NCBI RefSeq assembly: GCF_900111765.1
Contig: NZ_FOIB01000002.1
Coordinates: 310,001-374,000, forward strand
Reading direction: 5' to 3'
DNA from: Myxococcus fulvus
Lineage (GTDB): Bacteria; Myxococcota; Myxococcia; Myxococcales; Myxococcaceae
DNA length: 64,000 nucleotides
Under the pieces are notes generated by a model that had not been told where the DNA came from, did not search any database, and saw only the letters and a list, made by a program, of their open reading frames with translations. Numbering within the stretch: the first letter of the stretch is position 1; each line of letters opens with the position of its first letter. Shown here piece by piece: positions 1 through 64,000 of this stretch. The translations under genes were made by a program, and so were the position numbers.

Positions 1-952
1 GGACGAGGACTTCTTCCGTCAGCGCCTCCTGTCGGCCCAGGCCCTGCGCCAGCGCGCGCTGCCGGGCGAGACGACGTACCGGCTGGTGCACGGCGAGGCG
101 GACGGCATTCCGGGCCTGGTGGTGGACCGCTACGGCGACTATCTGAGCGTGCAGTTCCTGGTGCCCGCCACCGAGCAGCGCAAGGCGCTCATCGCGGACC
201 TGCTCGAGGCGCAGTTCAAGCCGCGCGGCATCGTCAACCGCTCGGACGTGAGCGTGCGCAACCTGGAGGGACTGACGCCGGAGAAGGGCCTCTTGCGTGG
301 CGAGCTGCCCCAAGGCCCCATCTCCTTCGACGAAGGCATGGTGCGCGTGCGCGCGGACCTGCTGGACGGACAGAAGACGGGCGCCTTCCTGGACCAGAAG
401 GAGAACCACATCATGGCGGCGCAGTACGCCGCGGGCGAGGCGCTGGACTGCTTCTCGTACGTGGGCGGCTTCGCGCTCCAGCTCGCCACGCGGGCCCAGA
501 GCGTCACGGCGGTGGAGATTTCGGACCAGGCCTCCGCCCAGCTGCGCGAGAACGCCCAGGCCAACAAGCTCTCCAACGTCAACGTGGTGGCCGCCAACGC
601 GTTCGACTTCCTGCGCGACGCGGTGGACGACGGCAAGAAGTTCGACACCATCGTCCTGGACCCGCCGTCGTTCGCGAAGAACAAGGACGCCTTCGCCGCC
701 GCGGTGCGCGGGTACAAGGAGATCAACCTGCGCGCCATGCAGCTGCTCAGGCCCGGCGGGCACCTCATCACCGCGAGCTGCACGTACCACGTGGACGAGC
801 AGGCCTTCGAGGACATGCTCGCCTCCGCCGCCGCGGACGCGAAGCGGCGCATGCAGATCATCGAGCGGCGCGGCGCGGGCAAGGACCACCCCGTGCTGGT
901 GAACCTGCGGGAGACCCGCTACCTGAAGTGCTACGTGCTGCGCGCGATGTGA
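1..952 (+). CDS. Class I SAM-dependent rRNA methyltransferase, RlmI/RlmK type (5' truncated)
   Basis: This reading frame is open from base 2 of the window, so the N-terminus (the PUA domain of this family) lies upstream and about 316 codons are visible. The motifs seen are a SAM-binding segment around CFSYVGGFAL, the catalytic-type LDPPSFAK motif, and a late TASCTYH segment matching the conserved Ser-Cys of RlmI-like enzymes. The family methylates a cytosine in 23S rRNA at C5 using S-adenosylmethionine; the exact target base is inferred, not seen. The next gene follows 30 bp later on the same strand. The methyltransferase assignment is firm and the RlmI subfamily is likely. Confidence 0.88.
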   Translation, partial: DEDFFRQRLLSAQALRQRALPGETTYRLVHGEADGIPGLVVDRYGDYLSVQFLVPATEQRKALIADLLEAQFKPRGIVNRSDVSVRNLEGLTPEKGLLRGELPQGPISFDEGMVRVRADLLDGQKTGAFLDQKENHIMAAQYAAGEALDCFSYVGGFALQLATRAQSVTAVEISDQASAQLRENAQANKLSNVNVVAANAFDFLRDAVDDGKKFDTIVLDPPSFAKNKDAFAAAVRGYKEINLRAMQLLRPGGHLITASCTYHVDEQAFEDMLASAAADAKRRMQIIERRGAGKDHPVLVNLRETRYLKCYVLRAM

Positions 953-982
953 GCGCCCATCGCGCGGCTGGAGAGCGAGGAC

Positions 983-1477
983 ATGCGGACCCGGGACTGG
1001 GACGACGAGGAGGAAGCGCCCGCCACGCGGGGGTCCCACCAGAAGGAGCGCGCCTTGAAGGAGGTGCGCGCCATCTTCCGCCAGGCCGACGCCGCCTACG
1101 GCCCTTTCTCCTGTCCCGCCAGCGGTGAGTGCTGCCAGCTGTCCCGCACGGGCCGCCAGCCCTGGCTGTGGCTGCCCGAGTGGGAGCTGCTCACCCAGGG
1201 CCGCCCCCTGCCGCCCCCGCGCGAGGACGGCGGCTGTCCCTACCTGGACGCGGCCGGCAAGCGCTGCACCGTGTACGCGGACCGGCCCTTCGGCTGCCGC
1301 ACGTTCTTCTGCGAGCGCATCCGCGGCCCCGCCCGCCAGCCCGCTGAAACCGTGGGTGCGTTGCTGGAGCGGCTCGAGCGCGTCTCCCAGCAACGCGAGC
1401 CCTCGCTGCGCGCGCCCCGGCCCCTGCTCGAGTGGCACGCCGAGGCCCTCGCCCGGGCGTCAACCAAGACACCCTGA
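983..1477 (+). CDS. YkgJ-family cysteine-cluster protein
   Basis: The 164-residue protein starts at an ATG preceded by GAGCGAGGAC. It contains the cysteine pattern of the YkgJ (UPF0153) family: a CPASGECC segment near residue 47, a CPYL segment, a C-T-V-Y segment and a final GCRTFFCE segment. The family is thought to bind zinc or iron through these cysteines, but its biological role is not established. It probably shares a transcript with the methyltransferase 30 bp upstream. No signal peptide or membrane segment is visible, so it should be cytoplasmic. Confidence 0.75.
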   Translation: MRTRDWDDEEEAPATRGSHQKERALKEVRAIFRQADAAYGPFSCPASGECCQLSRTGRQPWLWLPEWELLTQGRPLPPPREDGGCPYLDAAGKRCTVYADRPFGCRTFFCERIRGPARQPAETVGALLERLERVSQQREPSLRAPRPLLEWHAEALARASTKTP

Positions 1478-1515
1478 CGGGTCATCCTCACCCACCCCAC
1501 CGCTCCGGGTCTGCA

Positions 1516-1538
1516 TTGAATCCCACTCTTGGATTCAA
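1516..1538. promoter_or_regulatory. Perfect inverted repeat in an AT-rich patch upstream of glycerate kinase
   Basis: The arms TTGAATCC (1516-1523) and GGATTCAA (1531-1538) are perfectly complementary across a 7-bp spacer. They lie in one of the few AT-rich patches of the region, between the YkgJ-like gene and glycerate kinase. This could be an operator or a weak hairpin. No T-tract follows it, so a terminator is less likely. Confidence 0.4.
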
Positions 1539-1720
1539 GCTATTGAGGCAATTCCAGAAGTTCGCAGACACATGACGCATGTATCAGTGTGAACTCGCCC
1601 GCCGACGAGGCCATGATTGCGCCGGCAATCCGGCTGCGGAGGCGTGGGCGTGCGGAGAAGTCTGACTGCGAGGACGAGGGGGAACGGAGACCACCCGGTG
1701 GCCGGTGGAGCGTCCTCGTC

Positions 1721-2839
1721 GTGATACCGCCGCGTTGGCTCGTCGCACCGCAGGAGTACAAGGGCACCCTCACGGCGTCGGAGGCCGCGGAGGCGATGGC
1801 CCGAGGCGTGCGGGAGGTGTCGCCCGAGGTGGTGCTGGACCTGGCGCCGCTGGCGGATGGCGGCCCTGGCACCGTGGAGGCGCTGCTGTCGGGGACGCGC
1901 GGCGAGCGCCGCGTGTGTCGGGTGCATTGCCCCCTGGGCAAGCCGATGGAGGCCGCGTGGGCGCTGCTCGAGGACGGGCGCACGGCGGTGGTGGAGATGG
2001 CCGCGGCGTCCGGGCTGGTGCACCTGGAGCCCAACCCCGTCAGCGCGAGGAAGGCCTCGACGTACGGCGCGGGCGAGCTGATGCGGGCCGCGTTGGACTC
2101 GGGCTGCGAGCGGCTCATCATCGGCCTCGGTGGCAGCGCGACGACGGACGGCGGCACGGGCGCGCTCACGGCGCTGGGCTATCGGTTCCTGGATGCGAAC
2201 GGCCATCCGCTGCCGCCCGGAGGCGCGGCGCTGTCGGTGCTCGCGCGCGTGGACGCGAGTGGACGGCATCCCCGGCTGGGCAAGGTGGAGCTGATGGGCG
2301 CCACGGACGTCACGTCGCCGCTGCTGGGCGCGGATGGGGCGGCGCGGTTGTTCGGTCCGCAGAAGGGCGCGGACGCAGCGGGCGTGGAGGAGCTGGAGGC
2401 GGCGCTCGCGCACTACTCGCGCGTCGTCGGGGATTTGTCGGCGGGCTGGCCAGGCACGGGCGCGGCGGGAGGCTTCGGCTTCGGGCTGGTGGCGCTCGCG
2501 GGCGCGCGGCTGGTGCCGGGGTACGAGCTGGTGTCACGGGCACTGGGGCTGGAGCGGCGCGTGTTGCTCGCGGAGGTGGTGCTCACGGGCGAGGGGCGCT
2601 TCGACCGGCAGACGTCGCTGGGCAAGGGTCCCGGGGGACTGGCGCGACTGGCTCGCGAGCACGGCACGCCGGTGGAGCTCTTCGCGGGCTCCGTGCGCCG
2701 TGATGAAGGCGTGGAGCTGGACCTGTTCCACACGGTGGTGGACCTGAGCACCCAGGCGCGCCCCGGAGCACCGGCGGCAGAGGTGCTCCAGGAGGCCGTG
2801 GCGCGCTGGACGGCGGCGCGACTCAAGACGGCGCGCTGA
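1721..2839 (+). CDS. Glycerate kinase (GlxK/GarK family)
   Basis: Phosphorylates D-glycerate with ATP, giving 2- or 3-phosphoglycerate depending on the subfamily, and so feeds glycerate into central metabolism. The family landmarks are in order: APQEYKGTLTASEAAEAM at the N-terminus, a LADGGPGT loop, GLGGSATTDGGTGA, the DVTSPLLGADGAA and FGPQKGAD segments, GAAGGFGFG, and a late TGEGRFDRQT motif. The GTG at 1721 is preferred. A GGTGGAG sits 10 bp upstream and gives 372 residues, the usual family length; the open frame extends back to 1589 but that part is low-complexity and has no family match. The last codons lie inside the first copy of the tandem repeat that fills the gap to the next gene. 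Confidence 0.88.
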   Translation: MIPPRWLVAPQEYKGTLTASEAAEAMARGVREVSPEVVLDLAPLADGGPGTVEALLSGTRGERRVCRVHCPLGKPMEAAWALLEDGRTAVVEMAAASGLVHLEPNPVSARKASTYGAGELMRAALDSGCERLIIGLGGSATTDGGTGALTALGYRFLDANGHPLPPGGAALSVLARVDASGRHPRLGKVELMGATDVTSPLLGADGAARLFGPQKGADAAGVEELEAALAHYSRVVGDLSAGWPGTGAAGGFGFGLVALAGARLVPGYELVSRALGLERRVLLAEVVLTGEGRFDRQTSLGKGPGGLARLAREHGTPVELFAGSVRRDEGVELDLFHTVVDLSTQARPGAPAAEVLQEAVARWTAARLKTAR

Positions 2840-3212
2840 GGCCGGTGCGGCACCTCGCGCTCACGCGACGGGGCACAGGCACCTGGCGTGGTCCCGACGC
2901 ACGCGGGCCTGGATGTAGGGTACCCCACCGGTTGCGCGGCTCAAGACGGCGCGCGGAGGCTCGCGCTCGCAACCAGGCCGGTGCGCCACCTCACGCACGC
3001 GCGACGTGGCCCAGGCACCAGGTGTGGGCTCGACACACGCGGGCCTGGATGTGGGGTACCCCACCGCATACGCGGCTCAAGACGGCGCGCGGAGGCGCGC
3101 GCTCGCAACCAGGCCAGTGCGGAACCTCGCGCACGCGCGACGAGGCCCAGGCGCCTGGCGTGGGTCCGACACACGCAGGCCTGGATGTGGGGTACCCCAC
3201 CAGTTGCGCGGC
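2822..3212. repeat. 136-bp tandem repeat (about 2.9 copies) spanning the convergent intergenic gap
   Basis: Three consecutive units begin with CTCAAGACGGCGCGC at 2822, 2940 and 3076. The later landmarks recur at exactly 136-bp steps (GTGCGGCAC at 2845 and its counterparts at 2981 and 3117). Copy 1 lacks 18 bp, so its first interval is 118 bp. Copy 1 contains the last codons and stop of glycerate kinase, so the array looks like tandem duplication of that gene's 3' end. The third unit ends at the stop codon of the opposing nicotinamidase-like gene. Each unit carries a palindrome centred on GGTACC: perfect 14-mers GTGGGGTACCCCAC at 3051-3064 and 3187-3200, and one mismatch at 2915-2928. No coding gene is evident in the array. 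Confidence 0.9.
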
Positions 3213-4184
3213 TCAGTCCTCCAGCGGGTCCGTCGTGCGCACCACCCGCATGCCCGCCGCGCGCAGCTCCTCGATGGCCTCATCCGCCATGCGCGGGAAG
3301 TCGAGCGCGGGAGGCAGCGGATTCAGCGGCGGCGCGGGAACCGGGCTCATCGCATCCACCAGGATGTGCACGCGCCCCATCCGCGAGCGGTCCGTGCGCT
3401 CGATGTGCTCGCGCAGGTCGCGCAGCGTGGACAGCACGCAGTGCGACTTGGCCTGACCGAAGACGTAGACGCGGTCGAACGTCATCAGTCGCTCGAACAG
3501 GCGCGTGTTGAACTCACCCACGCGCTGGCCCTTCACCTCCGTCACGTCCGGCGACAACACCGAGTAGTTCTCGGTCAGCGGGTGCTCGCCCTTCAGCTCG
3601 AAGTGCGTGGGCGTGTCGCGCACCAGGGCGTGGAACGCGCTCGCCTCGTAGAACGCTGGCACCAGCGCGTGGCTCAGTCCGCCAAGCAGCGCGTGGTACG
3701 GCCAGATGGTGTGCACGTAGCGACCTCTCGCCTCCAGTCGCTCGCAGTACTCCAGGCTCTCCGCCTCGAAGCGCGTGGCGCGCCAGCGGCCCGCGCGCAC
3801 GTCCGCCGCGGTGATGGACGTGAGCGGCGGCGGCGGCTTCCCCTCCGCGTCACGCCACCACGCGGGATGGAAGATTTGAAAGACGCGGTGCGTGTCGAGC
3901 GAGAACACCAACTCCGTCACCCGCCCCAGGTTCGCGTAGAGCCAGCGCAGCGTGCGCTGGGTGTCCTCCACCGCGCCCGGGACGAAGAGGCTGGCACCGG
4001 GCGTGCAGAAGGCCACCTGCACGTCGATGCCGAAGGCCGCGATGCGCACGCGGTCCTCGCTCGCCGGACGCACGCGGTGCTCGGCGGCGTAGCGCAGGGC
4101 CTCCTCGGCGACCTCTCCGGTGCGCTCCAGGTAGAGCTGTCCTGCGCGAGCGTCCTCGTGGAACCGGGGGATGGGCAGCGTCAT
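3213..4184 (-). CDS. Nicotinamidase-like cysteine hydrolase (isochorismatase superfamily)
   Basis: Likely hydrolyses nicotinamide to nicotinate and ammonia for NAD salvage. The catalytic triad of the family is visible as Asp54 (FGIDVQVAF), Lys198 (FELKGEH) and Cys249 (GQAKSHCVL). The metal ligands are Asp97 and His99 (SLDTH) and His164 (IWPYH). At 323 residues it is longer than the roughly 210-residue bacterial PncA, with about 45 extra residues at the N-terminus. It starts 9 bp after the stop of the nicotinate phosphoribosyltransferase gene, with GAGGA upstream, so the two are one operon catalysing consecutive steps. That context makes nicotinamide the most likely substrate, though another small amide is possible. 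Confidence 0.85.
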   Translation of the reverse strand: MTLPIPRFHEDARAGQLYLERTGEVAEEALRYAAEHRVRPASEDRVRIAAFGIDVQVAFCTPGASLFVPGAVEDTQRTLRWLYANLGRVTELVFSLDTHRVFQIFHPAWWRDAEGKPPPPLTSITAADVRAGRWRATRFEAESLEYCERLEARGRYVHTIWPYHALLGGLSHALVPAFYEASAFHALVRDTPTHFELKGEHPLTENYSVLSPDVTEVKGQRVGEFNTRLFERLMTFDRVYVFGQAKSHCVLSTLRDLREHIERTDRSRMGRVHILVDAMSPVPAPPLNPLPPALDFPRMADEAIEELRAAGMRVVRTTDPLED

Positions 4185-4193
4185 GGGTCGTCC

Positions 4194-5639
4194 TCAGCGT
4201 CCCTTGGGGAAGTGCTTGCGCGTGAGCTCCTCGACGAGCGCGCGCGTGGCCTGCGTCTGGGCAATCTTCGCGGGCTCCGAGTTCACCTCCAGCGCCCCCA
4301 CCAGCGACGGCGTCTCGGGCTCGGCCTCCATCAGCGGGAAGTACCCATCCGGCACGGGCTCGCCCTCCTGCCCCACCAGGCCGATGGGCCCGGAGCCGTG
4401 GCGGCGGCGGAACAGGACGGGCGTGCCGGGGATGCTCTGCTTGCCCTCGGCCAGCTCGTTGCCGAACTTCATCACCGGCTGCGGACCCGTCTGCGACAGC
4501 TTGTAGATGGCGGCCACCTTGTCGCGCGTGAAGGGACACTCCATGGTCCGCGCGACGATGTGACCTCCGTAGCCGTAGAACTGCGAGCCCGGCTCCCAGC
4601 CCACCTGTCGACGCAGGTCCTCGAACTCGCGCGTGGCCTCGGCGTCCAGGCCATCCTCGAGGATGTTCACGGGCTTGATGCCGATGTCGCGCGCGCGCGT
4701 CACCGCGTACAGGTACTGGAGCTTCTTGTTGCCCGAGTCGAAGCGGATGGAGTCCCCCGCGCCCGGCTCCTCGCGGATGAGCTGGAAGGCGGCGGGGATG
4801 CCGGAGGTGAGCGTGTCGAAGGTGTCCAGCAGGTAGCTGGAGCGCTGCGGACGGCGCTCGCGCATGGCGCGGAAGGCGGCATCATCCGAGCCGAAGCGCT
4901 GGATGTGCTCGTGGCCCATGGTGCCCACGGGAATCATCCCCAGCTTGCGCGCGCCCTCCACGTTGCTGGTGCGCGTCACCCCCACGTCCTTGCAGGCCTG
5001 CAGGGCGAGCTCGTGCTGCTGCTGACAGGTGGCCGCGCGCAGGCCCACCTCGAAGATGCGGGCCGGGTCCTCCACCGCGTCGATGAGTTCCTTCACCGTG
5101 GCGCGCACGCGCTGCAGGTAGCCCTCCGTGTCCACGGTGATGGGCACCTGCTTGACGCCCACCGCGTCGAGCGTCTCCAAGGCAATCGCCTTCTGCTCGT
5201 CGCAGGTGACGCGGGCGAGCGCGCGCGCCAGGCCCTCGCGGTCCGTCAGGGCCTGGGTGGCGACCTGGATGCGGAAGTTGAGCTGGAGCAGCAGCGGCTC
5301 CACCCACGAGACGAGCGCGGAGGGACCGGTGACGGTGAGGATGGGCTCGCGGGGGAAGAAGCACGCGCCGCGGGGGATGGCGCGGACGGAGAGCTTCTCC
5401 TTCCGGAGGATGGCCGCCTTGAAGCCCACGCCCATCTCGTAGTCGTACTTCGCGAGAAAGTCGTAGTCCTCGGGCGTGGGCGTGGGCAGGAGGTCACGCA
5501 CGTAGGCGGCCAGGTCCAGCGGCATGACCTGGAGGCCGCCCTTGCGGTGTGAGTAATAGAACGTCTCCCGGCGCAACGGCCAACCGGCCTCCGCCATGCT
5601 GAACTTGTAGCCATCCGTCGCGAGCAGCGAGGTCGCCAT
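4194..5639 (-). CDS. pncB: Nicotinate phosphoribosyltransferase
   Basis: Converts nicotinate and PRPP to nicotinate mononucleotide with ATP hydrolysis, the committed step of the Preiss-Handler NAD pathway. The 481-residue protein opens with LLATDGYKFSMAEA, the hallmark start of NAPRTase. Later come the barrel segments DTFDTLTSGIPAAF, IRFDSGN and ILEDGLDAEA expected for the phosphoribosyl-binding half. The ATG at 5639 has AGGAAGG about 8 bp upstream. The next gene in the transcript is the nicotinamidase-like hydrolase that would supply its substrate. Confidence 0.93.
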   Translation of the reverse strand: MATSLLATDGYKFSMAEAGWPLRRETFYYSHRKGGLQVMPLDLAAYVRDLLPTPTPEDYDFLAKYDYEMGVGFKAAILRKEKLSVRAIPRGACFFPREPILTVTGPSALVSWVEPLLLQLNFRIQVATQALTDREGLARALARVTCDEQKAIALETLDAVGVKQVPITVDTEGYLQRVRATVKELIDAVEDPARIFEVGLRAATCQQQHELALQACKDVGVTRTSNVEGARKLGMIPVGTMGHEHIQRFGSDDAAFRAMRERRPQRSSYLLDTFDTLTSGIPAAFQLIREEPGAGDSIRFDSGNKKLQYLYAVTRARDIGIKPVNILEDGLDAEATREFEDLRRQVGWEPGSQFYGYGGHIVARTMECPFTRDKVAAIYKLSQTGPQPVMKFGNELAEGKQSIPGTPVLFRRRHGSGPIGLVGQEGEPVPDGYFPLMEAEPETPSLVGALEVNSEPAKIAQTQATRALVEELTRKHFPKGR

Positions 5640-5752
5640 CCTGGGTACCTTCCTCCGATGTCACAGGAGACTACGCGCGCCATGATGGGTTTCCTACCCT
5701 TCCACCGCGCTTTCCCAAGCACACCGGGCAGGCGTGATTAAACCTGGAACCC

Positions 5753-7213
5753 ATGTCGCCGGCCCCCTCCCGACGCCTCCTCCCCGCGCTCGTCGCCAGC
5801 CTGGCCGTCCATGGGCTCTTCTGGCTGATGGTCGATGGCGCTGTGTCACGGACGCCGCCACGGCCCCCGGCGCCCCGGGCCTCGGACGCCTCGCTGGAGT
5901 GGGTGGAGGTGGAGGTGACCTCGAGCCCCTCCGGTCCCCAGGCAGGGGACTCCATCGCTCGGGCCCCCGAGGCCCTCGCCGCTCCGTCCCCCCCACCTCG
6001 ACGGGACACAGCCGGAGTTGATTCGAACCGCGCGAGCGCCGACGACGTCTTCGCGCGAGCGCCCGAAGCCCTCCTGCGCGACGCCCCCCGCGACATTCCC
6101 CGAACCCACGCCGACGACGTCCTCGCGCGAGCACCCGGCCCCTTCCCCAAGCAGCCCGACGCGCCTGCGCGAGACACCTCCGACAACCTCCGCGAAGACA
6201 CGCCCGGCGTCACGGAGCGCCCCCTGGACAGCGCCCCTTCCGCGCAGCGGGCGGATGCATCGACCGGCGCCCGGGCGCTCTCGGCCGACGCGCCACGCCT
6301 GGAGCGAGGCCCCGCCTGGGACATCCCACGAGCCACACCGACGGACGCGCCGCGCGCGGACCTGTCGCTCCCGTCCGACAGCCTCGCGCAAGCGGCAACG
6401 CCCCCCGCGCCCGGGACGTCGGGCTCGCGCCTGCTGCTGGCGGCCCGGGCCCAGCGCGTCTCGGCTTGGCGAAGCGACGAGGCCGTGCCCGAGGAGCGCA
6501 AGCTCCGAGGTACCCGTGAGCCCGCCACGCCCCAGGCGCTCGTCGAGGACCTGGTCGCCGAGAGCGTGGGACGCGGCAAGGTGGACCGGGGCCTGGTGCA
6601 TCCCTACTTCAGCCAGCTCGGCAAGACACTGCTTGCCATCTGGGACGCGGACCGCTCCGTGAAGGAGCACGGCCTCCAGGGCTACTTCGACATGGGCATG
6701 GAGCGAAGCCGCGCCTATGCACGCGTCTGGGGCGAGCGCGCCGCCAACTACGGTGCGAGCGGCGCCTTCGCCGCGAACAAGCCTCCCGAGGAGGACCGCC
6801 GCCGTCCCGCGAGCCACGTGGGAGACCCCACTCTGCGCATGCGCCAGGAGCTGCGCGAGAAGATGCGCGAGGAGTTCCGCGCCACGCGCCGGGCCCTCAT
6901 CCGCGTCGTTCAGGACCGCGAGGGGAGGCTGCTCGACGTCGACCTCGTGGAGCCGAGCCAGCAGCCCGAGGTCGACCAGGAAGCGATGAAGGACGTGCGC
7001 GCCGCGGCGATGAAGCTCCCTCCCCCTCCCTCCGAGGCCGTGGGCACGCGCGAGCGCATCATCAGCCTCTGGGAGTTCGAGCTGATTCTCTCCATCAGCC
7101 CGCCCATCCCCGTCTTCACCTTCGAGTTCGACGAGGCCCTCGGGTTCATCGACACGCGCCTGCCCCTGGACAAACGCATCTACAAGCGCGTGCGGCTCGT
7201 CGAGATTCGCTGA
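5753..7213 (+). CDS. TonB-like protein with proline-rich periplasmic linker
   Basis: The 486-residue protein has one N-terminal membrane segment (residues about 8-27) and then a long Pro/Ala/Asp-rich linker. The C-terminal domain (about residues 360-486) resembles a TonB C-terminus, with a predicted strand-helix-strand ending in RLLDVDLVEPS, a sum-of-residues helix and a final strand. The linker contains three related ARAPEAL/ARAPG segments about 30 residues apart, often preceded by DDV. TonB proteins couple ExbB/ExbD energy to outer-membrane receptors, but neither ExbB nor ExbD is nearby, so the partner is unknown. It is divergent from the NAPRTase gene with 113 bp between starts. Function is inferred from topology and the C-terminal match only. 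Confidence 0.6.
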   Translation: MSPAPSRRLLPALVASLAVHGLFWLMVDGAVSRTPPRPPAPRASDASLEWVEVEVTSSPSGPQAGDSIARAPEALAAPSPPPRRDTAGVDSNRASADDVFARAPEALLRDAPRDIPRTHADDVLARAPGPFPKQPDAPARDTSDNLREDTPGVTERPLDSAPSAQRADASTGARALSADAPRLERGPAWDIPRATPTDAPRADLSLPSDSLAQAATPPAPGTSGSRLLLAARAQRVSAWRSDEAVPEERKLRGTREPATPQALVEDLVAESVGRGKVDRGLVHPYFSQLGKTLLAIWDADRSVKEHGLQGYFDMGMERSRAYARVWGERAANYGASGAFAANKPPEEDRRRPASHVGDPTLRMRQELREKMREEFRATRRALIRVVQDREGRLLDVDLVEPSQQPEVDQEAMKDVRAAAMKLPPPPSEAVGTRERIISLWEFELILSISPPIPVFTFEFDEALGFIDTRLPLDKRIYKRVRLVEIR

Positions 7214-7234
7214 GCCGCGCCCCTCGCGCGCGCA

Positions 7235-8989
7235 TCAGCGTGGAATGCGCACGTGGGGCATCAGGTGGGCCAGCTCCTCGAGGAATGGCCGTCCTTGGTC
7301 GGGAAGGGAGCGCACCCACTGAGGGGGAAGCGCCAGATTCTTGAGCGAGACCGCCCATTTCGCCGAGGCGAGCGCGCGCACACCCGCCTCGGTGTACGTG
7401 TTGCCCTGGACCGACAGCGACTTGAGGCGCGAAAGGTCGCGGGCCCTGGCGAGCGCACGCAGGCCCGCGTCCGTCATCCCGGTGCGCATGAGGCTCAGCC
7501 TGTTCAAGCGGGAGAGCGAAGTTGAGTCCGCCAACGCCCGGGCCCCGTCGTCACCGATGGGGTTGTAGTCGAGCGTGAGCTCGGTCAGGTTTCGAAGGTG
7601 GGGCCCGGAGACCAGCGCCCGGACGCCCTCGCCGCCGAGCCGAGTCAACGACAGGTTCAGCGTCGAGAGCTGGTGCAGGCAGGACGCGGTGCCGAGCGCC
7701 CGAGCCCCCTCGTCACCGAGGAAATTGTCACTGAGGTTCAGCGACGTCAGCCCCGCCAGCGGCGGAGCGTTGGCGAGCGCCCGTGCGCCCTCGGAGCCGA
7801 TGCCGTTCGCATGGAGCTCGAGGGTGGTGAGCCGGGACAGGTGAGGGCTGCTCGCCAGCATTCGCGCGCCGTCATCACCCACCTGCCCGTCAGACAGTCG
7901 CAGATAGCGCAGCTCCGTCATCCGGGGCGACTCCCAGAGCGCCTTCGCGCCTCCCGGGCCATTGTCGCCCATGTCGAGCTTCCCGAGCCGACTCAGGCCT
8001 CCCGTCACGGCGCGCATCCCCGCGAGCCCCAGACGATTGCTCCCGATTTTCAATGCCTCCAACCGGGAAACACGCTCGACGAGCGCCCTGATGCCGGCGC
8101 GCCCCACCTGGTTGTTCGGCATCGAGAGCGTGCGGAGCTCTGCGAGGTGGGGCGCCTGGGCAAGCATCCACGCGCCCTTGTCGGTGAGCCCACTGCACTC
8201 GAGGTAGAGCCCTCGCAGATGGGACAGGTGCGTGGCTCTGGCGAGCACGTGCGCTCCGTCATCTCCGAAGAGCATTTGTTCGTCCACCTCCCCCGCTCCA
8301 CTGGAGCCCAGTGCCAGCACGTGCAGGTGGACGAAGTGGGGCGACTTCACGATGGCGCGAGTACCACCAGGGCCCACCTCATTGTCGTGCAGGTCGAGGT
8401 GCGTCAGCCCGCCCAGGCAGGGCGCGGAAGCGAGCGCCCGCGCCCCCTCGAACCCAAGGTGGTTGTACGTCAGCCGCAGCTTGCGCAGGCGAGTCAGGCT
8501 TGGGATTCGGGTGAACACCTCGGCCGCGTCGGGCCCCAGGCCTTCCTGATTGAGGTCGAGCACCGTGACGACCTCCATCAGTGGAGAGGCGAGAGCCCGT
8601 TCGAGCTTCGCCGCGCTCCCCTCGAGTCCTCGCAGGTGCAGCGTCCGCAGGGGCGCGCCTCGCAGCAATGCGTGCTCCACCGCGCCAAGCCGCTCGGGTG
8701 TCAGCCAGACTTCATGGATGAAGCCACGCGACCACCTCACCTCCCGGGACCGCAGCCCCAACGGCTTCAGCCATTGCGCCTCATGCTCCGCCAGGAGCGC
8801 CTGGGTGCGCTCACGCAGTGTGTCCCGGACCTCGAGGTCTTCCTTGAAGCGCTCGAGCGCGCACTGCATGTCGATGAACTCGCCCCGGGGGTCCCCCCGG
8901 GCCATGAGCTCGCGGGCCAGCGCGAGCCTCGGAGCGTCATCGTCCGGTTGGTCACGAATCGCGGTGATGTCCTCGAAGGGATGTTCCAA
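7235..8989 (-). CDS. Leucine-rich-repeat protein with N-terminal repeat-companion domain
   Basis: The first 50 residues (AIRDQPDDDAPRLALA, then RGDPRGEFIDMQ) match the TIGR02996 repeat-companion domain, which in myxobacteria and planctomycetes precedes repeat arrays. From about residue 100 to the end run about sixteen LRRs of the RNI type, with consensus LTxLxLxxNxxGxEGARAL. The start is a TTG at 8989; a TGA stop lies immediately upstream in frame, so no longer protein is possible. There is no signal peptide, so it is probably a cytoplasmic protein-protein interaction scaffold. Its stop is 21 bp from that of the convergent TonB-like gene. The specific partner is unknown. Confidence 0.8.
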   Translation of the reverse strand: MEHPFEDITAIRDQPDDDAPRLALARELMARGDPRGEFIDMQCALERFKEDLEVRDTLRERTQALLAEHEAQWLKPLGLRSREVRWSRGFIHEVWLTPERLGAVEHALLRGAPLRTLHLRGLEGSAAKLERALASPLMEVVTVLDLNQEGLGPDAAEVFTRIPSLTRLRKLRLTYNHLGFEGARALASAPCLGGLTHLDLHDNEVGPGGTRAIVKSPHFVHLHVLALGSSGAGEVDEQMLFGDDGAHVLARATHLSHLRGLYLECSGLTDKGAWMLAQAPHLAELRTLSMPNNQVGRAGIRALVERVSRLEALKIGSNRLGLAGMRAVTGGLSRLGKLDMGDNGPGGAKALWESPRMTELRYLRLSDGQVGDDGARMLASSPHLSRLTTLELHANGIGSEGARALANAPPLAGLTSLNLSDNFLGDEGARALGTASCLHQLSTLNLSLTRLGGEGVRALVSGPHLRNLTELTLDYNPIGDDGARALADSTSLSRLNRLSLMRTGMTDAGLRALARARDLSRLKSLSVQGNTYTEAGVRALASAKWAVSLKNLALPPQWVRSLPDQGRPFLEELAHLMPHVRIPR

Positions 8990-9038
8990 TCACCCGGACG
9001 ATAATCAATACGAAGTTGCAATTGCCAGCCGGAGTCAA

Positions 9039-9542
9039 TTAGAGACAGTCGATCAACCCGTCATAGAGCGTGGTGCTCGTGCCGGGCAGCGGCGCGTCCA
9101 TCGGCTCCGGCCCGGACAGCGCCTTCAGCAGCGCCTCCATCGTCGTGCCCGGCACCAACGGGCTCGTACACGCCCACGTGCGCGCCTGCGTGGTGATGGC
9201 CCCCGACCTGGCATCGATGTGCTCGTAGCTCCCGCCGAACACCCAGAGACACTGCCCGAGCACTCCCGAGCGCTGCCCCACCGAACAGCGGAACACCACC
9301 GTCTCGATGTTGCTGTAGTCCCCCTCGCAGAACGTGTCCCCGCAGATGTCGTCGAAGTTCTTGCGCAGGTTGGCGCGCAGCTGGAACCAGGCGCGGAAAT
9401 CCTCCTCGGAGCGCAGGTACTCCACCGCGTCCACGAACGGCCCGTGCTCCCAGCCCGGGACAAATGCGCCCGGCAGCCCACGCGCCCCCGCCAACGTCGA
9501 CAGCCCCAACAGCGACAACAACCCCCACGAACGAATCCGCAT
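9039..9542 (-). CDS. Exported protein of unknown function
   Basis: The 167-residue protein starts at the ATG at 9542, which has GGAGG 8 bp upstream; the frame is open 19 codons further but without a ribosome site. A signal peptide (RIRSWGLLSLLGLSTLAGA) is clear. The mature part has several cysteines (DICGDTFCEGD, FRCSV, QCLWVF, WACTS, IDCL), consistent with disulfides in the periplasm or outside the cell. I do not recognise a family. The neighbouring + strand gene is also an exported protein, but the two are divergent. Confidence 0.65.
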   Translation of the reverse strand: MRIRSWGLLSLLGLSTLAGARGLPGAFVPGWEHGPFVDAVEYLRSEEDFRAWFQLRANLRKNFDDICGDTFCEGDYSNIETVVFRCSVGQRSGVLGQCLWVFGGSYEHIDARSGAITTQARTWACTSPLVPGTTMEALLKALSGPEPMDAPLPGTSTTLYDGLIDCL

Positions 9543-9665
9543 CACGACGACCTCCGGATGGTGCTGTTCCACCCCACCCGCCCGTGACACGTTTTTCAAG
9601 TAAAGCAGTGTTCACAATTTATCCAAGATGACGTGGAGTGACGCCTTCCAGAAAGGCAGGCCGGC

Positions 9666-10736
9666 ATGCCGTCACCTCTTCGTCGTGTTTCCGAAGTGCT
9701 GGTGTCCACCCTCGTCACCGTGTCGCTGGGGCTGCTCGCGGGCTGCGGCGAGGGGTACTCCGAGGACGACCCCTTCGGAGAGGCGCAGCGGGCGCTGCTC
9801 AACGGGGTCGGCTCGACGGCGGCGCGCGCCGCGCTCACGAAGCGGTGGGCGCCCATCCACTACCAGGACGTGGACGTGACGGGCTCGCACTCGCTGGGCG
9901 GCAAGTCGGACTTCCTCACGCGCGTGGACTTCGACGGGGACTGGAGCGGGACGAACAACTGGGACAACACGGGCTCGCGGCTGTTGTCCGCGCACGCGTA
10001 CCAGTCCGTCGTCGAGACCAGCTCGCACTGGTACCTGCTGTACATGTTCTTCCACCCGCGCGACTGGTCCGACAACATCTTCGACAGCGAGCACGAGAAC
10101 GACGGCGAGGGTGTGCTGCTCGTCGTCCAGCGCGACGGCAGCGAGTACGGCGCGCTCGTGGGCGCGGTGACGGTGGCGCACAAGGACTTCTTCTCCTTCG
10201 TCCCCTCAGGCAGCCCGCTCGGCTCGGGCGCGGAGAGCGTGGACGGCACGCTGTCGCTCGCGTCCTTCGAGGGCGTGCTCCATCCGATGACCGCGCAGGA
10301 GGCCAAGGGCCATGGCCTCAAGGCGTGGCCGGCCTACGACATCGTCGGTGACGGCGTGAAGTACTTCCCCTCCCTCACGCTCGCCGAGCAGCCCGCGTCC
10401 GCCACCGCCGTGGACGTGCGCTACAAGCTGCTGGACCTGTACGGCGGCGAGGGGCTCTGGCAGCGCCGCGAGCTCTCCACGCTCTTCTCCGGCTGGGGCA
10501 CCTTCCGAGGCGACACCAGCGGCGGCTGCGGGCTCGTCGCGGGCAACTGCTCGTCCAACTCCGCCAACGCGCCGTGGGGCTGGGACGACGGGAACGACGG
10601 CCCGGTGCTGCGCGGTGAAATCGCCACGGACCCGGCGAAGCTCGCCGCGCACTACTTCAGCCCGTCGTCACAGTTCTCCCGGACGTACACCTTCAACCCG
10701 TACCAGGGCATCGGCACGGACCCGAACCAGCCCTGA
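9666..10736 (+). CDS. Lipoprotein of unknown function
   Basis: The 356-residue protein has a lipoprotein signal peptide ending in LLAGC (Cys27), so it should be anchored to a membrane. The mature region has an HWYLLYMFFHP segment followed by an acidic HENDGEG segment and later a cysteine pair (GGCGLVAGNC). The His/Asp/Glu-rich core could bind a metal and loosely recalls Vps62-like or NPP1-like extracellular proteins, but I cannot confirm a family. It is followed by a strong hairpin at 10747-10779 that separates it from the convergent ppa gene. Confidence 0.65.
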   Translation: MPSPLRRVSEVLVSTLVTVSLGLLAGCGEGYSEDDPFGEAQRALLNGVGSTAARAALTKRWAPIHYQDVDVTGSHSLGGKSDFLTRVDFDGDWSGTNNWDNTGSRLLSAHAYQSVVETSSHWYLLYMFFHPRDWSDNIFDSEHENDGEGVLLVVQRDGSEYGALVGAVTVAHKDFFSFVPSGSPLGSGAESVDGTLSLASFEGVLHPMTAQEAKGHGLKAWPAYDIVGDGVKYFPSLTLAEQPASATAVDVRYKLLDLYGGEGLWQRRELSTLFSGWGTFRGDTSGGCGLVAGNCSSNSANAPWGWDDGNDGPVLRGEIATDPAKLAAHYFSPSSQFSRTYTFNPYQGIGTDPNQP

Positions 10737-10746
10737 GCTCCAACCC

Positions 10747-10779
10747 CCGAGGAGCGGACGACACCACCCCGCTCCTCGG
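10747..10779. terminator. Bidirectional terminator-like hairpin between the lipoprotein gene and ppa
   Basis: The arms CCGAGGAGCGG (10747-10757) and CCGCTCCTCGG (10769-10779) are a perfect 11-bp inverted repeat with an 11-nt loop, in the 53-bp gap between two convergent genes. There is no U-run on either side, which is common in high-GC genomes. Confidence 0.65.
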
Positions 10780-10789
10780 TGAGGCACCG

Positions 10790-11482
10790 TCAGGACGCGC
10801 GGCTCTTGCGCGCCACCGGACGCCGTGCGCGGCTGCGCACGGGCGTGGTGGGGGCGTTGCCATAGACGCGGTCGTAGTCCTTCATGCTGCGACGGATGAC
10901 CTCGAGCGCCTCGGGACGGTCGTACACCTCCGCGATTTCGACGCTGCGCTTCCCCTCGCCAGGAATCTGCTTGTAGGTGAGGAAGTAGTGCTTGAGGCGG
11001 TCGAGCAGCGGGCGCGGCAGCTGCGCGATGTGCTGCAGCTCGCCGTAGACCAGGTCGGACTCGAGCACTGCGATGATCTTGTCGTCCGCCTCGTCGCCAT
11101 CCACCATCCGGAAGCCGCCCACCGGCACCGCGCGCACCAGGAGGTTGCCGTTGCTGACGACCTTCTCCGTCAGCACGCAGATATCAATCGGGTCGCCGTC
11201 GCCCTTGATGTCGCGCACGCCCGTGCGCTCGGCGCAGCGCTTCGCCACCAGCTCGTCGCAGTACGTCTGCGGGATGAAGCCGTACAGCGTGGGGCACTGG
11301 CTGCTGAAGCGCTGCGGGCGGTCCAACATCAGGATGCCCGACTCCTTGTCCAGCTCGTACTTCACCGCGTCCGTGGGGACGATTTCGATGTACGCGGTGA
11401 CGACCTCCGGAGCGTCGTTGCCAGGGGTGATTCCGTGCCAGGGATGAGATGCGAACGACTTCTGAGGTGCGGGCTTCTTCAT
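10790..11482 (-). CDS. ppa: Inorganic pyrophosphatase (family I)
   Basis: Hydrolyses pyrophosphate to two phosphates and so drives biosynthetic reactions forward; a soluble, Mg-dependent enzyme. The 230-residue protein has VKYELDKESG, LYGFIPQTYC and the metal-binding DGDPIDICVL motif (Asp-x-Asp-Pro-x-Asp) of family I. The C-terminal tail (PVRSRARRPVARKSR) is basic and not usual for the family. The ATG at 11482 overlaps the plsC stop by 4 bp (ATGA), which decides the start against a much longer open frame. It is the last gene of the epmA-plsC-ppa operon. Confidence 0.92.
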   Translation of the reverse strand: MKKPAPQKSFASHPWHGITPGNDAPEVVTAYIEIVPTDAVKYELDKESGILMLDRPQRFSSQCPTLYGFIPQTYCDELVAKRCAERTGVRDIKGDGDPIDICVLTEKVVSNGNLLVRAVPVGGFRMVDGDEADDKIIAVLESDLVYGELQHIAQLPRPLLDRLKHYFLTYKQIPGEGKRSVEIAEVYDRPEALEVIRRSMKDYDRVYGNAPTTPVRSRARRPVARKSRAS

Positions 11483-12222
11483 GTCGGTACGTCTCCCGAG
11501 CGTCGACACGCCTCGGAGTAGAGTTGCGCGACCGCGTCTTCCAGCTGGCGCGTGAGCGCCTCGCGGTCCTGAATCGTCAGGCCTTGCGTGGTGATGGGCG
11601 CTCCCACCGCCAATGCCACGCGCTGTCCCCACCGCACCGCCCGTCCTCCCTTGGGAAGGATGAGCCGGGTCCCTGACACGGCCATGGGCACCACCGGCAC
11701 GCCCGCCTGGATGGCGAGCGTCGCGGCCCCCTTCTTGAACGGCCGCAGTCGGCCGTCCTCACTGCGCGTGCCCTCGGCGTAGAAGAGCACGCTCACCCGC
11801 TCGCGCAGCGCCGTCACGGCCTCCTCCAGCCGGGCCCTGTCTTGACTGCTGCCGCTGCGCACCACGGGGATGTTGCCCGCCAGCCGCAGCGCCGAGCCGA
11901 ATACCGGAATCTTGAACAGCTCCGCCTTGGCCACGAAGCGCGTGTGCTTCTCCAGATAGGCCAACCCCAGCGGCGCGTCGTAGTGCGACTGGTGGTTGCA
12001 CACGAAGACGACGTGGCCCTCCGTCGGAATGTGCTCCAGGCCCACCGCCTCGTGACGCACGCCCGCCGACGCCAGCACGCCCTGCGCCCAGAGCTTCAGG
12101 AGCTTGTCCGCCTCCCGGTGCGCGCCGGCCACCGACAGCGCCGATATCGCCGACGACGCCGCGCCCGTCAGCCCCACTGCTGAAACACCCGCGAACGCTG
12201 TCCGGACGATGTCTCGAATCAC
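11479..12222 (-). CDS. plsC: 1-acyl-sn-glycerol-3-phosphate acyltransferase
   Basis: Adds the second acyl chain to lysophosphatidate to make phosphatidate at the inner membrane. The HX4D catalytic motif is present as NHQSHYDAP (residues about 72-80) and the substrate-binding motif as FYAEGTRSEDG. A further conserved PVVPMAVSGT segment follows. An N-terminal hydrophobic stretch probably anchors the 247-residue enzyme. The start is a GTG overlapping the epmA stop by 4 bp (GTGA), and its own stop overlaps the ppa start, so the three genes are translationally coupled. Confidence 0.88.
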   Translation of the reverse strand: MIRDIVRTAFAGVSAVGLTGAASSAISALSVAGAHREADKLLKLWAQGVLASAGVRHEAVGLEHIPTEGHVVFVCNHQSHYDAPLGLAYLEKHTRFVAKAELFKIPVFGSALRLAGNIPVVRSGSSQDRARLEEAVTALRERVSVLFYAEGTRSEDGRLRPFKKGAATLAIQAGVPVVPMAVSGTRLILPKGGRAVRWGQRVALAVGAPITTQGLTIQDREALTRQLEDAVAQLYSEACRRSGDVPT

Positions 12223-13223
12223 ACGAACTCGTGGGCGGGGAACAGGAGCACATCCGAGATGCGCTGGACCCCGAGCAGCAGCATCAGGATTCTGTCGAGC
12301 CCCACGGCGATGCCCGCCGAGGGTGGCATTCGACCTACCGCGTCGAGGAACCGCTCGTCCAGAGCATACACGGAACGTCCCAGTCTGCGCCGCAGGTCCT
12401 GTTCCTCGAGCAGGCGGGCGCGCTGCTCGGCCGGGTCCGTCAGCTCGCTGAACCCGTTCGCCAGCTCCAGCCCCTTCGCGTACAGCTCCACCCGCTCCGC
12501 CACCGCCGAATCCCCCGGCTTGAGCCGGGACAGCGCCGCCATCGACGCCGGGTACTCGATGAGGAACGTCGGCCGGTCGAACCCCAGCCCCGTCTCCACC
12601 CGCTGCAGGAACAGGTGGAAGAACACGTCGTCGAAGCTCTCCGCGTCACCCGTCCGCACGCCGATGGCCTCACACGCCCGCTTGAGCGAGGGACCGTCCG
12701 AGTGCACGCGGATGTCCACCCCGGTGGCGCGCAGCACGGCGTCGCGCACGGTGAGCCGCTCGTAGGGCGTGCGCGTGAAGAAGGCCGGGTCCGCGCCGGG
12801 CTCGCCCTCCGTGGCCGAGCGCCCCGCCTCCGCCAGCGCGCCCTCCAGGTCCGCCATGATGGCGTGGTAGTCCGCCTGGGGCCGGTAGAACTCCAGCATC
12901 GTGAATTCCGGGTTGTGCGTGGTGGAGACCTCGCCGTTGCGGAACACCTTGCAGAGCTGGAACAGGGGGCCGGCCCCGTCGGCGAGCAGGCGCTTCATCG
13001 CGTACTCGGGGCTGGTGTGGAGGTAGAGCGGGCGCTCGACGCCCACGTTCGTCTCGGGGACGAAGCGGGCCTCGAAGGCGTTGATGTGGGGCTCCATCCC
13101 GGGGGTGGGGATGAGCAACGGGGTCTCGACTTCCAGGTAGCCTTCGGCCGCGAAGAAACGTCGCAGGGCGGAGTAGAGGGCCTGGCGTCCGCGGGCGGCC
13201 CGCCATTGAGAAAGGTTGGGCAT
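12219..13223 (-). CDS. epmA: EF-P beta-lysylation ligase (GenX/PoxA, class II LysRS paralogue)
   Basis: The protein is a class II lysyl-tRNA synthetase catalytic core of 334 residues without the anticodon-binding domain, as in EpmA. Motif 1 is FFAAEGYLEVETPLL, motif 2 is CKVFRNGE followed by HNPEFTMLEFYR, and motif 3 is GIAVGLDRILMLLLG. In enterobacteria EpmA attaches beta-lysine to elongation factor P to relieve ribosome stalling at polyproline. Neither efp nor epmB is in this window, so the substrate here is inferred. The ATG at 13223 lies only 18 bp from the divergent peptidase start. The stop overlaps the plsC start by 4 bp. Confidence 0.85.
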   Translation of the reverse strand: MPNLSQWRAARGRQALYSALRRFFAAEGYLEVETPLLIPTPGMEPHINAFEARFVPETNVGVERPLYLHTSPEYAMKRLLADGAGPLFQLCKVFRNGEVSTTHNPEFTMLEFYRPQADYHAIMADLEGALAEAGRSATEGEPGADPAFFTRTPYERLTVRDAVLRATGVDIRVHSDGPSLKRACEAIGVRTGDAESFDDVFFHLFLQRVETGLGFDRPTFLIEYPASMAALSRLKPGDSAVAERVELYAKGLELANGFSELTDPAEQRARLLEEQDLRRRLGRSVYALDERFLDAVGRMPPSAGIAVGLDRILMLLLGVQRISDVLLFPAHEFV

Positions 13224-13241
13224 GGGCGGGCCGGAAGTAAC

Positions 13242-14981
13242 ATGAGGCCCCACATGCACCCAAGGATTCCCCTCCTCCTCGCAGTCGCCTGCTGTCTGTG
13301 CGCCTGCCACAAGGCGCCTCCCGCCGACAACCGGCCGCCTCCGACGGAGGAGCAGCTCCTGACGACGGACGTCCGCTCCCTGGCCTCGCGCGCGGAGACG
13401 CTGCTCGAGGCCCAGCACCGCCTGGTGTGGGTGTTCTGGACCGAGGGCCGCCACGTGGACGTCTCCGGGACGTACGCGGGGCAGGAGGACCTGTTCACGC
13501 TCGACAACATCCGGAAGCTGGACCGGCTGCGCCAGCTCACCCAGGACCCGCGCGAGGTGCGCGCCCTCACCGCGCTGCACTCGCACTTCGCGGGCGAGTA
13601 CCTGTCGCACGCGCTCGCCGAGCACAACGACGCGTCCGCCAACCTGGAGGCGTCGCTCACCTTCACCCTGGACGGCAAGGAGCTGCGCTACCGGGACCTG
13701 GAGCGGCTGCTCGCCAACGAGCGCAGCGGCAATCGGCGCAAGGCGCTCTACGCGGCGGCCACGCCCGCGCTGGAGCGGCTCAACCAGACCTTGCGGCGCA
13801 AGGAGGAGGAGGCCGAGAAGCGGGTGAAGGAGCTGGGCTTCCCCTCGTACGAGGCCTTCGGCAGCGAGCTGCGGCAGGCGGACCTGGGCAAGCTGAGCGT
13901 GCTGGCGGAGGAGATTCTGCAGGCCACGCAGGCCCCGTACCGCGTCGTCATGGAGCGGCTGGCGCAGCGCGAGCTGAACCTGGCCTTCAAGGACATCACC
14001 CGCGCGGACATCCCCCGCCTGTTCCGCTCGCGCGAGGTGGAGGACGCGTTCCCCAAGGGCGTGTCGCTGAAGAAGGCGCACGAGACGCTGGCGGGGATGA
14101 AGCTGGATTTGTCCACGCAGAAGAACGTGGAGATCGACGAGCGGGACCTGCCGAAGAAGAACTCGCGGCCCCTGGCGCTGGCGGTGCGCGTGCCGGAGGA
14201 CGTGCGGGTGTCGTTCAAGCCGGGCTCGGGGGTGTTGCACCAGGCGCGGGTTCTGCACGAGTTCGGGCATGCGCTGCACGCGGCCTTCACCGCGGAGACA
14301 CGCTTCGAGCTGGCGCGGCTGGGCAACCCCACGGTGGGCGAGGCGTACTCGTCGCTCTTCGAGGACCTGCTGGAGGACCCGGTGTGGCTGGAGGAGCACG
14401 CGGGCCTGAGCGGCGAGGAGCGCGCGAAGTACCTGGCGACGTCGAGCGCGCACAAGCTGTACCTCATCCGTCACGCGGCGGGACGGCTGTTGTACCAGCT
14501 GGAGCTGCACCGGCGCGCGGACGTGGACCCGAGGGAGCTCTACCGGGAGATCATGTCGCGCACGGACGACATCCCGATGACGGCCGAGGACACGGCGCGC
14601 TACCTGGTGGACCAGGAGGACTTCTTCCAGTCCGCGGACAGCTTCCGCGCGTGGTTCCTCGCGGGTCAGATTCAGGCCCAGCTCAAGGCGCGCTTCGGTC
14701 CGTCGTGGTGGCACTCGCCGGAGGCCGGTGAGTTCCTGAAGACGCTGTGGGCGAAGGGCAACGCGCTGTCCGCGCGCGAGGTGGCCCAGGCCATCGGCGA
14801 GCCGGGCATCGAGCCGGACGTGCTGCTCTTGCGCCTGGGCACCACGCTGCAGGTGCCCATCCGGTTGGACATGAAGTCGGAGGACGCCGTCAGCGCGCCC
14901 GGGCCGGAGGGTGCACCTTCCGTGGCGACGCCCCAGCCCGAGGGCTCGACGAACGCGCCCGCCGCGGGCCCGGGCCAGTAG
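13242..14981 (+). CDS. M3-like zinc metallopeptidase lipoprotein
   Basis: The 579-residue protein begins with a lipoprotein signal ending in LCAC (Cys22), so it is membrane-anchored and faces the periplasm or the outer-membrane surface. The zinc site is HEFGHALH at residues 339-346, with a downstream glutamate in NPTVGEAYSSLFEDLL, the arrangement of M3/M2-type gluzincins. The region before it is mostly helical and charged, as in oligoendopeptidases. It probably cleaves short peptides. The C-terminal 40 residues are Pro/Ala/Ser-rich. The ATG at 13242 has GGAAG 5 bp upstream; a second ATG at 13254 is a weaker alternative. Confidence 0.75.
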   Translation: MRPHMHPRIPLLLAVACCLCACHKAPPADNRPPPTEEQLLTTDVRSLASRAETLLEAQHRLVWVFWTEGRHVDVSGTYAGQEDLFTLDNIRKLDRLRQLTQDPREVRALTALHSHFAGEYLSHALAEHNDASANLEASLTFTLDGKELRYRDLERLLANERSGNRRKALYAAATPALERLNQTLRRKEEEAEKRVKELGFPSYEAFGSELRQADLGKLSVLAEEILQATQAPYRVVMERLAQRELNLAFKDITRADIPRLFRSREVEDAFPKGVSLKKAHETLAGMKLDLSTQKNVEIDERDLPKKNSRPLALAVRVPEDVRVSFKPGSGVLHQARVLHEFGHALHAAFTAETRFELARLGNPTVGEAYSSLFEDLLEDPVWLEEHAGLSGEERAKYLATSSAHKLYLIRHAAGRLLYQLELHRRADVDPRELYREIMSRTDDIPMTAEDTARYLVDQEDFFQSADSFRAWFLAGQIQAQLKARFGPSWWHSPEAGEFLKTLWAKGNALSAREVAQAIGEPGIEPDVLLLRLGTTLQVPIRLDMKSEDAVSAPGPEGAPSVATPQPEGSTNAPAAGPGQ

Positions 14982-14997
14982 CCCCCCTCAACGACAA

Positions 14998-15031
14998 GGG
15001 CCCCCGCCCTCACGGTGGAGGACGGAGGCCC
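14998..15031 (-). terminator. Terminator hairpin downstream of the SPFH gene
   Basis: The arms 14998-15011 and 15018-15031 form a 14-bp stem with a 6-nt loop. The two non-Watson-Crick positions are C-A mismatches when read as + RNA but G-U wobbles as - RNA, and the - strand continues into TTGTCGTT. It is therefore best assigned to the SPFH gene on the minus strand, although it also lies just past the peptidase stop. Confidence 0.65.
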
Positions 15032-15058
15032 GGGTGTCGTGAAGCGAAGCGGCGCGGA

Positions 15059-16102
15059 CTACAGGAGCTTCATCAGCTCCGCGCGCTTGGCGTTGTACTC
15101 GTCATCCGAGAGCACGCCCGCGTCCTTCAGCTCCTTGATCTCCTTCAGGCGCTGCGCGGGGCTGCGCGTGTCGGCCGGGGCCGCCTGCTGCGCGGGCTCC
15201 GGAGGACGCTGCTGCTGCTGCTGCTGGTTGTTCATGAACTGCTGGGCCATGCCGAAGCCCATGCCCATGCCCATGCCGCCCAGCGCGTTGCCGCTGCTCT
15301 CGCCGCCCTTGGCCATGCCCTCAGCCGCGCCGAGCATCGCCTGACCCTGCGCGTACTGCTGGAAGCCGCCGGCGAGCCGCGAGTACGCCACGTCCTTGCC
15401 CAGCTTCTTCAGCGTCGCCTCGTCCTCCTCCTTGATGCTGACGTGGAAGTTGCCCATCCGCACCACGGTGAGCCCGTAGTCGTCCACGTGCGGCTTGAGA
15501 CCGCCGATGACCTCGGTCTCGATCTCCTCCGTGTACGCACCGCTCGTCACGTCGAGCAGCGGCCAGCGCTTCTTCACCAGCAGCTCGGCGATGCGATCTC
15601 TCGTCACCTTGAGCACCTGGTTCTTGAACCAGCCCAACAACGCCTCGTTGTTGGAGCGGCCCATGCCCACCAGGCCCACCACGAGCTTCTCCGGGTCCGT
15701 CACACGGATGGAGAAGTCGCCGTACACCATGGTGCCGATGCCCAGGCCCGTCTCCGGGTCGCGCACGTCGCCGATGGGACCGCCGAACTTGATGCCCGGG
15801 AACTCACGGACGGAGACGAAGAAGACCTCCGCGACGAACAGGTTGCCGCCGGTGAACTTCTCCAGCAGGCGCGACAGGAACGGGATGTTGTTCGAGTCGA
15901 GCTGGTGGCGGCCCGCCCCCAGCTTCCCCTCCACCTTGCCGTCCTTGACGAAGAGGGCGACCTCGTCGGCGTCCACGGTCAGCTGGGTCAGCATCCGGAT
16001 GTTGTTCTCCGGATACTTGTAGATGATCTCCCCCTTCGCCGTGTCCGCGCGAGCGATGAAGTTGCGCTTCGCCTCACCCTTGATGGTGTCGAAGATACCC
16101 AT
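15059..16102 (-). CDS. SPFH-domain protein with C-terminal SHOCT domain
   Basis: The 347-residue protein matches the virion-core/YdjI-like branch of the SPFH superfamily: an N-terminal GIFDTIKGEAKRNFI start, an SPFH core to about residue 230, a Gly/Met-rich linker, a Gln run, and a C-terminal SHOCT-like helix pair (RLKEIKELKDAGVLSDDEYN, residues about 316-345). SPFH proteins form membrane-associated scaffolds, and SHOCT domains are small oligomerisation modules. No transmembrane segment is seen, so membrane association would be peripheral. GGAGG lies 12 bp before the ATG. The gene is downstream of, and on the same strand as, an ABC export operon, but 217 bp separate them. Confidence 0.78.
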   Translation of the reverse strand: MGIFDTIKGEAKRNFIARADTAKGEIIYKYPENNIRMLTQLTVDADEVALFVKDGKVEGKLGAGRHQLDSNNIPFLSRLLEKFTGGNLFVAEVFFVSVREFPGIKFGGPIGDVRDPETGLGIGTMVYGDFSIRVTDPEKLVVGLVGMGRSNNEALLGWFKNQVLKVTRDRIAELLVKKRWPLLDVTSGAYTEEIETEVIGGLKPHVDDYGLTVVRMGNFHVSIKEEDEATLKKLGKDVAYSRLAGGFQQYAQGQAMLGAAEGMAKGGESSGNALGGMGMGMGFGMAQQFMNNQQQQQQRPPEPAQQAAPADTRSPAQRLKEIKELKDAGVLSDDEYNAKRAELMKLL

Positions 16103-16121
16103 TGCTAGTCAGCGCCTCCGT

Positions 16122-16137
16122 GGCCGCCGTGGCGGCC
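16122..16137. promoter_or_regulatory. Compact inverted repeat in the SPFH 5' leader
   Basis: GGCCGCC (16122-16128) and GGCGGCC (16131-16137) are perfect inverted arms separated by 2 bp, about 20 bp upstream of the SPFH start and next to its GGAGG. This could be an operator or a leader structure. In such GC-rich DNA a chance palindrome is also possible. Confidence 0.25.
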
Positions 16138-16266
16138 GGCAAATCCGCGCCACCACACGACCCTCTCTAAGAACATGGCCCCCGCGACGAAAGCGCGCCC
16201 GCTTTCCGCCCGGCTGCCCTCCCTGCAACATGCCAGTTTCACTGGCCATTGCCTAGCCGCTCGCCC

Positions 16267-16294
16267 ACCGGGCGGCCCCTGGCTGGTGCCCGGT
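16267..16294 (-). terminator. Possible terminator after the ABC permease gene
   Basis: The arms ACCGGGC (16267-16273) and GCCCGGT (16288-16294) form a 7-bp stem with a 14-nt loop 26 bp beyond the permease stop. The short stem and the lack of a T-run make this tentative. Confidence 0.35.
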
Positions 16295-16319
16295 CAACGG
16301 CGGCGTCCTGGCCCTTATT

Positions 16320-17120
16320 TCAGCCCCAGCGGCTGACCAGGCGCTCCCGGTCCAGGAGGCGGATGCTCGCCCACAGCAGCACCACGTCGAGCACCAGCAC
16401 CACCGCGCCCTGGAGCGCGTAGTACATGAAGCCCGCTTTCAGGACGCCGGCCACCTGCCCGCCCACCATGCCGACGAGCGGCAGGACGACGAGCGCGGAG
16501 ATCTGCTGCGCCATGCGGGCTTCGCTCACCCGGGCGGAGATGAGCACCGCGACGCCGTTGCCGAAGAAGGCGAACAGGGGCGCAATCACCAGCACGCCGA
16601 AGGTCCACAGCGCGTTGGGCATCAGCGGCCCCTGCACGAGCGGCCACGCGACCAGGTCCACGCCCACGCAGAACAGGATGAAGGCCACCCACGTAATCAC
16701 CACCGCGGGCACCAGCGACGCCAGGCTCTTGCCCGCCACCAGCTCCGCGGCCGTCACCGGCGAGGCGAGCAGCGGCTCCAGCGTCCTGCGCTCCTTCTCC
16801 CCCGCCACGCTCTGCGACGCGATGAGGATGGGCACGAAGATGGGCATCACCAGGAACAGGCCGAACCAGTCTGTGAGCGTCTTGTCGATGAGGAAGCGCG
16901 CGGCCGACGCGCCCAGGGGCAGCGAAGGGTCATAGAACTGCGCCACGCTGCGCAGGTCCGCCTGGTTGGGCGTGTTGACGTACGTCCACACCACGATGAT
17001 GGGCACCGCCACCATGACGGTGGGCAGCACCGCCATGGACACCAGCAGGCCCACGTTCTTTCGCAGGTCCAGGAAGTCCTTCCAGAACACGGCCAGGGCC
17101 CGGCGCGGACGGAATGCCAC
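16320..17120 (-). CDS. ABC-2 type export permease (NatB-like)
   Basis: The 266-residue membrane protein has about six hydrophobic segments, starting with NVGLLVSMAVLPTVMVAVPIIVV-type helix 1. It contains the cytoplasmic GEKERRTLEPLLASPV segment typical of ABC-2/NatB permeases (IAGEKERGTLExLLxxP). The start is a GTG 2 bp after the stop of the ATPase gene, with GAAGGGGG upstream, so the two form one exporter. The substrate is unknown. The NatAB family includes a Na+ exporter, but the upstream glycosyltransferase makes a lipid or glycan-related role equally possible. Confidence 0.8.
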   Translation of the reverse strand: MAFRPRRALAVFWKDFLDLRKNVGLLVSMAVLPTVMVAVPIIVVWTYVNTPNQADLRSVAQFYDPSLPLGASAARFLIDKTLTDWFGLFLVMPIFVPILIASQSVAGEKERRTLEPLLASPVTAAELVAGKSLASLVPAVVITWVAFILFCVGVDLVAWPLVQGPLMPNALWTFGVLVIAPLFAFFGNGVAVLISARVSEARMAQQISALVVLPLVGMVGGQVAGVLKAGFMYYALQGAVVLVLDVVLLWASIRLLDRERLVSRWG

Positions 17121-17122
17121 GG

Positions 17123-18040
17123 CTACACGCCCCCTTCGCGAAGCAGGTCCAGGTACACCTCTTCCAGGGGCCGCTGCGCCGGCACCGCGCTGTGCACCCG
17201 CGCGCCCGCGCCGACGAGGCACGCCAGCACGTCCGGCGCATGCGCGTCATCCTCCAGCATGACGCGCAGCCGCATCCCTTCCGTCAGCACGTTGGGCGCG
17301 AAGGGCAGCGACGCGAGCACGTTGCGGTAGCGCTCCGCCTCGCCCTCCACCCGCACCTCCAGCGCCTGTCCCGCGCGCCGCAGCTCGCGCACCGGCCCCA
17401 TGAGGAGCAGCCGCCGCTTCACCACCGCGACGCGCTCGCACAGCCGCTCCACCTCCGCGAGGTTGTGCGAGCACAGGACAATCGTGCGTCCCTCGGCCGC
17501 CAGCTCCGCCACCGCGTCGCGCACCGTGCGCGCGGACTCGGGGTCCAGGCCGCTCGTCGGCTCGTCGAGGAAGATGACCTTCGGGTCGTGCACCAGCGTG
17601 CGGACGATGGCCAGCTTCTGGCGCATGCCCTTGGAGAAGCCGCCCACGGGCTCCAGCTCGCGGTCACCCAGGCCGAAGCGCGCCAGATAGTGCCGCGTGC
17701 GAGGCCACGCCTTCGCCTCGTCCAGCTCGTGCAGCTTCATGAAGAAGCGCAGGTTCTCCCGCGCGGTGAGCCTGTCATAGAGGCCGGGCTGCTCGGTGAG
17801 CAGTCCCACCACCTTGCGCAGCGCCTCGCCGTCCCGGTCCACCCGGTGGCCCCACACGGACACCTGACCCTCGCTGGGAGTCAGCAGGCCCGTGAGCATG
17901 CGCACCGTCGTCGTCTTCCCGGCGCCGTTGGGGCCGAGCAGGCCGAACACCTCGCCCGGCCGCACGTGGAAGGTGAGCCCTTCCACGGCGACGCGTTCGC
18001 CGAAGCGCTTGCCCAGCCCCTGGACGTCGATTCCGCTCAA
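17123..18040 (-). CDS. ABC transporter ATP-binding protein (NatA-like)
   Basis: The ATPase subunit of the exporter has 305 residues. Walker A is GPNGAGKTTT, the signature motif is FSKGMRQKL, Walker B is VIFLDEPTSGLDP and the H-loop is CSHNLAE. After the ATPase domain comes a C-terminal region of about 90 residues, common in drug and lipid exporter ATPases. The start is a TTG at 18040 that overlaps the stop of the upstream glycosyltransferase by 4 bp (TTGA), so translation is probably coupled. It pairs with the permease that follows 2 bp later. Confidence 0.9.
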   Translation of the reverse strand: MSGIDVQGLGKRFGERVAVEGLTFHVRPGEVFGLLGPNGAGKTTTVRMLTGLLTPSEGQVSVWGHRVDRDGEALRKVVGLLTEQPGLYDRLTARENLRFFMKLHELDEAKAWPRTRHYLARFGLGDRELEPVGGFSKGMRQKLAIVRTLVHDPKVIFLDEPTSGLDPESARTVRDAVAELAAEGRTIVLCSHNLAEVERLCERVAVVKRRLLLMGPVRELRRAGQALEVRVEGEAERYRNVLASLPFAPNVLTEGMRLRVMLEDDAHAPDVLACLVGAGARVHSAVPAQRPLEEVYLDLLREGGV

Positions 18041-20346
18041 TCGATGGTCACCAGCACGAACTTGTTGTTGATGTCCCGATCCACGGGCGTGACGACCTTG
18101 TCCGGGCCCACCGCGTTGCGCAGCGTGGCGAGCATCTTCTGCTCGGCGAGCACCCACTCGCGCCCGGGCCGGGCCACCAGCGAGCGCAGCTTCGCGTTGT
18201 AGTCACCGCTGCGGTACTGCTCCACGGTGTTGCTGGAGTAGAGCGTCTCGCCGCGCCAGTTCATCAGGTACGCGACGATGGGCTCACCCTCCTGCCGCTG
18301 CGCGTAGTAGCGCCAGAACAGGTCGCGCTGCGTCCAGTGGTGGGACAGGTCCACCCAGTGGTTCCAGTTGAACCAGAGCGCGAAGCCCGCGGCCAGCATC
18401 CAGAAGGTGCCGAACAGCATGGTCCGCGCGCGCATCAGCGTGGCCACCACCGCCATGGCGCCCGCCACCGCGAAGACGAAGCCCAGCGCGCCCTTGACGT
18501 TGACGGGCTCCGACAGCGAGCGCAGGAGCGAGTCCTCACCCGCCGGCGCCTTGAACCCGCGCACCGCCATCACCACGCCGACGACGGCCACCACGCCGGC
18601 CATCAACTGCAGCGACGAGCGGCCCTCCGGCTCCGACTTGAGCGACTGCCACCCGAGGAACGCGGCCGCCGCCGCCACCGCGACGCCAATGAGGCCCGTG
18701 GCGGACACCTTCGCGCCGGAGGCCACTGCGGTCAGCGTGGCCGCGCCCGCCAGGAGGAGCAGCAGCGCGACCGCGCGCGAGCCCGGCGTCACCTTCTCGC
18801 GCGTCTTGGGCGAGAAGGCCTCGAAGGAGAGGTAGACGCCGAAGGCGAGCAGCACCAGGGTGACGAGGTCGCCGGTCCACAGCGCGCGGGAGAAGAAGGC
18901 GATGGGCCGGGTGACGAGGTCCTGGGGATAGGGGCGCTCGTAGTTGTAGACGAACAGGTCCGTGAAGTTCTTCGGGTTCTCCGCCAGGTCCTTGCCCACG
19001 AGCACGAAGAGGACCAGGCCGAAGATGAGGCTCACCGCGTGCGTGGGGATGCCGTCCTCCCACAGCCGGTCGATGAACAGCGCGATGAGCACCGCGAGGC
19101 CCGGCAGCACCGGGAAGACATAGTGGTGGAACTTGGTGGCGCTGGAGGCCAGGAGCCAGAAGGCGAAGGCCACCCAGATGACGGTGATGAGCGCCAGGTG
19201 GTCCGACTTCTTCTCCGAGCGCAGCTTCAGCTTCGCCACGACGGAGAACGCGCCGGGCAAGAGCGCCACCCAGGGGAAGATGCCGAAGCCGCCCTGCTCG
19301 ATGAAGTAGATGAACGTGCCGCCCGGCGTCGTGGTGTGCACACCCGCGGTGAGGCGGTTCAGGTGGTCGTGCACGAAGAAGCGGTACCAGAAGAGCTTGC
19401 CCTCGTCGTCCACGCTCTTGAAGAGCGACATCACGACGTACCAGGGCGCGGCCACGGCGAAGAACACCAGGATGCCCGTGCCCAGCTTCATCTTGAACAT
19501 CTGGCCCCAGAGCACCGGCATCGGCTGGCGCCCCTCGCGCACGTCCTTGCGGAAGCCGCCGTCGGTCAGCCAGCGCAGGTGCGCGTCCAGGCTCGCCCCG
19601 TCCCACGGGATGACGGCCAGCGCCGCGTAGAGCACCAGGATGACGGCCGGCAGGCCCACGCCGAGCAGTCCCTTGGCCAGGGTGGACAGGCCCGCGAAGA
19701 AGTAGAAGCCGTACCACCACGCGGCGCGGTGCTTCGTCGTGTCATCGAGCTGGCCGATGAGCGCGCACGCCATGGCGCACACGAACGTGGTGACGAAGGG
19801 CGTGTCCGTCACCGTCTGGCGGGTGAGCAGGAAGTACAGCGGCATGGTGGCCAGCACGAAGCCGGTGGCCAGGCCCGCGCGGCGGCTCACCACGCGCGAC
19901 ACGGCGAGCGACAGCAGCGTCACCGCGGTGATGCTCAGGAGCACGAAGGGCACGCGCATGCCCCACTCGGTGTACAGGCCCAGCGCGCCACCCGACTGCA
20001 CGGTGCCCACCACCTGCATGCCCAACGCCTGCATCCACATGGTGAGCGGCGGCTTGGAGAAGAACCACGCGTTCTCCCAGAAGGGGAACACGTAGTCGCG
20101 GCGGACGATCATCATCCGCGCCACTTCGCCGTAGTGCGTCTCCCAGCAGTCCCACAGGCCCACCGCGCCCAGGTACGGCAGGAAGAGCAGGGCCGCGAAG
20201 AAGGCCGTGGACGTCACCACGCGCCAGGTGGTCGGCAGCGCCAGCCAACGCCGCATCCAGGGCGCCGAGAGAAGCTCCTTGCCGAGGATGGACTCGGCGA
20301 AGGTCTGCGCTTGCTGCTGTTCCTGCTGTTCGCCGTCGCTCGCCAC
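18037..20346 (-). CDS. Glycosyltransferase family 39 (ArnT-like) membrane protein
   Basis: The 769-residue polytopic inner-membrane protein has the GT39/ArnT features: an N-terminal loop GLWDCWETHYGEVARM carrying acidic residues, an FFSKPPLTMW segment, RQTVTDTPF, and about a dozen transmembrane segments. ArnT and related enzymes move a sugar from a polyprenyl-phosphate donor to lipid A or protein at the periplasmic face. The acceptor here is unknown. The GTG start at 20346 has AAGGAG 9 bp upstream. Being first in a coupled operon with an ABC exporter suggests envelope glycan or lipid modification. Confidence 0.82.
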   Translation of the reverse strand: MASDGEQQEQQQAQTFAESILGKELLSAPWMRRWLALPTTWRVVTSTAFFAALLFLPYLGAVGLWDCWETHYGEVARMMIVRRDYVFPFWENAWFFSKPPLTMWMQALGMQVVGTVQSGGALGLYTEWGMRVPFVLLSITAVTLLSLAVSRVVSRRAGLATGFVLATMPLYFLLTRQTVTDTPFVTTFVCAMACALIGQLDDTTKHRAAWWYGFYFFAGLSTLAKGLLGVGLPAVILVLYAALAVIPWDGASLDAHLRWLTDGGFRKDVREGRQPMPVLWGQMFKMKLGTGILVFFAVAAPWYVVMSLFKSVDDEGKLFWYRFFVHDHLNRLTAGVHTTTPGGTFIYFIEQGGFGIFPWVALLPGAFSVVAKLKLRSEKKSDHLALITVIWVAFAFWLLASSATKFHHYVFPVLPGLAVLIALFIDRLWEDGIPTHAVSLIFGLVLFVLVGKDLAENPKNFTDLFVYNYERPYPQDLVTRPIAFFSRALWTGDLVTLVLLAFGVYLSFEAFSPKTREKVTPGSRAVALLLLLAGAATLTAVASGAKVSATGLIGVAVAAAAAFLGWQSLKSEPEGRSSLQLMAGVVAVVGVVMAVRGFKAPAGEDSLLRSLSEPVNVKGALGFVFAVAGAMAVVATLMRARTMLFGTFWMLAAGFALWFNWNHWVDLSHHWTQRDLFWRYYAQRQEGEPIVAYLMNWRGETLYSSNTVEQYRSGDYNAKLRSLVARPGREWVLAEQKMLATLRNAVGPDKVVTPVDRDINNKFVLVTID

Positions 20347-20407
20347 GGGTGATGGGCTCCTTGAGTCGTTTCGGGCGGTTGCCTGCGCATCACGGGCAGG
20401 ACGCGGC

Positions 20408-20436
20408 CTTATAACCCCGCCACCCCCGCCGGTCGA
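20408..20436 (-). promoter_or_regulatory. Candidate sigma70 promoter of the glycosyltransferase-ABC operon
   Basis: On the minus strand, a -35 TCGACC (20436-20431) and a -10 TATAAG (20413-20408) are separated by 17 bp. This predicts a start about 55 nt upstream of the glycosyltransferase GTG. It is the only TATA-like sequence in this GC-rich gap. Confidence 0.5.
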
Positions 20437-20584
20437 CCTCCGCCGGAGGCACACCGTGAGGGAGCTTGCGCGCCATTGTGCAGGAGCCTGCACGGAAGAG
20501 GGAGGCCCACATGCCGCGAGCCCGGGGAGCGGCCAGGGGCACGGGCCTTGTAACGGCCGCCTCCGTCCGGTTCGCGGAGGCTCC

Positions 20585-22075
20585 ATGCTCGTGTCAGCGG
20601 TGACGTTGGGTTGTGCCTTGTTGCTCGCTCAGTGGGAGGGAGCGCCCCCCGCCGGGCCCCCCGCCGTTCAGGACAGGGATGCCCCCGTGCGGCCCACGCC
20701 TCCCCTCCTCACGCCGCCCCCCTTCGAGCCTCGGCCCGCGGATGGGCAGCCGACCCACCGCGATGAAGGCGCCCCTCCGGTGACTCCGGTATCCGAGGGG
20801 ACGCCCCCTCTCGAGGGCGAGCCCGAGCCCACGCGCCCACCCGCCGAGGAACCGCACCGCTCGCTCGAAGAAGCGACGGGGCCATTGTTCGAACGGACTC
20901 CGGACGAAGGTGCGCCCCTCATCGCGTCCTCCATCCAGCCTCCGGCCGACCCGCTGCCCATGCAGGACCCGGAGCGGCCCGTGGTGTGCCTCACGTTGCC
21001 GCCCACGCCCGCGGTCCCCTCGGGGTACTGGAGGGCCCAGTGCGATACCCGCGCGCGACGCTGCCTCATCGCCCCGCAGCACGAGCTGGACCTGGACGGG
21101 CGGGAGACGGACCGGATGCTGGAGCGCGCTCGCGGTTGCATCCTCGAGCGTGACACGTCCATCCCCGCGGAAGTGCTGCGCCAGTACCGGCTGGAGCCCT
21201 CCATCGCGGACGCGCCGCCCGGCTGGTATCGCGATGAGCGCGGCCGGGTGATGCAGTTCAACTTCGACCTGCACCGACGCATCTGGCTGGGAGGTGCGTG
21301 GAGCCCGCTGTGGCGTGAAGGCGTCCCGCGCGAGGACCGCGTGCGGCTGGACTTCGGCATCGCGTTGGAGATTGCCGATGAGCGGCATCTGCACCGGCTG
21401 CGCGTGCTGGAGACGGAGGTGATGTTGGGTCAGCGGACGCTCGACTCGACGCTCTTGCGCTACGACTTCAGCGTCGAGCGGAATGACCCGCTGTTCCGCA
21501 TCACCACGTTCTTCGGCGAGCCGCGCCGGTATGACATCAGCCTCGACATGGGCCTGTGGTTGGAGGCGCTGCGCGTGGAGGAGGTGGAGCGCGGCGAGCT
21601 GCGGGGCGGCTTCCTCACCTGGGGCAGCGTGCACGCCACCCTGGACTTGTGGCACTCGCGCGACATGGTGTCGTACGTGCGCGTACGCGCGGGCCCGTCC
21701 GCCGAGCGCGACTACGAGAACGACGTCAACTCGCTCGTCCCCGGCGCCGTGCTGGAGGCCGACCTCACGCTGGACCGGGATGGCTTCCATCACCTGCGCC
21801 TCGGTGTGGAAGCAGAGAAGGTGCTCCTGTCGCGCGCCATCCTCGGGCGCCCGCTGAGGCCGGAGCGACTCAAGGTCTCCGCCGGCTACGAGCTCATCCT
21901 CATCGCCATCAACGACCAGCCGCTGTCGCTGGTGGTGGATGCGCGCGGGATGTGGCGCAACGACATCCCCTACCTGCCCCAGCGTTGGGAGTGGTCCGCC
22001 TCCGCGGGCCTCCGCTTCTCGCTGTGGGCTCCCGCGCGCCGCTCCGCGCCCACGGCCCGGCAGGCTCGGGACTGA
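20585..22075 (+). CDS. Exported envelope protein of unknown function
   Basis: The 496-residue protein starts at an ATG with CGGAGG directly upstream and has an N-terminal hydrophobic segment (LVSAVTLGCALLLA). A Pro-rich linker of about 110 residues follows. The C-terminal 300 residues alternate hydrophobic and polar residues in strand-like stretches (VRLDFGIALEIADE, YDISLDMGLWLEAL, SAGYELILIAI, WEWSASAGLRFSLW). This pattern and the final aromatic residue fit an outer-membrane beta-barrel or associated protein, but I do not recognise a family. The next gene begins 6 bp later and is also exported, so they are probably a functional pair. Confidence 0.65.
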   Translation: MLVSAVTLGCALLLAQWEGAPPAGPPAVQDRDAPVRPTPPLLTPPPFEPRPADGQPTHRDEGAPPVTPVSEGTPPLEGEPEPTRPPAEEPHRSLEEATGPLFERTPDEGAPLIASSIQPPADPLPMQDPERPVVCLTLPPTPAVPSGYWRAQCDTRARRCLIAPQHELDLDGRETDRMLERARGCILERDTSIPAEVLRQYRLEPSIADAPPGWYRDERGRVMQFNFDLHRRIWLGGAWSPLWREGVPREDRVRLDFGIALEIADERHLHRLRVLETEVMLGQRTLDSTLLRYDFSVERNDPLFRITTFFGEPRRYDISLDMGLWLEALRVEEVERGELRGGFLTWGSVHATLDLWHSRDMVSYVRVRAGPSAERDYENDVNSLVPGAVLEADLTLDRDGFHHLRLGVEAEKVLLSRAILGRPLRPERLKVSAGYELILIAINDQPLSLVVDARGMWRNDIPYLPQRWEWSASAGLRFSLWAPARRSAPTARQARD

Positions 22076-22081
22076 AAGCCC

Positions 22082-22960
22082 GTGCTCGCGCTCGGCCTCA
22101 CACTGCTGTTGACCATGGCCTCCACCCCAGGCGTGGACGCGCCCCACGTCGACCCGTGTGCTCCACACGACGCGCTGGGTGACCCGTTCCCCGTCTGCTT
22201 CGACCCGGGCGAAGGGCTGGTGGTGGGCTCGGGCGTCGTGATGAACGACGGCGTCCAGGCCCTGTCCCTGCGCGCGAGCGTGCGTCTGCGCAGCGGCCGC
22301 ACCAGCCGGAGCAAGGGCACCCCGTGGTTCAACAACCATCGACTGGTCGACGTGGAGCTATGGGACGGCGCGCGTCGGGGCCTGTCCTTCACCGCCTATG
22401 ACGGGCTGCTGCGTCGCCACCTGGAGGAAGGCTTCATCCTGATTCCCACCGCCCGCCCGCTGCGCATCCCCTTCCCATTCGACGTGACGGTGGCGCTGCG
22501 CGCGGCCCACCTGGAGCGACGCGTCTGGGAGGGCCCCGGGTGGACGTTGGAGACCGGACGCGTGGGGCTCCTGGTGGACCCGATTCGCTCGGAGACCGAG
22601 CGCGTCTGGTTCGGCGTGGGCCCCGCCGCGACCCACACGCTGCGCCACTCGCGGGACGGCACCTCCCAGGAGCTGTCCCCCTTCACCTCGTTGATGTTCG
22701 ACGGAGGGCTGGAGAGCGAGGACGGGCTGTGGGCCTTCCGCGCCTCGGGACTCGCGGGGTGGACCCATGGCGTGGACGGAGGCACCTCCTTCCGCATGCG
22801 CGCGGACGCGTCACTGGAGCGGGTGTTCCTCGCCGTGGCGGACCAGCCCGTGGCGCTGCGGCTGTCCGGCGGCGCCGTCCGGGGCGATGCGGGCCTCTTC
22901 AGACGGGATGCGTGGACGGTGGGCGCGAGCCTGGTGGTGCGGGCCTTCAGCGCGAGGTAA
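22082..22960 (+). CDS. Exported protein of unknown function, partner of the preceding gene
   Basis: The 292-residue protein begins with a GTG 6 bp after the preceding stop and has a signal peptide (LALGLTLLLTMAS). The mature part has repeated strand-like segments (DVELWDGARRGLSFTAYDG, FDVTVALRAAHLERRVWEG, RLSGGAVRGDAGLF, VGASLVVRAFSAR) and ends in an amphipathic strand, as outer-membrane or periplasmic beta proteins often do. Two cysteines lie near the N-terminus of the mature form (DPCAPHD, PVCFD). No family is recognised. Confidence 0.65.
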   Translation: MLALGLTLLLTMASTPGVDAPHVDPCAPHDALGDPFPVCFDPGEGLVVGSGVVMNDGVQALSLRASVRLRSGRTSRSKGTPWFNNHRLVDVELWDGARRGLSFTAYDGLLRRHLEEGFILIPTARPLRIPFPFDVTVALRAAHLERRVWEGPGWTLETGRVGLLVDPIRSETERVWFGVGPAATHTLRHSRDGTSQELSPFTSLMFDGGLESEDGLWAFRASGLAGWTHGVDGGTSFRMRADASLERVFLAVADQPVALRLSGGAVRGDAGLFRRDAWTVGASLVVRAFSAR

Positions 22961-23056
22961 CAAGGCTCGCGGTGTCCCGGCGGTGCTGTCAGCCGGCGAG
23001 GCACGTGGCGTCACCAGAGGGCCCGCCCCTCGTGGCGGCGCGATGGGAGGTCCGTC

Positions 23057-24058
23057 ATGGAGAGAAAGCTCGTCTCGATTCAGCGCATCGACCACCTGGA
23101 GGACATCCCCGGAGCCGACAACATCCTGAAGGCGCGGGTGATGGGCTGGGACGTGGTGGTGAGGAGGGGCGAGTTCGCTCCCGGGGATGCGTGCGTCTTC
23201 TTCGAAATCGACAGCCAGCTTCCGGAGGGCAAGGCCTGGGCGGAGTTCCTCCGGGCCCGGAGCTTCCGAGTGAAGACGGCGAGACTGCGGGGCGTGTTGT
23301 CCCAGGGGCTCGCGCTGCCGACCTCCATCCTGGGTGGCGCGGTGCCGCCCCTCGGCACGGACGTCAAGGACGCGCTGGGCGTCGTGAAGTTCGAGCCCAC
23401 TCCCTCCGAGGGGAACGACGTGGCCGGTCCCTTCCCGGGCCAGGTGCCGAAGACGGATGAGATCCGGCTGCAGTCGGCGCTGGGCGTGCTCGACGAGCTT
23501 CGGGGCCTCGACTTCTACGTGACGACGAAGCTGGACGGCACCTCGTCCACGTTCTTGCGGACGATGGAGGGCGAGCTGGTGGCGTGCTCGCGCAACTGGG
23601 CGTTGAAGCCCGGCAAGCACCCGGCGTGGCGCGTGGCGGAGAAGTACGCGCTGGCCACCGTCCTGCCACCGGGCTTCGCCATCCAGGGAGAGCTGTGCGG
23701 ACCGGGCATCCAGAAGAACCGCCTGGGGCTCGGCGCGGTGGACCTGTTCGTCTTCAGCGTCCACGACACGCGCACGGGCCACTTCCTGGGCCACGCGGAG
23801 CACATCGCCTTCTGCGAGCGGCACGGGCTGCGCTCGGTGCCGGTGGAGCACGTCGTCACGGGTGAGGCGGCGCGCACGTTCGAGCACGGCCTGGAGCACT
23901 ACCTGCGACTGGCCCAGGGCCTCTACCCCGGGACGAAGAACCGCAAGGAAGGCATCGTCGTCCGACCGCTCGTCGAGCGGCAGTCGCCCACGCTGGGCGG
24001 CGGCAGGCTGTCGTTCAAGGTCATCAACAACGACTTCCTGCTCAAGGACGAGGAGTGA
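23057..24058 (+). CDS. RNA ligase of the Deinococcus (DraRnl, Rnl5) family
   Basis: The 333-residue protein has the expected two-part layout: an N-terminal OB-like domain (residues about 1-110) and a nucleotidyltransferase domain. Motif I is TTKLDGTS with the AMP-accepting Lys158. Other landmarks are the IQGELCGPG segment (Glu212), motif IV KEGIVVRP (297-304) and motif V SFKVIN (Lys321). The Deinococcus enzyme seals nicks whose 3'-OH end is RNA, and the same chemistry is expected here. The ATG has GGAGG about 9 bp upstream. The gene stands alone: no kinase, phosphatase or RtcB partner is adjacent, and its 3' end overlaps the convergent rhomboid gene by 17 bp. Confidence 0.85.
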   Translation: MERKLVSIQRIDHLEDIPGADNILKARVMGWDVVVRRGEFAPGDACVFFEIDSQLPEGKAWAEFLRARSFRVKTARLRGVLSQGLALPTSILGGAVPPLGTDVKDALGVVKFEPTPSEGNDVAGPFPGQVPKTDEIRLQSALGVLDELRGLDFYVTTKLDGTSSTFLRTMEGELVACSRNWALKPGKHPAWRVAEKYALATVLPPGFAIQGELCGPGIQKNRLGLGAVDLFVFSVHDTRTGHFLGHAEHIAFCERHGLRSVPVEHVVTGEAARTFEHGLEHYLRLAQGLYPGTKNRKEGIVVRPLVERQSPTLGGGRLSFKVINNDFLLKDEE

Positions 24059-25718
24059 GCCGGCTCCCCCCTTCCAGGATGCCGCCCGGACGGGGCGACT
24101 CCTGGGAGGGATGAGGCGCGGAGGTCTCCAGCACCGCGCGCAACGCGGCCTCGGCGGCTCGCAGGCGCGCATCCTGCGGGTCCACGCGCCGCGCCCGCTC
24201 CAGTCGCTCCAGCGCTCGGGGGAGCGCGCCTCGCGACAGCTCGCAGCGCACGCCCGCCTCGAGCGCGCCCGTGTCCGAAGGTCCGTAGACCTCCGCCTCA
24301 TCGGCCGCGTGACAGCCCTCGTCCACGCGCCCGGCATCGAGCAGCGCCCGCGCCAGCTCCACCCTCGCGCCCACGTGTGAGGGCGACAGGCGCACCGCCT
24401 CCGTGAGCGGGACGATGGCCTGCCTCGACGCGCCCAGCCGACGCAGCACCGCGCCCAGCTCCCGCTGCGGCCCCGCCGCGCCCGGAGACAGCAGTGCCCT
24501 GCCCCGCGCCTCGCGCAGCACCGAGGGCTCATCGAAGCGCAGCTCCGCCACCATCCGGTTCACGATGTCCTGGTACGCGGGCCACTGCGCGGGCCAGATG
24601 AAGACCAGCCGGTAGACCCACTCGCCGCGCGGCACGAAGAAGGCGATGAGCCGCTTTCCTCCCGCCGGCCCGTCCAGCTCCGCGCGGAGCCGCAGCGCGA
24701 GCCTGCCGCCGACCTGCGTGCTCTGCGGCCCCAGCACCGACAGCGTCCGTCCCTCGGGGCCGGGCACGCCGAGCGGCAGCGTCTCCTCCTGGAAGTGCCG
24801 CGCCTGCGCGAGTCCGTCGCCGGGCTCACCCGCCTCGATGGCCTCCGCGGAGAACGTGGCGCGCCCCAGTCCCGGCAGCCCGTTGGAGAACGTGCGCCGC
24901 CCCTGCCCGTCCACCTCGCCACTCCACCCTTGGGGCATCACCACCGCGACGCCGAAGCCGTCATCCCGCTCCACCCGCCAGCCCGAGCGCTCCGCCACCA
25001 CCGCCGTCGACACCACGACGGCCACCAGGACGCCCACCACCGGCCGCGCCACTCCCGGCCGCGCCATGCCCTCCAGCTCGCGCGGCTCCAGGAACGCTCC
25101 GGCGAGCAGCCCCGTCACCAGCCCACCCAGGTGCCCGGCGTTGTCCACGCCCACGGATGTCCAGCCCATCCAGAGAAACACGAGCACCGTGGGAATCGCG
25201 CTCTCCCCGGAGAGCCAACGCACGCGGAAGGCGGCGTGTGATCGGTGACGGCGCCCGAGCACGAGCAGCGCGCCCATGCATCCGTAGACGAGTCCCGACG
25301 CGCCCACGCTCACCGCGCCAGACCAGGCAAGCGAGCTCGCCATGGTGGTGAGCCCCGCGGCGACGAGCAGCGCGACATAGTCGCGACGTCGGCAGACCTT
25401 CTCCAGCGCCACGCCCGCGGCCACCAGCACGACGACGTTGAGCGCCAGGTGCAGCGCGTCCCGGTGCAGCAGGTTGGCCGTCGCGAGGCGCCACACCTGC
25501 CCCGCCTCCAGGACGAGCGGCCCCGCCTTGGCGCCCCAGCGCACCAGCGCGTCCACGTCGACGGGGCCCCGCATAACCAGGGCGCCATGGACCCCCAGCA
25601 GGACCCCCGCCAGGGTCAGCGTGACCCAGGGAAACGACCGAGCGCCCCCCTGCCCGGCCGCTTGACCGATGGACAACAGGCCCGGCTGCCCCACCTGCTG
25701 GGGAGAAAGTCCTGTCAT
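24042..25718 (-). CDS. Rhomboid intramembrane serine protease with long C-terminal TPR-like region
   Basis: Residues about 30-220 form a rhomboid core: the HLALN segment (His90), the catalytic GASG motif (Ser141), and the catalytic histidine in NAGHLGG (His196). Another hydrophobic segment follows at about 228-245. The remaining 310 residues are soluble: a beta-rich domain (about 250-400) and then helical TPR-like repeats (about 405-545). A rhomboid fused to such a large soluble part is not the minimal family form and may recruit substrates. The start is either ATG 25718 or ATG 25733; neither has a clear ribosome site. It is divergent from the FHA gene. Confidence 0.82.
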   Translation of the reverse strand: MTGLSPQQVGQPGLLSIGQAAGQGGARSFPWVTLTLAGVLLGVHGALVMRGPVDVDALVRWGAKAGPLVLEAGQVWRLATANLLHRDALHLALNVVVLVAAGVALEKVCRRRDYVALLVAAGLTTMASSLAWSGAVSVGASGLVYGCMGALLVLGRRHRSHAAFRVRWLSGESAIPTVLVFLWMGWTSVGVDNAGHLGGLVTGLLAGAFLEPRELEGMARPGVARPVVGVLVAVVVSTAVVAERSGWRVERDDGFGVAVVMPQGWSGEVDGQGRRTFSNGLPGLGRATFSAEAIEAGEPGDGLAQARHFQEETLPLGVPGPEGRTLSVLGPQSTQVGGRLALRLRAELDGPAGGKRLIAFFVPRGEWVYRLVFIWPAQWPAYQDIVNRMVAELRFDEPSVLREARGRALLSPGAAGPQRELGAVLRRLGASRQAIVPLTEAVRLSPSHVGARVELARALLDAGRVDEGCHAADEAEVYGPSDTGALEAGVRCELSRGALPRALERLERARRVDPQDARLRAAEAALRAVLETSAPHPSQESPRPGGILEGGSRLTPRP

Positions 25719-25736
25719 TTGAGGGGGATGCATGAC

Positions 25737-25766
25737 TTGTGGTTTGAAAGGGCGTTCTGCTATGAC
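25737..25766 (+). promoter_or_regulatory. Candidate promoter of the FHA gene
   Basis: TTGTGG (25737-25742) and TATGAC (25761-25766) are separated by 18 bp, predicting a start about 12 nt before the GTG at 25785. The region also contains the divergent rhomboid start, so the two genes may share control. Confidence 0.45.
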
Positions 25767-25784
25767 TGTACGCGGATCGGACCC

Positions 25785-27566
25785 GTGCTGAAGCTCATCA
25801 TCGAAGACGACGAGGGGCGCAAGACCGTTGTTCCCTTCGTGCGCGACGAGATCACCATCGGCCGTCAGGAGGGAAACACCATCCGCCTGACGGAACGTAA
25901 CGTGTCTCGTCGTCACGCACGACTGGTGCGGTTGAACGGCCATGTCGTGGTGGAGGACCTGGGTAGCTATAACGGCACCCGGATCAACGGCGAGCGTATC
26001 GCGGGTCAGTCGCCCCTGAATGAGGGCGACCTGATCCAGATCGGCGACTACGACCTGGCACTCCAGGCCGAGGGCGCCGCGAACGCCGTTGGCCCCATCA
26101 CGACCAAGGTGCCCGCGCGCCGGCAGGAAACAGAGCCCGACGAGCCCGAGGGCTCCGAGGACGAGTCGCCCGGCGACGGGGAGGAGAATGACCACACTCC
26201 TCCGTCCCTGGACGGCGCGGACAAGCGTCGAAACTCCACCTCCATCATCCGGTTGGATCATGTGGAGGCGGACCGGCCGCGAAAGCTGGAGGACATCGAC
26301 ACCAAGGACGCGCCGCGTCTGGTGGTGTTGACCCCGGACGAGCTACGCGGCCAGGAGTTCGCGTGCATCCGGACGGAGCTGCGCATCGGCCGGACGGACG
26401 ACAACGACATCACGTTGGATCACCGCTCGCTGTCGCGCACGCACGCCAAGCTGGTCCGTGAGAACACGGGCGAGTGGCGCGTCATCGACATGCAGTCGGC
26501 CAACGGGATGACGGTCAACGGCGAGAGCTACGCCCAGGCGACGCTGAACAGCGGCGACGTGGTGGAGCTGGGCCACGTGAAGCTGCGCTTCCTGGCCGCC
26601 GGGGATGCCGCCGACGAGGCCGAGGAGCAGGGCGCGAGCGAAGGTGGCATGTCGAAGCTGCCGCTGGTCGCCGGGCTCGTCGCGCTGCTGCTGGGTGGCG
26701 GCGTCATCTTCTGGATGTACAAGCAGGGTCAGATTGGGGGGACTCCCCAGCCTGTCGACCCCGTGGCCGTGGCGCAGACCCCGAAGCCCGTGGATCCGCC
26801 CCCGGTGGTCCCAGTGAAGCAGCCGCCCGAGGACGTCAAGCCGCCGGAGACGGTGGCGCAGCCGGAGACGCCTCCCGAGGCGCCTGCCGCGCCGGCGAAG
26901 CCGACCTTCAAGGAGCTGATGGAGAAGGCGAAGGCCGCGTTCGACAGCAAGAACCTGGAGCTGGCCGAGAGCACCCTGGCGGAGCTTCCCGAGGGCGACA
27001 AGTCTCGCAAGGACGCAAAGGAGCTGCAGGACAAGATCGACTCCGAGAAGAATGCGCAGACGCAACTCGAGAACACGCAGAAGGCGCTGGACGCAGGCAA
27101 GCTTGCGGAGGCCCAGGAGTCGCTCAAGGCTGGCTCTGGAACCGTGTTCCAAAAGGACCGCTACGCTGAATTGAGCAAGCAGGTCGGGCTGCTTGAGAAG
27201 AAGAAGCAGGCCGAGGCGGCTGCGGCACAGACTCCCAAGAATCCCACGGTCGTCACGCCCGCTGGCGGGACGGAGACCATCCCCAAAGCCGACGAGAACC
27301 CCATCAAGAAGCTCGTTCTTGAAACGCGGGAGCTCATCAAGCAGCAGAAGTACCAGGATGCGCTTGTCAACGCGGAGAAGTGCGCCGTCATTGACCCTAG
27401 GAGCCCCGACTGCGAGCTCTTGTTGGGCATCACCTTCGCGCGACTCAACCGAAGCGCCGAGGGCGCCTCGCATTATAGGAAGTTCTTGGAGCTTGCTCCC
27501 CAGAACCACCCCTCCCGCAATGGCGTTTTGGAGCTCCTGAAGGCGTACGACAACAGCAGTCGTTAG
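25785..27566 (+). CDS. Tandem FHA-domain membrane protein with TPR-like C-terminus
   Basis: The 593-residue protein has two FHA phosphothreonine-binding domains: residues about 1-90, with ITIGRQEGN, SRRHARL and SYNGTRING, and about 176-270, with LRIGRTDDN, SRTHAKL and SANGMTVNG. A single membrane segment (about 292-312), a Pro/Val/Lys-rich linker and a helical, Lys/Glu-rich region with TPR-like repeats (to 593) follow. With FHA domains at the N-terminus they face the cytoplasm and the TPR part the periplasm. It should dock proteins phosphorylated by Ser/Thr kinases, a signalling type abundant in myxobacteria. GTG 25785 is chosen because the domain starts there. A response regulator gene follows 101 bp later. 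Confidence 0.85.
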   Translation: MLKLIIEDDEGRKTVVPFVRDEITIGRQEGNTIRLTERNVSRRHARLVRLNGHVVVEDLGSYNGTRINGERIAGQSPLNEGDLIQIGDYDLALQAEGAANAVGPITTKVPARRQETEPDEPEGSEDESPGDGEENDHTPPSLDGADKRRNSTSIIRLDHVEADRPRKLEDIDTKDAPRLVVLTPDELRGQEFACIRTELRIGRTDDNDITLDHRSLSRTHAKLVRENTGEWRVIDMQSANGMTVNGESYAQATLNSGDVVELGHVKLRFLAAGDAADEAEEQGASEGGMSKLPLVAGLVALLLGGGVIFWMYKQGQIGGTPQPVDPVAVAQTPKPVDPPPVVPVKQPPEDVKPPETVAQPETPPEAPAAPAKPTFKELMEKAKAAFDSKNLELAESTLAELPEGDKSRKDAKELQDKIDSEKNAQTQLENTQKALDAGKLAEAQESLKAGSGTVFQKDRYAELSKQVGLLEKKKQAEAAAAQTPKNPTVVTPAGGTETIPKADENPIKKLVLETRELIKQQKYQDALVNAEKCAVIDPRSPDCELLLGITFARLNRSAEGASHYRKFLELAPQNHPSRNGVLELLKAYDNSSR

Positions 27567-27667
27567 CAGACCCCCTAGGGAGGCGGACCATCCCCCCATT
27601 GGCTGCGCGTGCTCGCCCCCTCCCCGAGCCCCAGCTCGACGACGTTCACCTGCAGCGAGGAGACGCT

Positions 27668-28261
27668 GTGCAGATTCGCATCCTGGTGGTTGATGACGAG
27701 CAGGACAACTGCGACTACCTCAAGCTGGTGCTGACCCGCGAAGGCTACGAGGTCGTCACCACGACGGACCCCACGCAGACGGTGGAGATCCTCCGTGGCT
27801 CCGACTTCCACCTCGTCATCCTCGACATGATGATGCCGCAGATGTCGGGGACCGAGGTGCTGGAGCAGATCCGCAAGTACGACACCGACGTCGCCGTCAT
27901 CGTCGCCACCGCGTACCCCACGGTGGACACGGCCGTCGCGTCGCTCAAGGCCCAGGCTTCTGACTACGTCAAGAAGCCCATGGAGCCCGAGCAGTTCATC
28001 TCCGCCGTCCGCAACGCCCTCCAGAAGAAGGGCCTGTCCCAGGACCCGGAGGCGGATCTCCACCGCGCCATCGGTCGCACCATCCGCGACGCCCGCAAGA
28101 CGCAGGAGCTCACCCTCAAGCAGCTCGCGCGGCGCACGGGCTTGTCCGTGTCCCTGCTGTCCCAAATCGAGCGCGCCGAGTCCTCGGCGTCCATCTCGTC
28201 GCTCTACAAGATCGCCTCCGCGCTCCAGCTGCGCATGGGCGAGCTGTTCGGCGACACCTGA
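27668..28261 (+). CDS. Response regulator: receiver domain fused to an XRE-type helix-turn-helix
   Basis: The 197-residue protein has an N-terminal receiver domain (residues 1-120) with acidic pocket DDE, phospho-acceptor Asp53 (ILDMMMP), the switch Thr81 and Lys102/103 (DYVKKP). The C-terminal domain (about 130-195) is a Cro/C1-type helix-turn-helix (TLKQLARRTGLSVSLLSQIE), of the kind found in XRE and cupin-type regulators. This output is uncommon among response regulators, where OmpR, NarL or NtrC outputs dominate. The GTG at 27668 has GGAG 6 bp upstream. No histidine kinase is adjacent, so the input signal is unknown; the FHA protein upstream may share the pathway. Confidence 0.85.
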   Translation: MQIRILVVDDEQDNCDYLKLVLTREGYEVVTTTDPTQTVEILRGSDFHLVILDMMMPQMSGTEVLEQIRKYDTDVAVIVATAYPTVDTAVASLKAQASDYVKKPMEPEQFISAVRNALQKKGLSQDPEADLHRAIGRTIRDARKTQELTLKQLARRTGLSVSLLSQIERAESSASISSLYKIASALQLRMGELFGDT

Positions 28262-28279
28262 AGCACCCCCACCGCCTCG

Positions 28280-28306
28280 CCGGCCGCTCCAGTCACTAGC
28301 GGCCGG
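28280..28306. terminator. Bidirectional terminator hairpin between the response regulator and crotonase genes
   Basis: CCGGCCGCT (28280-28288) and AGCGGCCGG (28298-28306) form a perfect 9-bp stem with a 9-nt loop between convergent genes. The right arm overlaps the last codons of the crotonase gene. Confidence 0.65.
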
Positions 28307-29072
28307 TGAAGCGGGGCGGTCTCTTCTCCAGGAACGCCGCCCGCCCCTCCTTCGCATCCTCGCTGGCGAACGCCCTCGCGCGCAGCTCCCGCAGCCGCGC
28401 ACGCTCCGAGTCCCCGAGCGACGAGCGCCCCAGCAACCCGAAGGACTCCTTCATCCCCGACACCGCTCCCGGCGCATGCCCCGCCAGCGTCGCGCACAGC
28501 GCGTCCGCTCGCGCCTCCGCGTCCTCCTCGCACGCGTCCAGCAGCCCCCAGTCCAGCGCCTCGCGCGCGTCCAGCTTCCGCGCCATGAGGAACAGCTGCT
28601 TGGCCCGCGACAACCCCACCAGCCGCGTGGCCCGTGCCAGTCCCTCCGGCGAGTAGACGATTCCCAGCTTCGCCGGAGGCATGAGGAAGACCGTCTCCGG
28701 CGCGCCCACGCGGAAGTCACACGAGGCCGCCAGGTCGAACCCCGCCCCCACCGCCGCGCCGCGCACCAACGCCACGCTCGGCGCCGGGTGCCGCTCCAGC
28801 TTGAGCAGGCAGTCCACCAGGATGTCGTCCGGGAGCCGCCCGTCCTCACCCGGAGGCCCCAGGTGCGTCAGGTCATAGCCCGCGCAGAACGTCCCGCCCG
28901 CCCCTCGCACCAGCAACGCGCGCACGTGCGGCGCGGGCTCCAGCGCCGCGTCCAGCCGCGCCAGCATCGCGTCGTTGAGCGCATTGCGGCGGGCCAGGTT
29001 GGAGAGCGTCAACACCCGCACGCCGTCCTCCCGGTCCTCCACCTCCACCCCGGGTGACTTCTCCATCGTCAT
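28296..29072 (-). CDS. Enoyl-CoA hydratase/isomerase (crotonase) family protein
   Basis: The 258-residue protein is a crotonase fold enzyme acting on acyl-CoA thioesters. The oxyanion-hole segments GTFCAGYDL and RGAAVGAGFDLAASCDF are present. The two acid/base glutamates of true hydratases are missing: the QPE position reads MPP, in FLMPPAKLGIVYSPEG, and the second lies in SRAKQLFL. It may therefore be an isomerase, hydrolase or another crotonase rather than a hydratase. The ATG at 29072 has GGAGG about 13 bp upstream; an ATG at 29066 is the alternative. No beta-oxidation partner is adjacent. Confidence 0.75.
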   Translation of the reverse strand: MTMEKSPGVEVEDREDGVRVLTLSNLARRNALNDAMLARLDAALEPAPHVRALLVRGAGGTFCAGYDLTHLGPPGEDGRLPDDILVDCLLKLERHPAPSVALVRGAAVGAGFDLAASCDFRVGAPETVFLMPPAKLGIVYSPEGLARATRLVGLSRAKQLFLMARKLDAREALDWGLLDACEEDAEARADALCATLAGHAPGAVSGMKESFGLLGRSSLGDSERARLRELRARAFASEDAKEGRAAFLEKRPPRFTGR

Positions 29073-29278
29073 GGGCTTCGACTCGCCTCCACACACGGAT
29101 TTCGCGCGCGAACCTCCCACGCTTCCGCCCCGGGATGCTCCAGCAAATACGCTCGCTCGAGAGCATCCACGCGCGTCCATCACCTCGCCGCGCGCACCCT
29201 GCTCCCCTGCCCGCCCGACGAGCGAGACACCGTGCAACAGGTCCCTACAATCCAGTAAATTTGCGGCTGTAGGAGGGC

Positions 29279-29302
29279 ATGGCGTACCTTGTCACACCGT
29301 GA
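29279..29302 (+). other. Possible 7-codon leader reading frame
   Basis: AGGAGG (29271-29276) is followed 2 bp later by an ATG opening a frame that encodes MAYLVTP and stops at TGA 29300-29302. That stop overlaps the GTG start of the next gene (GTGA). The spacing to the ATG is shorter than usual. The downstream gene has no other ribosome site, so coupled translation is conceivable. Confidence 0.25.
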
Positions 29303-29682
29303 AGCCCTCCTCTTCCTCAGGCACTGGTGTTGGTGTGGTCGACCTCCATGGCGCGCGGCGCGCGCGGCGGATGGACCTCTACCGTGGCCGTCACGCGGAC
29401 CGCGTCCGCGGAGTCCGAGGCACGCTCGAAGCACTCACCCAGAGCGGCACCCTCTTCACCCAGGACGGCACGCGCCGCGGCCTGTCGCTGCTCAAGGCCC
29501 TGCAGTTGCTGCAGCGGGCCGGCGCGCGACTGGAGGAGCTGTCGGGGAGCGGTGTGATTCCGGCGCCCCGCAAGCAGGAGCGCATCGACGCGCTGTACGA
29601 GGAGCTGGACACGCTCTTCGCTCGCGCGGACAAGCTGGCCGGGCGGGACGAGGCCAGCGTGGCCCAGCTCCCCGCCCGCTAG
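29299..29682 (+). CDS. Small hypothetical protein convergent with ftsZ
   Basis: The 127-residue basic protein starts at GTG 29299, which lacks its own ribosome site; ATG 29371 would be the next choice. The N-terminal part is rich in Arg, Ser and Gly. The rest is helical, with a Leu-rich stretch (LSLLKALQLLQRAGARLEEL) and a predicted C-terminal coiled-coil helix (KQERIDALYEELDTLFARAD). I do not recognise a family. Its stop is 10 bp from the ftsZ stop. Confidence 0.5.
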   Translation: MKPSSSSGTGVGVVDLHGARRARRMDLYRGRHADRVRGVRGTLEALTQSGTLFTQDGTRRGLSLLKALQLLQRAGARLEELSGSGVIPAPRKQERIDALYEELDTLFARADKLAGRDEASVAQLPAR

Positions 29683-29692
29683 TCGCGAAGGA

Positions 29693-30916
29693 CTACGGCA
29701 GCTCCGTCTGGCCCTGCCGACGCAGGAACGTGGGGATGTCGAACTGGTCCTCGTCCAGAGGCAGCGCCGACTCCTTCACCACGGACGTGCGGTTGCTGAT
29801 GCTCTTGCTCGACTCCACCGGGGCGAGCGGACGCGGCGCGCTGCCCTTCGCGGGGACCAGGCTGGCCACCTCCTCGCGCGCGCCAATCAGCACCGACTGC
29901 TGCGGCGAACGGGAGAGCGGTACCTGCACCACGGGCGCCACGTTGCGGACCTTGGGCGCATCGCGGTGCACGAAGCCCGTCGCGATGATGGTGATCTTCA
30001 CCTCGTCCTGGATGTTCTCGTCGATGAGCGAGCCGAAGATGATCTCCGCCTCGCTGTCGGCCGCGTCGTGCACCAGGGTCAACGCCTCGTTGACCTCCTG
30101 GAGCGTCATGTCCCGGCCGCCCGTGATGTTGATGAGCAGGCCCGTGGCGCCGTCGATGGAGACATCCTCGAGCAGCGGGCTGGAGATGGCCTGCTGCATG
30201 GCCGTCAGCGCGCGCTTGTCACCGGACGAGTTGCCCGTGCCCATGAGCGCCAGGCCCTTGTCGCTCATGATGGTCTTCACGTCGGCGAAGTCGACGTTGA
30301 TGTAGCCGTGGTACTGGATGAGGTCGCTGATGCCCTGCACGGCGTTCAGCAGCACCTCGTCCGCGCGCTTGAAGGTCTCTAGCAGCGGCATCGGCTCGTT
30401 GGAGAGCGACAGCAGCCGCTGGTTCGGAATCGTGATGAGCGTGTCCACCGCGGCCTTGAGCTCCACGATGCCCTGCTCGGCCTGCTTGCGACGCTTGTTG
30501 CCCTCGAAGAGGAAGGGCTTGGTGACGACGCCCACCGTGAGGCAACCCAGGCTCTTGGCGATGTCCGCGATGATGGGCGCCGCGCCCGTGCCGGTGCCGC
30601 CGCCCATCCCCGCCGTCACGAAGACCATGTCGGCGCCCTCGAGCACCGCGGCAATCTGGTCCCTCGACTCCAGCGCGGCCTCGCGCCCCATCTCCGGATT
30701 GGCGCCGGCGCCCAGACCCTTGGTCAGCGTCTGCCCCAGCTGCAGCCGCGTGGGCGCCTTGCTGGCGGCGAGCGCCTGGATATCGGTGTTGGCGGCGATG
30801 AAGTCCACGCGGTCCAGCTTGGACATGATCATCGTGTTGACCGCGTTGCAGCCTGCCCCACCTGCCCCGACGACCCGAATCTTGGCGGCCTGCTTGTTCT
30901 GATCGAACTGGTCCAT
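29693..30916 (-). CDS. ftsZ: Cell division protein FtsZ
   Basis: The tubulin-like GTPase that polymerises into the Z-ring at mid-cell. The 407 residues show [12 protein letters not shown] (18-27), the tubulin signature GGGTGTG (105-111) and the NxxR-containing core. A variable linker from about 320 follows, then the C-terminal peptide DIPTFLRRQ that binds FtsA and other partners. The ATG at 30916 has AAAGGA 7 bp upstream. Unlike the usual ftsA-ftsZ arrangement, ftsZ is separated from ftsA by a 7.6-kb gene and a strong terminator, and has its own leader of about 300 bp. Confidence 0.98.
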
Positions 30917-30973
30917 ACGCGGTCCTTTCGGCAGGCGTCGCGCGATGCAGCGCGCGGGCCTCCAACCTCCACA

Positions 30974-31026
30974 ATCATCAGCAAGTCCCGATCTTTGGCA
31001 AGTATTCCGCTACGCACATGTAGCGG
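30974..31026 (-). promoter_or_regulatory. Candidate ftsZ promoter with an adjacent inverted repeat
   Basis: On the minus strand, TTGCCA (31001-30996) and GATGAT (30979-30974) are 16 bp apart, predicting a start about 50 nt before the ftsZ ATG. Just upstream of the -35 lies the inverted repeat CCGCTAC (31007-31013) / GTAGCGG (31020-31026) with a 6-bp spacer, a typical position for a regulator site. The rest of the gap 30917-31287 holds the terminator described separately. Confidence 0.4.
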
Positions 31027-31218
31027 GATGAGGCGGCACCGAGTCCTGACGCGCACTTACGCAGCGGTATCGGCAGCAAGCAGCGCGGCGTGGAGGGTCC
31101 ACTTCGCCCCTTGACTCGCGAAAGGCGGCGCGCCCTGGCGGGTCCCCCACCCCGGCGTGACGGGTCTTCACGCACCGTCGGGCCGCCAGGACTCGTGGTG
31201 GAGGACGGGCCTTCCGAC

Positions 31219-31260
31219 AAAAACCAAGGGTGGCCCCGGACAGGATTCCGGGACCACCCT
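31219..31260 (-). terminator. Intrinsic terminator of the giant surface-protein gene
   Basis: The arms 31248-31260 and 31227-31239 form a 13-bp stem with an 8-nt loop; the one imperfect position is a G-U wobble when read on the minus strand. It is followed by TTTTT (31223-31219). This is the most classical rho-independent terminator in the window. It insulates ftsZ from transcription coming through the giant gene. Confidence 0.85.
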
Positions 31261-31287
31261 CGGGGTTCAGCTCCAGCTCAGGTCAGC

Positions 31288-38850
<7,563 letters not shown>

Positions 38851-39204
38851 AGGGACTGGGGCCGCGCGGTGTAGGGACTGGCCCGTGCGGCAGTGGACGC
38901 CCATAGCAATCCAGGAGCCACACTCCGTCCACTTCCGGTCCACGCCCTGTTTCAGGGGGGTTCACTCGGACGCCCCCCTGCTTTGAGGCCCGTGGATCCG
39001 AATCACGGATCCGGATTCTGGAAACCGGATGACCCACCCCTCACGTCTCCCTCGGGCTGACCCGTCAGCAGCGTGCGGGGTAGTGGCCCTGACACGTCAA
39101 CGCGGAGCACCCCCGCTGACGCACGTCGCCAGAAACGCGACGAGGGGCCCTCCTTCCGGAAGAGCCCCTCGCGTTGCGACAGGACGCGCGTTGCGTCCCA
39201 GGCG
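38851..39204. promoter_or_regulatory. Leader region of the giant gene, with two perfect inverted repeats
   Basis: This 354-bp gap holds no gene. CAGGGGGG (38953-38960) and CCCCCCTG (38973-38980) form an 8-bp inverted repeat. GGATCCG (38994-39000) and CGGATCC (39006-39012) form a 7-bp inverted repeat with a 5-bp spacer. Both lie 100-160 bp upstream of the giant gene's start and are candidate operators or leader structures. The ftsA terminator occupies the far end (39141-39171). I could not identify a convincing -35/-10 pair. Confidence 0.45.
39141..39171 (-). terminator. Terminator after ftsA
   Basis: CGAGGGGC (39141-39148) and GCCCCTCG (39164-39171) form an 8-bp stem with a 15-nt loop, 34 bp past the ftsA stop. 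The minus strand continues with a short TTT. This suggests the long dcw transcript ends here, before the giant gene. Confidence 0.6.
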
Positions 39205-40437
39205 CTAGAAGATTTCCTCGAGCCACTCGCGCATGCGGCCCTTCACCTTCTTGTACACGTTCTCCTCGCGGATGCGGAACATGCGCCGGTCCAGGTGCTT
39301 GGCACCGTAGACGACCAGGCCCACGCCCGTGGCGTACATGGGGCTCTTCACCACGTCCACCAACCCGCCGATGCCGCGCGGCATGCCGCGACGCACGGGC
39401 AACCCGAGCACCTCCTCGGCCAGTTCCGGCATGCCCGCGAGCAGCGTGGAGCCACCCGTAATCACCACGCCGGAAGCGAGCAGGTCCTCGTAGCCGCACT
39501 TCTGGATTTCGCGGTGGACCAGCTGGAAGATCTCCTCCACGCGCGGCTCCAGAATCTCGCAGAGAATCTGGCGGCCGAGCACCCGCGGCTGACGGCCCCC
39601 GACGCTGGGGACCTCGATGGTGTCGTCCTTGTTGATGAGCGACGCCAGCGCGCAGCCGTACTTCTGCTTGATGCGCTCGGCCTCATGCGCGGGCGTGCGC
39701 AGGCCGATGGCGATGTCGCTGGTGAGGTTGTTGCCGCCCAGCGCAATCACCGCCGTGTGCACGATGGAGCCGCCGGAGAAGATGGCGATGTCCGTGGTGC
39801 CGCCGCCGATGTCGACGAGGCACACACCCAGCTCCTTCTCGTCCTCGCCCAGCACCGCCTCGGCGCTCGCCAGGGGCTGCAGGACGATGTCGGAGACATT
39901 CAGGCCCGTGCGGTTGGCGCACTTGACGATGTTCTGCGCGCTGGACACGGCGCCCGTGACGATGTGGACCTTGGCCTCCAGGCGCACGCCCGCCATTCCC
40001 AGGGGCTCCTTGATGCCGCCCTGGTCATCGATGATGAACTCCTGGGGCAGCACGTGGATGACTTCCCGGTCCAGGGGGATGGCCACCGCCTTCGCCGCGT
40101 CGATGACGCGCGCGATGTCCGCCTCCCGGACCTCCTTGTCCTTCACCGCCACGATGCCCTGGGAATTGAAACCCTTGATGTGGCCACCGGCGATGCCCGT
40201 GTAGACGTGGGAAATCTCCGCGCCCGCCATCAGCTCCGCCTCTTCGATTGCGCGGCGGATGGAGGAGACGGTCGCCTCGATGTTGACCACCACGCCCTTG
40301 CGCAACCCCTTCGACGGATGCGTCCCGATACCGATGATGTCGATACCGCTGTCGGTCAGCTCACCGACGATGGCGCAAATCTTCGTCGTGCCGATGTCGA
40401 GGCCGACAATGATCTCCCCCGACTTCTGCTTCGCCAT
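39205..40437 (-). CDS. ftsA: Cell division protein FtsA
   Basis: An actin-like ATPase that tethers FtsZ to the inner membrane. The 410 residues contain the phosphate-1 motif GLDIGTTKICAIVGE, the 1C domain, the phosphate-2 motif VDIGGGTTD, the adenosine motif GVVITGGSTLLAG, and a C-terminal amphipathic helix (VKGRMREWLEEIF) for membrane binding. It lies 44 bp downstream of ftsQ. It is followed by a terminator and the giant surface gene instead of ftsZ. Confidence 0.97.
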   Translation of the reverse strand: MAKQKSGEIIVGLDIGTTKICAIVGELTDSGIDIIGIGTHPSKGLRKGVVVNIEATVSSIRRAIEEAELMAGAEISHVYTGIAGGHIKGFNSQGIVAVKDKEVREADIARVIDAAKAVAIPLDREVIHVLPQEFIIDDQGGIKEPLGMAGVRLEAKVHIVTGAVSSAQNIVKCANRTGLNVSDIVLQPLASAEAVLGEDEKELGVCLVDIGGGTTDIAIFSGGSIVHTAVIALGGNNLTSDIAIGLRTPAHEAERIKQKYGCALASLINKDDTIEVPSVGGRQPRVLGRQILCEILEPRVEEIFQLVHREIQKCGYEDLLASGVVITGGSTLLAGMPELAEEVLGLPVRRGMPRGIGGLVDVVKSPMYATGVGLVVYGAKHLDRRMFRIREENVYKKVKGRMREWLEEIF

Positions 40438-40481
40438 GACAACCCTCCCAGGCCCCCCACTCTCGTGAAAGGGGCGTCCTC

Positions 40482-41336
40482 TTACGGCTTCGTGCTCCCG
40501 CTCCTCTCGGACGCGGGGCTCGAAATCTTCACCGCCACCCAGCCGGGCCGGGCCCGGTTATCCAGGTGAATGATCTCCGCTGCAAGCCCCCTCGCGCTCA
40601 GTTCGCGACGAACACGGGCCAACCGCTGCAGCTTGACCTCGGAATCTCCTTCGCCTAGGCGCACTTCCTGGCCGGACGCGGCCACCAGTGTCACCTCCCG
40701 CCCTTCCATCCGCACCTCGGACAGCCGCTCGGGCTTGCCCGGGGACGCGCTCGTGTAGGCCCGCGCCACCTCCAGCGCCGCCTGGAACCGCTGGCGCGCC
40801 ACGTCGGGGTCCGCCACGTATCCGTCCCGGTCCACCCCCGTCACCAGCGGCAGGTCCAGCCCGTCGCCGGGCGTCACCCGCTTGAAGGGCTCGCCCTCCT
40901 CGTCCAGCACGTACAGCTCGCCCAACACCGCCAGCGCCTCCGGGACATGCTCGGACACCTGCACCGAGACCCGGTTCGGGAAGCGCCGCGTCACCTCCAC
41001 CTTCTTCACCCACGGGTGCTGGCGCATCGCGCGCTCCAGCGCCCCCGTATCCAACGTCCAGAGGTTCTGACCCTTCGTCAGCGCCGCCAGCCGCAAGAGC
41101 TCCACGCGCGAGGCGCGCTCCAGGCCGGCGAAGGACACCGCCGCCAGCTCGAAGCGGGGCGACGACAACGCCCACTTGCGCGTCTCCACCCCACCCCACA
41201 CCAAGAGGCCCGTCGTCAGCGTCAGGGCCAGCACCTTCACGACGCCCGGGCCCTTCGAACGCACCGCGCTCTTCACCGCCTCATTTCGCTGGGCGGAGTC
41301 TTGACGGCGGCGGTTTTTGCTTCGTCCGAAGGCCAT
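40482..41336 (-). CDS. ftsQ: Cell division protein FtsQ
   Basis: A bitopic inner-membrane divisome protein that links FtsL/FtsB to the rest of the machinery. The 284 residues have a basic cytoplasmic N-terminus, one membrane segment (about residues 33-50), a POTRA domain (about 62-130; FELAAVSFAGLERASR, then HPWVKKVEVTRRFPNRVSVQVSEH) and a FtsQ beta domain. The ATG at 41336 has no obvious ribosome site; upstream lies an unusual leader with nested inverted repeats. A 361-bp gap separates it from ddl. Confidence 0.92.
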   Translation of the reverse strand: MAFGRSKNRRRQDSAQRNEAVKSAVRSKGPGVVKVLALTLTTGLLVWGGVETRKWALSSPRFELAAVSFAGLERASRVELLRLAALTKGQNLWTLDTGALERAMRQHPWVKKVEVTRRFPNRVSVQVSEHVPEALAVLGELYVLDEEGEPFKRVTPGDGLDLPLVTGVDRDGYVADPDVARQRFQAALEVARAYTSASPGKPERLSEVRMEGREVTLVAASGQEVRLGEGDSEVKLQRLARVRRELSARGLAAEIIHLDNRARPGWVAVKISSPASERSGSTKP

Positions 41337-41697
41337 GGTGAGGGAACGGTTTCACGCATGCTGCGCGCGGATGGATCTCCACGCCAGTTTTTGGCAACAG
41401 CCACGTTGCTGTAGCGCGTGAAACACCCCTGAGGAAACAAGGCTCCCGCTCTGAACGGGCCCCTGGCGAAGGGCGGCGGACCTTGATCTTCAAGCGGCTG
41501 GATTTCAAGGGGACTTTTATCAAGCCCGCGCGCGGAAGCGTCAGCGGGTGAACTCACGGCCAGAACCGGAGCTTTCATCCCCGCCTCGAAACGCCCGCCG
41601 CCCTCCCGCGGCCCGAGTGGACGGGCGCGCTCCACGCACCCGCGTCGAACGGCGCCCACGAGCAGCGCCGTCAACACGGGCCCCTCCCGGGCACTGC
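41337..41697 (-). promoter_or_regulatory. ddl-ftsQ gap with nested inverted repeats in the ftsQ leader
   Basis: The gap is the largest break in the dcw cluster before ftsA. GTTTCACGC (41349-41357) and GCGTGAAAC (41416-41424) are perfect 9-bp inverted arms that bracket a smaller hairpin formed by ACAGC/GCTGT near 41397-41412. On the mRNA the distal arm ends about 12 nt before the ftsQ ATG, where a ribosome site would be expected but is not seen. A 101-codon open frame starting with MKAPVLAVSS crosses the gap and runs into ftsQ, but nothing supports it as a gene. An internal promoter for ftsQA is plausible; no clear -10 was found. Confidence 0.35.
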
Positions 41698-42654
41698 TCA
41701 GGCCTTCAGGCACGCCCCCACGAGCAACCGCTCGCACAGGGCCGGGAAGTCGATGCCGCGTCCCGCGGCAATCTTGGGCAACAGGCTGGTGGCCGTCATG
41801 CCCGGCAGCGTGTTGGTCTCCAGCAGGAAGACATCGCCCCCCTCGGTGACGATGACGTCCGAGCGCGAACCACCCGCGCAGCCCAGGGCCCGGTGCGCGC
41901 CCAGGCACACCTCGTTCACTCGCGCGTACTGCGCCTCGGGGAGCGGCGCGGGGAAGAGGTACTGCGTACCCGTACCCGCCTTGTACTTCGCGTCGTAATC
42001 GTAGAACTCGCGCGCGGCGCGGACCTCGATGACGCCCAGCGCCTCGTCGTCCAGCACGCCGCCCTGCACCTCGCGGCCCTTCACGAACTGCTCGACCATG
42101 AGCGTGCCCGCGTACTTCACGGCGTCCTTCACCGCGGCCTCGTACGCATCCCGCGTCTTGCAGATGTGCACGCCCACGCTGCTGCCCTCGCGGCTGGGCT
42201 TCACCACCACCGGGAAGGGGAACGGCAGCGAGTCCGCCGCGGCCAGCGCCGACGCCTCGTCCTGGAACGCGCGGTACGCGGGCGTGGGGATGCCGTGGGC
42301 CAGGAAGATCTGCTTCGCGTACACCTTGTCCATCGCCATCGCGGACGCGAGCACACCGCTGCCCGTGTACGGGATGAACATGGACTCGAGCAGCCCCTGG
42401 AGGCTGCCGTCCTCGCCGTAGCGCCCGTGCACCGCCAGCCACGCCACGTCCACCTTCTCGGCGACGAGCCGCGCGGGCAAATCCTTGCCCACGTCGATGT
42501 CCACCACGTCGTAGCCCAGCGAGCGCAGCGCGCCCGACACGGCGGCGCCGGTGCGCAGGGACACCTCGCGCTCGGACGACAGGCCGCCGAACAACACGCC
42601 CACGCGCTTGTGCTTCAGCTCGTCCTTCGTGAAGGCGCCGCGATTGACTGTCAT
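41698..42654 (-). CDS. ddl: D-alanine-D-alanine ligase
   Basis: An ATP-grasp ligase that joins two D-alanines for the peptidoglycan stem peptide. The 318 residues show RVGVLFGGLSSEREVSL at the N-terminus, KPSREGSSVGV, and the metal-binding ETNTLPGMTATSL near the end. The ATG at 42654 overlaps the murB stop by 4 bp (ATGA), which fixes the start against a much longer open frame. The product is used by MurF, encoded in the same cluster. Confidence 0.95.
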   Translation of the reverse strand: MTVNRGAFTKDELKHKRVGVLFGGLSSEREVSLRTGAAVSGALRSLGYDVVDIDVGKDLPARLVAEKVDVAWLAVHGRYGEDGSLQGLLESMFIPYTGSGVLASAMAMDKVYAKQIFLAHGIPTPAYRAFQDEASALAAADSLPFPFPVVVKPSREGSSVGVHICKTRDAYEAAVKDAVKYAGTLMVEQFVKGREVQGGVLDDEALGVIEVRAAREFYDYDAKYKAGTGTQYLFPAPLPEAQYARVNEVCLGAHRALGCAGGSRSDVIVTEGGDVFLLETNTLPGMTATSLLPKIAAGRGIDFPALCERLLVGACLKA

Positions 42655-43586
42655 GGCAGGAAGACTCCCACGCGTTTGACTTCGGGTTTCATGTCGACGC
42701 CAGTGGCCTCCTTCACGCGCGTCTGCATCAGCGTGATGAGCCCCAGCACGTCCCGAGCGGTGGCCCCGCCCAGGTTGACAATCCAGTTGGCGTGCAGCGT
42801 GGAGATCTGCGCCCGCCCGAGCGTGTGCCCCTTCAGGCCCACCAGCTCGATGAGCCGCCCGGCATGGTCGCCCGGCGGATTGGTGAAGACGCTGCCGAAG
42901 TTCGGCTGGCTCAACGGCTGCGTGCGCTTGCGGTACCCCAGGTCCGCGTCCATCGCGACCTTGGACGCCGCCACGTCCCCGCGCGGCAGCCGGAAGCGAA
43001 CCCGCGTCACCACCCCACCCGCGGGCAGCTCCGAGTGCCGGTACGCATGCGGCACCTGCGCCTTCGTCAGCCACCCCACCCCGTCCGGCGTCGCGACCTC
43101 CACGGCCTCGATGACGCGGAAGGCCTCGCCGTTCTTCGTGCCCGCGTTCATCGCCACCGCGCCGCCCAGCGTCCCGGGGATGCCCGCGAGGAACTCCGCG
43201 CCCACCAGCCCCTGCGAGCGCATCACGTTGACCAGCTTCACGATGGCCGCGCCCGCGCCCAACGTGATGAGCCCACCCTCCGGCCCCACGTCGATGAGCT
43301 CCGGGAACAAGTCCCCCGGCAGCTTCACCGTGACACCCGGCACGCCGCCATCACCCACCAGCGTGTTCGCGCCACCACCGAGGATGCTCAAGGGCGCGCC
43401 CTCGTCGCGCGCCAGCTTCAGCACCTCCACCAGCGCATCGCCGGAGCGAGGCCGCACCAGCGCCTCCGCGGCGCCGCCCACCCGGACGCTGATGAGCGGA
43501 GCCAGGGGCTCGCCCGCCTTCAGCTCGCAGTCCGGCACCCGCTCCAACCAGAGGGCCAGCGCCGTCTTCACGCCCGCTTCCACCAT
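42651..43586 (-). CDS. murB: UDP-N-acetylenolpyruvoylglucosamine reductase
   Basis: A flavoenzyme that reduces UDP-GlcNAc-enolpyruvate to UDP-MurNAc with NADPH. The 311 residues include the FAD-binding LGGGANTLVGDGGVPG and a GIPGTLGGAVAMNAG segment. A GSVFTNP segment follows, whose Ser is the proton donor. A GLKGHTLGRAQIS/HANW ending is seen, and the length is that of the shorter, type II enzymes. The ATG is 6 bp after the murC stop, and the stop overlaps ddl by 4 bp. Confidence 0.95.
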   Translation of the reverse strand: MVEAGVKTALALWLERVPDCELKAGEPLAPLISVRVGGAAEALVRPRSGDALVEVLKLARDEGAPLSILGGGANTLVGDGGVPGVTVKLPGDLFPELIDVGPEGGLITLGAGAAIVKLVNVMRSQGLVGAEFLAGIPGTLGGAVAMNAGTKNGEAFRVIEAVEVATPDGVGWLTKAQVPHAYRHSELPAGGVVTRVRFRLPRGDVAASKVAMDADLGYRKRTQPLSQPNFGSVFTNPPGDHAGRLIELVGLKGHTLGRAQISTLHANWIVNLGGATARDVLGLITLMQTRVKEATGVDMKPEVKRVGVFLP

Positions 43587-43592
43587 GATGCG

Positions 43593-45011
43593 CTAGCCCT
43601 TCGTCGGAGCCGCATGGCCCAGCAGGCCGAGCAGGTCCGGGCCCACGTGGGTGATGTCACCCGCGCCCAAGGTCAGCACCAGGTCCCCCTCACGCAGCCG
43701 GGGCAAGAGCTCCGCCGGCAGGTCCGTGCGCTTGGGGACGAACGTCACGTCGCGGTGGCCGTGCGCGCGGATGGCGTCCGCCAGCGCGTCACCGGTGGCG
43801 CCGGGAATCGGCTCCTCGCCGGCGGCGTAGACATTCGTCACGAAGAGCAGGTCCGCGTCGTTGAACGCGGTGGTGAAGTCCTTGAACAGGTCGTGCGTGC
43901 GCGTGTAACGGTGCGGCTGGAAGGCCACCACCAGCCGCCGCCCGAAGGCGCGCCGGGCGCCCGCGAGCGTGGCCAGCACCTCCGTGGGGTGGTGCCCGTA
44001 GTCGTCCACCACGGTGATGCCCTTCGCCTCGCCCTTCACCGTGAAGCGCCGCTGCACACCGCCGAACTCGGCCAGCGCCGTGCGCACCGTCTCCAGCGGG
44101 ATGTCCATCTCCTCCGCCACGGCGATGACCGCCAGCGCGTTGAAGGCGTTGTGCGCGCCCACCATGCGCACCCGGAACTCACCCAGCGCCTCGTCCCGGC
44201 GGAACGCCTGGAACGTGGTGGTGAACCCATCCAGGGTGATGCTCTCCAGGCGGTAGTCCGCCATGTGCGAGCTGCCGTAGGTGACGAAGCGCTTCTCGAT
44301 GCGCGGCAGGAGCGCCTGGACGTTGGGGTTGTCCAGGCACAGCACGTTGAGGCCGTAGAACGGCACCCGGTTGCAGAACTCGACGAAGGCCGACTGGAGC
44401 ACCTCCAGCGAGCCGTAGTGGTCCATGTGCTCCGGGTCGATGTTGGTGACGATGGAGATGGACGGGTGCAGCTTGAGGAAGCTGCCGTCGGACTCGTCCG
44501 CCTCCACCACCATCAGCTCGCTCTTGCCCAGCTTGGCGTTGGAGTCGAGCACGTTCACCTTGCCGCCCACCACCGCCGTCGGGTCCAGGCCCGCGGCGCT
44601 CAGCACCGTCGCCACCATGGACGTCGTCGTCGTCTTGCCGTGGCTGCCGGCGACCGCCACCGCGTACTTCAGCCGCATCAACTCCGCGAGCATCTCCGCG
44701 CGGGGGATGACGGGAATCTTCCGCTGGCGCGCGGTGACGACCTCGGGGTTGTCCTTGCGCACCGCCGAGGAGATGACCACCACGTCCGCCTGGACCAGGT
44801 TCTCCGCCTTGTGTCCCTCGAAGATGGTGGCGCCCATGCGCGTCAGGCGCCGGGTGATGTCGCTCTCCTTCAAGTCGCTGCCGGACACCCGGTAGCCCAG
44901 GTTGAGCAGCACCTCGGCGATGCCGCTCATGCCGATGCCGCCGATGCCCACGAAGTGCACCTGCGCGGCGTGCCGCGTCTTGAAGAGACTGGGGGGCTTG
45001 TTCCTCGTCAC
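43593..45011 (-). CDS. murC: UDP-N-acetylmuramate-L-alanine ligase
   Basis: Adds L-alanine to UDP-MurNAc, the first of the ATP-dependent Mur ligases. The 472 residues show [17 protein letters not shown], the ATP loop [12 protein letters not shown], a [11 protein letters not shown] segment and the C-terminal [11 protein letters not shown] motif. The GTG at 45011 has AGGAG 7 bp upstream and overlaps the murG stop by 4 bp (GTGA), so the start is well determined. Confidence 0.96.
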
Positions 45012-46153
45012 GACTCGCTCCTGGGCGCCTTCTTCGCTTCGGGTGTGGCGCGCTCGCGGCCACTGGGGCCCCAGGTCTGCACCATCAAATCCACGCACAC
45101 GTCGGCCAGCTCCTTGGCCGCCTCCGGACGGCCGAGCAGCGCCGCCTTCTTCTCCATCCCCTTGAGCCGCTCGGGGTGCGCCTTGAGCGTGCGCAGGGTC
45201 TCCGCCAGCTTCGCGCCCGTCAGCTCCGACTCCTGGAACATCAGCGCCGCGCCCGCGTCCACCAGCGCCCGCGCGTTCACCGTCTGGTGGTCATCCGTCG
45301 CATGCGGGAAGGGCACCAGGATGCTGGCCTTCTTGCACACCGTCAGCTCCGCCAGCGTGGTGGCGCCCGCGCGGCAGATGACCAGGTCCGCCTTCGCGTA
45401 CGCGCTCGACATGTCGTCGATGAACTCCACCACCTCCGCGTCGAAGCCCTTGTCCTGGTAGCCCTTGCGCACCATCTCCAGGTCGTTCTTGCCCGTCTGG
45501 TGCACGAAGCGCAGCTCGCCCTTCAAGTCCCCCAGCGTGTCGAGTGCTTCCAACATCCGCTGGTTCAAGCCCCGCGCGCCCAGGCTGCCGCCGAAGACGA
45601 GCACCGAGAAGTGCTCGTGCGCCACGTGGCTGCGCAGGTAGTTGTCCATCAGCTTGCGGCGGATGGGGTTGCCGATGAGCTGCACCTTCTTCTCGGGGAA
45701 GAACTGGCGCGCCTCGTCGAAGGCGATGAACACCACCCGCACCACTTTGCCCAGCACCTTGTTGGTGAGGCCCGGCAGCGCGTTCTGCTCTTGAATCGCG
45801 GTGGGGATGCCCATCAGCCACGCGGCCAGCACCACCGGCCCGCTCGCGTAGCCGCCCACTCCCACCACCACGTCCGGCTTCTGCCGGGCGAGGATGCGGA
45901 AGGACTCGATGAAGGCCAGCGGCAGCGCGATGAGCGCCTTGAGCAGGGAGAAGAAGCCCTTGCCCTTGAGGCCCTGCACCTTCACCAGCTCCAGCGGATA
46001 GCCCTCGCGCGGCACCACGCGCGCCTCCAGGCCCCGCTCGGTGCCCACGAACACGACCTCGTTGGCGTGGTGACGCGTCACTACCTCTTCCGCCAGGGCG
46101 ATGCCCGGGAACAGATGCCCCCCCGTGCCGCCTCCCGCGATGAGCACCTTCAC
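45008..46153 (-). CDS. murG: UDP-GlcNAc: lipid I N-acetylglucosaminyltransferase
   Basis: A peripheral inner-membrane GT28 enzyme that converts lipid I to lipid II. The 381 residues have the Gly-rich loops [16 protein letters not shown] and [12 protein letters not shown], and a [13 protein letters not shown] segment for UDP-GlcNAc binding. The GTG start overlaps the ftsW stop by 4 bp, preceded by GGGAGG, and the stop overlaps murC. It is co-translated with ftsW, the glycosyltransferase partner that later uses its product. Confidence 0.96.
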
Positions 46154-47313
46154 GCCGCCACCTCCCTCAGCTCCGAGCCCGTCCGAGCGCCCCTCGGCGC
46201 CCCCTGCGCGCTGGCGCTCAGCGACAACAACACGCCCGCCGCGCCCATCAGCACCACCAGCGACGAGCCGCCGTACGAGACGAACGGCAGCGTCAGCCCC
46301 TTCGTGGGCAGCAGCCCCATGGCCACGCACATGTTCACCGTGGCCTGGAACGCGATGATGGAGGAGATGCCCAGGCCCAGGTACGTGCCGAACGACTCGC
46401 CCGCCGCCAGGCTCGCGCGCACACCGCGCCACAGGACGATGGCGTAGAGCACCACCAGCACGCCCACGCCGATGAGGCCCGTCTCCTCGCCGAGGATGGC
46501 GAAGATGAAGTCGGTGTGCGCCTCCGGCAGGAAGAAGAGCTTCTGCCGACCGTCGCCCAGGCCCAGGCCGGACACGCCGCCGGAGCCGATGGACATCAGC
46601 GACTCGGCCACCTGGTAGCCCACGTCATGCCGGTGGGCCCAAGGGTCCAGGAAGGCCAGGATGCGCTTCATGCGGTACGGGCTGGACGCAATCGCCACGT
46701 AGGCCAAGGGCAGCGCGAGCAGGATGGAGCCGACCAGGTAGCTCAGCTTCGCGCCAGCGGCGAACAGCAGCACGAACAGCATGAAGACCAGGAGCACGCT
46801 GCTGCCGAAGTCGGGCTGCAGCATGCAAAGCATCACCAGGATGCCGCACAACGCCAGGTGCGGGAGGAAGCCCACGGAGAACGTCGCCACCTTCTCGCGC
46901 TTCTTCGCCAGCGAGTAGGACAGGTAGACCACCCACGCGAACTTGGCGACCTCCGCCGGCTGCAGGCTGAAGCCCGGCAGCCGAATCCACCGGCGCGCGC
47001 CGCCCGCCGTCGAGCCGATGCCGGGGATGGCCACCAGCACCAGCAGGACGATGGCCGCGAGCAGCAGCGGATACGCCCAGCGCGCCAGCTTGCGCCACCC
47101 CACCTTCATCGCCACGGCCATCGCGACCAGGCCCAGGCCCGCCGCCGTCACCTGCCGCTTGAAGAAGTAGAGGCTGTCGCCGAGCTTGTCCTGCGCCAGC
47201 ACCGCGCTCGCCGAGTACACCATCACCAGCCCCATCGTCACCAGGGCCAGCACCGCGCACAGGAGGATGGGGTCGAACCGCACGGGAGCGTTCGACGGAG
47301 GAGGGGTCTTCAT
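46150..47313 (-). CDS. ftsW: Septal peptidoglycan glycosyltransferase FtsW (SEDS family)
   Basis: A SEDS-family polymerase that, with FtsI, builds septal peptidoglycan from lipid II. The 387 residues have about ten membrane segments and the family signatures LQPAEVAKFAWV and SGLGLGDGRQKLFFLPEAH. Also seen are FIFAILGEE and a final LPFVSYGGSSL. The ATG is 4 bp after the murD stop and the stop overlaps murG. Confidence 0.96.
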   Translation of the reverse strand: MKTPPPSNAPVRFDPILLCAVLALVTMGLVMVYSASAVLAQDKLGDSLYFFKRQVTAAGLGLVAMAVAMKVGWRKLARWAYPLLLAAIVLLVLVAIPGIGSTAGGARRWIRLPGFSLQPAEVAKFAWVVYLSYSLAKKREKVATFSVGFLPHLALCGILVMLCMLQPDFGSSVLLVFMLFVLLFAAGAKLSYLVGSILLALPLAYVAIASSPYRMKRILAFLDPWAHRHDVGYQVAESLMSIGSGGVSGLGLGDGRQKLFFLPEAHTDFIFAILGEETGLIGVGVLVVLYAIVLWRGVRASLAAGESFGTYLGLGISSIIAFQATVNMCVAMGLLPTKGLTLPFVSYGGSSLVVLMGAAGVLLSLSASAQGAPRGARTGSELREVAA

Positions 47314-47317
47314 GCCG

Positions 47318-48685
47318 TCACAGCGCTCCGACCAGGCGCTTGAAGCTGTCGCCCCGGTCCTCGAAGTTCTTGAACTGATCGTACGACGCACACGCGGGAG
47401 ACAGCAGCACCGTGTCACCCGCCTTCGCCAGCTCGCACGCCTTCGCCACCGCCGCCGCCAGCGTGCCGCACGCATGCACCGCCGCCTGCCCCTCGTAGGC
47501 CCGGGCAAGCAGCTCCGAGTCCGCGCCGATGGTCAGCACGCCCTTCACCTTGCCCCGCCCCGCCTCCACCATGGGCGCGTACGGCGCGCCCTTGCCCTTG
47601 CCGCCGGCAATCAGCCACACCCCGTCCCGGAACGCGCGCAGCGCCACCAGCACCGAGTCCACGTTGGTGGCCTTCGAGTCGTTCACCCACTCCACCCCGT
47701 CCAGCACCCGCACGCTCTCCAGCCGGTGGGGCAGGCCCGGGTAGCTGTCCAGCCCCGCCTGCACCGCGTCCGCCGGCACGCCGCCCAGCCGCGCCAGCAG
47801 CGTCGCCGCCATCGCGTTCTGCGCGTTGTGCGCGCCGCGCAGCGCGCGGTTGTCCAGCCGGTACGACTCGCCCAGGAACTCCAGCCGGAACCCGCCGTCC
47901 TTGGCCACCGCGAGCCCCGCGAGCTTCGGCGCGTCCACCACCGGCCGGCCCGTGACGCTGAAGCCGTACACCGGCGTGCGGGCCTGGGTCGCCAGGGCCA
48001 TGACGTCCGCGTCGTCCGCGTTCACCACCGCGAAGTCGCCGTCGTGCTGGTGCTGGAAGATGCGCGCCTTGGCCTGGCCGTACTCCCGGTGGCTCGCGTA
48101 CCGGTCGATGTGGTCCGGCGTGAGGTTGAGGATGGCGGCGCCGCGCGGACGCAGGGACTGGATGCCCTCGAGCTGGAAGCTGGACAGCTCCACCACCAGC
48201 GCGTCCCAGTCCGCGGGCGTCAGCGCCGCCTCGCTGAAGGGCCGGCCCAGGTTGCCGCCCACGAAGGTGCGCCGGCCGCCCTTGGCGAACAGCTCCCCGG
48301 TGAGCGCCGTGGTGGTGCTTTTGCCGTTGGTGCCGGTGATTCCGAACAGCGGCACGGAGGTGAGCGCGCGCCACGCCAGCTCCACCTCGCCCCAGATGGG
48401 CACCCGGGCCGCGGCGGCCGCGCGCAGCTCCGGCAGCGCCAGCGGCACTCCCGGGCTCACCACCACCAGCGCCTGCGACTCCAACAGGCCCGGCGGCGCG
48501 GGCACGGTGACGAGCGCGGCCCCCAGCGCCTTCACTTCGCGGGCCACGTCGCCCAGGGCTTCTTCGCTGCGAGCGTCGAGCGCCGTCACGCTCGCGCCCT
48601 GCTGACACAACAGGCGGAGCGCCGCGACGCCGCTCTTCGCCAGCCCGTACACCAACACCTTCTGCCCGGACAGCGAGAGCGTCAT
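47318..48685 (-). CDS. murD: UDP-N-acetylmuramoylalanine-D-glutamate ligase
   Basis: Adds D-glutamate to UDP-MurNAc-L-Ala. The 455 residues show VLVYGLAKSGVAALRLL, the ATP loop GITGTNGKSTTTALTGE, VELSSFQLEGI, a GAHNAQNAMAA segment and VNDSKATNVDS. The ATG at 48685 is preferred, with AAGGGG about 12 bp upstream; a GTG at 48697 would add four residues. It is 24 bp downstream of mraY. Confidence 0.96.
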   Translation of the reverse strand: MTLSLSGQKVLVYGLAKSGVAALRLLCQQGASVTALDARSEEALGDVAREVKALGAALVTVPAPPGLLESQALVVVSPGVPLALPELRAAAAARVPIWGEVELAWRALTSVPLFGITGTNGKSTTTALTGELFAKGGRRTFVGGNLGRPFSEAALTPADWDALVVELSSFQLEGIQSLRPRGAAILNLTPDHIDRYASHREYGQAKARIFQHQHDGDFAVVNADDADVMALATQARTPVYGFSVTGRPVVDAPKLAGLAVAKDGGFRLEFLGESYRLDNRALRGAHNAQNAMAATLLARLGGVPADAVQAGLDSYPGLPHRLESVRVLDGVEWVNDSKATNVDSVLVALRAFRDGVWLIAGGKGKGAPYAPMVEAGRGKVKGVLTIGADSELLARAYEGQAAVHACGTLAAAVAKACELAKAGDTVLLSPACASYDQFKNFEDRGDSFKRLVGAL

Positions 48686-48709
48686 GGGAGCCACCACCCC
48701 TTGGGGGAA

Positions 48710-49888
48710 TCAGCGCAGCTTCAGCGACAGGAGCGCCACGCCACCACAGAGGATGGAGACGATCCAGAAACGGACGATGATCTTCGGCTCGGCCAGGCCC
48801 TTGAGCTCGAAGTGGTGGTGCACCGGCGCCATCTTGAACACCCGCTTGCCGGTCATCTTGAAGGAGGCCACCTGAATCATCACGCTCAGCGCCTCCGCGA
48901 AGAAGATGCCGTGGATGATGGCGGAGACGACCTCGTTCTTGGACAGCACGGCCAGCCCGCCCAGGGCCCCGCCCAGCGCCAGCGAGCCGATGTCGCCCAT
49001 GAACACGGAGGCCGGGTAGGTGTTGAACCACAGGAAGGAGATGCCCGCGCCGACGATGGCCGCGCAGAACACCGCCAGCTCCGCGCCCCCCTTCACCTGG
49101 AGGATGCCCAGGTACTGGTACAGCGGCGTGGCCACCAGCTTCGTCGTGCCGCCCACCGTCACCGAGTCCGCGATGCTCAACGTGGTGCCCGCCACGTAGC
49201 AGAGCACCGCGAAGGTGATCGCGGAGACGATGGTGGGGACGATGGCCAGGCCATCCAGGCCGTCGGTGAGGTTCACCGCGTTGGACGTGCCCACCACCAC
49301 CACCCACGCGAACACCACGTAGAACCAGCCCAGGTCCAGGTTGAACCAGTGCGAGGGGATGAAGGGCAGTGTCAGCCGCGTGTTGATGAGCAGCGTGGGG
49401 CCGAACGAGCCGTCTGCTTGCGTCCACGTGGTGAGCAGGCCGAACACCGCCACCAGGTAGAAGAAGGTCTGCAGCACCATCTTCTTGCGGCCGGCGAGGC
49501 CCTTGGAGTTGCGCTTGGACAGCTTGAGCCAGTCGTCCAGGAAGCCGATGAAGCCGTAGCCGAAGGTGAGCAGCAACACCACCCAGACGACGCGGCTCTT
49601 CAGGTCCGCGAACAACAGCGTGCCCGCCGCGATGCAGATGAGGATGAGCGCGCCACCCATGGTGGGCGTGCCCTTCTTCTTCTGATGCGAGTCCGGCGTG
49701 TCCTCGCGCACGTTGCTCTGCCCGTGCTGCTTGAGCCGCAGCCTCGCGATGAGGCGCGGGCCAATGAGCATGCCCAGCACGAGCGCGAAGACCCCGGCGG
49801 CGATGATGCGGAAGGTGGGGTAGCGCAAGAAGTTGAGGATGCGCCCCGCCTCCGTGTTCTGGATGAGCTCGTAGAGCAGGTACAGCAC
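48710..49888 (-). CDS. mraY: Phospho-N-acetylmuramoyl-pentapeptide transferase
   Basis: A polytopic inner-membrane enzyme that transfers phospho-MurNAc-pentapeptide to undecaprenyl phosphate, making lipid I. The 392 residues include TPTMGGALIL, the acidic GFLDDWLK, NLTDGLDGLA, a VFMGDIGSLALG segment and the APVHHHFE motif. The GTG start at 49888 shares a base with the murF stop (TAGTG), and the ribosome site GGAGGA lies inside the end of murF. Confidence 0.97.
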   Translation of the reverse strand: MLYLLYELIQNTEAGRILNFLRYPTFRIIAAGVFALVLGMLIGPRLIARLRLKQHGQSNVREDTPDSHQKKKGTPTMGGALILICIAAGTLLFADLKSRVVWVVLLLTFGYGFIGFLDDWLKLSKRNSKGLAGRKKMVLQTFFYLVAVFGLLTTWTQADGSFGPTLLINTRLTLPFIPSHWFNLDLGWFYVVFAWVVVVGTSNAVNLTDGLDGLAIVPTIVSAITFAVLCYVAGTTLSIADSVTVGGTTKLVATPLYQYLGILQVKGGAELAVFCAAIVGAGISFLWFNTYPASVFMGDIGSLALGGALGGLAVLSKNEVVSAIIHGIFFAEALSVMIQVASFKMTGKRVFKMAPVHHHFELKGLAEPKIIVRFWIVSILCGGVALLSLKLR

Positions 49889-51291
49889 TAGTGGTTTCCT
49901 CCGGAGGACGTCGGGGTGCCCGTCAGCGCGGCCACCACCCGCTCCAGCCGCATTCCGCGGCTCGCCTTCACCAGCACCACGTCCTGGGGGCGCAGCCGCG
50001 GCGTCAACCACGCCACCAGCGGCTCCACCTCCGTGAAATGCGCCGCGGCCTCTGCCAGCCCCGCGCGCTTGAAGCCTTCCGCCGAGCGCGGGCCGAAGAA
50101 CGCCACCAGCGCCGCCTTGCCCGACACCTGCTCGCCCAGGCGCCCGTGCTCCTCGAGCTCGCCCGGACCCAATTCCAACATGTCGCCCAGCACCGCCACC
50201 GCCCGGCCGCCCGAGGGCACCAGCGTGCCGAGCGTCTCCAGCGCCGCGTCCATGGACGCGGGGTTGGCGTTGTAGCAATCGTCGATGACCGTCACGCCGC
50301 CCTGCCCGTCCAGCACGTTGAGCCGCCGCGAGTACGGCCGCGCCGCCTCCAGCCCGCGCACGCACTCTTCCGGCGTGTAGCCCAGGGCCAGCGCCACCGC
50401 GAAGGCCGCCGTGGCGTTCTGCGCGTTGTGCGGACCGATGAACGACAGGCGCACCGGCCACTCGCGGCCCAGGTGCCGCACCGTGGCCACCATGCCGTCG
50501 CGGCCCTTCGTCTCCACCGACACCAGCCGCACGTCCGCGCCGTCCGTCCGGCCGAACGTCAGCCGGTTCGCCGTGCTGCGCTCGGCCTGCGCGGGGATGA
50601 GCGCGTCGTCCGCGTTGACGACGATGGTGGTGCCCGGCCCCATCTCCTGGAACATCTCCCCTTCCGCGTCCGCCACGCCCTGCAGGCTGCCCAGCCCCTC
50701 CAGGTGCTCGGGTTGGACGACGGTGATGACGCCCGCGTCGGGGCGCACCACGCGGGTGAGCCGCTCGATTTCGCCCGGGCGGTTCATCCCCACCTCGATG
50801 ACCGCCGCCACGTGCTGGGGCTCCAGCCGGAACAGCGTCAGGGGGACCCCAATCTCGTTGTTGAAGTTGCCCTCCGTCTTCAGGGCGGGCCCGCGCGTGG
50901 CCAGGATGGCGCCCACCATCTCCTTGGTGGTCGTCTTCCCGTTGGAGCCGCCCACCGCGCAGACGGGGATGCGGAAGCGCTGACGGTGGTGGCGGCCCAG
51001 GGCCCCCAACGCCATCAGCGTGTCCTCCACCTCGTACAGCACGAAGCCCTCGGGCAGCGCCGGCAGCGCGCGGCCCCTTCCCACCACCGCGCCCGCCGCG
51101 CCACCCCTGGCCGCGGCGTCCACGAAGGCGTGCGCGTCGAAGCGCTCACCCACGAGCGCCACGAACAGGCAGCCCGGGGTGAGTGCCCGCGTGTCGGTGC
51201 AGACCGCTTCGAAGGCGGCCGGCCCGGGCCCCAGGCGCCGGGTCGCCCCGGTCGCCTGCACCACCTCTTCGTCGCTGAATCGAGCAGCCAT
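49888..51291 (-). CDS. murF: UDP-MurNAc-tripeptide-D-alanyl-D-alanine ligase
   Basis: Adds the D-Ala-D-Ala dipeptide made by Ddl to the UDP-MurNAc tripeptide. The 467 residues have an N-terminal uridine-binding domain with CTDTRALTPGCLFVAL, the ATP loop VGGSNGKTTTKEM, IEVGMNRPGEI, GPHNAQNATAA and DDCYNANPASM. The ATG at 51291 lies 31 bp after the murE stop and the stop touches the mraY start. Confidence 0.96.
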   Translation of the reverse strand: MAARFSDEEVVQATGATRRLGPGPAAFEAVCTDTRALTPGCLFVALVGERFDAHAFVDAAARGGAAGAVVGRGRALPALPEGFVLYEVEDTLMALGALGRHHRQRFRIPVCAVGGSNGKTTTKEMVGAILATRGPALKTEGNFNNEIGVPLTLFRLEPQHVAAVIEVGMNRPGEIERLTRVVRPDAGVITVVQPEHLEGLGSLQGVADAEGEMFQEMGPGTTIVVNADDALIPAQAERSTANRLTFGRTDGADVRLVSVETKGRDGMVATVRHLGREWPVRLSFIGPHNAQNATAAFAVALALGYTPEECVRGLEAARPYSRRLNVLDGQGGVTVIDDCYNANPASMDAALETLGTLVPSGGRAVAVLGDMLELGPGELEEHGRLGEQVSGKAALVAFFGPRSAEGFKRAGLAEAAAHFTEVEPLVAWLTPRLRPQDVVLVKASRGMRLERVVAALTGTPTSSGGNH

Positions 51292-51322
51292 GGGGTGTGA
51301 GGGCCCGCCTCGCGCGCCTTGC

Positions 51323-52846
<1,524 letters not shown>

Positions 52847-52900
52847 CTCTTCCCCTTCTTCACACGCATTGCAAGCGCGGGGCCTGGAGCAAGCGCGGCC

Positions 52901-54922
52901 TCATTGCCGCGTCGCCATCTCCAGCGTCACCCGGGCCCCCTTCTCCACCAGCGAGCCGGCGGCGGGGGTTTGAGACACCACACGACCACTTCCCAGTACC
53001 TGTGGCTCCAACGCCGCGGCGAGCAGCTTCACCACGGCCTCACGTCCCCCGGCGCCCTGGACGTCCGGCACACGCACCGTGCCGGGCTCAGGGCTCTCCG
53101 AGACCGCTTCCTCCAACGCCGGGCGGGCGGGCTCGACGGCCGCACGGGCCACCGGCTTCGCCGCGACAGGCGCGGGGGACGCGGCGGCCACGGCCGTCCC
53201 GGGTGCCACCGTCCGAGACGGAGGCACGGCCAGGTGGGCCATGGCGGCGGTCGCAATTTCCTTGAAAGCAGGGGCAGCCACGAGCCCCCCGTACACGTCT
53301 GTCTTGGGTTCGTCCACCACCACGAGGATGACGATGCGAGGATCCTCGGCCGGCACCATGCCGACGAAGGAGGCGATACGCTTGTCCGAGTAGCCCCGGG
53401 CCACGGGGTCCGCCTTCTGGGCGGTGCCCGTCTTGCCCGCCACCCGATATTCGTCCATGGCCGCCTTGGGCGCGGTGCCTCCCTTGACCACCACGCTTTC
53501 GAGCATGCCCACCACCTGCCGGGCGACCTTGCTGGACACGACCCGGCGGACCTCCGTGGGACGGTTCTCCAGCAGAACCACCCCGTCCGGGTCCACCACC
53601 TTCGACACCAGGTAGGGGCGCATCATCACGCCATCGTTGGCCAGCGCACCATAGCCGGCGGCAATCTGCACCGCGGTGGCCGTCATGCCCTGGCCGAAGG
53701 ACTGGGTGGCCAGGGACACTTCGGCCTTCGGGAAGGGGATGACGCCCCGGCCCTCGCCGGGCAGCGACAGCCCCGTGCGCTCGGCGAAGCCGAAGGCGTG
53801 GTAGCCGGCGACCATCTTCTCGCGGCCCAGCACCTGGGCGATCTTCGCCATGCAGATGTTGGAGGACACCTGGAGGATGCCCTGCGGCGCCAGCCACCCG
53901 TAGGAGTGGGTGTCGTTGATGGTGTGGCGCCCCACGCGCCAGGCGCCGTTCTCGCAGAAGAAGACGCTCTCGGGGGTAATCGCCTTCTCCTCCAGCGCGG
54001 CGGCCACCACGAAGGGCTTGGTGGTGGAGCCGGGCTCGAAGGTGTCCAGCGCGGCGCGGTTGCGCATGCCGCCGCGGGAGCTGGACTCGGGCGTGTTGGG
54101 GTTGAAGCGCGGGTGGTTGGCCACCGCGAGCAGCTCCCCCGTCTTGGGGTCCAGCGCCACCACCATGCCGGCGACGGCCTTGGCCTCCTCCACCGCCTTG
54201 GCCAGGGCCTTCTCGGCCACGTACTGCAGATGCCGGTCCAGCGTCAGGGTGACGGCGGCGCCCTGGCGCTCCAGGGGGTCGGTGGCGCCCTGCACCAGCA
54301 GCTTGCGGCCCTTGGCGTCACGGAAGCCGGACATGCGCGAGTTCTGCCCGGACAGCTCGTCCTCGAAGGCCTTCTCCAGGCCCTCCAGGCCCTTGCCGTC
54401 CATGCCGACCAGGCCCATCACGTGCGCGCCCAGCTCGCGCTGGGGATAGAAGCGCTTGGGCTCCTTGGTGAAGCCCAGGCCGGGCAGGCCCAGCGCCTTC
54501 ACCGCGGCGACCTCCTGGGGCTTGGCCTGGCGCTTGACCCAGGCGAAGCGCTTGGAGCGGGCCAGGCGCGCGGCCAGCTCGTCCGCGTCCACCTTCAGGG
54601 CCTTGGCCAGCTGCTTCGAGGCCTGGCGCACGTCGGGCAGCATCGACGGGTCCACCCAGACGGAGTCCACCTCCACGCTCTGGGCGAGCGGCGTGCCGCG
54701 CCGGTCGAAGATGTCGCCGCGCCGGGCGGGGATTTCAATCTGGCGGACGTACTGGTCCTGCGCCATGCCGCGCAGCTTCTCCTGCTCGAAGACCTGCAGC
54801 TGCACGGCGCGGGCGAAGGCGACTCCCAGGAGGAGCAGGAAGAGGCCGAACAAGAGCTGCACCCGCAGCTTCAGCCCCTTCGCATTGGGCTCCGGAGCCC
54901 GGGTCGCCTTGAAGTCCCTCAC
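52901..54922 (-). CDS. ftsI: Septal transpeptidase FtsI (PBP3) with a C-terminal PASTA domain
   Basis: The class B penicillin-binding protein that cross-links septal peptidoglycan. The 673 residues have one N-terminal membrane segment (about 22-40), a dimerisation domain starting at ARRGDIFDRRG, and the active-site motifs STTK (299-302), SSN (353-355) and KTG (497-499). A Pro/Ala-rich linker and one PASTA domain (about 605-673) follow; PASTA domains bind muropeptides or beta-lactams and are usual in Gram-positive PBPs. The GTG start overlaps the ftsL stop by 4 bp. Confidence 0.95.
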   Translation of the reverse strand: MRDFKATRAPEPNAKGLKLRVQLLFGLFLLLLGVAFARAVQLQVFEQEKLRGMAQDQYVRQIEIPARRGDIFDRRGTPLAQSVEVDSVWVDPSMLPDVRQASKQLAKALKVDADELAARLARSKRFAWVKRQAKPQEVAAVKALGLPGLGFTKEPKRFYPQRELGAHVMGLVGMDGKGLEGLEKAFEDELSGQNSRMSGFRDAKGRKLLVQGATDPLERQGAAVTLTLDRHLQYVAEKALAKAVEEAKAVAGMVVALDPKTGELLAVANHPRFNPNTPESSSRGGMRNRAALDTFEPGSTTKPFVVAAALEEKAITPESVFFCENGAWRVGRHTINDTHSYGWLAPQGILQVSSNICMAKIAQVLGREKMVAGYHAFGFAERTGLSLPGEGRGVIPFPKAEVSLATQSFGQGMTATAVQIAAGYGALANDGVMMRPYLVSKVVDPDGVVLLENRPTEVRRVVSSKVARQVVGMLESVVVKGGTAPKAAMDEYRVAGKTGTAQKADPVARGYSDKRIASFVGMVPAEDPRIVILVVVDEPKTDVYGGLVAAPAFKEIATAAMAHLAVPPSRTVAPGTAVAAASPAPVAAKPVARAAVEPARPALEEAVSESPEPGTVRVPDVQGAGGREAVVKLLAAALEPQVLGSGRVVSQTPAAGSLVEKGARVTLEMATRQ

Positions 54923-55323
54923 CGGCCCGCGCCTCCACGGCCGGCCACGCGCACGGCGGGCTTGTCGCCCTGGGGAGCCTGGGCGGAGGCGCTGGCGCGC
55001 GAGGGCTTGTCCGCGGACAGCGACACCACCGCGCTGCCGGCGGGCATGCTCATGCCCAGCTGCTCACGCGCGACGCGCTCCAGCCGGCCGGGGGCCTTGA
55101 GCGTGGCCAGCTCCAGCTTGAGCCGGTCGTTCTCCCGCGTCAGCGAGCGGCTCTCGGCCTCCTCGCGCGACAGCCGGTAGCCCATGTCCACCACCATCAC
55201 CCGGCTGGTGACGTGGAGGATGCCCACCGCCGCGAACAGGGTGAACAGGAGGACCGCGGGCAAAAGGTGCAGCAGCACGCCCGCCACCGACACGGAGCCA
55301 CGCTGGGACGACGCCTTGCTCAT
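54919..55323 (-). CDS. ftsL: Cell division protein FtsL
   Basis: The small bitopic divisome protein that with FtsB and FtsQ activates FtsW-FtsI. The 134 residues have a membrane segment (about 13-38) followed by a heptad-like helix ([22 protein letters not shown]) and a REQLGM segment, as in FtsL. The C-terminal tail is Ala/Arg-rich. The ATG overlaps the rsmH stop and the TGA overlaps the ftsI start, so the three are coupled. The assignment rests on position and topology, since FtsL is poorly conserved. Confidence 0.85.
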
Positions 55324-56240
55324 CGCACTTTCTCCACCACGCGCAGGTGCGCGCTCCGAGAGCGGGGGTTGACCTCCACCTCTTCCTCCGAGGCGGACAC
55401 GGCCTTCTTCGTCACCACGCTGAAGTTGCCCAGGCTCTGACAGACGCAGATGGGCAGGCCCGGGGGGCAGGTGCAGCGGCCCTCCAGGGCGCGGAAGGCT
55501 TCCTTCACCTTCCGGTCCTCCAGCGAGTGGAAGGAGATGACGGCGGCGCGCCCGCCCACCTTGAGCAGGCCCGGCAGCGCGGACAAGAGCGCGTCCAGCG
55601 CCTCCAGCTCCTGGTTGACCGCCATGCGCAGCGCCTGGAACGTCCGGGTGGCCACGTGGATGCGGTTGGGCCACGCCTTGCGCGGCACCGCGCGTTTGAC
55701 GACCTCCGCGGCCTCCAGCGTGCGCGTGGGCAGCGCGCGCTTGAGTTCGCGGGCGATGGGCCGGGCGAAGGGCTCCTCGCCGTACTCCTCGAGGATGTGC
55801 TTGAGCTCGCGCTCGTCCAGCGTGGCGATGAGCTCCGCGGCCGTGGGGCCGTCCGGGCCCATGCGCATGTCCAGCGGGCCGTCCTTGTTGAAGGAGAAGC
55901 CGCGCTCGGCCACGTCCAGCTGGGGCGAGGACACGCCCAGGTCCACGAGCACGCCGTCCACCGGCAGCAAATCGCTGGTGACGCGGGGCAGGTCGGCGAA
56001 GTTGCCGGCGCGGCCCTGGAAACGGGGGTTGGGGCCCAGCCGGGAGGTGGCCGCCGCCAGCGCCACCGGGTCGCGGTCCACGCCGACGACGGACGCGCCC
56101 TGGGCCAGGAGCGCCTCCGTGTGGCCACCGCCCCCGAGTGTGCCGTCGATGATCACCTTGCCTGCTCCCGGTCGCAGCAGCTCCACCGCTTCACGCAGCA
56201 GGACGGTGTGGTGCTGGAATTCCAAGGCCCCCACGAGCAC
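55320..56240 (-). CDS. rsmH: 16S rRNA (cytosine-1402-N4) methyltransferase
   Basis: A SAM-dependent enzyme that methylates N4 of C1402 in the ribosomal P site. The 306 residues show [13 protein letters not shown], the SAM motif [37 protein letters not shown] and the late [12 protein letters not shown]. The GTG at 56240 directly follows the TGA of the STAS gene, with no spacer; a second GTG at 56234 is possible. The stop overlaps ftsL by 4 bp. Confidence 0.95.
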
Positions 56241-56627
56241 TCAGACGAAGGGAGCCCGCGCGAGGCCGAAGGCGGCGCGAGCGTCGTTCATGTGCGGGTA
56301 GATTTCGAAGGCGTCGTGCGCGCCGGCCGCCCGGAAGATGGCCGCCAGGTACGGCGACAGGCCGGACAGCTTCAAGTCCCCGCCGGTGCGGCGGAAGGCC
56401 TCCGCGCGGGCCATCAGCGGCTTGACGCCCTTGTAGTTGAGGTGGCCGACCTCGGAGAGGTCCAGCACCACCTGACGCAGGCCCCGGTGCATGCGCTGGG
56501 AGAGCTCGTCGCACAGGGTCAGCAGGTCCTGCTCGCTCAGCTCGCCCTCCAGCATGAGCGTCTCCACGCGCCCGGCACCCGCCAGCGCGCTCGCCGCTCC
56601 TCGCCGCACCTCCAGAACCTGATTCAT
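56241..56627 (-). CDS. STAS-domain protein embedded between mraZ and rsmH
   Basis: The 128-residue protein is a single STAS domain of the anti-sigma-factor-antagonist fold: an ELSEQDLLTLCDEL helix, the strand VVLDLSEV, the segment HLNYKGVKPLM and a final helix. In SpoIIAA-like antagonists the loop carries D-S-S/T-G, with a serine that is phosphorylated. Here the position reads N64-Y65-K66-G67, so the phospho-acceptor is absent. Such degenerate STAS proteins act as binding modules not switched by a serine kinase. The stop abuts the rsmH start and mraZ ends 45 bp upstream, so it belongs to the operon. A STAS gene here is not part of the canonical dcw cluster. Confidence 0.75.
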   Translation of the reverse strand: MNQVLEVRRGAASALAGAGRVETLMLEGELSEQDLLTLCDELSQRMHRGLRQVVLDLSEVGHLNYKGVKPLMARAEAFRRTGGDLKLSGLSPYLAAIFRAAGAHDAFEIYPHMNDARAAFGLARAPFV

Positions 56628-56672
56628 ACGGTGTCACCCTCTGGGGACTTCAGCCCGCTGTCGACTTTCCGG

Positions 56673-57125
56673 CTACGGCTGGCGCAGCTCGGAGAGCACC
56701 TTCATCACGTCCGCGGAGGCCGCCTCCTGGCGGGCCTCTTCCTGGGCCTTCGCCCAACCCTCGCGGCTCCAAAGCTCGATGACCTTCACCATCCCCGCCC
56801 ACACCACGTCCTTCTCCAACCCCGCGTACGTCCGGAGCGACGGTGGGATGAGCAGCCGTCCCAGCCGGTCCAACGGGCACTCCTGGGCGCTGGCCACGTA
56901 CAGGCGCATCAGCGTCTTCACCCCGGGCTCCATGGGATTTCGCCGCGCGAGGGAGGTCTCCAGCGCCTCCCACTCCCGCACCGGATAGGCGTGGAGGCAC
57001 CTGTCCAACGCGGTCGTGACGATGAGCCGCTCGTCGTAGGCCCCCACCAGGGTCTCCCGGAGCTTCGCCGGGAGGCTGGTCCGCCCCTTCGCGTCGATCT
57101 GGTGCTCATAGACGCCTCGGAACAC
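56673..57125 (-). CDS. mraZ: Transcriptional regulator MraZ
   Basis: An AbrB-like DNA-binding protein, first gene of the cluster; in E. coli it represses its own operon. The 150 residues contain two MraZ/SpoVT-like half-domains: [23 protein letters not shown] at the start (residues 2-24 carry the DxKGR motif) and a second [16 protein letters not shown] copy around residue 85. The GTG start at 57125 has AAGGTGG 10 bp upstream. The promoter and three direct repeats lie immediately upstream. Confidence 0.95.
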
Positions 57126-57166
57126 GGGGGGCGATCCACCTTTTCAGCCCATCAAGGGATGAAGCT

Positions 57167-57191
57167 CCACTCCTTCCCACTTCTTGCCACT
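57167..57191 (-). promoter_or_regulatory. MraZ box: three AGTGG direct repeats at 10-bp spacing
   Basis: On the minus strand AGTGG occurs at 57191-57187, 57181-57177 and 57171-57167, each exactly one helical turn apart. In E. coli MraZ binds three TGGGN direct repeats separated by 5-nt spacers just downstream of the promoter. The position here, just after the predicted start site and before the mraZ GTG, is the same. Confidence 0.75.
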
Positions 57192-57202
57192 ACCGGGCGG
57201 CA

Positions 57203-57231
57203 TTCATACGCGCCCACATGGGGGGGGTCAA
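57203..57231 (-). promoter_or_regulatory. Promoter of the dcw cluster (Pmra)
   Basis: On the minus strand, TTGACC (57231-57226) and TATGAA (57208-57203) are separated by 17 bp, close to the sigma70 consensus. Transcription would start about 57196, just before the MraZ boxes. No other gap in the cluster shows a comparable promoter. Confidence 0.7.
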
Positions 57232-57290
57232 GAAAGCGCAACAGGTTGGAACACGCCGCGTGTGCAACGCCGACATCCGGACAACCCGTC

Positions 57291-57310
57291 ACACCTGGAA
57301 GGTCAGGTGT
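57291..57310. promoter_or_regulatory. Inverted repeat between mraZ and the PilZ gene
   Basis: ACACCTG (57291-57297) and CAGGTGT (57304-57310) are perfect 7-bp arms with a 6-bp spacer, 80 bp upstream of the PilZ-like gene and 60 bp upstream of the divergent dcw promoter. This is a candidate operator for either gene. Confidence 0.35.
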
Positions 57311-57389
57311 TTGGCGCAGCGCGGCGCCCTACCCGTGGCGCTGGGGTAAACTTGAGCTCCCTCCGAGAAGGGCGCAGAGTGACGGGTGC

Positions 57390-58097
57390 GTGAACACGAA
57401 CGTGCGACTGAAGGTGGCCTACAAGAGCCCGCAGTCCCTGGTGGGGGAGTACACGCGCAGCGTGGGTCAAGGCGGCGCCACCCTCCACACGCGGCGCAGC
57501 CTGCCGCTGGGCACCCGTTTCACCTTCGAGCTGCATGCCGGAGGCGCACTGCGTCCGGTGGAGGTGCTGGGCGAGGTGGTGCAGGTGGAGCCGCGCCCGG
57601 AGCGCGACTACCTGCTCACGGTGCGCTACGGCGCCACCGAGGACCGCTCCGCGCTGGACGCGGTGCTCCAGCGCATCTTCGCCGTGCAGGAGAAGGAGGG
57701 GCTGCGCCGCTTCCCCCGGCTGCCCCTGCACCTGCGCGCGGTGGAGGCGACGCCCCTGTCGCCGACCTTCCTGGTGCGGGACATCTCGCGCGGCGGCGTG
57801 GGGCTGGACGTCATGGCGCCCGCCCTGCCCCGCCACGTGCGAGTGGGCACGCCGTTCCTGTTGGAGATGGACCTGACGGGCGGCGCGCTGCTGCTCCACG
57901 GCGAGGTGGTGTGGACCGCGTCCACGCCGCGCAAGAACGCCACCGAGGCGACGCCGGGCTTCGGCGCCACGTTCGGCCGGCTGCGCGCGCCCATGCAGGA
58001 GCGGCTGGACGCGCTGCTGGCCTTGAACTCGTTGCCCCCCGCGCCGTGGAAGGCGCGGGTGAGCTTCGGCATGGACGCTGTGACGCGGATGCCGTGA
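57390..58097 (+). CDS. Tandem PilZ-like domain protein (possible c-di-GMP receptor)
   Basis: The 235-residue cytoplasmic protein has two related beta-barrel domains. The second (about 105-215) has the PilZ c-di-GMP signature: arginines in RRFPR followed by RDISRGGVGL, matching RxxxR and D/NxSxxG. The first (about 1-95) has a TRSVGQGGATL segment of the kind seen in a myxobacterial PilZ-like paralogous family, but no RxxxR, so it probably does not bind the nucleotide. The GTG at 57390 is chosen as the domain boundary. It is divergent from mraZ, so it may share regulation with the division operon. Its end is 13 bp from that of the convergent acyl-CoA dehydrogenase gene. Confidence 0.78.
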   Translation: MNTNVRLKVAYKSPQSLVGEYTRSVGQGGATLHTRRSLPLGTRFTFELHAGGALRPVEVLGEVVQVEPRPERDYLLTVRYGATEDRSALDAVLQRIFAVQEKEGLRRFPRLPLHLRAVEATPLSPTFLVRDISRGGVGLDVMAPALPRHVRVGTPFLLEMDLTGGALLLHGEVVWTASTPRKNATEATPGFGATFGRLRAPMQERLDALLALNSLPPAPWKARVSFGMDAVTRMP

Positions 58098-58110
58098 GCC
58101 TCGCGGCGGG

Positions 58111-59913
58111 CTACTCCGCGAAGGGGTAGCCGCCGGCGGACTCGATGGCCGTCACCACCGTCTCGCGCAGCTGGGCGGGGTTGTAGGGCGTGAAGACGTC
58201 CAGCGTGCGCAGGCGCGTCAGCTCCTTGTCCAGCGCGTCTGCCTCCAGCGTGGCGCACAGGGCGCGGCGGGTGCGCTCGTACACGCGCGGCGCGCTGTCG
58301 AACGCGAACAGGCGCACCAGCGCCAGCCGCACCGGGTCCACCTGTCCGCCCGCGGCCACCTGCCGGGTGCGCGTGACGAGCGAGTCCAGGGCGAACGCGT
58401 CCATCATCACGTCGGAGAGCGCGGCGAGCACCTCCTGGTGCTTCTCCAGCTCCGGGCCGAACTTCTCGGCGGCGATGCGCAGGGCGTGCAGCGCCAGGCG
58501 CTTGGTGCTCTCCGCGGCGACCTCCTCCGCCGCCAGCGCGTCCTCCGTGCGGGCGCGGGGACGCTCACCGCGCGTCAGCTCGTCCGCGATGTTCTTCGCC
58601 ACGGAGAACAGCGGCAAATCACCCTTCACCGCGCGCTTGAGGATCATGCCCGTGATGAGCATGCGGTTGATCTCGTTGGTGCCCTCGAAGATGCGGTTGA
58701 CGCGCGCGTCGCGGTAGGCGCGCTCGATGGGGTACTCCTCGATGAAGCCCGCGCCGCCGTGCAACTGCACGGCGTCATCCAGCAGGTGGCCCAGGGCCTC
58801 CGAGCCGTACACCTTCATGATGGAGGACTCGATGGCGTACTCCTCCACCGCGGCCAGCAGGTGGGCCTCGTAGTCCGGGGCGGTCTTGTCCCGCGAGGCC
58901 AGGCGCGCGTCGACCAGGCCCGCGGTGCGGTAGGTCATGCTCTCCACCGCGTGGACGAGCATCGCCATGCGCGCCAGCTTCTCGCGCGACAGCGGGAAGT
59001 CGGCGATGGCCGTGCCGAACTGCTTGCGCTCCTGGGTGAAGCGCAGCGCGTTGGCCAGGTTGAGCTTCATGCTGCCGAGCACCCCCGCGCCCAGCTTCAG
59101 CCGGCCGTAGTTGAGGATGTTGAAGGCGATCTTGTGGCCTCGGCCCACCTCGCCCAGCAGGTTCTCCGCGGGCACCTTCGCGTCCTCGAAGTAGAGCGGG
59201 CACGTGGACGAGCCACGGATGCCCATCTTGTGCTCCTCGGGGCCCACGCTGAAGCCCGGGGTGTCCTTCTCCACGATGAAGCCGGTGAACTTGTCACCGT
59301 CCACCTTGGCGAAGACGACGAACACGTCCGCGAAGGCCGCGTTGGTGATGTAGAGCTTGGAGCCGTTGAGCACCCAGTGCTTGCCGTCCGGCGAGCGCAC
59401 CGCCTTCGTCTTCGCGCCCAAGGCGTCGCTGCCGCTGCCCTGCTCGGTGAGCGCGTACGCCGCCACCCACTCGCCCGTGGCGAGCTTCGGCAGGTACTTC
59501 TGCTTCTGGGCCGCGTTGCCGAACCAGACGATGGGCAGCGTGCCGATGCCCACGTGCGCGCCGAACGTCACGGACCAGGAGCCGTTGAGGCCCATCGCCT
59601 CCGCGAGCAGCAGCGAGGTCGTCTTGTCCAGGCCCGTGCCGCCGTAGGCCTCGGGGATGTCCGTGCTCAACAGGCCCAGCTCCCCTGCCTGCCGCAAGAG
59701 CTCGCGCAAGAGCGCGTTGTCCTTGTGCTCGATGCGCTCGGACTGGGGCACCACCTGCTCGCGGCTGAACTGGAGCGCGGTGCGGAAGAAGAGCCGTTGC
59801 TCCTCCGTGAAGGTCTCCGGCGTGAGGACGCGGGTGGCGCCGACCTCCTGGAACAGGAAGGCACCTCCGGTGGAGTTTTCCTTCGACGCGGCGGGCTCAT
59901 TCACTGCGGGCAT
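58111..59913 (-). CDS. Acyl-CoA dehydrogenase, long (VLCAD/ACAD9-like) form
   Basis: An FAD enzyme that introduces the 2,3-double bond into acyl-CoA, the first step of beta-oxidation. The 600 residues are longer than the usual 380-residue bacterial enzyme. The dehydrogenase core (about 35-430) contains AYALTEQGSGSD, GIRGSSTCPLYFED, the QLHGGAGFIEEYPIERAYRD segment and the catalytic Glu in RIFEGTNEIN. A C-terminal helical domain of about 170 residues follows, as in VLCAD-type enzymes. The ATG at 59913 has GGGAGG 6 bp upstream. No electron-transfer flavoprotein gene is adjacent. Confidence 0.9.
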   Translation of the reverse strand: MPAVNEPAASKENSTGGAFLFQEVGATRVLTPETFTEEQRLFFRTALQFSREQVVPQSERIEHKDNALLRELLRQAGELGLLSTDIPEAYGGTGLDKTTSLLLAEAMGLNGSWSVTFGAHVGIGTLPIVWFGNAAQKQKYLPKLATGEWVAAYALTEQGSGSDALGAKTKAVRSPDGKHWVLNGSKLYITNAAFADVFVVFAKVDGDKFTGFIVEKDTPGFSVGPEEHKMGIRGSSTCPLYFEDAKVPAENLLGEVGRGHKIAFNILNYGRLKLGAGVLGSMKLNLANALRFTQERKQFGTAIADFPLSREKLARMAMLVHAVESMTYRTAGLVDARLASRDKTAPDYEAHLLAAVEEYAIESSIMKVYGSEALGHLLDDAVQLHGGAGFIEEYPIERAYRDARVNRIFEGTNEINRMLITGMILKRAVKGDLPLFSVAKNIADELTRGERPRARTEDALAAEEVAAESTKRLALHALRIAAEKFGPELEKHQEVLAALSDVMMDAFALDSLVTRTRQVAAGGQVDPVRLALVRLFAFDSAPRVYERTRRALCATLEADALDKELTRLRTLDVFTPYNPAQLRETVVTAIESAGGYPFAE

Positions 59914-60263
59914 CCAAGACCTCCCAAGGTGTACGGAAGGAACACCCCTTCCGCCGGCGGGCACACGGCCCACCGTGCAAGCTATGAAGCGCGCCATCTT
60001 AGGAGGAGAAGCAGGCGGGCCAGCCCTTTTCTCGCTGCGGGCCTGTCTGTTCCACGCGGCTGCCGCACTTCGCGTCCGGTATTTCCGCGCAGCGGAACGT
60101 GCGGGGCCCTGCTCGCCCTCTTCCAACACCGCGCGCGGACCGGTGACTGTGGCGTGAGCGACAGTCATGGGGGTCTCCCAGACGTCGCGGCCCTTCACGA
60201 TGACCACCCATGGCCCCTCACTCCAGGTCGGAGGCGCTTCGCCTCCTGAGAAGGGTGGTTGCC
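59914..60263. other. Divergent intergenic region with a leader hairpin
   Basis: The gap contains no recognisable gene; an open frame crosses it only as an upstream extension of the dehydrogenase frame. GGAGGCG (60230-60236) and CGCCTCC (60240-60246) form a perfect 7-bp hairpin with a 3-nt loop in the leader of the + strand gene, a few bases before its ribosome site AAGGGTGG. No clear promoter was identified for either gene. Confidence 0.4.
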
Positions 60264-61568
60264 ATGAGAACGAGAGTGCTGGTGGCGCTGTTCGTCGCAA
60301 GTGTCGTCGCGGTCCACGAGGAGGCCCGGGCCGCGGAGTCGTTCGCGGGAGAGTTGACCTGGGCCCAGCACGTCACCGGCCCCAGCGAGGAGACCGGACG
60401 GATTGCCTCCACCCGGGACGGAGGCTTCATCTCCTTCGTCAACTTCACCGGCACCGTGGACCTGGGGACGGGTCCCATCCAGGCGCCGGGCGGGCCGGAG
60501 AGCCGGGGGCTCGCGCTCGTGCGGCACTCCCCGCAGGGCCAGAAGTCACTCCTGCGCGTCATCAGCCACTGGTTCGCGCTCCACCTGGCGACGGACGCCG
60601 CGGGGAACATCATCATCCTCGGAGGACCCGCCGGCGCCATCACCAGCAACCTGTTCAGCGACGACCCCCACCTGATGAAGCTCGACACCCTGGGGCGGCT
60701 GCAGTGGCTGCGCCCCATCCGGCAAGCGGAGCTCAGTGTCTATCTGCTCGTGACGGACCGCGCGGGGAACATCGGCGTCGGCGGATACACGCTGGGTCCC
60801 GACAACAGCTCCCGGCTCACCTTCATCCAGTACGACGGCGAGGGCGTGAAGCAGTGGACGTTCGTCGACGTGAACACCGTCCAGAGCGTGGGCCGCGCGG
60901 CCACCGTGGACAGTGAAGGCGCCATCTACGTCGCGGGCGACGCCAAGGGGCCCATCAGCGTCGTCGAGCCCTATCTCATCAAGCTCTCCGTCACGGGACA
61001 GCCCCAGTGGCGCCGCCGGCTGGACGGCGCGGTCGGCTTCGCGCTCGGGGTGGCCACGCACGGCAACCGCGTGGTGGTGGTCGGCACCTTCGCCGAGACC
61101 TTCACCTTCGCGGCGAAGGAGCACACGTCCACCCCCAACCTCGGCATCAACCAGGACGCCTTCGTCGCCGCGTGGACGCGCGACGGCGAGGAGCGCTGGG
61201 CGTGGAACTTCGGCTTCGACATCGACGGTGTCGCCATGGACCAGAACGACGGCGTCACCGTCATCGGCGGCTACCAGGGCTTCAGCCCGGACACGGCGGC
61301 CCTGGGGGTCCCCGACGGCAACGAGACGAGCGCCGCCAACGTCTACGTCGCGAAGCTCGACCGCATCTACGGCTCGTGGCGCTGGGTGCGGACCTTCCCC
61401 GGCGGACAGGACCGCGGCAGCCCTGGGGTGGATGAGGGCTCCGTCGCCGTCACCCGGGACGGCAGGCCCGCGGTGATGGGACGCTTCCACGACACGCTGC
61501 GAGTCGGCTCGCAGACGTGGACCGCGAGCGGCCTGTCGGACCTGTTCCAGTTCGGCTTCGAGCCCTGA
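60264..61568 (+). CDS. Exported beta-propeller-like protein of unknown function
   Basis: The 434-residue protein has a signal peptide (VLVALFVASVVA ... ARAA). The mature part consists of repeated segments of the form A-T/V-D-x-x-G-N/A-I-x-V/I-x-G (ATDAAGNIIILGG, VTDRAGNIGVGGY, TVDSEGAIYVAGD, VTRDGRPAVMGRF) spaced about 50-60 residues apart. This is the pattern of SBBP/NHL-type propeller blades, which are common in secreted myxobacterial proteins. ATG 60264 has AAGGGTGG 6 bp upstream. The ligand is unknown. It is convergent with the next gene, 3 bp apart. Confidence 0.7.
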   Translation: MRTRVLVALFVASVVAVHEEARAAESFAGELTWAQHVTGPSEETGRIASTRDGGFISFVNFTGTVDLGTGPIQAPGGPESRGLALVRHSPQGQKSLLRVISHWFALHLATDAAGNIIILGGPAGAITSNLFSDDPHLMKLDTLGRLQWLRPIRQAELSVYLLVTDRAGNIGVGGYTLGPDNSSRLTFIQYDGEGVKQWTFVDVNTVQSVGRAATVDSEGAIYVAGDAKGPISVVEPYLIKLSVTGQPQWRRRLDGAVGFALGVATHGNRVVVVGTFAETFTFAAKEHTSTPNLGINQDAFVAAWTRDGEERWAWNFGFDIDGVAMDQNDGVTVIGGYQGFSPDTAALGVPDGNETSAANVYVAKLDRIYGSWRWVRTFPGGQDRGSPGVDEGSVAVTRDGRPAVMGRFHDTLRVGSQTWTASGLSDLFQFGFEP

Positions 61569-61571
61569 GCC

Positions 61572-62414
61572 TCAACCCGCGTCCCCGGCGCGCCGAGGCG
61601 TCGGGTAGACGAGGCACAGCGTCTCGAACAGGGGCTCGCTCGGGGCCGTGTACACGGCCCCGAGCGCCCTCGCCGCCTGCGCCACCTCGGTGCCGAACGA
61701 GGGCACCAGGCAAATGTCCTCGGACTGCTTGAAGCGCCCCTTCAAGAGCCCCAGGCCCCGGCGCAGCATCGCGAGGTCCTGCCGCCCCTCACGCACCGGC
61801 ACCGACGGGCCGTTCGCGTCCGGGCCAGGCAGCTTGCCCACGCTCGTGCTCAGCTCGAACCCATCCGCGCGCTGGATGATGCGCAGCTTCCCCGGAGCCA
61901 CCTCCGCCAGCCACTCGCGGAAGCCCTCCTCGTCGCGAAGGACCAACCGATAGGCGACGGGCGCGTCCGGATGCGCGAGCCACACCGAGCCCGCCGAGTC
62001 CCGCAGCACCGCGAGCAACTCCGACACCTGCGCCAGGAACGTGTCCGCGTCCGGCACCAGCAACACGTCCCGGCCCTTCACCCGTGAGGCCAATCGCGCG
62101 AGGGAGTCCGGCTTCGTCGGCTCGAAGGTCTCCGCGTCCACGCGCACCTGCTCGCCCGCGAGCGTCATCCGCAGCGCGTCGGAGGGGAGCTTCTCCCCGT
62201 GGACCGGGACATCGACCCGAGGCTCCGCGCCCGCATCGTCGGCGGCGCTTCCCGTGGACAGGGAAGGCAGCGGCTCGGGCTTCAGCGTCTGCAGGGGCTG
62301 CGCGGGCTTCTCCTCACGACACGCCGAGAGCACGAGCCCCAGACAGCACGCGAGGACGCCGAGCCCTCGCCGCCCCGAGACTCGCGCCGCTCGCTGAATG
62401 CGTCCGTGCTTCAT
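61572..62414 (-). CDS. Lipoprotein of unknown function
   Basis: The 280-residue protein has a lipobox LSAC (Cys32) after an Arg-rich start and a hydrophobic segment, so it is membrane-anchored. A Pro/Ser/Asp-rich linker (about 33-75) precedes a compact domain with HGEKLPSDALRMTLAGE and RLVLRDEEGFREWLAE segments. The visible hydrophobic pattern gives no family match. ATG 62414 is preferred because the lipoprotein signal starts there and GAGG lies upstream. The divergent-side neighbour is the phosphatase gene upstream on the same strand, 138 bp away. Confidence 0.65.
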   Translation of the reverse strand: MKHGRIQRAARVSGRRGLGVLACCLGLVLSACREEKPAQPLQTLKPEPLPSLSTGSAADDAGAEPRVDVPVHGEKLPSDALRMTLAGEQVRVDAETFEPTKPDSLARLASRVKGRDVLLVPDADTFLAQVSELLAVLRDSAGSVWLAHPDAPVAYRLVLRDEEGFREWLAEVAPGKLRIIQRADGFELSTSVGKLPGPDANGPSVPVREGRQDLAMLRRGLGLLKGRFKQSEDICLVPSFGTEVAQAARALGAVYTAPSEPLFETLCLVYPTPRRAGDAG

Positions 62415-62552
62415 CTCTGCCTCGAACCTCACGACGTCACCCCACCCCGCGTCCCCGATGAGACCTCGGTCTCCACAGACAGCCGGCCTGCCTCCCCGCG
62501 TTGAAACACTCGCATGCGACATCCCGCCGCGTCATGACCGCAACGCAAGACG

Positions 62553-63554
62553 TCACGGAGGTGTCTGGTTGGCCGTCGCGGGCGGCGTCTGCGCGGCCTT
62601 CGGCAGCGTGCTCTCGACACAGGCCGCGTCCGCGAGCCCCAGCCCCACCGCGTGCTCCGCCGCCTGACGCGCGTCCTGGAAGAGCACCATGTCCGTGAAG
62701 CGCGTCGCGTCCTTCGTGCGCCCCGCGTCGCGGATGTAGATGGCCTTCACGCGCCCGGGGAACTCCTCGCGAATCTGCGCGTAGACCTCCGGGTCCTTCT
62801 CACCCGAGTCCCCCACCAGCACCACCGGCTGCGGGAACTGCGTGAGCAGCCGGCGGATGATGGGCTGCTTGTAGTCGGACAGCGAGCCGGGCCCCAGGTC
62901 CCTCAGGTACACGCCGAAGCCCGCGGGGAAGCCATGCCGCGTCAGGAACGACTTCACCCGCGGCAGGTACTGCACGGGCGAGCCACTCACCAGCGCGAAC
63001 GCCGAGGGCACGCCGCTGCGCAGGCACCCGTAGAGCGCTGACATGCCGGGCACCACCTCCAGCTCGTCCGCGTCCTTGAGCAGCGCCGTCTGAACCAGCT
63101 TCGTCGGCTTCGTCACCTGCGTGACCACCACCGTGTCGTCGAAGTCTGAGACGACGAGCAGCGGCGTCGACGCCGGCACCACCTCCACCCGCGCCGACGT
63201 GGTGGCGCCCTCCACCCACGCCTCCGCCTCGAACGCGCCTGGCTCGAAGGCCTTGCCCTCGGGCGGCAGGAGGTTCACCTCGAACCCACCGTCATGCCCG
63301 CTGGTGAGGGTCGCCGTCACCCCCTGGAAGCGCACCGACACCTTCGCGCCCTCCCAGTTGCGAGCGGCCAGGCGACGCACGTTGCGCGTCAACGCCGAGC
63401 TCCCATCGCCGGGTGCTTCCTTCAACACCCGCCCCTGCAACATCACCCGCTCCGGCTGCCCCAACACCGGCGTCAGCAACACCGCGGGCGCCGCCATGAC
63501 GCGGGACGCGCAGAGAAATCCAAGCAGGACAAACCATCGAGCAAGCGTGTTCAA
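62553..63554 (-). CDS. Secreted App1-type (DUF2183) HAD phosphatase
   Basis: The 333-residue protein has a signal peptide ending near VMAAP (residue 20), a beta domain (about 25-130), then the HAD nucleophile motif SDFDDTVV (Asp137, Asp139) and the acidic GDSGEKDPEVY motif. This is the App1/DUF2183 family; yeast App1 is a phosphatidate phosphatase, so a lipid phosphate substrate is likely but unproven. The start is a TTG at 63554: a TAA lies six codons upstream in frame and no ATG or GTG lies between. A Ser/Thr kinase gene starts 118 bp away, divergently. Confidence 0.82.
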   Translation of the reverse strand: MNTLARWFVLLGFLCASRVMAAPAVLLTPVLGQPERVMLQGRVLKEAPGDGSSALTRNVRRLAARNWEGAKVSVRFQGVTATLTSGHDGGFEVNLLPPEGKAFEPGAFEAEAWVEGATTSARVEVVPASTPLLVVSDFDDTVVVTQVTKPTKLVQTALLKDADELEVVPGMSALYGCLRSGVPSAFALVSGSPVQYLPRVKSFLTRHGFPAGFGVYLRDLGPGSLSDYKQPIIRRLLTQFPQPVVLVGDSGEKDPEVYAQIREEFPGRVKAIYIRDAGRTKDATRFTDMVLFQDARQAAEHAVGLGLADAACVESTLPKAAQTPPATANQTPP

Positions 63555-63672
63555 CGGAATTTTCCCGTGTTAATGTTTGCGAAGACCTTGATGATAGCTT
63601 CACGCGGTCATCGAAGGGCGTCGTGGTGGGGTAGCACATCGGCCCGGTGCGCCCAGAGGAGCCGGAAGACAC

Positions 63673-64000
63673 GTGGAGCACCCGTCCGAAGGGCGCGATT
63701 TCGGCAAGTACACGTTGCTCGAGCGCATCGCGACGGGCGGCATGGCGGAGATCTACCGCGCCCGGATGACGGCGGTGGCGGGTGTCACCAAGCCGGTGGT
63801 CATCAAGAAAATCCTCCCCGGCTACGCGGACCAGAGCGCCTTCGTCTCCATGTTCGTCAACGAGGCGCGCATCGCCGCGGGGCTGAGCCACGGCAACATC
63901 GCGCAGGTCTTCGACTTCGGTGAAGTCGACGGCCAGTTCTTCATCGCCATGGAGTGGGTGGACGGGCATCCGCTGTCGCGCGTGCTGCGCCGGGCGCGTG
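63673..64000 (+). CDS. Ser/Thr protein kinase (3' truncated by the window)
   Basis: The frame opens at GTG 63673 (GGAAG upstream) and runs to the last base, about 109 codons. The glycine loop is seen as IATGGMAEIY, the ATP-anchoring lysine in PVVIKKIL, the alphaC glutamate in VNEARIAAGLSHGNI, and the hinge segment in FIAMEWVDG. This is the N-lobe of a Hanks-type kinase as found in large numbers in myxobacteria. The catalytic loop and any sensor domain lie outside the window. Confidence 0.9.
   Translation, partial: MEHPSEGRDFGKYTLLERIATGGMAEIYRARMTAVAGVTKPVVIKKILPGYADQSAFVSMFVNEARIAAGLSHGNIAQVFDFGEVDGQFFIAMEWVDGHPLSRVLRRAR

Follow-up and report, generated by a model that had tools for sequence, protein, structure and literature searches.

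A STAS-domain protein with an aromatic residue at the former phospho-acceptor site is encoded in the mra operon of the Myxococcia

The window analyzed here is a 64,000-nucleotide stretch of the Myxococcus fulvus genome (contig NZ_FOIB01000002.1, positions 310,001 to 374,000), and the operon genes described below lie on its minus strand. The gene under study, here called mra-STAS (56241-56627), is an open reading frame with an ATG start that encodes a single-domain protein of 128 residues. It follows mraZ, the first gene of the operon (56673-57125; NCBIfam PRK00326.3-4, 192 bits), across a 45-bp spacer without a terminator-like site (56628-56672), and precedes rsmH (mraW; 55320-56240; Methyltransf_5 at 331.6 bits and RsmH TIGR00006 at 302 bits), an ftsL-like gene (54919-55323; DivIC E = 1.5e-7, FtsL E = 8.1e-6), ftsI, encoding the division transpeptidase with a PASTA domain (52901-54922), and murE. 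A first-pass annotation of the DNA had described a 128-residue STAS frame between mraZ and rsmH, which the reading frame and Pfam matches above the curated cut-offs bear out, and had placed it against rsmH with no spacer. The latter depends on the start codon of rsmH: the candidates are GTG 56240, GTG 56234, and TTG 56225, the spacer is zero only with the first of these, and the conserved part of RsmH in relatives begins ∼8 to 30 bp past the STAS stop codon. The mraZ-STAS spacer contains a conserved GGAAAGTCGACAG in Myxococcus and Pyxidicoccus, GGAAGTCGACAG in its place in Corallococcus, and a conserved TTTCTCGACGG in Hyalangium and its relatives. Divergent from mraZ is a PilZ-domain gene (57390-58097, plus strand, E = 3.8e-14).

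Upstream of mraZ lies an array resembling MraZ boxes (GTGG-N6-GTGG-N6-GTGG; 57167-57190, minus strand), matched once in the window against 0.05 expected. Of 129 loci, 66 carry the exact array ahead of mraZ, some of them in families without mra-STAS, versus 0.00016 per sequence in a control of single-base shuffles; the Corallococcus loci are without the exact array. In its arrangement it resembles published MraZ operators, whose direct repeats share a GTG core (in Mollicutes, AAAGTG[T/G]) (PMC8475190), and it places the operon, judged by sequence, in the MraZ regulon. MraZ has been described as an autoregulator of the cluster (PMC9395523; PMC8475190, with reference to Eraso 2014). No sigma-70 promoter or terminator was found within the mraZ-STAS-rsmH stretch, and no RNA families were found between positions 52000 and 60000 of the window. 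Given the upstream array and the lack of a terminator-like site between the genes, mraZ, mra-STAS, and rsmH are likely co-transcribed under MraZ control.

Both profile scores and fold assign mra-STAS to the STAS superfamily (PF01740/PF13466): Pfam STAS scores 45.0 bits against a cut-off of 22.6 (E = 1e-11) and STAS_2 45.0 bits against 29.2 (E = 1.3e-11). The AlphaFold model adopts a STAS fold with a mean pLDDT of 76, rising to ∼83 to 92 over residues 21 to 110, while the N-terminal 18 residues are of low confidence. The closest structural matches are RsbS (Z 13.1), RsbV, SpoIIAA, and SLC26 STAS domains, and a fold in common with RsbS, RsbV, and SpoIIAA is no proof of a common function. Like SpoIIAA and RsbV (TIGR00377), which are single-domain STAS proteins of ∼100 to 120 residues, mra-STAS consists of one domain of the same fold (1tid_B, Foldseek E = 6.4e-6; 6m36_D, Z = 12.1). 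Unlike them, it has a tyrosine (Tyr65) where the class carries its Ser/Thr phospho-acceptor in the β3-α2 loop, it is located in the dcw cluster, and it adjoins neither a cognate HATPase_c_2 anti-sigma kinase gene, as is found beside members of the class, nor a sigma factor gene; its scores are 34.6 bits for TIGR00377 (cut-off 53.45) and 19.3 bits for the SpoIIAA model (cut-off 114.75).

The top structural match is the stressosome protein RsbS (6jhk_B, Z = 13.1, rmsd 2.2 over 97 residues). RsbS keeps a phosphorylated serine and sits with RsbR and RsbT, unlike mra-STAS, which carries N-Y-K-G in the loop and has mraZ, rsmH, ftsL, and ftsI as neighbors; a separate stressosome-like module with Thr/Ser loops is present in the window's genome. 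MlaB of the MlaFEDB lipid transporter is a STAS protein permanently paired with an ABC ATPase, and it matches mra-STAS weakly in sequence (NCBIfam mlaB_1, 20.5 bits against a cut-off of 90), but the neighbors of mra-STAS are dcw rather than mla genes. SypA from Vibrio fischeri is likewise a single-domain STAS protein outside a known sigma pathway, and its S56A variant is active (PMC4517449); unlike mra-STAS, SypA keeps its serine and is controlled by SypE.

The codons of the former phospho-acceptor loop (H62-L-N-Y65-K-G67) occupy 56427-56444 on the minus strand and place Tyr65 at the position of SpoIIAA Ser58. Residues N64-Y65-K66-G67, the NYKG loop noted at first pass, align with D-S58-S-G of SpoIIAA (F-M-D-S58-S-G) in the HMMER alignment. 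Among 103 distinct positional homologs, many of them close relatives, the Ser58 slot is occupied by Tyr in 93, Phe in 6, Arg in 2, His in 1, and Ser in 1, so that an aromatic residue is found in 99 of 103. Such an occupancy supports the earlier proposal that mra-STAS would be non-switchable by Ser/Thr phosphorylation, and the ability of Phe to replace Tyr argues that the function conserved here is other than tyrosine phosphorylation. The Arg and His loops belong to two divergent families (f5 and f18, see below). Within the window's genome the tyrosine is peculiar to mra-STAS, as Thr, Ser, or Asp fills this slot in the other STAS domains read. An ortholog with an intact serine beside an anti-sigma kinase gene, which would speak for ordinary partner switching, was sought; the sole serine-bearing homolog (L125:3272-3514, plus strand, loop H-L-D-S-A-G) has no kinase among the adjoining genes read, which are an M1 peptidase gene, mraZ, and rsmH, and a second genome of its genus (L209) has Tyr at the site. 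His62 is kept in 102 of 103 homologs and, with Tyr65, Tyr93, Gly82, and Gly83, is near-invariant; Tyr93, an alanine in SpoIIAA, starts the next helix after the loop in the AlphaFold model. We suggest that His62, Tyr65, and Tyr93 form one remodeled binding face.

The gene holds a conserved place in the dcw/mra cluster across a clade. An ortholog was detected in 93 of 94 Myxococcaceae genomes and in 83 of 83 good assemblies, the exception being an assembly (G091) that is 85% complete and in which MraZ is likewise undetectable. Over the Myxococcota, the mra-STAS profile matched in 133 of 174 genomes, a count that includes a few canonical D-S-S-G proteins encoded elsewhere in the genome (for example in G107, and as second matches in G035 and G037). 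The order mraZ-STAS-rsmH was found in every syntenic locus read, in the Myxococcaceae as well as in further families of their order and class, and conservation of position, proposed as a check at first pass, thus holds. All ten families of the class Myxococcia (f1-f10) have mra-STAS, including f5, where the profile missed a divergent STAS protein at the same place (STAS_2 E = 5.9e-6, just under the cut-off). Outside the class, f17 has mra-STAS (E = 9e-22) and f18 a very divergent copy (Pfam STAS, 32 to 33 bits). The other Myxococcota families read have either an mraZ-rsmH gap of 0 to 250 bp without a STAS-like frame or no mraZ match beside rsmH, in agreement with the view that the gene is foreign to the standard cluster; as many families do without it, mra-STAS is dispensable for division as such. 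One record with a Myxococcus-like mra operon (L033, BNCN01000001.1) is titled Comamonas sp. KCTC 72670; by this operon it is a Myxococcus relative, and the assembly is probably mislabeled.

Within the Myxococcaceae, dN/dS (NG86) is 0.14 to 0.40 for mra-STAS, 0.18 to 0.35 for rsmH, and 0.03 to 0.16 for mraZ, the absolute values being rough because codon bias lowers dS; mra-STAS is under purifying selection similar to that on rsmH. The term degenerate, applied to the protein at first pass, therefore suits the phospho-site and not the rest, where the fold is intact and selection is purifying. Of the four genes compared, mra-STAS evolves fastest (mean distance 1.15 versus 0.55 to 0.70 for its neighbors), a pace unusual for a core division component. 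Its distances correlate with those of the neighbors (0.79 to 0.89), consistent with vertical inheritance, and the partial correlations with MraZ (0.37), RsmH (0.34), and FtsI (0.37) are equal and so point to no particular partner. The suggested tie to division or to MraZ is accordingly upheld by position beside mraZ and rsmH, in the class and two further families, but not by covariation. A Rosetta-stone search found no fusion of STAS to MraZ or RsmH; a joint frame at L141 was rejected as it runs through Ns.

Although an aromatic residue has taken the place of the switch residue in nearly all copies of mra-STAS, the gene has held its position throughout the class. We favor, at a probability of roughly 0.55, that the mra/dcw operon of the Myxococcia includes, in mra-STAS, a STAS adaptor fixed in one state. 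In SpoIIAA, the serine loop is the docking site on the kinase. Co-transcription with mraZ and rsmH would keep the amount of mra-STAS proportional to the division cluster, and the kinase-docking surface of SpoIIAA and RsbV may have been rebuilt around His62, Tyr65, and Tyr93 into a face that would bind some other protein permanently, so that the amount of mra-STAS rather than its phosphorylation would set its effect. This other partner is probably division-linked. The likeliest candidate, which we name tentatively and at odds somewhat against, would be MraZ, with the STAS protein modulating the autoregulator encoded next to it; MraZ is put first on adjacency and shared regulation only, and RsmH or the cytoplasmic part of FtsL or FtsI would come next. 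More specifically, a non-switching STAS protein might directly bind MraZ or a divisome protein and, as a regulator particular to this clade, set the expression of the division and cell-wall (dcw) genes by dosage, a reading we regard as doubtful. Were it true, mra-STAS would be a dedicated MraZ co-regulator, and we know of no example of this class of factor.

Three other readings were weighed against the adaptor. Very unlikely, in our estimate, is an anti-sigma factor antagonist locked in an active, unphosphorylated-like state that sequesters an RsbW/SpoIIAB-like kinase encoded elsewhere and thereby frees a sigma factor. Its appeal lies in the fold, in the best structural matches (RsbS, RsbV, and SpoIIAA), and in SypA S56A, which shows that a non-phosphorylatable STAS protein can be constitutively active (PMC4517449). 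The window region itself gave no HATPase_c_2 match, and a possible source of kinases is a stressosome-like module on another contig of the same genome (G000:C9:455554-458268), which comprises two STAS and two small HATPase_c_2 proteins; those kinases, however, have Thr/Ser STAS proteins of their own, and mra-STAS scores below the TIGR00377 cut-off. Reduced genomes weigh further against a locked antagonist. In five of these (G082, G083, G084, G144, and G145; 2.1 to 2.9 Mb), mra-STAS is the single Pfam STAS match, and in the first four, no small RsbW/SpoIIAB-like HATPase_c_2 protein was detected: all matches fall in frames of at least 445 residues at E values of 1e-5 or weaker, and so fit histidine kinases. 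G145 has one 194-residue frame with a weak match (2.3e-6). The five assemblies are 88 to 99% complete, and the failure to detect a kinase carries most weight in G083 (99%) and G084 (94%); it argues against an RsbW/SpoIIAB-like kinase as the conserved partner of mra-STAS.

We consider unlikely a role of mra-STAS outside division, in which it would modulate RsmH or ribosome maturation and owe its place beside rsmH to that. In each syntenic locus read, rsmH is the next gene after STAS, often within 8 to 30 bp, a closeness that allows translational coupling, and the partial correlation with RsmH is as high as that with MraZ. Nevertheless, RsmH acts by itself in other bacteria, those Myxococcota families that lack the STAS gene retain rsmH, and no protein fusing the two was found. 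Finally, operon inertia alone can preserve position: mra-STAS may descend from a partner-switching protein whose kinase was lost, may now have a weak or redundant role, and may owe its lasting place solely to the rarity of rearrangements in the operon. The rapid evolution of the protein, its loss or original absence in many families, and the drift of the loop to Arg or His in f5 and f18 speak for this reading. We nonetheless judge it quite unlikely, given dN/dS values far below 1, retention in every good Myxococcaceae assembly and in 2.1 to 2.9 Mb genomes without another detectable STAS protein, and the near-invariance of the two glycines and of the residues of the putative binding face.

The mra-STAS protein is a natural case in which the STAS fold is kept and the phospho-switch dropped over a whole class, showing what this fold may do without its kinase. 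The trigger of MraZ activity has been called an open question (PMC9395523), and a protein whose gene directly follows mraZ and shares its MraZ boxes, as that of mra-STAS does, makes an obvious candidate to test. In the open literature searched, we found no description combining mraZ, a STAS domain, and Myxococcus, and no mention of MXAN_5609-5614, a guessed tag range; judged by titles and abstracts, publications on mraZ with Myxococcus xanthus included none on the mra cluster. Elsewhere in the dcw cluster, between ftsA (39205-40437) and ftsZ (29693-30916), the window encodes a 2551-residue protein (31288-38943, minus strand) that carries some ten bacterial Ig-like domains together with TSP3 repeats and, at its C terminus, an OmpA domain.
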